Virus record (IMG/VR): IMGVR_UViG_3300044809_000120
Span: 1-28,710 of that record
Source: a virus
Direction: 5' to 3' (one strand)
DNA length: 28,710 nt
The position numbers were made by a program, and so were the translations under genes. This document shows positions 1-28,710 of the stretch, in pieces (the stretch's first letter is position 1; every line of letters begins with the position of its first letter). Under the pieces are notes generated by a model, which had not been told where the DNA came from, did not search any database, and saw nothing but the letters and a program-made list of their open reading frames with translations.

Positions 1-204
1 GCTTAGTAAGTGTTCGCGCACGAAGTCGACCATGAACGCAGACACTTGGTCAGCGTCCTTCTGTGGGTCAACCCCCTGCATCTTCTTCAGTTCGACCATG
101 TCGCCGACAGTTGCCGGGCGGTAGGTGACGTAGCAGTCCGTCCAGTCCTCACCCAGGTCGGCGAGGCTGAAGCGCTCACCAGGTACGTTCAGTATTCGGG
201 TCAT
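1..204 (-). CDS. Tail assembly chaperone-like protein, N-terminal part (runs off the left edge)
   Basis: Translation from the ATG at 204 stays open to base 1 and gives 68 residues starting MTRILNVPGERF. The start has a strong Shine-Dalgarno (GGAGGTGACAG before ATG). It lies directly downstream of the major tail protein in the late operon, where siphophages encode the tail assembly chaperone that helps polymerise the tail around the tape measure. The visible sequence (an acidic, helical stretch around VGDMVELKKM) fits that role, but no diagnostic motif is visible. The call rests mainly on position. Any frameshift extension typical of these chaperones would lie outside the window. Confidence 0.6.
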   Translation of the reverse strand, partial: MTRILNVPGERFSLADLGEDWTDCYVTYRPATVGDMVELKKMQGVDPQKDADQVSAFMVDFVREHLLS

Positions 205-216
205 CTGTCACCTCCT

Positions 217-1173
217 TTAGTAAGCGGCAGTTGCGTTGTTGAGCACGGGCACGATGGCTGAGCCGAGGGTGTTGTCGAACTCGCAGGTGAACTGAAGTGT
301 CGCCGTGACGACCTTGTCCTTGTCGACGTTCTTGGCGAGCTCTCGGTACTTGACCTGGCTCGCAGTCAAGGTCAAGTTCGTGGTGCCGTTGGCGATGACG
401 ATGCTCATGGCGTGGCTGGTGTTGGCTAGGTAGTCAGTCTCGAACTGCGTATCCGTGTAGCGGATGACTAGTTCGCCCTTCACCTCTGAGGAGCCGCGCT
501 CAAACTCGGGTAGGTCGTCCACACCCAGCGGGAAGTAGGCCTCGCTCGGTCGCTCCAGGGTGACCTTGACGCTCTTCGCTGAGACAGCGAGCGCCGCGCC
601 CAAGCCAGCGACGTTGGCGGCAATCTTGACGGTGACGCTCTTGCTGGTGAACTCCAACTCGGTGGTACTGACGGCTGGTGTATCGGAGGCAGTCGCGCCG
701 ACGCGGGCTTTGACGCTCGCGGCACACTGCACCCAACCGCCGGCTTCAGCCGAAATCTCAAGGGACTCGACGGTGCCGTAGCTGTATCGCTGGTTCTTCA
801 ATGGCGTGACATGACCGATGGTCAGTGCTGTTGGAATCGTGGAGGCGTTGGTCGAGAACGTGTGCGGGTAGATGCCACCGACTGCTGCGCCGTTGCTGAT
901 GGTCCCGAAGAAGCCATACAGCAGGTAGCCAATGGAGACGTCGGTGACCTTGCCGCCAATCTTGCCTTCGGCGAACTTCTCGACGATGGCGCTGTCGTTG
1001 ACCTTCTGGACGACGCCCATGGCGCTGTCGTTCTCAACGATCGTGGTCTTGCTCTGGATGTCCTGGTCAAGCCAGCGCATCCAGTTGGTCGGAGCGACTG
1101 ATGTTCCTGGGGTAGTTTCGATTCCGAAGCCGATGGCTTCTCGTCGGCCGATATAGGGACTAGCTGTTGCCAT
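217..1173 (-). CDS. Major tail (tube) protein
   Basis: A 318-residue protein that should polymerise into the tube of a siphophage tail. The N-terminus (YIGRREAIGFGIETTPGTS) and the beta-rich, Ser/Thr/Val-rich body resemble large actinophage tail tube proteins. The length is usual for that group, and the place between the tail terminator and the chaperone-like gene is the canonical one. An ATG at 1173 follows GAAAGG with good spacing; a GTG at 1176 would add one residue. No separate C-terminal Ig-like domain is obvious. The start overlaps a small upstream ORF by 14 bases. Confidence 0.8.
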   Translation of the reverse strand: MATASPYIGRREAIGFGIETTPGTSVAPTNWMRWLDQDIQSKTTIVENDSAMGVVQKVNDSAIVEKFAEGKIGGKVTDVSIGYLLYGFFGTISNGAAVGGIYPHTFSTNASTIPTALTIGHVTPLKNQRYSYGTVESLEISAEAGGWVQCAASVKARVGATASDTPAVSTTELEFTSKSVTVKIAANVAGLGAALAVSAKSVKVTLERPSEAYFPLGVDDLPEFERGSSEVKGELVIRYTDTQFETDYLANTSHAMSIVIANGTTNLTLTASQVKYRELAKNVDKDKVVTATLQFTCEFDNTLGSAIVPVLNNATAAY

Positions 1174-1327
1174 CACCTGCCTTTCGCGCTGATTGCTTCT
1201 TTACTTTCTTGTTGTTCGGATGCCATGGAGCGTCGGTATAATCTGGCCTGAAGTACTTCCGCGTAGGGGTCACAACTTGCTTGGCAACGTCTGCCTTCGG
1301 TTGTTCTTCAGGGTTATTGGTGCTCAT
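1160..1327 (-). CDS. Small lysine-rich protein, 55 residues
   Basis: An unrecognised short ORF (MSTNNPEEQPKADVAKQ...) that fills the gap between the tail terminator and the major tail protein. It is hydrophilic and Lys/Pro-rich with a WHPNNKK segment, and has no membrane segment. It starts 15 bases after the tail terminator stop and overlaps the major tail protein start by 14 bases, as expected for a tightly packed late operon. The Shine-Dalgarno is weak, so it may be a translational coupler or not expressed. Confidence 0.45.
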   Translation of the reverse strand: MSTNNPEEQPKADVAKQVVTPTRKYFRPDYTDAPWHPNNKKVKKQSARKAGDGNS

Positions 1328-1344
1328 GCTTTGATATTACTACG

Positions 1345-1809
1345 TTACAAATCTTTTGAATAGCTAACTTGCAAGTCGATATTCCACGTCAGCACTGCAC
1401 CAACGCCTGGCAATGTCTCTAGCATCCAGTCGCCTCGGCTGGTCGACATAATCCAGCTGCTGAGGTCGGGGTCGGTCAGATTCAAGGTGTTGCCGACGTC
1501 CCACTCATCCAGTGCGTCGACGATCAGATCGGTCAGGTCGTACAGCTGGTCGAACTTCTCGGTCGGCACCACGTTGGTGTCTTCCAGGCGCAGGTGGCCG
1601 ATGAGCATGTAGTTCACGGTCCGGTCGCTGGCGCTCATCATCGACTTCTCGTTGTCGAGGTGTCCCGGCAGCACGCGCAGCACCTGGAAGCCCTTGAACT
1701 CGTCCGCCGTGGTGTCTATGACGTCCACGAAGGCGGTCTCCCCGCCGTACTGCAGGCCTCCCAGCAGGGTCATCACGGCGTCCTTGATGGCGCGTGACTT
1801 ACCGGCCAC
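1345..1809 (-). CDS. Tail terminator / tail-to-head joining protein
   Basis: A 154-residue protein with an N-terminal helix (SRAIKDAVMTLLGGL) and a beta-sheet core (FQVLRVLPGHL, NYMLIGHLRLED, WNIDLQVSYS). This matches the layout of tail terminator (lambda gpU / HK97 gp10-neighbour type) proteins that cap the tail tube at its head-proximal end. Length and place between a gp10-like gene and the major tail protein agree. It overlaps the preceding gene by 11 bases. Assignment is by fold pattern and synteny, not by a catalytic motif. Confidence 0.65.
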   Translation of the reverse strand: MAGKSRAIKDAVMTLLGGLQYGGETAFVDVIDTTADEFKGFQVLRVLPGHLDNEKSMMSASDRTVNYMLIGHLRLEDTNVVPTEKFDQLYDLTDLIVDALDEWDVGNTLNLTDPDLSSWIMSTSRGDWMLETLPGVGAVLTWNIDLQVSYSKDL

Positions 1810-2287
1810 TGTCGATCTCCGAGACCGCGGCGGCTAGACCACGGGCGATGTCACTTTGCACTCGAGGAGCCATGACCTCGTACGTGTCACCCACGATCGG
1901 GTGCGGCCTCGTACCCCGCTTGGCAATCGAGTTCTGAACGGCGTAGGGGTTGATGCCCTTCATCTGAGCCCACCGGCGCAGCGATGAACCGGGCGAGACA
2001 GACACCCAGTGCGGGCCGGTCCCGCGCTCCAGGTCATCGGCGTAGCTAGCGCTGGGGAAGATTTCGGCTTGCAACAGGCCGGGTGTGAAGCGGTACTGAA
2101 TGGAGCGGCGGTAGTCCCCGGTCGCGCCGACGTTCATGGTGGCGCGCTGAATCATGGCCCGCTGTACGTCTATGGCAGCGCCCTCGATGAGTTGCCTGGC
2201 ACGACTGGTCATAAGCTCGGGCGCGCGCTGAAACGCACGGAGAGCCACCGTGGTGTCGACTCGGATGCCGAAGGCAACAGCAGTCAT
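1799..2287 (-). CDS. HK97 gp10-like neck/tail completion protein
   Basis: A 162-residue protein with the gp10-like signature: an N-terminal helix carrying many Arg residues (ALRAFQRAPELMTSRARQLIEGA), then the conserved segment YADDLERGTGPHW (family pattern YA..lE.GT) followed by helical repeats. Such proteins join the head connector to the tail terminator. It follows the head-closure gene by one base and overlaps the tail terminator by 11 bases. Confidence 0.75.
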   Translation of the reverse strand: MTAVAFGIRVDTTVALRAFQRAPELMTSRARQLIEGAAIDVQRAMIQRATMNVGATGDYRRSIQYRFTPGLLQAEIFPSASYADDLERGTGPHWVSVSPGSSLRRWAQMKGINPYAVQNSIAKRGTRPHPIVGDTYEVMAPRVQSDIARGLAAAVSEIDSGR

Positions 2288-2596
2288 CTACATCCGCTCC
2301 TCGCTGCACAGGGCGCGTACGTGGCCTACAAGCGGGGTTTCAAACGGCTGGATGCCGGTGACGTTGAGCTTGCGCCCGTTGACCAGTAGCTGGTCACCGG
2401 ACTTGATGTCCTGGCCGCTGTCGAAGTAAACCTCCCAGGCCTTGCCGATAGAGAAGCCGGACTGCACGGCTGTCTGGGCGTCCATCGGGAGCGCTAAGCA
2501 GGGAACGGAGCTCGCTATCGAGCCGAGCTGCTCGCGGCCGTTGGTGCCGACCGCGGCTTGGCGGCTGATGTCACAAGTGTGCTCAAGTAGCAGCAC
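2288..2596 (-). CDS. Head closure (stopper) protein
   Basis: A 102-residue beta-rich protein with the pattern of phage head-tail adaptors: a VYFDSGQDIKSGDQLLVNGRKL segment, i.e. a G-D-x-L-x-V-x-G-x-x-L motif typical of the beta-barrel stopper that closes the DNA exit channel. Synteny (connector, stopper, gp10-like, terminator) supports it. It lies 2 bases downstream of the connector gene. Confidence 0.65.
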   Translation of the reverse strand: MLLLEHTCDISRQAAVGTNGREQLGSIASSVPCLALPMDAQTAVQSGFSIGKAWEVYFDSGQDIKSGDQLLVNGRKLNVTGIQPFETPLVGHVRALCSEERM

Positions 2597-2598
2597 GG

Positions 2599-3201
2599 CT
2601 ACATCCTCCGCATCCGGTATGAATCAACGATGGCGAAGTTGGCGTCGGAGGTGTTGCGTGCCGGCTCGGACGTGCCGTTGCCCCGGACGGCGCCGGCGTA
2701 CTCCAGGCGGTAGCTGCCGACGCTGGCGGAGACCACATCCTTGCCCGCAGCGTTGGCGTAGTTGTAGAAGTTGGTGGCGATGCCGATGGCGGCCAGCTTC
2801 AAGTCGGCCGGCACATCCTCCGCCGCGACGCCGTAGGTGTAGCTGACCGAGACGTAGTCGTTGTACAGGGCTGACCCGCTGAACTTTCGTGGGGCCAGCA
2901 GGCTGTTGGAGTAGATGGTGAGGCGACCGCGCTTGTCGAAGTAGAAGCCGTTGTTCGGCAGGTCGTAGCTGGTCTGGCCGGGCCAACCCAATGCCACGTC
3001 TGTGACACTTTGGACGTCTTGGTGGCGGAGGTAGATGACTGACGTGTAGTCATAGCGCTCACCGGTGACCGTCTTGGTGTCTCCCCAACAGCGGTGTGTC
3101 TGCGTCTCTATGTACTGGTTGACGGCCGCGACGACCTGGGTCTTCAAACTGGCGTTGATGAAGCTAGCGGGCAAGTCTGAGGTGGTGATAATAACGCTCA
3201 T
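2599..3201 (-). CDS. Head-tail connector (HK97 gp6-like adaptor)
   Basis: A 200-residue protein, first gene after the capsid-distal terminator. The N-terminal helical part (FINASLKTQVVAAVNQYIETQTHRCWG) and the later SYTYGVAAEDVPADLKLAAIGIATNFYNYA segment follow the gp6-like pattern Y.yG...vP..lk.A........Y. Gp6-like adaptors form a ring under the portal and receive the stopper. It is one of five neck and tail genes in the expected order. Confidence 0.7.
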   Translation of the reverse strand: MSVIITTSDLPASFINASLKTQVVAAVNQYIETQTHRCWGDTKTVTGERYDYTSVIYLRHQDVQSVTDVALGWPGQTSYDLPNNGFYFDKRGRLTIYSNSLLAPRKFSGSALYNDYVSVSYTYGVAAEDVPADLKLAAIGIATNFYNYANAAGKDVVSASVGSYRLEYAGAVRGNGTSEPARNTSDANFAIVDSYRMRRM

Positions 3202-3222
3202 GTATAACTTCAGAATAGCAAA

Positions 3223-3248
3223 AAGCCCGATAAATGAATACCGGGCTT
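3223..3248 (-). terminator. Rho-independent terminator after the capsid genes (minus strand)
   Basis: Stem AAGCCCG (3223-3229) / CGGGCTT (3242-3248) with a 12-base loop. Reading the minus strand, the stem is followed by a run of U residues (CGGGCTTTTTGC). It lies between the small gene downstream of the capsid and the connector gene, a common place for a partial late terminator that gives capsid mRNA a higher yield than the neck genes. Confidence 0.7.
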
Positions 3249-3266
3249 GCTTTGCGTGAGGTGAGG

Positions 3267-3542
3267 CTAGCTCGTGCTGGTGTCTTCGGGCGAAGTAGGT
3301 GCTGCTTCCTCGTCCTTCTTAACAGCGGCCTTCTCGTCACTCGTCAGGCTACGCTCGACGTAGACCTTCCCGGAGAGCTTGCGCGACTTGGCAACTTCGT
3401 CAACGCGCTTCAATTCGGCGCTGTTGAGCCGCTTGACGTCTCCAGCCACGTGTGGGAACACGTCCTGCTCGAATTCGACTAGCTTGCCGTTGTCGTGCCC
3501 CTGGGCGCTCAGGCGAGCACCCTCTGCAACTTTATCTGCCAT
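3267..3542 (-). CDS. Small hydrophilic protein downstream of the capsid, 91 residues
   Basis: Not recognised as a named family. It is charged, with no membrane segment and an acidic, Ser/Thr/Pro-rich tail (EEAAPTSPEDTSTS). Small genes directly after the major capsid gene often encode capsid accessory or decoration proteins, or unknowns. Position 24 bases downstream of the capsid stop and before the terminator suggests high co-expression with the capsid. Function is unproven. Confidence 0.6.
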   Translation of the reverse strand: MADKVAEGARLSAQGHDNGKLVEFEQDVFPHVAGDVKRLNSAELKRVDEVAKSRKLSGKVYVERSLTSDEKAAVKKDEEAAPTSPEDTSTS

Positions 3543-3566
3543 AGGTGTAGATTCCTTCCGTCCCTA

Positions 3567-4712
3567 TTACTTAATGTTCATTGATGACCATGCCTCGTCG
3601 AGGAATGGGCGACCAGCAACACGCTCGATCATGCGCAGCGTGATTTGGTCCTGAGCGAAGTCGGTGCCGTTCGTGCCGTAGTCAGTGCGCAGCGCGCCAC
3701 GGTTGCCGATCCAGTACATGCTTGGCACGCAGAACCACAGCTGCGTCTCGTTGGTGCCGGCGCCCAAGTTGGTCGGGATCTCGTCCACGACGTGGATTGG
3801 GCGGTTCAGGAACGTGTCGTAAGACGCGTTGGCCAAGCCGGTCTGACCAGGCAGGTACAGAGGGCGACCCTGGGTGTCTTTCATGTTCAACAGCAGCTGA
3901 ACACCCTTGCTGGACGTGATGAAGTGACCAACATTGCGGTACGCAGTGGGCACACCGTTGAACATCAGGTTGGTGACGTCCGTGTAGGCCAGGTTGCCTG
4001 CCGTGGTGTTTCCCGTGATGACGGTTGGGGTGATGTCGCTGGAGCGGAAGCCGAAGGGCTTGCTCGAACCGTCTCCGTTGACGAAGGCGGCGTTCTCAGC
4101 CAGAGCCAGGGCGATGGCGAAGCGGTCTTCTACCAAGCGCTGAAGGTCAGGGCTGACAGCGGTGTCAACCAAGGACTCATAGCTGAATGGGTCGAGGCCG
4201 GCGAGCTTGTAAGGAACGAGCTGCTTCTTGGCGAACGTCGCACCACTAGGAGTGATGGCAGCGCCTTCACCGACCCAGTAGGTCGTTGGCAGGGCGTTGT
4301 CGTACGGCATGTCCAGGATGGCCGGCATGTCGTTCAGGACGGTTGCGATCTGCCGCATCGGGCTGATGTAGCGCAACTTCTCGATGATGTTGGTCCGCAG
4401 GGTGACTGGTACTAGGACGCCACCCTGGCCGGCGGTGCCGACGGTCTGAGCCTTGGCCCGGATCTCGCCTTCGTCACGCCACTCGATGCCATGGGCTTCG
4501 TAGGACTGCTTGATGATGTCGTTGGCTTTGGTGTGCTCGCCATTCTTGTTACCACTGGCGAGGGCCAGGAAGTATTCCTTAATTTCCGTGCGCTCTTCGT
4601 CAGTCTGCTTGTCGCGGTTCTGATCCGCTTTCAAGACCTTGCCCTTGCTCAGTTCTTTGAGCTTGGCATCCATGGCCTTCGCTAGCTGAGCTTGCTTTTC
4701 TGCAAATGTCAT
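3567..4712 (-). CDS. HK97-fold major capsid protein
   Basis: A 381-residue protein with a charged helical N-terminus (residues about 1-75, EKQAQLAKAMDAKLKELSKG onward) that should be the delta/scaffold-like domain removed by the prohead protease. The HK97-fold body follows (GGVLVPVTLRTNIIEKLRYISPMR, then an E-loop region and LALAENAAFVNGDGSSKPFG, the family's A..lE.A...GdG...P.G motif). The C-terminal segment RVAGRPFLDEAW is typical. The start is preceded by AAGGAGGTGT, an excellent Shine-Dalgarno. It lies directly downstream of the protease/scaffold gene. Confidence 0.92.
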   Translation of the reverse strand: MTFAEKQAQLAKAMDAKLKELSKGKVLKADQNRDKQTDEERTEIKEYFLALASGNKNGEHTKANDIIKQSYEAHGIEWRDEGEIRAKAQTVGTAGQGGVLVPVTLRTNIIEKLRYISPMRQIATVLNDMPAILDMPYDNALPTTYWVGEGAAITPSGATFAKKQLVPYKLAGLDPFSYESLVDTAVSPDLQRLVEDRFAIALALAENAAFVNGDGSSKPFGFRSSDITPTVITGNTTAGNLAYTDVTNLMFNGVPTAYRNVGHFITSSKGVQLLLNMKDTQGRPLYLPGQTGLANASYDTFLNRPIHVVDEIPTNLGAGTNETQLWFCVPSMYWIGNRGALRTDYGTNGTDFAQDQITLRMIERVAGRPFLDEAWSSMNIK

Positions 4713-4749
4713 ACACCTCCTTAGGTGAATGGTTAATTGATGTTGTGCC

Positions 4750-5157
4750 TTACGCGGCGGGTTCGAGTTCGGCTAGCTGGTCAGCCAACTGCTGATCCAT
4801 CTCGGCCTCTTGTTCGGGAGAGAGTTCGGTGTCATCCGAGAACTCGTCTTCCCCGGCACCAGGCTGGTCGTCATCGCCGCCTTTAGCTGGGTCATCTGGG
4901 TTCTCCGAGTCGGCTGCTTCCTCTTCGGCCTTGCGGGCTGCCTCGGCCTCTTCGGCTTCCTTGGCTTCGCGGGCGGTCTTCTCGTCGTCGGTTTCTTCGG
5001 TGTCATCAGGGGTCAGCGTCTTGACGCTGGTCGCGAGCTCGGTCAGTTGGGTTTCGGTGCTGGCCTTGAACTCATCGAACGCCTTGGTTGACGCCTCAAA
5101 CTTCTCGGTCAGGTCCTTCACGCTGTCCACCAGAGCCTTGGCTGTTTCGTCGGTCAT
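4750..5157 (-). CDS. Putative internal scaffold protein, in frame inside the protease gene
   Basis: Met192 of the protease (ATG at 5157-5155) is preceded by AAGGAGG with 8 bases to the ATG, one of the best ribosome-binding sites in the window, although it lies inside a coding region. Initiation here would give a 135-residue acidic, coiled-coil-like protein (MTDETAKALVDSVKDLTEKF...) equal to the C-terminal part of the protease. Lambda makes Nu3 scaffold from inside the C protease gene in the same way. Independent expression is inferred from the Shine-Dalgarno only. Confidence 0.6.
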   Translation of the reverse strand: MTDETAKALVDSVKDLTEKFEASTKAFDEFKASTETQLTELATSVKTLTPDDTEETDDEKTAREAKEAEEAEAARKAEEEAADSENPDDPAKGGDDDQPGAGEDEFSDDTELSPEQEAEMDQQLADQLAELEPAA

Positions 5158-5730
5158 GTTCTTGTCCTCCTTGTCCTCTAGGGACTTCATTTGGGCCTCA
5201 ATGGCCGTTGATTCATCGCGCATCGACTTCAGGAGCCACTTGGCGTCTTTCGTGCTCAGAGAGCCCTCTTTGAGCGCCAGGGCAAGGGCGCGTGGGTTGG
5301 CCGGGATGGGGACGATGCTGACTTCGAGCAGCTCGTTGTCCTTCAGGACAGGTACGTCGTCCTCTGTGTCGATGGTGTGCGGGATGAACCCGGCACTGAC
5401 GCATCGGAGGGTGCCCTTGACGAGCTGGCGGAAGACCAGGCCGGCCTTCGGATTGGTGGCGTCGTCATCGAACTGAGCAGTGATGAAGCTCTTGCCGCTC
5501 TGGTTGGTGCTGATGTCTACGGCGGTGCCGAGGACGTTCTCGGGCTCGTTGGGGTTGTGGCCCCACAAGATGATCGGGTTGGATTCGTAGCTCTTGGTGT
5601 CCCAGGTGCCTTGGTCGACAATCTCGCCCATGCGGTCGACTTGGTCATCACTGAAGCAAAAAGTTATCCGACGATTCTCTTCGTCTACCGATTTAAGCGA
5701 TGTTTGGAATAACTTAGTGATGCGATTCAT
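4750..5730 (-). CDS. Prohead protease with C-terminal scaffold-like domain
   Basis: A 326-residue protein. Residues 1 to about 150 form an HK97-type prohead protease (peptidase U35): His58 in WGHNPNEP, Ser112 in RCVSAGFIP, and the conserved LLEVSIVPIPANP strand near 134-146. Residues about 170-326 are a long, highly acidic helical tail rich in Glu, Asp, Ala and Lys, which is scaffold-like. Such proteins cut capsid delta domains and then themselves during head maturation. The scaffold part also appears to have its own start at Met192 (nested feature at 4750-5157). It sits between portal/MuF and capsid, as expected. Confidence 0.88.
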   Translation of the reverse strand: MNRITKLFQTSLKSVDEENRRITFCFSDDQVDRMGEIVDQGTWDTKSYESNPIILWGHNPNEPENVLGTAVDISTNQSGKSFITAQFDDDATNPKAGLVFRQLVKGTLRCVSAGFIPHTIDTEDDVPVLKDNELLEVSIVPIPANPRALALALKEGSLSTKDAKWLLKSMRDESTAIEAQMKSLEDKEDKNMTDETAKALVDSVKDLTEKFEASTKAFDEFKASTETQLTELATSVKTLTPDDTEETDDEKTAREAKEAEEAEAARKAEEEAADSENPDDPAKGGDDDQPGAGEDEFSDDTELSPEQEAEMDQQLADQLAELEPAA

Positions 5731-5793
5731 CTAAGCATTAGAATAAAACACAAGGTCAAACAAAACAATAGTGAGTGCTGTAGGATGCCGAGC

Positions 5794-6150
5794 ATGGCTA
5801 ACTGTTTTGTACTTCGATGCCCTCGCTCAGCAGACACGGCACGCAACATCTCGCCGTCCGGCCGGTTGCCAAGAAATGTTGCCCTCTGCGGCGAGCACGC
5901 CGAACAAGTAGACGCCGGCGCGCGTTGGTTCGCTCCCGTTCCAAAGGGCCAGGAGCGGAATCATCTGCTGATGGGCGCTGATGCTCCGCCGGTACTGACC
6001 AATTTCCATATCAGTACGGGCCACATGTCTAACGAAGTGGGTAGCCACCTGGTCACGGTCTTCTGGGACGATGCTGACGGGCATGAGGAGCGTTTCGAAT
6101 TCGAGTTGACCGAGGAGCAGGCACGCAACTTGGGTGCAATGCTTGGTTAG
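5794..6150 (+). CDS. Plus-strand moron-like gene, 118 residues, unknown function
   Basis: It is transcribed against the surrounding late operon, between the protease gene (divergent) and the MuF-like gene (convergent). The protein has Cys residues near the N-terminus (MANCFVLRCP, LCGEHAE) and a C-terminal part VTVFWDDADGHEERFEFELTEEQARNLGAMLG that looks like a compact beta-hairpin plus helix. The ATG at 5794 follows AGGA by 8 bases; an upstream ATG at 5785 lacks spacing. Its TAG overlaps the MuF TAA in the four bases TTAG (6147-6150). Orientation suggests independent expression in the lysogen. Confidence 0.65.
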   Translation: MANCFVLRCPRSADTARNISPSGRLPRNVALCGEHAEQVDAGARWFAPVPKGQERNHLLMGADAPPVLTNFHISTGHMSNEVGSHLVTVFWDDADGHEERFEFELTEEQARNLGAMLG

Positions 6151-6953
6151 TAACGCACCGGCAGCAATGCACAGCGGCACGAAACGTGCAGCGGCGGTGA
6201 CGGCACGTCGTCGTAGTTGTAGTGCTGTGTCTTGTCACCGATGGTGAGTGAGTCGCCCTTGTCGAAGATGTTCTCGTCCAGGCCGAACACCTGGCCGTCC
6301 AGTGAGGCGCAGTAGGGGCAGACGGCCTCATCCTTGGCCGTGTACCACTCCTTGGCACTGACCAGACCGCTCTGGCTCCACGCGGTGATGTCGGCGTAGC
6401 CCTGAGCCCGCGCCACCTCGGTATGGGCGATGCGGTCGGCCCTTGTCGTACTGGCAAAGCCCATGACCTTCTCAACGCGGGCACGCAGCTCTTCGCTGGT
6501 CTCCCCCGCCTTGACGCCCTCCGCGAGGGTGGCGCGCAGTTGCTTGGCCGTCTCGTCGTTGATGTCCCCGGACACCTTGATGCTGCGGGTCTTGAAATAC
6601 TGCTCAATCGCTGGCGTGAACGGGTCGAAGGTGCCCTGGCTGATGCCCAGCTCTTTCATGGCGTCGCGGCCTGTCTCGATGAGCACCGTGAAGACGATCT
6701 GCTCCATGGCTCGGGCGAGCTGCTCCTGCGTCCCCTTCCAGTCAACGATGTCGTCGAGGTAGTCCTTGATCCTGTAGTCCTTGCCGATGCGGCTGTAGTC
6801 GAGGTTGCGTAGTGCCTGCTCGCGCTGGGCGTCAAAGATGGCGCGGCAGACCGTGAGTACCTGGGACTCATAAACCTCTGCAGCCTGAGCACGGCGCGCG
6901 ACCTTGGCTTCACCGGCCTGCTCGCGTTCCTCCGGGCTCAGGTCTTTTTTTTT
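6147..6953 (-). CDS. MuF-like minor head protein, apparently made as a -1 frameshift extension of the portal
   Basis: The C-terminal half has MuF/SPP1 gp7 minor-head hallmarks: RADRIAHTEVARAQGYADITAW, then KDEAVCPYCASLDGQ and PPLHVSCRCALLPV (the Cys/His minor head signature). The first ATG in this frame is at 6707, but protein-like sequence continues upstream for 82 more codons (KKKDLSPEEREQAGEAKVARR..., AIFDAQREQALRNLDYSRIG) with no ATG, GTG or TTG. That frame begins inside the nine-adenine run at the end of the portal gene. The simplest reading is a -1 frameshift there, giving about 268 extra residues fused to the portal. Minor head proteins are packaged with the head and may act in DNA ejection. 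Confidence 0.8.
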   Translation of the reverse strand, partial: KKKDLSPEEREQAGEAKVARRAQAAEVYESQVLTVCRAIFDAQREQALRNLDYSRIGKDYRIKDYLDDIVDWKGTQEQLARAMEQIVFTVLIETGRDAMKELGISQGTFDPFTPAIEQYFKTRSIKVSGDINDETAKQLRATLAEGVKAGETSEELRARVEKVMGFASTTRADRIAHTEVARAQGYADITAWSQSGLVSAKEWYTAKDEAVCPYCASLDGQVFGLDENIFDKGDSLTIGDKTQHYNYDDVPSPPLHVSCRCALLPVRY

Positions 6954-8290
6954 ACCCCGGTCAGGGCTTTGGTGTCGCTGCCCTCGTCCGGCGAGCCAGT
7001 GGGGTCGTCCTCGTCATCATCAGGGTCTAGGGGGTCATCGGCTGGCTTCGCGGGTGGGGCGTTCGGGTCAGCCAAGTTGTCCAAGGTGGTCGTGTTGGCT
7101 GGGACGTACATCTGCTGACCAAGCTGGTCAGGCAGTTCGTCGTCGCCATACATGGCGCGGACCTCGTCCATGGTCCACCACTTGTTGACGCCCTTCTCGG
7201 CGGCTTTGAGCTTGGCGTCGACGTCCTCGGGGACGGGGTTCTCAAACTCCAGCTCGAGGGTCGGGTCGTAGACGCTGACCAACGTGGCTTGAATCTGCCG
7301 AGTGAACTGCCGGACGCGGGGCAGGATGTTGATCATGGCGTGCAAGTAGAAGGCGGCGTCCATGTTGGCGCGGTTGACGTTCTCGGTCATGCCGAGGATG
7401 CCGGGGCTGACTCGGAACATGGCCAGAATCTCGTCCTTGCTGAACTTCCGACTGTCCAGGAAGTCCAGGTCGGACTGGCTCATCATCATGTTCTTGACGT
7501 CGCCACCCTCGATGAGCAGTGGCTTGAACGCGTTCTCGGCACCCGTGTGCTCATCGCTGAACTGCTGTTTCCAACGCTCATACGTCTCGTTATCCATGGC
7601 GTTGCCGTCCTTGGTGCTGAACACCAGGCTTGGGCGGGCGTTGTTCGCGAAGAAGCGACGGTTCCACTCCTTCATCTGCTCATCGGTGTCGATGGCGGCC
7701 GCGGAGGCTGAGATGACCGAGCGGCCGATGTACGGGTTGTTGGGGTCGGGGTTGAGGTCGCGGATGAACGCCGCGATCGGGAACTTCTGCTGACCCATCT
7801 TGACGATGCTGTCCATGTAGTTGTCGCCCAGTACGAAGGTGACCTTGTGGGCCGGCAGGACCTGCAAGGCATCGGGTAGTCGGCCCGGCGACGGGATAAA
7901 CGGCACGCCACCCTTCAGCATCAGGACGTAGCTCTCGCCCACCAGGTTCATGTAGGTGAAGTGGAGCTGGCGCAGCTGCTCGCCGGTATGGGCGAAGTTG
8001 GGCTCATCCAGCAGGTCGAGCAGGTCGTGGTCGATGATCTCTTCCCGCTCGCCGTCCTTCTGCTTGCGGTAGAGCTTCATGTTCACGGCGGCACACGGGT
8101 CAGCGATGGACGTGTTGGCGGCGTAGACCCAGCCGGCGTTGGCAGCCAGCTTCTCGGACTTTGAGTCGAAATTCCTCAGCCGACCGCTAGCGGCGTCCCA
8201 GCCGTCCAGCATGCTCAGAGGCGGGATGAACTCCTTGGCTCTGCTGCCGAGGATTGCTTTTGCTAGTCGGATGCGTAAGGGTGCTGCCAT
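6938..8290 (-). CDS. Portal protein
   Basis: A 450-residue HK97/phi3626-type portal: N-terminal region with PPLSMLDGWDAASGRL, the typical FANNARPSLVFSTKDGN segment, then SDLDFLDSRKFSKDEILAMFRVSPGILGM (family motif D.df...rk.s..eI...f.vpp..lG). It is followed by a helical crown and a long acidic, disordered C-terminus that ends in VKKKT. It forms the dodecameric DNA channel at one capsid vertex. There is no good Shine-Dalgarno at the ATG at 8290. A plus-strand gene diverges from it 51 bases upstream. The stop lies only two codons after a slippery heptamer leading into the MuF frame. Confidence 0.92.
   Translation of the reverse strand: MAAPLRIRLAKAILGSRAKEFIPPLSMLDGWDAASGRLRNFDSKSEKLAANAGWVYAANTSIADPCAAVNMKLYRKQKDGEREEIIDHDLLDLLDEPNFAHTGEQLRQLHFTYMNLVGESYVLMLKGGVPFIPSPGRLPDALQVLPAHKVTFVLGDNYMDSIVKMGQQKFPIAAFIRDLNPDPNNPYIGRSVISASAAAIDTDEQMKEWNRRFFANNARPSLVFSTKDGNAMDNETYERWKQQFSDEHTGAENAFKPLLIEGGDVKNMMMSQSDLDFLDSRKFSKDEILAMFRVSPGILGMTENVNRANMDAAFYLHAMINILPRVRQFTRQIQATLVSVYDPTLELEFENPVPEDVDAKLKAAEKGVNKWWTMDEVRAMYGDDELPDQLGQQMYVPANTTTLDNLADPNAPPAKPADDPLDPDDDEDDPTGSPDEGSDTKALTGVKKKT
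6944..6956 (-). promoter_or_regulatory. Predicted -1 ribosomal frameshift site joining portal to MuF
   Basis: On the minus strand the portal frame reads GTA AAA AAA AAG ACC TGA, with nine adenines at 6953-6945. The last seven bases before ACC form A AAA AAG (6950-6944), the strongest known bacterial -1 slippery heptamer. A -1 shift replaces the stop at 6940-6938 with the open MuF frame. Transcriptional slippage on the A9 run is an alternative mechanism. I could not compute a downstream stimulatory structure. Confidence 0.75.
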
Positions 8291-8341
8291 GTGTATGTGA
8301 TTATGGTTTTATCGTAACACGGGAATCACAAAACAGGACTG

Positions 8342-9028
8342 GTGAATTGGTTATGGCAAAGTGGCTTGGAGGAAGCAGCGCGAAACCGAAGAGACGGTCA
8401 CATGAGTAGACGACAACTCCTTCGCCGTGCTGCTGCTGTCCGCGAGCGCAGGGGGCAAGAGCAGCGGCGCCTAGAGCATGGCTTCAAAGTGCGCCTCGCG
8501 CTGCTCAATGCCGGGGTCGTGCTAGTGGCAGCCTTTCTCGGGGTGTACGGGGCAAGCTATTCGGCCATTCGGGGCGCTGATCGTCAGGTGCAGGCGCAGG
8601 CTACCTTGAACCAGGAGAACTTCAGGCAGAACCAACGACAGCTCGCCTATACAGGCGTATTAGGGGCGCAGGATGCGCTCTCTAAGTTCGAGTACAGTCT
8701 CGTAACAACCCGCTATCTCCGAGGCGACGGGCAGAGGAATGCACTGCGAGACCATGCACGCGGTCTCTTTGTGCGAATGGCCAGTGCGAACCAGCGGCTG
8801 TCTTTGGTGACGACGCCCACCTTTGCGAGCGCGGGTCAGAAGCTGGCCGTGTGGCACCAGAAATACGTGGTTGCACTACTTCGGGTCCTGCAGAAACGCG
8901 TGGGCCCGCAATTCAAACACACCGTGCCACCCTTCAGCAAAAGGATATTTGGCATTTCGTATCGACTCAGCCAAGCCAGTCATGCTTTCTTACTCGCAGC
9001 TAAGTCCGACGTCGACCCAGGCACTTAG
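8342..9028 (+). CDS. Plus-strand membrane-anchored helical protein (moron between terminase and portal)
   Basis: A 228-residue protein from GTG at 8342; an ATG at 8402 (MSRRQLLRRAA) is an alternative start. It has an Arg-rich N-terminus, one transmembrane helix at about residues 51-70 (LALLNAGVVLVAAFLGVYGA), then a soluble helical domain beginning with a Gln-rich coiled coil (VQAQATLNQENFRQNQRQ). It interrupts the late operon in opposite orientation, and its TAG overlaps the terminase TAA in TTAG at 9025-9028. Function is unknown. The architecture recurs at 20492 and 25982 and would suit a lysogenic membrane or immunity protein. Confidence 0.7.
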   Translation: MNWLWQSGLEEAARNRRDGHMSRRQLLRRAAAVRERRGQEQRRLEHGFKVRLALLNAGVVLVAAFLGVYGASYSAIRGADRQVQAQATLNQENFRQNQRQLAYTGVLGAQDALSKFEYSLVTTRYLRGDGQRNALRDHARGLFVRMASANQRLSLVTTPTFASAGQKLAVWHQKYVVALLRVLQKRVGPQFKHTVPPFSKRIFGISYRLSQASHAFLLAAKSDVDPGT

Positions 9029-10233
9029 GCCGTTCGCACCCGGAAGACCGGCTTCGGCTTGCCCAACACCGTCATCACCGCGTACCGCTCCATGTCGCAG
9101 GCATCGTCGTTCTCTTTGATGGGCTCATCCAGAGCGTTGTCGTTCTTGTCGACCTTCCACGAGTAGTTTTCCTTCTCCCAGGCCAGGTCTTCGCAGGACG
9201 GGTCCATCGTCAGCCGGCCCTGCGCCAAGAGCGACTTGCACTTGTTGATGCCCTCCAGCACCGAGCCCGCGCCCTTCACGACAGCTTCCAGGCGGAGGCC
9301 GAGCTGGCGGTTGAGTGTGTCGATGGCAAGGGGGTCTTCGGAGTCAGCCACCTGGATGTCGAGCCGAGTAGCGCCGATGAGGTCCTTGACCGCCTGCTTG
9401 CGCTGCTCGTCGCTCAGCTTGCGTTTGTAGACCATGCGGTCGACGTGGATTGAATCGTCCGAGCCGATGGCCAGGATGCCAGCGCTGAATGGGTGGTTGT
9501 AGCCGAAGTCGATGCTGAGCGCCCACCTGACAGGCGTGAACGGGCACGGCTTGATGTGCCTATCGCGGTTGAACTCCTCGTAGATGAGCCCTTCCATCTT
9601 GTGGTACTCGGCCAACATCTCCTGAGCGAACTGAGTGGCGGTCATCTCCGAGCGCATCTCGTCCAGCTCGTCGGTGCTCAGGTACGGGTTGTCGAAGCTG
9701 TTGAAGTGGAAGACCTCGTAGTTGGTGTTGGTCTTCGATAGAAGCTCGAGCCGGTAGAGCGACTTGTAGCCCTTCGGCGTGCCCATGAACAGAGCCGCGC
9801 CACGGTAGTCCGCCAAGGTTGCCCGGATGATCTCGCGCCAGTGCTTCTCGAACGCACGCATTGAGTCCAGCTCATCAAGCACCACGAGGCTGTACTTCTT
9901 GCCACGGGCGGTCTCGATGTTCTCCCAGCCAAACAACCGGATGCGGTTCTCCGTGCCGTCAGGGCGCAGCAGGGTGACCTCCAGGCGCTGCTCGTTGTGG
10001 CTGACGTAGTTGGTGGTGCCGATGACCTTGTCCACCAGCTCGACCCACACAATGTCCCTGGCTTGGTCACGGGTCGTGGCGAAGTAAGCCACGGGGCCGG
10101 GTTCGAACAGAGCGGCGCCGACCATCTCCTCGACGGCGTAGGTCGTCTTGCCGAAGCGGCGGCCGCAGCGAAGGACCTTGAAGCGCGCCCTACTCTTCGC
10201 TATCTGTCTTTGCGCGGCGTGTAGTTGTGCCAT
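9025..10233 (-). CDS. terL: Terminase large subunit
   Basis: A 402-residue packaging motor. The ATPase part has Walker A GRRFGKT at residues 24-30 and Walker B LVVLDELD with Asp120-Glu121, followed by the coupling motif MGTPKGYKSLY. The C-terminal RNase H-like nuclease starts at WALSIDFGYNHPF with catalytic Asp242 and continues through VADSEDPLAI. It pumps DNA into the prohead through the portal and cuts it. The start overlaps the end of the terminase small subunit-like gene by 44 bases. Confidence 0.95.
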   Translation of the reverse strand: MAQLHAAQRQIAKSRARFKVLRCGRRFGKTTYAVEEMVGAALFEPGPVAYFATTRDQARDIVWVELVDKVIGTTNYVSHNEQRLEVTLLRPDGTENRIRLFGWENIETARGKKYSLVVLDELDSMRAFEKHWREIIRATLADYRGAALFMGTPKGYKSLYRLELLSKTNTNYEVFHFNSFDNPYLSTDELDEMRSEMTATQFAQEMLAEYHKMEGLIYEEFNRDRHIKPCPFTPVRWALSIDFGYNHPFSAGILAIGSDDSIHVDRMVYKRKLSDEQRKQAVKDLIGATRLDIQVADSEDPLAIDTLNRQLGLRLEAVVKGAGSVLEGINKCKSLLAQGRLTMDPSCEDLAWEKENYSWKVDKNDNALDEPIKENDDACDMERYAVMTVLGKPKPVFRVRTA

Positions 10234-10649
10234 CTAGTCTTCGTTTGAGCACTGCGCCGTCGAGGCCGACAGGCATCAGTGGAGCGCCATCCGCGCCCGT
10301 TACTTCCACCTTGGTTCCGTAGCCGTACTTGGCTAGGGCATCGAACGCTCTGACGTCGCCGTTCTGAGCGCGGGTAATGAGCACCTTGATGATGGCCTTC
10401 ACTGGTGCGCCCTTTTCCTGCACCCAACCCTTCGTCGGGTGCTGCACCCACTGCTCGAATCTCATCGTTTAGCAGGTTCTGGATGTGGGTGCTCAGGTGC
10501 ACAGTCCCAGGCTTCGCGCCCTCTGGATTTCCCGACTGGCCCGGCTTGAAGCGTGTCTTCTTGCCAACTGCAGGGTCCACGCCGCCGTTGAGCAGTTTCT
10601 TGGATTCGTTCGACGCCTGCTTCACGCCTGCCTTTTTGGGTGCTGCCAT
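10190..10649 (-). CDS. Terminase small subunit-like protein, reading frame interrupted
   Basis: Two overlapping same-strand frames together make one plausible protein. Frame 1 from the ATG at 10649 gives MAAPKKAGVKQ...TRFKPGQSGNPEGAKPG, the N-terminal motif of DUF5681-type phage proteins, and is convincing up to LSTHIQNLLNDE. Frame 2, shifted by +1, carries on with FEQWVQHPTKGW and APVKAIIKVLITRAQNGDVRAFDALAKYGYG, ending at 10190. After residue 63, frame 1 turns into Arg/Gln/Ser-rich sequence that looks non-coding. The join is at about 10460-10456. A sequencing error, a true mutation or a programmed +1 shift could explain it. Position just upstream of terL supports a DNA-recognition subunit. 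Confidence 0.65.
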
Positions 10650-10658
10650 TCTGCAATC

Positions 10659-10688
10659 TACTTATGCACGTGGGGCGTCATAAGTCAA
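10659..10688 (-). promoter_or_regulatory. Probable promoter of the late operon (minus strand)
   Basis: On the minus strand, TTGACT (10688-10683) and TAAGTA (10664-10659) are separated by 18 bases and lie just ahead of the first late gene (ATG at 10649). There is no Shine-Dalgarno, so the first gene may be translated from a very short leader. The opposite strand of the same gap carries the start of a plus-strand cargo gene, so the gap is a divergent promoter region. Confidence 0.5.
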
Positions 10689-10695
10689 GGCATGC

Positions 10696-10701
10696 TAACC
10701 T
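10696..10701 (+). promoter_or_regulatory. Leaderless -10 box TAACCT for the gene at 10708
   Basis: TAACCT is followed by exactly six bases and then GTG, so the transcript would begin at the start codon. The same TAnnnT-N6/7-start arrangement recurs at 11888, 12250, 14937, 20479, 20992, 24244 and 26960. No convincing -35 is present. Confidence 0.55.
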
Positions 10702-10707
10702 AGGCTC

Positions 10708-11223
10708 GTGAAGCACCACCGCGACGAACTGCCTAGCGAGGTTCAGGCACGGCTGATCGTTGAACAGGCACTGAAGCAAGCTGTGCCAGACGACAAATTG
10801 CGCGGCATCCTGACGGTCAACTTCGACTTTAAGATCGAAGAGGCGAGTCAGCGTTCTAGATCTCACAAAGGTCAACACTCGCCGTACACCATCGACGTCC
10901 CAGAACTTTACGCCTCTCACAATATGCGATTAGGTTTTTTCCTCGAAATCGTTCTCGCCATAGGCGCACTCATAGCCGCTGTTCCTATAGCGATTGCTGT
11001 TTGGCCAAACCACGGGCCGACGCACTCCTGGCTGTTCTTTGCGGCACCAGTCTTGGGGGGTGCGATCGCCCTAGTACTTGGCCGAGAGGTCAGCCAGTGG
11101 CACGCAGCCACGCGGACGGCGCGTGCTCGCTCGACAGCATTGGCCCTAAGCGTCGGAGCGCTTACTTCTATGCAGAAGACTCTCATAGAGCAACTCGAAC
11201 GGTCGCCGGACGAGGACGAGTAG
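10708..11223 (+). CDS. Two-pass membrane protein, unknown function
   Basis: A 171-residue protein from a leaderless GTG. The first 75 residues are soluble and charged (EVQARLIVEQALKQAVPDDKLRGILTV). Two transmembrane helices follow (LGFFLEIVLAIGALIAAVPIAIAV and SWLFFAAPVLGGAIALVLG), then a cytosolic-looking helical tail ending in EDE. It is first of a pair with the gene at 11230 (6-base gap). No family is recognised. It resembles small lysogenically expressed membrane proteins in its position at the edge of the late operon and its own promoter. Confidence 0.7.
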   Translation: MKHHRDELPSEVQARLIVEQALKQAVPDDKLRGILTVNFDFKIEEASQRSRSHKGQHSPYTIDVPELYASHNMRLGFFLEIVLAIGALIAAVPIAIAVWPNHGPTHSWLFFAAPVLGGAIALVLGREVSQWHAATRTARARSTALALSVGALTSMQKTLIEQLERSPDEDE

Positions 11224-11229
11224 ACGGTC

Positions 11230-11568
11230 GTGGCGTCCTCGAAGGACAAAGAATACCTGACTGCCATCTCCCGGCTGTCTGATCAGATAAATGGTCTTGT
11301 GGCGGAACAGAAGAACATCACCGACAGGGCCTCGAGATCGACACGGCGCGTAGCATGGGCGGGGGTCGCTACGACCCTTTTATCGTCTGTGATTACGGGT
11401 TTCGTCGTTTATACGACCCGTTCGCGTATCGACTGTCTTGACGAGCAGACGAAAGCGCAGACCTTGATGCATAAGTTCGGTGTTGAGGCTTGGGAGCCGC
11501 TCAAGACGTCGGACCCAGTCGAGAAGCATTGCGCCATCAATCTGTATGTGAAGAATCACACCTCCTAA
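11230..11568 (+). CDS. Single-pass membrane protein with coiled-coil N-terminus
   Basis: A 112-residue protein from GTG: a cytosolic coiled coil (YLTAISRLSDQINGLVAEQKNI), an Arg patch, one transmembrane helix (VAWAGVATTLLSSVITGFVVY), and a short outer part with two Cys residues. It starts six bases after the preceding stop and has no -10 box of its own, so it is co-transcribed with the two-pass protein and may be its partner. Function is unknown. Confidence 0.65.
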   Translation: MASSKDKEYLTAISRLSDQINGLVAEQKNITDRASRSTRRVAWAGVATTLLSSVITGFVVYTTRSRIDCLDEQTKAQTLMHKFGVEAWEPLKTSDPVEKHCAINLYVKNHTS

Positions 11569-11633
11569 AGGCGGCCACTCCCCCGCTCTGCCATGGTGCG
11601 CGCTTAAGAGAGTCCCCTCACCCCTGTTACTAA

Positions 11634-11661
11634 ACTCCCCTGCTGAGTGGGGAAGGGGAGT
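11634..11661 (+). other. GC-rich hairpin after the membrane-protein pair
   Basis: Perfect 8-bp stem ACTCCCCT / AGGGGAGT around a 12-base loop, 65 bases after the stop at 11568. The sequence that follows (GCGTTCG) is not a U run, so termination is uncertain. Nothing else is recognisable between 11569 and 11700. Confidence 0.35.
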
Positions 11662-11744
11662 GCGTTCGCATTCCGTTCAGTTATGCATTGGGAGAGTAAC
11701 CATGGGATAATGGAGATAACACGATAGAACGGAGGTGAGGCTTT

Positions 11745-11819
11745 ATGGAAGTCGCACTATGCATCATTGGCGTTTGCCAACTCATTGTCATATTCCTTCA
11801 GTACCTAACCATGAGGTGA
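11745..11819 (+). CDS. 24-residue hydrophobic peptide, type I toxin-like
   Basis: A short ORF preceded by GGAGGTGAGG with proper spacing. The peptide has two acidic/neutral N-terminal residues, a hydrophobic membrane-length core (ALCIIGVCQLIVIFLQYL) and a C-terminal Arg. A possible -10 box GATAAT lies at 11706-11711. A 9-bp hairpin follows at 11842-11871. Small membrane peptides with strong ribosome-binding sites are typical of type I toxins and small holin-like toxins. No antisense RNA could be established, so the toxin idea is speculative. Confidence 0.4.
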   Translation: MEVALCIIGVCQLIVIFLQYLTMR

Positions 11820-11841
11820 CCTGATGGGCACGGCACAGAGA

Positions 11842-11871
11842 GAGCCCTCGGACTGCTTGGTTCGAGGGCTC
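11842..11871 (+). terminator. Hairpin downstream of the small peptide, possible terminator
   Basis: Perfect 9-bp stem GAGCCCTCG / CGAGGGCTC with a 12-base loop, 22 bases after the peptide stop. It lacks a U run on the plus strand (followed by CTCGCTCTC), so it may be an attenuated terminator or a 3' stabilising structure. Confidence 0.4.
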
Positions 11872-11900
11872 CTCGCTCTCTGCGGTCTACGCTGACGCGT

Positions 11901-12245
11901 GTGAGACGCAGACAGCGGCAGCCGAAGGACGAGGATGGATCCGAGGCGGAATGGCAACTTCCGGACACTCACGAGGTCCTGGAACATCCGTTGGTGCGCG
12001 AGGCCTTCAGCGACCCGCGCTATCGGCACCTGCAAAACTTCGGCAACTTCGAAGACCTGGAGCCTGAACAGGCCGGCTATGACCGCGCCATGACACTGCA
12101 GGCGCTAGCTGCCGTCTACTCCATCCGCTCGGCGGAGAAGACGAGTTCGGCCTTGTCTCGGGCCACGTGGGCACTCGTGGCTGCAACCGGTGCCCTGGTG
12201 CTTGTCACCGTGGCCCTCGTCGTGGTCACGGTCCTGAACGCGTAG
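11901..12245 (+). CDS. Tail-anchored membrane protein, 114 residues
   Basis: From a GTG placed seven bases after TACGCT (11888-11893), consistent with a leaderless mRNA. The N-terminal 80 residues are soluble and acidic (EHPLVREAFSDPRYRHLQNFGNFEDLEPEQAGYDRAM). The C-terminus is a single transmembrane helix (WALVAATGALVLVTVALVVVTVL) with only two residues after it. A C-tail anchor places the soluble part in the cytosol. It directly precedes the restriction cassette. Function is unknown. Confidence 0.65.
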   Translation: MRRRQRQPKDEDGSEAEWQLPDTHEVLEHPLVREAFSDPRYRHLQNFGNFEDLEPEQAGYDRAMTLQALAAVYSIRSAEKTSSALSRATWALVAATGALVLVTVALVVVTVLNA

Positions 12246-12261
12246 CACTTACACTCCCGCT

Positions 12262-12336
12262 ATGTCGGACCACCGACCGCACGTATGTTCGAGTGGCTGG
12301 GCGAGTCGCCGTCGTCCTGTCGGCGGGACCTTCTAA
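12262..12336 (+). CDS. Putative 24-residue leaderless leader ORF before the methyltransferase
   Basis: ATG at 12262 lies six bases after TACACT (12250-12255), so the cassette transcript would start on this codon. The ORF (MSDHRPHVCSSGW...) is basic and ends with TAA at 12334-12336, inside the sequence TTCTAAGGTC that also supplies the Shine-Dalgarno of the methyltransferase ATG at 12348. Its translation could therefore control or couple the methyltransferase. Peptide function is not implied. Confidence 0.4.
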   Translation: MSDHRPHVCSSGWASRRRPVGGTF

Positions 12337-12347
12337 GGTCTGGTGAC

Positions 12348-14024
12348 ATGGGACTCCTGCCTGGTGACAGCATCGAGCTGCGCAAGGCACGGGGCGCGTT
12401 CTTCACGGCGCCGGCCATCGCGGAGCACATGGCGGCGTACGCCATCAACGGCAACCCTGAGGCGAAGGTCCTCGACCCGACCTGCGGCGAGGCCATCTTC
12501 CTCCTGAGCGCTGGGCGTCAGTTGAAGGCCTTGGGACGCCAGACGGGCGACCTTGATGAGCAGCTCTATGGCGTCGACCTGCACGAGTCGTCGCTCGATG
12601 AAGCCATGCGCTTGCTGGAAGGCGAGGCGTTAGACGCGCATCTGGTTGCCTCAGACTTCTTCGAGGTCGACTCGCCGGACATGCTTGGTTCTCCTATGCC
12701 CTTCATGGACGCCGTGGTGGGAAATCCACCCTTTGTTCGCTACCAAGAGCACACCGGTCGTACCCGCCGACTGTCTCAGGCTGCGGCGCTTCGGCAGGGT
12801 GTGCGACTCAGCGGTCTGGCCTCGTCCTGGGCTGCCAGCCTCGTGCACTCTGCCTCGTTCCTGAAGCCCGAAGGCCGGATTGCAATGGTGCTCCCGGCAG
12901 AGCTTCTGACGGTTGGCTACGCAGAGCCTGTGCGGACCTGGCTCAAGCGCCGCTTCGATCAGGTGCACCTGGTGGTCTTCGAGGAACTCCAGTTCGATGA
13001 CGCGCTGGAGAAGGTCGTCCTGCTACTTGCCGAAGGCACTGGAGGCTGCGAGTCGCTCTCGCTGCACTACGTGCGCGACTCAGCCGACCTGAACACTCCA
13101 AGGCCCTACGGCCACTCGAACGTGACCCTGCCCGCCGAAGGCAAGTGGACTGACCTGCTCATGACGCGTAAGCAGCTCAGGCTCTACAAGCGGGTGGCTG
13201 ATGAGCACTTCGTGCCGCTCGACACCTACGGAACACCCGAGCTAGGAACTGTCACCGGTGCCAACAAGTTCTTCACACTGTCTGAGGACACTCGTCGTGA
13301 GTATGGGCTGCGCGAAGATCAACTGCTGCCTATCAGTCCCCCGGGGACCAAGCACCTGAAGGGCTTGGCGTTTACGTTCCGCCAGTGGCAGGAACTTCGG
13401 GACGCCGGTGAGGCGGTCTGGATGCTGCACCCCACCGAGGGCGACGCCTCGCGAGGACTTGAGCGGTACAAGCAACTTGGGCGCGACCTACGCGTTGACG
13501 AGGCCTACAAGTGCCAGGTACGCCGGCACTGGTGGCTGCCGCCAGCAGTCTCCGCTCCTGACTTGTTCTTCACCTACATGAGCCATCGCTACCCGCGGCT
13601 CATCACAAACTCAGCCAAGACCACCTTCGTGAACTCGATGCACGGCGTACGCCTGCACGAGGGCGTTAGCCGAGAGGTCCGGGCGGCTCTCCCGCTGCTG
13701 TGCCTGAACTCAGCGACCATGATTGGTGCTGAGCGGCATGGGCGCTCGTACGGTGGCGGCATCCTGAAGATGGAGCCGCGTGAAGCCGCCAGACTGCCGC
13801 TGCCATCACCCGAAGTACTCGCCACGGCGTGGGCTGAGCTGAAGCCGATTAAGAGCCAACTCGATCGTAAGTTGCGCGTTGGGCATTGGTCCGAGGTCGT
13901 TAAGCGCGTCGACGCGGCGGTTCTTGGTTCAAGTTGCCAAGTCTCAGAGACTGATGTGGGTAACCTGCTCGAGACTTCCCGCAGTCTGAGAGCCCGACGC
14001 CTTGGACGTGACGAAAGCAGCTGA
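12348..14024 (+). CDS. DNA N6-adenine methyltransferase of a type II-like restriction-modification system
   Basis: A 558-residue protein from the ATG at 12348 (AAGG Shine-Dalgarno); an in-frame ATG at 12285 would add 21 residues. Motif X is RKARGAFFTAP (12-22), SAM-binding motif I is VLDPTCGEAIF (41-51), an acidic residue follows in GVDLHESS (75-82), and the catalytic motif IV is NPPFVRYQ (126-133), the hallmark of adenine-N6 methylases. The long C-terminal half should be a target-recognition domain. It transfers methyl groups from SAM to adenine in the recognition site and so protects phage and host DNA from the nuclease encoded two bases downstream. Confidence 0.88.
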   Translation: MGLLPGDSIELRKARGAFFTAPAIAEHMAAYAINGNPEAKVLDPTCGEAIFLLSAGRQLKALGRQTGDLDEQLYGVDLHESSLDEAMRLLEGEALDAHLVASDFFEVDSPDMLGSPMPFMDAVVGNPPFVRYQEHTGRTRRLSQAAALRQGVRLSGLASSWAASLVHSASFLKPEGRIAMVLPAELLTVGYAEPVRTWLKRRFDQVHLVVFEELQFDDALEKVVLLLAEGTGGCESLSLHYVRDSADLNTPRPYGHSNVTLPAEGKWTDLLMTRKQLRLYKRVADEHFVPLDTYGTPELGTVTGANKFFTLSEDTRREYGLREDQLLPISPPGTKHLKGLAFTFRQWQELRDAGEAVWMLHPTEGDASRGLERYKQLGRDLRVDEAYKCQVRRHWWLPPAVSAPDLFFTYMSHRYPRLITNSAKTTFVNSMHGVRLHEGVSREVRAALPLLCLNSATMIGAERHGRSYGGGILKMEPREAARLPLPSPEVLATAWAELKPIKSQLDRKLRVGHWSEVVKRVDAAVLGSSCQVSETDVGNLLETSRSLRARRLGRDESS

Positions 14025-14026
14025 CC

Positions 14027-14920
14027 TTGGTTAGCGAGTTGCCCGATGACCAGACTCGGGTCGAGGCAGTGGTGGGCCACCCGCTGGAGAAGTTCAACGC
14101 TCTGTGTGAACTGATTCAAACCGGTGTCACGACGTTCCAGGCGGTGGAGGCGAACTTCCTTGACCTCATCTGGTGCATGGACACGTACCGCATCAGGCAG
14201 GTCATCCCGCGAGGTATGGGCAATCCAAAGACTAAGAACCTGTCGCGGAAGCTCGATGCCATCTATCGCGGGAAGGGCAACTACTTCTCGACCATCTCGG
14301 CCTTGATCCTTGGCCAGATGACTACCAGCGAACTGGCGTCGCGCAGCAATGTGTGGGGGTTCTCGCAACCACACCAGATCGACATCGCTTGGCCGGCGCG
14401 CGACCAGAGGCCGCTGCAAGACCCCCTGATCTGCTGCGAAGCAAAGCTGACAGGCGCTCCCCCATACGAAGGCAACGAGGGCAGAGGCCCGATGGACGAC
14501 TGGAGCAACCGGCGTAAGGAACTGAAGTTCCAGGCCACCGACCTCAAGCTCTATCGCAACGCGGCCAACACAGCCATCTTCAACTGGGACTTGTGGCGAC
14601 GAAGCGCTCCCCCACATGTCTACTCGCTGTGGGCGGCCCGCATCCTGAAGCCGACTGACGTTCCGAAGATGATCAAGGAAGCGCAGGTGCTCACGTCGAC
14701 GTACTCCGATGGCGTGGGCATCTATGCCTTCCGCCCGCGAGATGATGGTCCGGGGTACGAACCGGCACCGCTTTCCAGGGGCGTCAACGAGCGCGTGACC
14801 AGCCTCGACAGTGTCTTGGCCATGGTTTCAGCGCAGATCAGCCAGATCATGGCTGAGAACAACAACCGCGTGCCGGAGCCGGTGACACCACCAGCGCACG
14901 TGGCGTCTGACGACGTCTAG
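14027..14920 (+). CDS. Putative restriction endonuclease, PD-(D/E)XK type
   Basis: A 297-residue protein starting at TTG two bases after the methyltransferase stop, so translation is coupled. A PD-(D/E)XK core is visible: HQIDIAW with Asp119, then PLICCEAKLTG with Glu138 and Lys140, the E-x-K metal-binding strand. The helical N-terminal half may recognise DNA. Pairing with an adenine methyltransferase makes this the cognate restriction enzyme. The family is not one I can name and cleavage specificity cannot be read from the sequence. The long minus-strand frame at 13589-14617 is a shadow. Confidence 0.75.
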   Translation: MVSELPDDQTRVEAVVGHPLEKFNALCELIQTGVTTFQAVEANFLDLIWCMDTYRIRQVIPRGMGNPKTKNLSRKLDAIYRGKGNYFSTISALILGQMTTSELASRSNVWGFSQPHQIDIAWPARDQRPLQDPLICCEAKLTGAPPYEGNEGRGPMDDWSNRRKELKFQATDLKLYRNAANTAIFNWDLWRRSAPPHVYSLWAARILKPTDVPKMIKEAQVLTSTYSDGVGIYAFRPRDDGPGYEPAPLSRGVNERVTSLDSVLAMVSAQISQIMAENNNRVPEPVTPPAHVASDDV

Positions 14921-14948
14921 GTGCGTTGCCAGCGGTTACAGTGCCCGG

Positions 14949-15497
14949 GTGGCCCATCAGACTGGCATCGAGCAGTTGACGGCCGTCGAGCGTGTTCGTG
15001 TGCGCTTCCTCGTCGAGGAGGGCAAACTCAGCGTCCTAGATCTGAACGACCGGCTCTATGGGCTTGGTGGAATTGGGTACTTCGCCTACCGCCAGGTGCT
15101 TCGCGAGCCCTACGTGAGGCAGGGTTGGGAGAGTCAGCTCCTGAACGATCCGCCTCACCTCCTACCGCAGGACCACCAGAAACACGTCGCCTCATCCAGC
15201 GCTCAAGCCGTCAGATCGCTGTTGGTAGAGCAGCTAAGGTACTCCAGCCCCTTGGAAGCCATCCTGCTCTTCAGCGTCAGCAGTCTAAGTTTGGCTGGCG
15301 TGGCAGACAGGTTCATCAAGGTGTTCATGAATGTGCAGAGAGCGCGCATCCTGAAATCAGGCGCGGACCTTTACGTCAGCGTTGCTAGCGAGTTGTCGAG
15401 TGGCGACCACATGCTCGACTATGAGCGCGAACTCCTTAAGAGTGCCGTCGACACCGTGCTCAAAGTCGAAACTATTGAGAAGCTCGAAGCAAGTTGA
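14949..15497 (+). CDS. Unrecognised third gene of the restriction cassette, 182 residues
   Basis: GTG at 14949 lies six bases after TACAGT (14937-14942), so this gene has its own leaderless promoter although it follows the nuclease by only 28 bases. The protein is soluble and mostly helical (LTAVERVRVRFLVEEGKLSVLDLNDRLYGLGG; AVRSLLVEQLRYSSPLEAILLFSVSSLSLAGVADRF), without a visible catalytic motif. It could be an accessory or control protein of the restriction system or an independent defence component. There is no helix-turn-helix typical of C proteins. Confidence 0.7.
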   Translation: MAHQTGIEQLTAVERVRVRFLVEEGKLSVLDLNDRLYGLGGIGYFAYRQVLREPYVRQGWESQLLNDPPHLLPQDHQKHVASSSAQAVRSLLVEQLRYSSPLEAILLFSVSSLSLAGVADRFIKVFMNVQRARILKSGADLYVSVASELSSGDHMLDYERELLKSAVDTVLKVETIEKLEAS

Positions 15498-15518
15498 TCG
15501 GCTGCGCAGCACGGCGCT

Positions 15519-15875
15519 TTAAAATCCGGCCTGTTGCTCTATGAAGTCGATCGCCTCTGATGCGCCCTTACAAACCACCGCGCGCACTCCTGCCTTGTTC
15601 AGCGAGTACAACCAGTCCTTCTGCTCCGCGCTTGTACTGCCGCCCTTTTGCCGCTTCAGTTCTATGGCGACGAGACCGTTGCCGACACATATCAAATAGT
15701 CTGGGAAACCCCGGCTGACACCCTGCGCCTTCATCCGAGCACCGCGAATCATGGCGTCCCTACGGCTACTGCCGGACTCATTGGCGATGTGCGTGAACTT
15801 GTAGCCCCGGACGCGCAAGTAGGCGACCAAGGCTTTGCCCTCTTCGGCCTCCGTGGGGACCGGGAGGACGCTCAT
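15519..15875 (-). CDS. VRR-NUC domain nuclease
   Basis: About 118 residues from the ATG at 15875 (a TTG at 15890 is an alternative). The VRR-NUC pattern is complete: EEGKALVAYLRVRGYKF, then RGFPDYLICV with the catalytic Asp, AIELKRQKGG with the Glu-x-Lys metal site, SAEQKDWLYSLNKAG, and VCKGASEAIDFI. Stand-alone VRR-NUC proteins in phages are small Holliday-junction or flap-type nucleases for replication and recombination. It is cut off from the main early operon by a plus-strand gene and converges with the restriction cassette (21-base gap). Confidence 0.88.
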   Translation of the reverse strand: MSVLPVPTEAEEGKALVAYLRVRGYKFTHIANESGSSRRDAMIRGARMKAQGVSRGFPDYLICVGNGLVAIELKRQKGGSTSAEQKDWLYSLNKAGVRAVVCKGASEAIDFIEQQAGF

Positions 15876-16028
15876 GCTGGCCGTTCCCAAATGTCGCGAC
15901 GAATCCCTTGGTCATCAGGCCAAAACCCATCGAAAGTGGATCCGAAAGGGTATCCCCACCGACCGCCTATCCGGGTTACAGTGCCGCCACAACCGGTCGC
16001 CCTGGGGGGCCATGGAGAGGGAGTCTGG

Positions 16029-16622
16029 ATGTTCAAGTTGTTCGCAGGCGTAGCCGTCTGCGTTGCTCTCGGAGCGGTCATCATGCTGTCAGTACCCAGC
16101 TCGGCCGACACGTCGCTCTTGGCTTCGCCGGACACGTTTACGATGTATGCCAACACCCGGTTCCACGACCTGCCGGTCATCGATAACGATGCCAGTAAGG
16201 GCGGGGCGGATGTCGAGGTCTGCCGCTACACGAACGACCTGACGCACCTTGATACGAGCAACGCTGGGCTGGTCGGGTACAGGGTGCAAGGCAAGCTGTG
16301 GGGCACATTCCATCAAACGATCCAGGCCAGCTACCAGCTTTGCGACACCACCTCGCTGAGCCCGGTCACGACTGTCACGATCAACGTCAAGCGTCTCATC
16401 CCGGTCCGCTCGAAGAGGCTCGACCACGGGCACGTGAAGATCGTGAACGGCAACGATCACAGCGTGTTGTGCGTGATTGGGTCTCGGCCCATCCACAAAG
16501 TCGATGCCAATTCGACGCGGGTGCTTGCCTCCGTCAAGGGGAGCAGAGACGACAACTGGACCTGCATCCTCCACCAGAAGCTTGGCGACGCGGTTGCTGG
16601 AAGTTGGGATGGTCTGCGCTAG
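16029..16622 (+). CDS. Secreted protein with Ig-like (tandem-95/cadherin-like) domain
   Basis: A 197-residue protein; the ATG at 16029 is preceded by GGGAG. An export signal is clear: a short basic start, hydrophobic core FAGVAVCVALGAVIMLSV, and a likely cleavage site after PSSADT. The next part (YANTRFHDLPVIDNDASKGGADVEVC through TTVTINVKR) follows the Ig-like 'VldNDs.g' pattern of bacterial surface domains. The C-terminal third has two further Cys residues and may be disulphide-bonded. A -10 box TACAGT lies at 15977-15982. A prophage-encoded exported single-domain protein suggests host-surface modification or superinfection exclusion, which is inference. Confidence 0.72.
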   Translation: MFKLFAGVAVCVALGAVIMLSVPSSADTSLLASPDTFTMYANTRFHDLPVIDNDASKGGADVEVCRYTNDLTHLDTSNAGLVGYRVQGKLWGTFHQTIQASYQLCDTTSLSPVTTVTINVKRLIPVRSKRLDHGHVKIVNGNDHSVLCVIGSRPIHKVDANSTRVLASVKGSRDDNWTCILHQKLGDAVAGSWDGLR

Positions 16623-16648
16623 ATACTGCACGAAACTGTCCTCGGCCC

Positions 16649-17467
16649 TCATGCCGCCACCTCTACGGCAGCCGGCCTACCTGCTTTCAAGATGGCGTCG
16701 GTGGCGCTGAAGACACTGCGTATAGAGCGCTGTGGAGGGTCAGAGTTGCGGAGCCAGTGCTGGACGTAGGCCCGGCTCTCGCTTGGGCTCCACTGTTCTT
16801 CGGGCACTTCGAGCTCGTTCATGACCAGGTACGCCGTGCCTTCGGCTTCGAACTCTTTGATGCCCCGGTGCTCCTGGTACTCGCTGGGGTCTTCGGCGGT
16901 ATGTCCAACGACGATGTGGCCGCACTCGTGAATCAGGGTCTTCAACGGGTAGGGAGCCACCGGGTTGATGGCCACCTCTCTGCCGACGCTGTAGCCCGCC
17001 GCGTTGCCATCGAACTCCGCGAACTTGGTCATGGTGATGCCCAGCGCACCAAGAGCGCGTTCTTTGCTCCACGCGGGGGGTTCATAGTCAGGCAGTGGGT
17101 CTCCCTCGGTCATGGAGACCGGAAAGATGCAATTGACCGGCTTGAACTTGGTGATGGTCTTCGGCTGGCCCTTGTCGTCGACCTCGTCCTTCAGCTTCAC
17201 GGTGATGGGCCGGAGGATGGCGGCTGCGCGGGCACCGCGTTGGACTTGGCGGTTCATGCTGGCCCAGCGCTTGTACGTGGCTACTGGCTCAAGGGGCACG
17301 CCCTGGCTCAGCAGCAGTATCTGGTTCAGGTAGCTGTACGAGTAGAACCGCGAGTACGTGTCGCCCAGGCTGCCGGGAGCCGTCAGGGCTTCTTCCAGCA
17401 GGTGTGACCAGTCGAGCTCTTTGGCGGGCGCCGGCGGAGCGTTTGGTTGTTTTGTTCTACTGGCCAT
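16649..17467 (-). CDS. ArdC-like antirestriction protein with zincin metallopeptidase domain
   Basis: About 272 residues. The N-terminal ArdC ssDNA-binding domain shows RFYSYSYLNQILLL and VQRGARAAAILRP (family patterns S..N...l and kG..a..i..P). The C-terminal domain has the zinc motif HECGH at about residues 180-184 and a third ligand in EFEAEGTAYLV near 209. ArdC proteins coat incoming single-stranded DNA and protect it from restriction. The ATG at 17467 follows GGCAGGTG, overlapping the upstream 62-residue gene. It is the last gene of early operon A and would act as the phage establishes in a host with restriction systems. Confidence 0.85.
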   Translation of the reverse strand: MASRTKQPNAPPAPAKELDWSHLLEEALTAPGSLGDTYSRFYSYSYLNQILLLSQGVPLEPVATYKRWASMNRQVQRGARAAAILRPITVKLKDEVDDKGQPKTITKFKPVNCIFPVSMTEGDPLPDYEPPAWSKERALGALGITMTKFAEFDGNAAGYSVGREVAINPVAPYPLKTLIHECGHIVVGHTAEDPSEYQEHRGIKEFEAEGTAYLVMNELEVPEEQWSPSESRAYVQHWLRNSDPPQRSIRSVFSATDAILKAGRPAAVEVAA

Positions 17468-17645
17468 CACCTGCCTCTTTGACGACGGTCTGAACGCTCT
17501 CGCCGAAAAACTTGCGGAACTCAGGCTGGTTCAGACGGCGGCGTGCCCGATTAGCTGACGAGTTAAATCGGTATCCGGCCAGCAAGCGAGGCAACAGAGC
17601 TGCCCTGCTCTTTCGCTGTGCGTCCTTGCAATCTGTCTTTTTCAC
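17457..17645 (-). CDS. Small basic protein, 62 residues
   Basis: Starts at GTG (17645) after GGGAAG and overlaps the ArdC-like start. It is Arg/Lys-rich (CKDAQRKSRAALLPRLLAGYRFNSSANRARRRLNQPEFRKFFGES) and could bind nucleic acid, but no fold is recognised. GTGA overlaps the stop of the preceding short gene, which supports both as members of operon A. Confidence 0.55.
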   Translation of the reverse strand: MKKTDCKDAQRKSRAALLPRLLAGYRFNSSANRARRRLNQPEFRKFFGESVQTVVKEAGDGQ

Positions 17646-17803
17646 TGGGCTTCCCTTTTCTTAGTTGATACTTTGTGCTTCTGCACGTCGGACAGTTGGC
17701 CGAGCCACCCGGTAAACGGGGGTCCATTTTGTGGAGGCTCGTCTGCGAGCCATTGCGTAACAAGCGACGCCTCGTCGCACAACTGCCCGACGCGGAGAGC
17801 CAC
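17642..17803 (-). CDS. Short protein, about 53 residues, start uncertain
   Basis: A frame ending in TGA at 17644-17642, overlapping the next gene's GTG as GTGA. The sequence is protein-like (ASLVTQWLADEPPQNGPPF, then TGWLGQLSDVQKHK). The first usable start is GTG at 17803. The frame stays open upstream to about 17930 through a CEACVWRRYR stretch but without a start codon, so the 5' part may be degenerate. It occupies the only stretch of operon A lacking another convincing gene. Confidence 0.4.
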   Translation of the reverse strand: MALRVGQLCDEASLVTQWLADEPPQNGPPFTGWLGQLSDVQKHKVSTKKREAQ

Positions 17804-17918
17804 CCGGTAGCGCCGCCAGACGCAAGCCTCGCAATTGACCGGTACTACGACGCTTCGCCAAGTGAGAGCTTCTGTAAGGAGGCGTGCATGGCTGACGTGG
17901 CGCTGAAGATGGAAGGTG

Positions 17919-18236
17919 CTACTGCTCGTCTAATTCTGTGCCCAAGCGCTCGGTTTGCCAAGCGACATACGCATCGACTGTCTCCGGCTCGGGGTAGGGC
18001 ACCACCGTGTAAGGAAACCCGAGCATGAAGAGGTCTTGGAAGGTGTCCTTGTGGCCGAAGACCTGTTGCTCGATGAGCGAATCCGTGAGCACTCGGAAGT
18101 GGTTAAATTGCTGAAACGGGGCTTTATAGAAGAACGTGCCCGCATTCTCGTAGGTGAGCGTGAGTGCCATGCCCCCGATGGTGACAAGCAACTCGGGCGA
18201 CTCGCGGTGTGGGACTGGGGGCTGCTCATGATTCAT
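17919..18236 (-). CDS. Unknown protein, 105 residues
   Basis: The protein has a beta-rich start (SPELLVTIGGMALTLTYENAGTFFYKAPF) and a helical acidic end (VDAYVAWQTERLGTELDEQ). It overlaps the preceding 63-residue gene by 11 bases, in register with the tightly packed operon A. No family is recognised. A plus-strand ORF with a good Shine-Dalgarno at 17888 runs antisense to its 3' end and was rejected as a gene. Confidence 0.65.
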   Translation of the reverse strand: MNHEQPPVPHRESPELLVTIGGMALTLTYENAGTFFYKAPFQQFNHFRVLTDSLIEQQVFGHKDTFQDLFMLGFPYTVVPYPEPETVDAYVAWQTERLGTELDEQ

Positions 18237-18417
18237 CTGCTTTCAGTTTACTATCCGGGCCGATTTCATAATTCAGAATGTCGTTTGGCGTTTCAGGTAT
18301 CTTGATGACTGTACGGTCTAGCGTCTTCGTGATCGTTGCAACGCGGGCCGCTATGATGAGGCTGCCGTTGTAGTAGATCTCAAGGGTGCTCCGTTGCTTT
18401 TTCCGCCAGAACTTCAT
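18226..18417 (-). CDS. Small protein, 63 residues
   Basis: MKFWRKKQRSTLEIYYNGSLIIAARVATI..., a basic N-terminus followed by beta-like strands. It overlaps its upstream neighbour by four bases (ATGA) and its downstream neighbour by 11. The overlaps are the main reason to accept it. Function is unknown. Confidence 0.6.
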   Translation of the reverse strand: MKFWRKKQRSTLEIYYNGSLIIAARVATITKTLDRTVIKIPETPNDILNYEIGPDSKLKADES

Positions 18418-18893
18418 AGCCCCAACCCCATCTGCCCCGCCTCCAGCGGCACCCGCTCGCGCTCGATGCTGTTGATGTCATCGAACAGCGGCGTCGAGCC
18501 GATGACCTGGGCGATGGTCACGTTCACCACCGGCTCGTCCTGGTCGTGCAGCACGTGGTTGTTCAGCGTCCTGACGTACAGCGGCACCATCCGCAGCCCC
18601 TTCAGGAACTGGTTGCCGCGCTCAGTCAGGAGCCAGTAGCCCGCGCCGGCCTTGTCGTCCTTGGCCACCAGGGCGTGGTAGCGGAGCATCGTCCAGTTGC
18701 CGTACTCGCCCTTGGTCAGCTCGAACGACTTGCCGTCCATGTCGAGCCGTGTGTGGATGCTGTTGCGGTCGTGGTGGATGACCGCCTGCTTGAACTTGAT
18801 GAGGGCGTTGACGATGCCGGGTGACAGCCGGTGGGTATAGATGGAGCTCTGGCTGTGGCAATGCTCGCAGTAGTAGGGCTCGGTAGCGCTCAT
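18414..18893 (-). CDS. Zinc-ribbon-containing early protein, 159 residues
   Basis: The N-terminus has YYCEHCHSQSSIYTHRL, a C-x2-C-H zinc-finger-like element. A helical domain (SPGIVNALIKFKQAVIHHD) follows, then a winged-helix-like stretch (ELTKGEYGNWTMLRYHALV...GYWLLTERGNQFLKG; LTERG is typical of the wing region). It may be a DNA-binding early regulator or replication accessory. ATGA overlaps with both neighbours in operon A. Confidence 0.65.
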   Translation of the reverse strand: MSATEPYYCEHCHSQSSIYTHRLSPGIVNALIKFKQAVIHHDRNSIHTRLDMDGKSFELTKGEYGNWTMLRYHALVAKDDKAGAGYWLLTERGNQFLKGLRMVPLYVRTLNNHVLHDQDEPVVNVTIAQVIGSTPLFDDINSIERERVPLEAGQMGLGL

Positions 18894-19429
18894 CGCTCTG
18901 CCTCCAGCCGCTCGAGAACGTCTTTCGCAGTTACTTGGTCCGCGAAGCGCTCAACCAAGATTTCGGAGAGCACTTGCCGGAACGCGCCGACATCGGGACT
19001 GCCCTGGTGCGTTGACCGCGATGGCTGAGTGGGCTGGACAGGTTCTGGCGCTATGTCCGGCTGTTCCTCCGGCTCGGGGACCGTGGCCAGCTCCGGCTCA
19101 GCCCGAGGTATCTCGAACATCGGCGCATCCGGTATGTGCTCGACGGTGTGGACAGTTCCGGTACGGACAGCGTCCTCGGGTACTTGCTGTTCGTTGATAT
19201 GTCGGTGGCCAAATGATGAGAGGTAGAACTTCGGTCGTACTCCAGTGCCGTAGCCACCTGTTTGTGACACGTAGCCACCCGCAACCAGTTCATCCAAGGC
19301 ACCGCGCGCAGTGGGAGAGGAGACCGAAGCGGCTTCACCGATGGCGCCGACGCCTTCTTCTCCATGCTGCTTGATGAGCCGTAACCACCAGTACCGGCTC
19401 TTCGGGCCAACGCCATCTGCGAATTTCAT
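18890..19429 (-). CDS. Winged-helix DNA-binding protein, 179 residues
   Basis: Residues about 10-75 form a winged helix (YWWLRLIKQHGEEGVGAIGEAA; SSPTARGALDELVAGGYVSQTGG; KFYLSSFGH). A Pro/Glu-rich linker (EPELATVPEPEEQPDIAPEPVQPTQPSRST) and a C-terminal helical segment (VGAFRQVLSEILVERFADQ) follow. The arrangement of N-terminal DNA-binding domain, disordered linker and small C-terminal module is seen in phage replication initiators and regulators. It overlaps the WhiB-like gene by four bases. Confidence 0.7.
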   Translation of the reverse strand: MKFADGVGPKSRYWWLRLIKQHGEEGVGAIGEAASVSSPTARGALDELVAGGYVSQTGGYGTGVRPKFYLSSFGHRHINEQQVPEDAVRTGTVHTVEHIPDAPMFEIPRAEPELATVPEPEEQPDIAPEPVQPTQPSRSTHQGSPDVGAFRQVLSEILVERFADQVTAKDVLERLEAER

Positions 19430-19794
19430 CGCTCGACCCCAAGCTCTTCCTCGACACGCATCTGCTCGACGGTCTCAGCGGCCTCTGGTCGCGTCAGCCA
19501 TTCAGGACGCGGTCGATTGGGCACGGCGTCGCGGTACCCCAGCTCGTATCGACGCCAGGCGCGGCCACGGTCCAGGGCGTGGGCGGTGATGCCAGCGACG
19601 ATGCCTCTGTCCATGCCATTGCCGTGCAGGGCGTCCTCTAGGCAGTCCTCGCGGACGATGCAGCGACCGCAGATGGCCTTGGCGACCATCGCCTTCAGTG
19701 GCTCGCGAGCGCTGTTGCAGTCGAAGTATTTGTCCACGATGACGCCAGGAAGCCCGCCGCAGTTTGCGCCTTCGAGGGTGGGGCGATTAAACAT
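19426..19794 (-). CDS. WhiB-like (Wbl) iron-sulphur transcription factor
   Basis: About 122 residues from the ATG at 19794, chosen because AAGG precedes it and because ATG overlaps the YopX-like stop; an upstream in-frame ATG at 19845 would overlap that gene by 59 bases. Cys12 (or Cys26), Cys42, Cys45 and Cys51 give the C...C-x2-C-x5-C cluster that binds [4Fe-4S]; GIVAGI replaces the usual G(V/I)WGG turn, and basic residues follow. Wbl proteins occur only in actinobacteria and their phages and regulate through sigma factor contact. Confidence 0.82.
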   Translation of the reverse strand: MFNRPTLEGANCGGLPGVIVDKYFDCNSAREPLKAMVAKAICGRCIVREDCLEDALHGNGMDRGIVAGITAHALDRGRAWRRYELGYRDAVPNRPRPEWLTRPEAAETVEQMRVEEELGVER

Positions 19795-20242
19795 CACCGG
19801 CCTTAAGCAGTTCCGGGTTCTCATAGATGTTGCCGATGACTTCAAGCACTAACGCTTGAACGAGCTGGTGGTGCATCTCGCCCTCTTGGTGCATATCGGG
19901 AAAAGCATGATGATGGTCTTTGGTTAGAAAGCCAGTCACAGCAAAATTGCATCCACTATCGAACCACACGACCCTGCCAATACCACCAGTGTCCAGACTG
20001 CCTGTACATACACTCAAAATATCCCCCTCGTAAATCTCCACACCGTTCTTGTCCTTGAGGCCGGTGTATTGCTGCCATATCAGGTTCTTTGTGTTAAGCA
20101 ACTTAGGTTCTTTGCCAGTGGATTCCCAAATCACCTCGTAGTCATAACCACGACCAGATGGCTCCTGATTCTTGAAGCCGGCGTATTTCACCCAACACTT
20201 TTGGTCGCTATCCCACGCTCGAAACTTAATCTCTCTATCCAT
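19787..20242 (-). CDS. YopX-family protein
   Basis: A 151-residue protein with all YopX landmarks: MDREIKFRAWD at the N-terminus, then QQYTGLKDKNGVEIYEGDIL, then an RVVWFDSG strand. YopX proteins are common phage early proteins with an SH3-like fold and no established function. This is the first gene of operon A, 33 bases downstream of promoter A's -10 element, with GGGGG before its ATG. Confidence 0.88.
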   Translation of the reverse strand: MDREIKFRAWDSDQKCWVKYAGFKNQEPSGRGYDYEVIWESTGKEPKLLNTKNLIWQQYTGLKDKNGVEIYEGDILSVCTGSLDTGGIGRVVWFDSGCNFAVTGFLTKDHHHAFPDMHQEGEMHHQLVQALVLEVIGNIYENPELLKAGDV

Positions 20243-20274
20243 GTGACCCCCGTGATTTATTTAGTTGTACTTCC

Positions 20275-20303
20275 ACAGTGCGCTTTTGCGGCACAATTGT
20301 CAA
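20275..20303 (-). promoter_or_regulatory. Early promoter A with embedded operator (drives operon A leftward)
   Basis: Minus strand: TTGACA (20303-20298), 17-base spacer, CACTGT (20280-20275). The 18-bp word TTGTGCCGCAAAAGCGCA (20296-20279) covers the spacer and reaches the -10. It occurs at the same place in promoters B and C, and A and B share 27 identical bases (20279-20305 and 24020-24046). The word contains a CGC-N4-GCG dyad. Position inside the RNA polymerase footprint suggests repression. Confidence 0.7.
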
Positions 20304-20319
20304 TGCCGGTTTTACAGCC

Positions 20320-20328
20320 TGTGGATAA
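20320..20328 (-). promoter_or_regulatory. DnaA-box-like sequence upstream of promoter A
   Basis: TTATCCACA on the minus strand matches the DnaA-box consensus exactly. It is part of an ACAG-C-CTGT dyad, which recurs as a larger palindrome upstream of promoter B. It might be a DnaA site near a replication origin or an activator site. Confidence 0.45.
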
Positions 20329-20491
20329 CCGCTACGTCGCACAACGTACATTTTCGGACGTGGCCCAACAGGGGTAGGGTGCGCAAACCAAGGCAACGTT
20401 GCCAAGTCAAGGGCGAATACCCATGCCAAGTAACAGGGGTGGCCGCGCCTATTAGGACATAACGGCAAAGTCGTGGCCTAGTATGCGTTCG

Positions 20492-20968
20492 GTGAGCACC
20501 TACGCCGTCCTACTGCCCCTCGGCACCGCCGTGATCGGTGCGGGTGCCGCGCTGGCAGGCAACATGCTTGGTCCGTTGGTGGGCTCCCGTAGGGAGCACC
20601 AGCAGTGGTTGCGTGACAAGCGGGCGGAGCTGTTGGAGGCGGCCTACGCCATGCACATGGAGGCCCGTGACACCGCCTGGGACATCGGGGGTGTCGTCGC
20701 CCGTCCCAAGACGGCGGCAGATTGGAAGGAATACGAAGACCGATGCCGAGTCGTGCTCGATCGACTCATCGCGGCTTCAGCCAAGGCGGAGCTCTACGTA
20801 TCGCCGGGCTTGGCTGAGCAGCTCAGTAAGGTTGCCTACGACTTTCAGGTCGTGTACTCCGCCCGCGACCTCTATGACGCGAAGGAGTGGAGCGAGCTGC
20901 GCAACAGCTGGTCAGACGACGTGGACAAGTGTGCCGCCGGCATCCGAAAGGAACTGGGCGTCGACTGA
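20492..20968 (+). CDS. Membrane-anchored helical protein upstream of the TIR gene
   Basis: About 158 residues from GTG at 20492, seven bases after TAGTAT (20479-20484); an ATG at 20483 is the alternative. One N-terminal transmembrane helix (YAVLLPLGTAVIGAGAALAG) is followed by a cytosolic helical bundle with a charged start (SRREHQQWLRDKRAELLEAAY) and a middle segment (VVLDRLIAASAKAELYVSPGLAEQL). No enzyme motif is visible. It is 35 bases ahead of the TIR gene on the same strand and is a candidate membrane partner or sensor for it; a link is inferred from adjacency only. Confidence 0.7.
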   Translation: MSTYAVLLPLGTAVIGAGAALAGNMLGPLVGSRREHQQWLRDKRAELLEAAYAMHMEARDTAWDIGGVVARPKTAADWKEYEDRCRVVLDRLIAASAKAELYVSPGLAEQLSKVAYDFQVVYSARDLYDAKEWSELRNSWSDDVDKCAAGIRKELGVD

Positions 20969-21003
20969 GCCCATTTGTCGGTGCGCCGCTCTACCGTTGA
21001 TCC

Positions 21004-21987
21004 ATGGCACTCACGCGCGCTGAGCGGTTCCGGCTGAAGAGCGCCATGCTCGCGGAAACCGGCCGGGAGGAGTCCAGTTGGGATCTACGGCAGTTGAACC
21101 TCCTGCTCGGTGAGTTCGGCCTCGTAACCCTCGACGGTGACTGGAACGGCCCGAGCTTCGAGGACGTCATCGCCAAGCTCTCGGACACGGACCTGGTCGA
21201 GATGTACTCCCTTGTCACTGGTGAGACGGCTGAGCAAGTCCAGGACGCCATAGAAGCCGCTGACGATGGCGCCAACTGGAAGGCTGGCTACGTCCGGCTG
21301 TTCATCTCCCACTCCGCGGTGCACCGAGACTTCGTGGGAAAGGTCTCTGATGAGCTGGCAGTTGTCGGCATCGACGGCTTCGTGGCGCACAACACGATGG
21401 AGAAGGGCAAGCCCTGGCAGACACAGATCGAGCACGCGCTCCGGACCATGGACGCCTTCGTAGCCCTCGTGCATCCAGAGGTCAACGACAGTGCCTGGTG
21501 TCATCAAGAGATCGGCTGGGCGCTAGGCCGACGAGTACCGAAGTACGCCATCAGGATGGGGGCCAACCCGGCAGGCTTCCTCGGAAGCGATCAGTGGCCC
21601 TCAGCAATGATGAGCTCTCATAAGGACGTCGCCGCCGACATCCGCAACTGGCTGTCCATGACGCTGGGCCTGGGCGACAAAATCGTGAACGGCTTGTTGC
21701 GCGCGCTGGAGGACGCGAACAACTACGTCGACGCCGGAGCCGCATCAGAGCGGCTTGCCAGTCTCGGCGATCTGACGCCGGAGAATTGGGAGCGTCTAAA
21801 GAAGGTCTTCTGGGGCAATGATCAGCTGTACGGCGGCGTGCTCGCTCGGCGGCAGCTGAAGCCCTTCTACGAGGGCAATGGGCAGGAGTGGCCCCCGGAA
21901 AAGCCTCCTGAGCCCAAGACTCCGATCATCAACAACGATCCGTGGGCCGTCCCTCAGAGCACCGGAACGGACGAACCTCCCTCCTAG
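21004..21987 (+). CDS. TIR-domain protein, probable antiphage effector
   Basis: A 327-residue protein from ATG six bases after TACCGT (20992-20997). Residues about 97-215 are a TIR domain: VRLFISHSAVHRDFV, GIDGFVAHNTMEKGKPWQTQIEHAL, FVALVHPEVNDSAWCHQEIGWALG. Glu169 in the WCHQE motif is the expected catalytic residue of NAD-cleaving TIRs. Residues 1-95 form an unrecognised N-terminal domain (FRLKSAMLAETG; LSDTDLVEMYSLVTG), probably sensing or oligomerising. The C-terminus is Pro-rich. TIR effectors act in abortive infection by depleting NAD. Its stop overlaps an opposing gene's stop in CTAG (21984-21987). Confidence 0.85.
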   Translation: MALTRAERFRLKSAMLAETGREESSWDLRQLNLLLGEFGLVTLDGDWNGPSFEDVIAKLSDTDLVEMYSLVTGETAEQVQDAIEAADDGANWKAGYVRLFISHSAVHRDFVGKVSDELAVVGIDGFVAHNTMEKGKPWQTQIEHALRTMDAFVALVHPEVNDSAWCHQEIGWALGRRVPKYAIRMGANPAGFLGSDQWPSAMMSSHKDVAADIRNWLSMTLGLGDKIVNGLLRALEDANNYVDAGAASERLASLGDLTPENWERLKKVFWGNDQLYGGVLARRQLKPFYEGNGQEWPPEKPPEPKTPIINNDPWAVPQSTGTDEPPS

Positions 21988-22199
21988 CTCTTCCGCAGCT
22001 CGATGTGCTCCTCCACCACAGCCAGGTCGTGGTTGGCGTCCCACGCCCGAGCGCTACAGGCGGCGGCGAGTATCAGCAGCTCGTCGTCAGTCATCTGTCC
22101 GAGGTTGAGCCGCTCGCCGTTGATGTACTCGACGTTGCGGGGACCGTGTATCGGGATGACGTCGGCCAGCGGCTCGTCACTGTGTGGTTGTTCTTCCAT
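21984..22199 (-). CDS. Small acidic early protein, 71 residues
   Basis: Unrecognised. The N-terminal part is extended (ADVIPIHGPRNVEYINGERLNL) and the C-terminal half helical (MTDDELLILAAACSARAWDANHDLAVVEEHIELRK). It is the last gene of operon B, 15 bases after the small membrane protein. Its TAG overlaps the TIR gene's TAG on the other strand. Confidence 0.65.
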   Translation of the reverse strand: MEEQPHSDEPLADVIPIHGPRNVEYINGERLNLGQMTDDELLILAAACSARAWDANHDLAVVEEHIELRKS

Positions 22200-22214
22200 G
22201 CTGGTGGTTCCTGT

Positions 22215-22376
22215 TTATATACCTTTAATGATGTGCACGCCATTTGCGGATAGCGTCAGCAGCAACGTCACGTAGCCGGCGACTATCCAGACCAGTGACC
22301 AAAATACGAAACGCACTGTGCGGGCGAGGGAGGTGCCACCGGTTCTCACATTTGTATTGCTCATACTTGAGTTCAT
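22215..22376 (-). CDS. Small single-pass membrane protein, 53 residues
   Basis: ATG at 22376 follows AGGAGG with a 10-base gap; an in-frame ATG four codons later is also possible. The protein has a short polar N-terminus and one transmembrane helix (FVFWSLVWIVAGYVTLLLTL). This frame is preferred over an overlapping 62-residue frame (22225-22413), which starts at TTG and is Arg-rich. Small membrane proteins of early phage operons are often host-takeover or exclusion factors; function is unknown. Confidence 0.55.
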   Translation of the reverse strand: MNSSMSNTNVRTGGTSLARTVRFVFWSLVWIVAGYVTLLLTLSANGVHIIKGI

Positions 22377-22390
22377 ATCTGTTTTTCCTC

Positions 22391-22528
22391 CTACTCATTT
22401 TTCCCTTGCTCAAGCGCGACGTACGCCGCGCGCCTGGCCTTGTCCATCGGGCTGAGGTCGCCGGGAGCGAACTGCTCTATCTGCACGATGTCCAAGGCGA
22501 AGGCCTCGATGTCTGGTTGCGTGACCAT
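22391..22528 (-). CDS. Small protein, 45 residues
   Basis: MVTQPDIEAFALDIVQIEQF..., an acidic helical protein whose ATG overlaps the previous stop as TGATG (22530-22526), a classic reinitiation arrangement. It contains the segment FAPGDLSPMDKARRAAYVAL. No family is recognised. The stop comes just before the Shine-Dalgarno of the next gene. Confidence 0.6.
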   Translation of the reverse strand: MVTQPDIEAFALDIVQIEQFAPGDLSPMDKARRAAYVALEQGKNE

Positions 22529-22746
22529 CAGAATGGACAGTCCTCTGGCATCAGGTGTGCATCAAGATGGCCGTCAGGGTAGGGCGCGCTGTACTGGGTG
22601 AGGACGTAGCGCCGGCCACGGATGCAGACCACGTTGGTTTGCTCAAGGTCGAGCACTAGGGCTTTCACCTCTGGCTGGGTCATGACATCTGCCGCGTCAA
22701 GCTTGTGGTCGGTGCGACGGATGGTGACGTGGTGGAAGAGCCTCAT
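22528..22746 (-). CDS. Small early protein, 72 residues
   Basis: MRLFHHVTIRRTDHKLDAADVMTQPEVKALVLDLEQ..., a beta-alpha-beta-like pattern with a strand VVCIRGRRYVLTQYS. It overlaps the ERF gene by four bases (ATGA), so it is translationally coupled to it. No family is recognised. Confidence 0.65.
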   Translation of the reverse strand: MRLFHHVTIRRTDHKLDAADVMTQPEVKALVLDLEQTNVVCIRGRRYVLTQYSAPYPDGHLDAHLMPEDCPF

Positions 22747-23390
22747 ACCTGCCCCTTCAATCTTTCGATGGCAACAGTCTCGTCGGCGTCCGCGAGCATC
22801 GTCTCCGCGTGCACGATGGCCTTGTCCACGTCGGTCGGCGTCTCTGGCTTGTCCTTGCCGATAGCAGCCTGGAAGAAGTCACCACGTTCATCGTTCTTGA
22901 TGTGCAGTTCGGTCATCAGTTCTGCCAGCCGCTTCTTCTTCGGGCTTCCCTCGCCGGAAATGGCGGGGCGCGTGGCTGGCACTACTCCGGGCGCTTCGTG
23001 GTCGGCATCCTTAGTGTCGTCAATCGCAAACAGGTTTTGCAGGGCGTACTTCTTCGCGTACGAGCTGGCGGAGCCCGTCACCTGAGGCGCATCAAGGCCG
23101 CGTGATATGTCGCCTTCCCAGGCGTTTGCGTCGGCTCCGTGCACCTCTTCTGGCTTGGCCACGTTGATGACGGTCGCGGTGGCCGTCACATAACTGCGGC
23201 CGTTTGTTTCACGCACCACATCAGTGGTGTAGAGATACAGGCCATGCTTGCGGCAGACGGGCTTGGCGGCCTCAAGAATCTGCTCCGCTGAGCGCGCATT
23301 GCCGAAACGTCCGCCTTCTTGGCGGGGTGCGACTAGCTCAGCCTGAACGGCGAGCAGGCGCTGGTAGATGTTCTCTGATTCTTCGCTCAC
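22743..23390 (-). CDS. erf: ERF-family single-strand annealing recombinase
   Basis: About 215 residues from GTG at 23390, preferred because AAGG lies 7 bases upstream and GTGA overlaps the previous stop; TTG at 23396 is possible. The ERF core is present: IYQRLLAVQAELVAPRQ at the N-terminus and the family motif TGSASSYAKKYALQNLFAIDDTKDAD near the middle. The C-terminal third is an acidic helical tail. ERF proteins anneal complementary single strands for phage recombination and genome circularisation. It is the best-defined gene of operon B. Confidence 0.9.
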   Translation of the reverse strand: MSEESENIYQRLLAVQAELVAPRQEGGRFGNARSAEQILEAAKPVCRKHGLYLYTTDVVRETNGRSYVTATATVINVAKPEEVHGADANAWEGDISRGLDAPQVTGSASSYAKKYALQNLFAIDDTKDADHEAPGVVPATRPAISGEGSPKKKRLAELMTELHIKNDERGDFFQAAIGKDKPETPTDVDKAIVHAETMLADADETVAIERLKGQV

Positions 23391-23512
23391 AGCCAAGCCT
23401 TAAGCACGGTTACGAGCCCTACAGCCGCTAGCAGGAAGATAACCGTCCCACCGACGAGCACCCAAATGACCCACCTATCACCCGGCTGTTCATCGTCTAG
23501 GAAGTCAGGCAC
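23387..23512 (-). CDS. C-terminal membrane segment ORF upstream of ERF (long form to 23809 possible)
   Basis: The frame ends in a transmembrane helix (VIWVLVGGTVIFLLAAVGLVTVL) and its TGA overlaps the ERF GTG, so the 3' end looks genuine. The start is unclear. GTG at 23512 gives 41 residues but has no Shine-Dalgarno. The same frame is open up to an ATG at 23809 behind GGGGG (140 residues), but its N-terminal 90 residues are Lys/Arg/Ser-rich and overlap the RHH-like gene in another frame. Either overlapping genes or a frame join with the RHH gene is possible. Confidence 0.45.
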   Translation of the reverse strand: MPDFLDDEQPGDRWVIWVLVGGTVIFLLAAVGLVTVLKAWL

Positions 23513-23544
23513 CAGTGGATTTATTGATAATTGGCTCGACCCGA

Positions 23545-23790
23545 CTAGGACTTGTGTTGTTCGTAGAGCTCTTTGAGCCTTTTGTCTCGCAACGCGAGAG
23601 TCATTAGCACTCTTAACTGGCTGACGCTGTTTCCGTCCCGTTGGCGCGGGTTCTCGATCTTTCGCTGGGCCGTAGCCTCGCTTGCTCGCTGCCTTAGAGC
23701 TGCTACGAACGCGCTTGGCGCTCTGAATGACAGGTGCTGCGTTGGTTCGTTTCGATTTTCGCTTGGCCGTAGCCACTTTGGTTCTGCCAT
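23545..23790 (-). CDS. Ribbon-helix-helix-like DNA-binding protein, 81 residues
   Basis: MAEPKWLRPSENRNEPTQ leads into HLSFRAPSAFVAALRQRASE, the strand-plus-helix pattern of RHH repressors, then SVSQLRVLMTLALRDKRLKEL as the second helix. It could be an early regulator, or a partitioning or relaxosome-type protein. It is the first convincing protein of operon B, downstream of a long structured leader. It overlaps a second open frame on the same strand for its whole length. Confidence 0.6.
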   Translation of the reverse strand: MAEPKWLRPSENRNEPTQHLSFRAPSAFVAALRQRASEATAQRKIENPRQRDGNSVSQLRVLMTLALRDKRLKELYEQHKS

Positions 23791-23836
23791 TGGCTTTAGT
23801 TTCCTTCATGGACCCCCTTGGTTAGATTGATTTGTG

Positions 23837-23940
23837 GAGCGTATGGTGCTAGTAGCAAGCGACACTCGCTCCCGCTATGCCTTTTAAGGAGGCTATCCCT
23901 ATCCCTTAGGCCAGGACTTGCTACCAGCACTACTACGCTC
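23837..23940 (-). repeat. Long imperfect inverted repeat in the operon B leader
   Basis: Arms 23837-23859 and 23917-23940 (GAGCGTA... and ...TACGCTC) pair over about 23 bp with three differences, around a 57-base loop that has its own small dyad (CCTTTTAAGG). It lies between promoter B and the first operon B start, within a roughly 200-base leader. A regulatory RNA, an attenuator or a protein-binding cruciform are possibilities. A 55-codon minus-strand ORF also runs through it. Confidence 0.6.
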
Positions 23941-24015
23941 AACTTGTTAATGATGTTCGGGAGCATGTCAGCCGGTTCAATGTGATTGTTTCGGCTCGCT
24001 CATCCGATGCTTTTC

Positions 24016-24044
24016 ACTTTGCGCTTTTGCGGCACAATTGTCAA
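24016..24044 (-). promoter_or_regulatory. Early promoter B with embedded operator (drives operon B leftward)
   Basis: Minus strand: TTGACA (24044-24039), 17-base spacer, CAAAGT (24021-24016). The shared 18-bp word lies at 24037-24020. It points away from the winged-helix gene at 24256, toward RHH-like, ERF and small early genes. Confidence 0.7.
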
Positions 24045-24064
24045 TGACTTTCTGGCTGGTTATA

Positions 24065-24079
24065 TCCACAGCCTGTGGA
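24065..24079. repeat. 15-bp perfect palindrome upstream of promoter B
   Basis: TCCACAG-C-CTGTGGA, flanked by TTATA and CAAC, about 20 bases upstream of the -35 of promoter B. Half of the dyad also occurs as ACAGCCTGTGGATAA upstream of promoter A. It could be a second regulator site or a pair of DnaA-like boxes. Confidence 0.5.
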
Positions 24080-24098
24080 CAACTCGGTGCCGTGCCAG

Positions 24099-24239
24099 AT
24101 GGCTGTGCTTCAAGTGTGCCGTGACTGTGCCCATGGCAGCACCCCTCCAACCGGGCTGACCTGCGGCTTTGGCGCTCACCACGCCAGGACTATCGTGTCA
24201 TCAAGCTTCATGACGCTCCCGTCGGGACAGACGCCCTGA
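24099..24239 (+). CDS. Possible 46-residue zinc-finger-like protein
   Basis: MAVLQVCRDCAHGSTPPTGL then TCGFGAHHART: C-x2-C-x-H and C-x4-H-H are arranged like a small zinc finger of the type seen in actinophages. There is no clear Shine-Dalgarno or -10 box; a GTG at 24087 is an alternative start. It occupies the gap between promoter B and the gene at 24256. Confidence 0.35.
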   Translation: MAVLQVCRDCAHGSTPPTGLTCGFGAHHARTIVSSSFMTLPSGQTP

Positions 24240-24243
24240 GGCG

Positions 24244-24249
24244 TATCAT
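24244..24249 (+). promoter_or_regulatory. Leaderless -10 box TATCAT of the putative switch gene
   Basis: TATCAT followed by six bases (TAACCC) and ATG at 24256. The gene thus has a promoter separate from the operator-bearing early promoters, as expected for a lysogenic regulator. Confidence 0.55.
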
Positions 24250-24255
24250 TAACCC

Positions 24256-24969
24256 ATGCCCACGCCCTCAATTTCCGGTCGTGACGCGGCAGTCGTTCAA
24301 TACGTAGCCCGGTTCCGCCAACTGTCCTCTCACCACATCCAAAGTCTGCTGTTCAGTGACCTGGCCTCCACCACACCATGCAGCCGGACTTTGAGGCGTT
24401 TGGTCGAGGCCAAATATCTGCACCGTGTCGAGCACCGCATGGTGGGTGGCAGCCAGGGCGGCTCTGGGCAGTGGGTGTACTCGCTTGGCAAGCGTGGCTA
24501 CTACATGCACTACGAAGGCCGTTACAGCCCCGACAGGCGCGTCAACTACCACGCCCTGGCCATTGCCGACGTCTGGCTGCGGCTCCGCGACCTAGAGCGT
24601 GCCGGTGTCATCGCCGTGGCCGGCATGTCCAGTGAGCCGGATTGTTGGGTCATGATTGACCGCTACGAACTGCGGCCTGACCTGTACGTCGAGCTAGACC
24701 TACCGAACGGCAGACGACAGAAGAGCTGGCTTGAGATTGATATGGGCACCGAGGGACAGCGGCACCTACGGGCGAAGCTTGAGGCCTACTGGCTGGCCTA
24801 CAACGCGGCAGACAGCGCAACGTGGTCTGAGTTTCCGGCCATCTGGTGGGTGGCCTGTGACGCCGCGCGCGCCAAAGAGCTGTCCTGGCTCATCGGTAAG
24901 TTGTCGGCAGACCATCAATCGCTGTTCAAAGTCTGCACGGGCGAGACGTTACATCAACTGATTGTCTAG
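24256..24969 (+). CDS. Winged-helix Replic_Relax-like protein; candidate lysogeny regulator
   Basis: A 237-residue protein. The N-terminal winged helix is GRDAAVVQYVARFRQLSSHHIQSLLF, CSRTLRRLVEAKYLHRVEHRM and WVYSLGKRGYYM. The C-terminal domain, YELRPDLYVELDLPNGRRQKSWLEIDMGTEGQRHLRAKLEAY, is typical of replication-relaxation family proteins and resembles a PD-(D/E)XK fold (D...E-x-D). In plasmids such proteins affect replication. Here the gene lies exactly between divergent early promoters B and C, each carrying the same 18-bp site. That is the cI position of lambdoid phages. A role as repressor or activator is inference; family membership is fairly secure. Confidence 0.8.
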   Translation: MPTPSISGRDAAVVQYVARFRQLSSHHIQSLLFSDLASTTPCSRTLRRLVEAKYLHRVEHRMVGGSQGGSGQWVYSLGKRGYYMHYEGRYSPDRRVNYHALAIADVWLRLRDLERAGVIAVAGMSSEPDCWVMIDRYELRPDLYVELDLPNGRRQKSWLEIDMGTEGQRHLRAKLEAYWLAYNAADSATWSEFPAIWWVACDAARAKELSWLIGKLSADHQSLFKVCTGETLHQLIV

Positions 24970-24986
24970 TGTTGTTAATTCCACAC

Positions 24987-25015
24987 TTGCGTTTTGTGCC
25001 GCAAAAGCGCATTAT
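24987..25015 (+). promoter_or_regulatory. Early promoter C with embedded operator (drives operon C rightward)
   Basis: Plus strand: TTGCGT (24987-24992), 17-base spacer, CATTAT (25010-25015). The shared word TTGTGCCGCAAAAGCGCA is at 24994-25011. The -35 is weaker and the -10 better than in A and B. The first start codon is at 25047, behind GGGG. Confidence 0.7.
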
Positions 25016-25046
25016 GAGAATGTCAATTAAACAGGGGTCCACAATT

Positions 25047-25238
25047 ATGAACGTAACACGCAAACAATTCAGCGAAACAGTCACGAAGATACAAGGCGGT
25101 CGCATAGGCCACGTCTGGTCAGAAGGCGGCTCTATCCTGGTCAGCTTATACGACGCAGCAGGCACCCAAATTGCCGTTGCCGAAGTGACACAGGACGAAT
25201 TGGCCTTCCAACTGGAAACGGCAGGTAGCGCAGTATGA
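25047..25238 (+). CDS. Small early protein, 63 residues (cro-like position)
   Basis: ATG at 25047 is chosen because promoter C lies inside the longer frame that begins at TTG 24969. MNVTRKQFSETVTKIQGGRIGHVWSEGG then a strand ILVSLYDAAGTQIAVAEV: a short beta-rich fold. It occupies the first rightward early position, as cro does in lambda, but no helix-turn-helix is visible. ATGA overlap with the next gene. Confidence 0.6.
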   Translation: MNVTRKQFSETVTKIQGGRIGHVWSEGGSILVSLYDAAGTQIAVAEVTQDELAFQLETAGSAV

Positions 25239-25372
25239 GGGACTACGGCCACCGCCACTACACCGTCGGCAAGAAGGTTCCTGAGGCAGTCGAGCACAAG
25301 TACGAGGCTTTCCTCTTTCCTCTTGCCGCGATGCTCTTCGTTTTCATCTACATCCTGGTTGCAAGTCAGTAG
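25235..25372 (+). CDS. 45-residue single-pass membrane protein
   Basis: Starts at ATG 25235 inside the previous gene's stop (ATGA overlap). A polar N-terminus (MRDYGHRHYTVGKKVPEAVEHKYE) is followed by one transmembrane helix (FLFPLAAMLFVFIYILVA). A strong terminator follows 12 bases after the stop. Function is unknown. Confidence 0.6.
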   Translation: MRDYGHRHYTVGKKVPEAVEHKYEAFLFPLAAMLFVFIYILVASQ

Positions 25373-25384
25373 CCAACTGCAATA

Positions 25385-25420
25385 GAAAAGAGCCCCTGCT
25401 TGGTGAACGGGGCTCTTTTC
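25385..25420 (+). terminator. Strong intrinsic terminator of operon C
   Basis: Perfect 12-bp stem GAAAAGAGCCCC (25385-25396) / GGGGCTCTTTTC (25409-25420) with a 12-base loop. The U-rich 3' arm suits plus-strand termination, and the A-rich 5' arm would allow it to work in the other direction too. Confidence 0.85.
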
Positions 25421-25621
25421 GTGTGTTGTTTGTTTAGAAGTGTTTGAGAGACGTGTCAGGCAAAGGAGCCCGGCAGACTGGAGAGGTTTTGGAGATAGTG
25501 CGGCTTCTTGGGTGGGCACGCACTTGTCGATGTTGAGGTTAACCAAGGTGCAAGGCCGTCCCTCAGGACATGCTTATGTCTACATATTGCGCTAGTGCTT
25601 GTAAAAGTCAAGGGCCATAGA

Positions 25622-25719
25622 GCCCCCTCTGTTCCCCGGTAACCTAGAACTCCCGACAGTCGTGATTACTAGAGCGAGGTCGCTTCCTGCTCAAGCCGGG
25701 GACCAGGTCGTCAGGGGGC
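25622..25719 (+). ncRNA. Candidate structured RNA in the 25421-25981 gap
   Basis: The 560-base gap has no convincing gene. It holds three nested helices: GCCCCCT (25622-25628)/AGGGGGC (25713-25719), TCCCCGG (25633-25639)/CCGGGGA (25696-25702), and GAGC-g-AGG (25672-25679)/CCTGCTC (25686-25692). A terminator-like hairpin follows at 25841-25864, so a transcript of about 260 bases is possible. No promoter could be fixed. An integration or other protein-binding site is an alternative. Confidence 0.4.
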
Positions 25720-25829
25720 CGGACGTTGCCTGGGTTTGTGGTTTGAGCATGAAGGCTTTGGATGGAGTTTTACTGGCTCCGAACAGTTGCTCTTGTAATG
25801 TTTGTGCCAGTGTGCTATATCTGTAGATA

Positions 25830-25907
25830 GCGTGAATCAGAGCCGTCCAGTAGGGCGGTTTTCTCTTATTTCCGACTGACGACGTATCTGTTTCTGCGTG
25901 AATCAGA
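25830..25907 (+). repeat. Direct repeat pair GCGTGAATCAGA
   Basis: The 12-mer occurs at 25830-25841 and 25896-25907, 66 bases apart, on either side of a terminator-like hairpin. Two copies this close in non-coding DNA suggest a protein-binding site pair. Confidence 0.4.
25841..25864 (+). terminator. Probable intrinsic terminator
   Basis: Stem CCGTCC / GGGCGG with one G-U pair and an AGTA loop (25843-25858), extended by A-U and G-U pairs and followed by TTTTCTCTT. It has no coding gene immediately upstream and so may end a non-coding transcript. Confidence 0.55.
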
Positions 25908-25981
25908 TAGTCACATTCAATTAAACACAATGGCTTTGAGATTGCAAGCGCTAACTATTCGGCGTCAGGAGGCTGCTAACT

Positions 25982-26464
25982 ATGGACCCAAACGGTTGGC
26001 TTGGTGTTCTCCTCGACGGCGTCCTTGGGACTGTTATCGCAACCGTGGTCTCAGTGATGGTTGCGCTCCTTGTCATTAACCGGCAGACCAAGCATGAACG
26101 CACACTCGCTGACGATGAGAAGAGGGTGAACACATTGCTGACGCTGTTATCGTCATGCAATGACCTCTCGAGGGATGTACAAAACCTTCTGAAGCTGCTT
26201 GAAACCGAGGGACCGGCTCACTTCAATGACATCCAGTCTATGTACACGCGAGCGGCCTTCATGGACGCCCTGGGTCGGTCGTTGGGCAGCGCGGTCGGTG
26301 ATTCGACCCATCTCACCTTTGTGAACGTTGCGCAACTCGGAAGCATTGCCACGCATGCCGCGAGGAACGATGAACGCAACAGGCTCATCATCGCTACGGT
26401 GAACTCCCTTCATAGCTTGATGGACGATATCGGTCAGGAACTTGGCGCAAGTGAAAAGCCCTGA
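25982..26464 (+). CDS. Membrane-anchored helical protein, 160 residues
   Basis: ATG at 25982 follows AGGAGG by nine bases, unlike the leaderless cargo genes. One N-terminal transmembrane helix (LDGVLGTVIATVVSVMVALLVI) is followed by a long helical cytosolic domain (KRVNTLLTLLSSCNDLSRDVQNLLKLLE; RLIIATVNSLHSLMDDIGQEL). It has the same layout as the genes at 8342 and 20492. Function is unknown; an immunity or exclusion role is possible. Confidence 0.7.
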   Translation: MDPNGWLGVLLDGVLGTVIATVVSVMVALLVINRQTKHERTLADDEKRVNTLLTLLSSCNDLSRDVQNLLKLLETEGPAHFNDIQSMYTRAAFMDALGRSLGSAVGDSTHLTFVNVAQLGSIATHAARNDERNRLIIATVNSLHSLMDDIGQELGASEKP

Positions 26465-26500
26465 CTTTGCTCTACCCGAGGGGGGAACATAGTCAGGGCT
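26457..26500 (-). terminator. Intrinsic terminator for the gene at 26540 (minus strand)
   Basis: Perfect 10-bp stem AGCCCTGACT (26457-26466) / AGTCAGGGCT (26491-26500); on the minus strand the stem is followed by UUUU. It overlaps the end of the convergent membrane-protein gene and separates the two. Confidence 0.65.
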
Positions 26501-26539
26501 GGGTGGATAGATGGGTGCAGATGGCCGTAGCCAACATGG

Positions 26540-26884
26540 TTACTCAGCCGCAGCGGGCTTGTCGCCGTTCTGGCCGTTGCCGTTGACGGTGCTGCCGCGC
26601 TTGCGACCACGGGTGAAGGCGGCGGACACCAGAACGTCGTCCTTGACGACCTTGCGGAACTCCGCCAGCGTCACCACGACCTGCTTGCTTTCGCCGTTGC
26701 CGTTCTTGACCTCGCAGACCACGAGATTCGCGGCCTCTTTGAGCTTGTCCAGCTCGGCGGGCAGGCAATCCAGGCTGCGGGCAGCCGTGATGTTCGGGTG
26801 CTCGCGGACGATGAGCTGAATGAAGTCCTCTTCAGGAGCTTCAGCGCCGCTCAGGTCACTGACCAGTACAACTTTGCGAGCCAT
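26540..26884 (-). CDS. Small DNA-binding-like protein, possibly Lsr2-related
   Basis: A 114-residue protein. The N-terminus MARKVVLVSDLSGAEAPEED recalls the Lsr2 dimerisation start (M..KV.v..vDDldGseA.E). Near the C-terminus, TRGRKRGS contains the R-G-R core of AT-hook-like motifs, followed by a Gly/Asn-rich tail. The central part (LKEAANLVVCEVKNGNGESKQVVVTLAEFRKVV) does not match Lsr2 well. It could be a xenogeneic silencer-like protein; I am not sure. A divergent promoter region lies upstream and a terminator downstream, so it is a single-gene unit. Confidence 0.6.
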   Translation of the reverse strand: MARKVVLVSDLSGAEAPEEDFIQLIVREHPNITAARSLDCLPAELDKLKEAANLVVCEVKNGNGESKQVVVTLAEFRKVVKDDVLVSAAFTRGRKRGSTVNGNGQNGDKPAAAE

Positions 26885-26934
26885 AACACTTACTCTCTAT
26901 CCAAATGTTCGCGACTGATTTAGTCGTACTTGTA

Positions 26935-26965
26935 GTTGTAACACGACGGGCGAATTTGTTAAACT
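26935..26965. promoter_or_regulatory. Overlapping divergent promoters
   Basis: Minus strand: TTAACA (26962-26957), 16 bases, TACAAC (26940-26935), for the gene at 26540. Plus strand: TTGTAA (26936-26941), 18 bases, TAAACT (26960-26965), pointing at the structured region before the integrase end. The two overlap almost completely and should exclude each other. Confidence 0.45.
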
Positions 26966-26971
26966 GGTCGT

Positions 26972-27120
26972 GTGAGGTGCCGTTTAGGCGGTGCTGACCC
27001 CCATCCGGTGTATGCGACTTGAGAGAGACGCAGCATCAGCAAAGCCACCGTTTCGAGCCGGGTGACTAATCTTTCAGGATTAGCACGATTGTCCGCCCGC
27101 TCGACGTAGGTGGCTTTTGT
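26972..27120 (+). ncRNA. Candidate structured RNA between promoter and integrase 3' end
   Basis: TAAACT-N6-GTG would start a transcript at about 26972. It first encodes a 16-residue ORF (MRCRLGGADPHPVYAT, 26972-27022). Next come TGCTGA/TCAGCA pairing (26992-26997 with 27036-27041) and a long hairpin built from AAAGCCACC/GGTGGCTTT (27041-27049 / 27109-27117), TCGAGC/GCTCGA, GGG/CCC, and CTAATC/GATTAG closed by a six-base loop. The 3' side ends in GGTGGCTTTTGTT, suitable as a terminator. The 24 nested base pairs are unlikely by chance. RNA function is inferred. Confidence 0.5.
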
Positions 27121-28553
27121 TATGCCTTCCAGACAATGTCAATGAGGCCCGGGTCAAACCTGCACACTCGCCCATCAGGCATCGGATAGAACGGCTTGCT
27201 GACGCCTTTATTCACCAGCACCTGCTTGATGAGCAGGTCGAGCAGCTTGCGCCGCCAGTCATAGTCGGCGGCGTCGTAGGCTTCTCGCAGCGTCTGACCG
27301 ACCGGAACGTCCAACGACACCGCTTGGCTCTGCACGCGGCTTAGAGCGGCCTCAGCGCGCTTCAAGTGGCCTTCGGCGACCGTCTTGGCTCTGGTGAATT
27401 GCTCGCGGCTCAGCAGCCCAGTGGCGTAGTCGTCAACCAAGGCATCGAGCCGCAGCTTGGAATCGTCGCGGTCAGCAAGTAGCTGGCGCAGTTGACCGTC
27501 GTCGCTGTCGGCTCTGAGCAGGCTACTGAGGTCAGGTGTGTCCAGCCGGTACAGAACGCACTCGGCAATCCAGTGCTCCAAGGCGTCGGCGTTGCGCACC
27601 ACTCCCCCACATCCCCGCCCGCGCTTAGTGTCCCCCTGCACCCGGCAAAAGTAGGTACGGCGCACAGGACGGCCGGGGTGGTCGCGCTTGGTCGCGCCGT
27701 TCAAGGGCATGCCACAGCCGCCGCATATGAGCAGGCCGGTCAACATGTACTTCCGCGCTACCGGGAGTTCGGTGTAGCGGGCAGCGTTCAATCTCATGGT
27801 CAGCCGGAGGCGAGCGGCTATCTCTTTGTCGAGCACCGCCGGCCACAATGCTGGGTACTCCGCACCGTTGTGTTCCCGGATGCCGGCGTAACGCTTCTTG
27901 GCCAGCAGGTTGCGCACGGTGATGGGATACCAAGGCTTGCCCATAGTCGTGGTGTAGCCGTGGTCGTTCAGCCAGTACGCGACGGACTTGTATGACTGGC
28001 CAGCAATGACCTTCTCAGCCATAGCGCGCAGCACAGCGGCTTCTGGTTCGCGGATGGTCATCAGATCGGCTTCGTACCCGAACGGTCGTCTAGAGCCGTG
28101 TGGAAGCCCCAGGCGGGCTTTCTGAGCGTTGGCCAGCTTGTGTCTTGCCGACTTCGTTTCTACTTCTCCCCTCGCCACACTCGCCAGGATGCGGGCGATG
28201 AGCCGCCCGCTGCTGCTTCCCAGGTCTATGTCGCCTTCCACGGTGGCAATCTGCACGCCTGTGCGCTCTGCCAGCTCGATGAGCGCTTCTAGTTCTGTTA
28301 GGCGGCGTAGGAGACGGTCAACCCGAAGCACGACAACGACGTCGACCTGTCCGGCTTCAATCTCTCGGATGAGCCGTTCATAGCCCGGACGACTGCCGAT
28401 GGAGGCGCTGACGTTGTTGTCAGTGATGACTGTGTGCACAACCCAACCACGCTGTTCACAGAGCCGTTGGCACTCTGCGAGCTGACGCTCGACACCTAGT
28501 TCGTCGCCGTCCTTGTCGAGGCTCTGGCGGAGGTAGATGACTGCCTCAGTCAT
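27120..28553 (-). CDS. int: Large serine recombinase (phage integrase)
   Basis: A 477-residue integrase. The N-terminal resolvase domain has catalytic Ser11 in IYLRQSLDK, DVVVVLRVDRLLRR near 71-84 and GRLIARILASVARGEVE near 116-131. The recombinase domain follows (GLPHGSRRPFGY; YPITVRNLLAKKRYAG). A zinc ribbon (ICGGCGMPLNG with YFCRVQ...GCGG, four Cys) and a coiled-coil stretch (ADRDDSKLRLDALVDDYATGLLSREQF) complete the protein. It integrates the phage by attP x attB recombination. The start overlaps a small upstream ORF by eight bases. An att site is not identified within the window; it may lie beyond the right edge. Confidence 0.95.
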   Translation of the reverse strand: MTEAVIYLRQSLDKDGDELGVERQLAECQRLCEQRGWVVHTVITDNNVSASIGSRPGYERLIREIEAGQVDVVVVLRVDRLLRRLTELEALIELAERTGVQIATVEGDIDLGSSSGRLIARILASVARGEVETKSARHKLANAQKARLGLPHGSRRPFGYEADLMTIREPEAAVLRAMAEKVIAGQSYKSVAYWLNDHGYTTTMGKPWYPITVRNLLAKKRYAGIREHNGAEYPALWPAVLDKEIAARLRLTMRLNAARYTELPVARKYMLTGLLICGGCGMPLNGATKRDHPGRPVRRTYFCRVQGDTKRGRGCGGVVRNADALEHWIAECVLYRLDTPDLSSLLRADSDDGQLRQLLADRDDSKLRLDALVDDYATGLLSREQFTRAKTVAEGHLKRAEAALSRVQSQAVSLDVPVGQTLREAYDAADYDWRRKLLDLLIKQVLVNKGVSKPFYPMPDGRVCRFDPGLIDIVWKA

Positions 28554-28710
28554 CGCACTGTCTCAGCCAACTGGCGACGTCGAGCAGAGCGGCGCGGTCG
28601 GTCACATGCTCCGGGACCTCGGACGCCTCGCAACTCGCTCTGACCAGGGCGGTCACTAGCTCGTCGAGACTTGTGTCGGACACCCTCCAAGCGTCCGGTA
28701 GCGCGAACAT
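28546..28710 (-). CDS. Small ORF coupled to the integrase (reaches the right edge)
   Basis: Starting with an ATG exactly at the window edge (28710-28708), which may not be the true start, the ORF runs 54 codons (MFALPDAWRVSDTSLDELVTAL...) and ends in TGA at 28548-28546. It overlaps the integrase start as ATGACTGA. The protein is acidic and helical (AALLDVASWLRQCDD). Tight overlap suggests co-translation with the integrase; it might be a recombination accessory factor, but nothing in the sequence proves that. Confidence 0.5.
   Translation of the reverse strand: MFALPDAWRVSDTSLDELVTALVRASCEASEVPEHVTDRAALLDVASWLRQCDD

Follow-up and report, generated by a model that had tools for sequence, protein, structure and literature searches.

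The DNA stretch analysed here (the window, 28,710 bases of an IMG/VR virus record) holds a gene for an HK97-type portal protein running directly into a MuF-like coding region in the -1 frame, which raises the question whether the two are expressed separately or joined by programmed frameshifting. The portal ORF (6938..8290, minus strand, as are all features of this junction) encodes 450 aa with the C-terminus GVKKKT-stop, and its 3' end reads GGG GTA AAA AAA AAG ACC TGA, the part from GTA onwards having already been noticed in a preliminary description of the sequence. The slippery site (6944..6953) consists of an A9 run (6945-6953) followed by G and offers two heptamers in the portal frame, A AAA AAA (6947-6953) and A AAA AAG (6944-6950), the latter being followed after 3 nt by the portal-frame TGA (6938..6940). 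This A9 run (T9 on the plus strand) is the longest homopolymer of the window, all others not exceeding six, and AAAAAAG is present only once, at 6944-6950 on the minus strand. Moreover, lysine is encoded by AAG 33 times versus AAA five times in the rest of portal and MuF, hence the run does not reflect ordinary codon choice. The -1 frame is open from just 5' of the A9 run down to 6147, and the MuF coding region (6147..6953, 268 aa plus stop), putatively entered by slippage, begins with KKKDLSPEER. Its first ATG, at 6707, comes only after 82 codons (6708..6953) encoding a long N-terminal helix, and between the preceding stop and 6707 neither ATG nor GTG nor TTG is found, in agreement with the preliminary description. 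A fusion would comprise 446 + 268 = 714 residues, with the predicted junction peptide ...GVKKKDLSPEER. The portal of 450 and the fusion of about 715 residues proposed beforehand are hence confirmed in their lengths, while the making of both products stays a prediction.

The portal product matches Pfam PF04860 (Phage_portal; E 1.6e-53; 182.4 bits, cut-off 39.1) and the PHROG portal profiles phrog_12 and phrog_2662, and it aligns to its relatives, with solved HK97-family portals matching at about profile positions 50-410. The -1 product matches PF04233 (Phage_Mu_F; E 9.4e-20; 71.9 bits, cut-off 29.6), bearing out the earlier estimate of an open frame of about 268 codons into MuF. In phrog_2662, a family of portal-MuF fusions, profile positions 54-441 correspond to the window portal and positions 460-708 to its MuF region (E 2.9e-32); in the window, however, TGA closes the portal frame and MuF lies in -1, unlike in a one-frame fusion of the phrog_2662 type. 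The same late gene set includes, likewise on the minus strand, the large terminase upstream (9025..10233, phrog_2, E 3.5e-38), a prohead protease as next late gene (4750..5730, PF04586, E 1.1e-7) and the major capsid protein (3567..4712, PF05065, E 4.4e-48). Two ORFs oriented opposite to the late genes on the plus strand occupy the gaps between MuF and protease (5785-6150) and between portal and terminase (8342-9028); the former matches no PHROGs family, and no match was found for the latter in Pfam and PADLOC.

From scans of viral contigs and bacterial genomes, several dozen portal-MuF junctions were obtained and sorted by frame. The out-of-frame set comprises 17 junction sequences including the window, representing about 14 lineages, and in 17/17 MuF is in -1 relative to portal and a zero-frame X XXY YYZ heptamer lies inside the short overlap, so that the comparison with related phages suggested earlier speaks for conservation of the heptamer. 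A AAA AAG within A9-A10 runs is present in the window, L019, L021, L072 and L108, the GGGGTAAAAAAAAAGAC site of the window being identical in L021 and L072, with similar sites in L019, L097 and L108. A AAA AAC is found in L097, A AAA AAA (seven As) in L004 and L011/L017, C CCA AAA in L002/L012, L013, L016, L018, L026, L050/L056 and L054, and G GGA AAA in L042. Named genomes with prophage members of the -1 type are those of Rhodococcus aetherivorans, Rathayibacter sp., Williamsia limnetica, Dietzia maris and Arthrobacter sp. Hiyo8. As background, a count over the remainder of both genes across the relatives gave a zero-frame X XXY YYZ heptamer (Y = A/T) at 12 of 17,057 codons; at this rate, the chance of a heptamer in all 14 non-redundant lineages would be about 10^-27, a value which overstates the strength of the result because the lineages are treated as independent. 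Judged from the sequence comparison, the occurrence of different heptamer kinds at one homologous position is not simply inherited identity, and sequencing error or decay offers no explanation for it. Five groups called 'separate' by the sorting script (L041, L146/L147, L148/L158, L159 and L160), being distant and having junctions without a heptamer, were left out, and L014 was not counted as it shows no portal match. When the search was extended to 395 class-level, 295 family-level and 18 genus-level genomes, no members other than the query genomes came up, and among 50,697 deposited phages no close relatives were found, with portal and MuF matches all below 60% identity.

One-frame portal-MuF genes, for which a search among related phages had also been proposed, were indeed found in nine relatives of the clade, and in seven of these the junction retains a zero-frame heptamer: L006 (A10), L010 and L025 (A9), L027 and L028 (A10), and L037 and L109 (C CCA AAA). 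Here, a -1 slip is predicted to lead to a stop within 1-20 codons and, thus, to the portal alone. The two exceptions are L005, a single-frame fusion without heptamer, indicating that the slippery site is not indispensable, and L111, where the element is CCTAAAA and the portal is damaged. A more distant single-frame group (L060, L078 and L079) has T9 at the corresponding boundary, where both other frames stop early, while the single-frame outgroup fusions L030 and L031 have a linker without run. The T9 runs of this distant group, encoded on the minus strand, lie near positions 6253, 1718 and 4753 of the reverse complement, respectively, and a slip in either direction leads to a stop within at most eight codons. 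In the tree, single-frame and -1 members fall into interleaved clades, with several weak nodes.

The region between the slippery site and the first ATG shows the features of a translated protein segment. The 82 codons of the window align with the relatives, single-frame fusions included, and pairwise comparison of the trans-frame region among the A9 members gave dN values of 0.53-0.79 versus dS values of 1.0-2.8, the latter near saturation. The AlphaFold2 model of the 268-residue MuF product (17 sequences) has a mean pLDDT of 90.2, with residues 7-51 forming helix 1 (mostly pLDDT 93-96) and the first methionine, residue 83, located inside helix 2 (72-101). Both the homology and the confidently modelled helix are in line with the earlier impression of protein-like sequence upstream of the ATG. 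Solved structures or folds matching the window MuF were not found.

With respect to stimulatory elements, the sequence leading up to the heptamer is GAGGGTAAGAAGAGCNN in C CCA AAA members and L042, and GAGGGTAAGCAGAGC in L004/L011. In the former set, GAGGGTAAGAAGAGC just 5' of the heptamer, with the codons GAG GGT AAG AAG AGC, is nucleotide-identical in seven of eight sequences (two bases differ in L016), compared to a codon agreement of only 54% where residues are identical in other parts of the portal. When 2.9 million viral contigs were scanned with a GAGGGTAAGAAGAGC-based pattern, 12 stretches were retrieved, of which ten lie at portal-MuF junctions. Within the C CCA AAA group, the GAGGG located 12 nt 5' of the heptamer is conserved, and this upstream element may represent an internal Shine-Dalgarno-like stimulator. 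The window is devoid of an element at that spacing; its Shine-Dalgarno-like GGGG is only about 2 nt away from the heptamer and not unusually strong, and predicted Shine-Dalgarno pairing energies are unexceptional in comparison with other windows of the portal gene. Downstream RNA structure is not significant in the window (z -0.49) or most relatives, and by eye no downstream structure shared among the members was found (z-scores from -2.1 to +1.2). What points to a cis element is only GAGGGTAAGAAGAGC, through its conservation at the nucleotide level in one group.

Several explanations other than programmed -1 slippage have been considered. A homopolymer error in sequencing or assembly of the metagenomic contig, with the true gene being a single-frame fusion, would fit the error-prone nature of such runs, the presence of single-frame fusions among the relatives and the differing run lengths of L092 (A7) and its relative L072 (A9) from the same metagenome. 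It is nevertheless very improbable, since the out-of-frame A9 site recurs in the independent contigs L019, L021, L072 and L108, and isolate genomes show the -1 arrangement with non-homopolymer heptamers. L092, with a truncated MuF, is the sole +1/-2 junction, and decay or a homopolymer error might account for its A7 junction (L092:4930-4964). Even less credible is that the split represents a decaying pseudogene or a neutral frameshift mutation. Damaged portal or MuF genes do occur in several members (L011, L013, L016 and L052/L111), with L011, L013 and L052/L111 as prophage cases; however, apart from the split, neither frame is disrupted in the window or in most of the about 14 lineages, always in the -1 relation and always with a heptamer, and dN is lower than dS in the trans-frame region. 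Expression of MuF as a separate gene via reinitiation or an internal start is likewise improbable, albeit not to the same degree. A GTG overlaps the portal TGA in L013 and others lie near the junction in L002, L042 and L050, but no start is conserved across the MuF frames, and among the other members the position of the first ATG varies between 29 and 101 codons. In the window, a start at ATG 6707 would according to the model cost the product its first helix and truncate the second one, and the separate-gene reading leaves the conservation of the heptamer unexplained.

Slippage at the level of transcription deserves more attention. RNA polymerase might add or drop As in the A9 run, so that normal reading of a mixed mRNA pool would give both portal and fusion. 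The A9 of the window lies in the range of about nine or more A/T at the junction that such a process would call for, and several relatives, single-frame fusions among them, bear A8-A10 runs. By contrast, the number of As is limited to four in C CCA AAA and G GGA AAA members and to seven in A AAA AAA C members, all with the same -1 architecture, and the family overall can therefore not depend on transcriptional slippage. As a general explanation, it is thus rather unlikely, though for the A9 members polymerase slippage may contribute or even dominate; for the C CCA AAA, G GGA AAA and A7 members, ribosomal slippage would be expected.

Of the features by which a programmed -1 frameshift is recognized, a zero-frame heptamer before the stop, a downstream ORF in -1 (17 junctions) and conservation are found at this locus, and the initial reading of portal and MuF being joined by programmed -1 slippage is supported at the level of sequence comparison. 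Very probably, the portal gene closes with a site of programmed -1 recoding, giving the 450-aa portal and, as a fraction, the 714-aa portal-MuF protein, for use in mixed rings. Most translation would end at the TGA and yield the portal subunit, while a fraction of ribosomes would shift to -1 at A AAA AAG in the A9 run and continue into MuF. Across the wider family, the slippery heptamer would be the conserved element, with the slip leading to the fusion in most members. Portal proteins assemble as 12-fold rings. As both products share the portal part, they would be expected to co-assemble into the 12-subunit ring, with only some subunits bringing MuF into the head, and a minority fusion in such a ring would keep the number of MuF copies at the DNA exit vertex low and controlled. 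For one fusion subunit per 12-mer on average, about 8% shifting would be required. Site, frame relation, homology and predicted structure are what we infer this scheme from, that is, the slippage itself, its rate, the stoichiometry and the role of a mixed ring. Proteins of the MuF class support the initiation of infection and can bring toxins or effectors into the host. In SPP1, the portal (gp6) and the MuF-family protein gp7 are encoded by two separate genes, unlike in the window; gp7 binds the portal, a few copies of it are taken into the head, and infection benefits from it (PMC6316719). With MuF proteins thus being internal to the head, a mixed portal ring is a natural inference. As to the efficiency of the site, A_AAA_AAG, considered the strongest known bacterial heptamer in the preliminary description, is indeed among the most efficient ones in E. 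coli, yet higher values were established for C_CC.A_AA.G, which in combination with the IS3 pseudoknot reaches 54%; without stimulators, heptamers attain at most about 10-fold over a background near 0.05% (PMC4066793). In E. coli reporter cassettes, nine As resulted in 40% and seven As in 10% frameshifting (PMC3711429).

Fusions with the same two domains in the same order as in the window are encoded by phrog_2662 members, Microbacterium phages of the clusters EA3, EA5, EA8 and EB, and Arthrobacter phage Sonali. Such single-gene fusions have been described before and termed unusual; each of them occupies a single frame and has one product annotation (PMC7302621), whereas the default of the window would be the portal alone. 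Programmed frameshifts are already known for tail chaperones and for certain major capsid and tail proteins (PMC5009743). According to the same source, the lambda G/GT tail assembly chaperones likewise involve a heptamer towards the 3' end of a late structural gene, a minority fusion and conservation across phages, but genes and function differ, the window fusion being a virion portal subunit and not a chaperone. Also described there, frameshifting lets a single gene give two versions of a capsid or tail protein in Lactobacillus phage A2, T3 and Listeria phage PSA; the window case, in contrast, concerns the portal, present as a single 12-subunit ring, and would add a MuF domain to it. The dnaX genes of E. 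coli and Thermus likewise employ A AAA AAG or A9; there, however, the slip gives the short product, while in the window it would give the long one. In the open-licence literature searched, including the accessible part of a 2016 recoding review, a portal-MuF frameshift did not turn up, and the PRFect study has MuF-like genes among its apparent false positives and no portal case. Hence, a conserved switch of this kind in portal genes does not seem to have been described. For annotation, the switch implies that portal genes of the family are called too short and MuF starts are miscalled.

The single-frame relatives, where a slip would yield the portal alone, would work in the dnaX way and not in the gag-pol way leading to a fusion. 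The selected trait might be a slippery site placed at the boundary so as to ensure portal subunits of two kinds, whichever product is the default, with lineages having toggled by small indels between gag-pol-like and dnaX-like expression while the heptamer was kept and heptamer types were exchanged. This reading may just as well prove wrong as right. If it holds, a mixed, asymmetric portal ring would be functionally important. From the site being kept in single-frame relatives, both long and short portal chains are predicted in purified virions of either architecture.

Some members possess additional portal sequence: in L002 (portal ORF ending at 4016), L004 (ending at 5003) and L072 (minus strand), about 200 extra residues are located between the portal core and the frameshift site. 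These extra residues contain a 2H phosphoesterase domain (PF13563, E 7.7e-10 in L002) which also matches the anti-CBASS protein Acb1 (PF23474, E 2.9e-6 in L002), the similarity in L072 being judged from sequence only. Portals of this type may carry an anti-defence enzyme into the head. Elsewhere in the window, a type II methyltransferase (12285-14024, plus strand; PADLOC MTase_II, E 5e-125) is directly followed by a restriction-enzyme-like protein (14027-14920, plus strand; weak match, E 9e-7), and the two probably form a phage-borne restriction-modification pair. An ArdC N-terminal-like protein (16649-17470, minus strand; PF08401, E 1.2e-4, at the curated cut-off) is a possible antirestriction factor, and a TIR-domain protein (21004-21987, plus strand; PF13676, E 1.4e-13) might represent a phage-borne defence gene.
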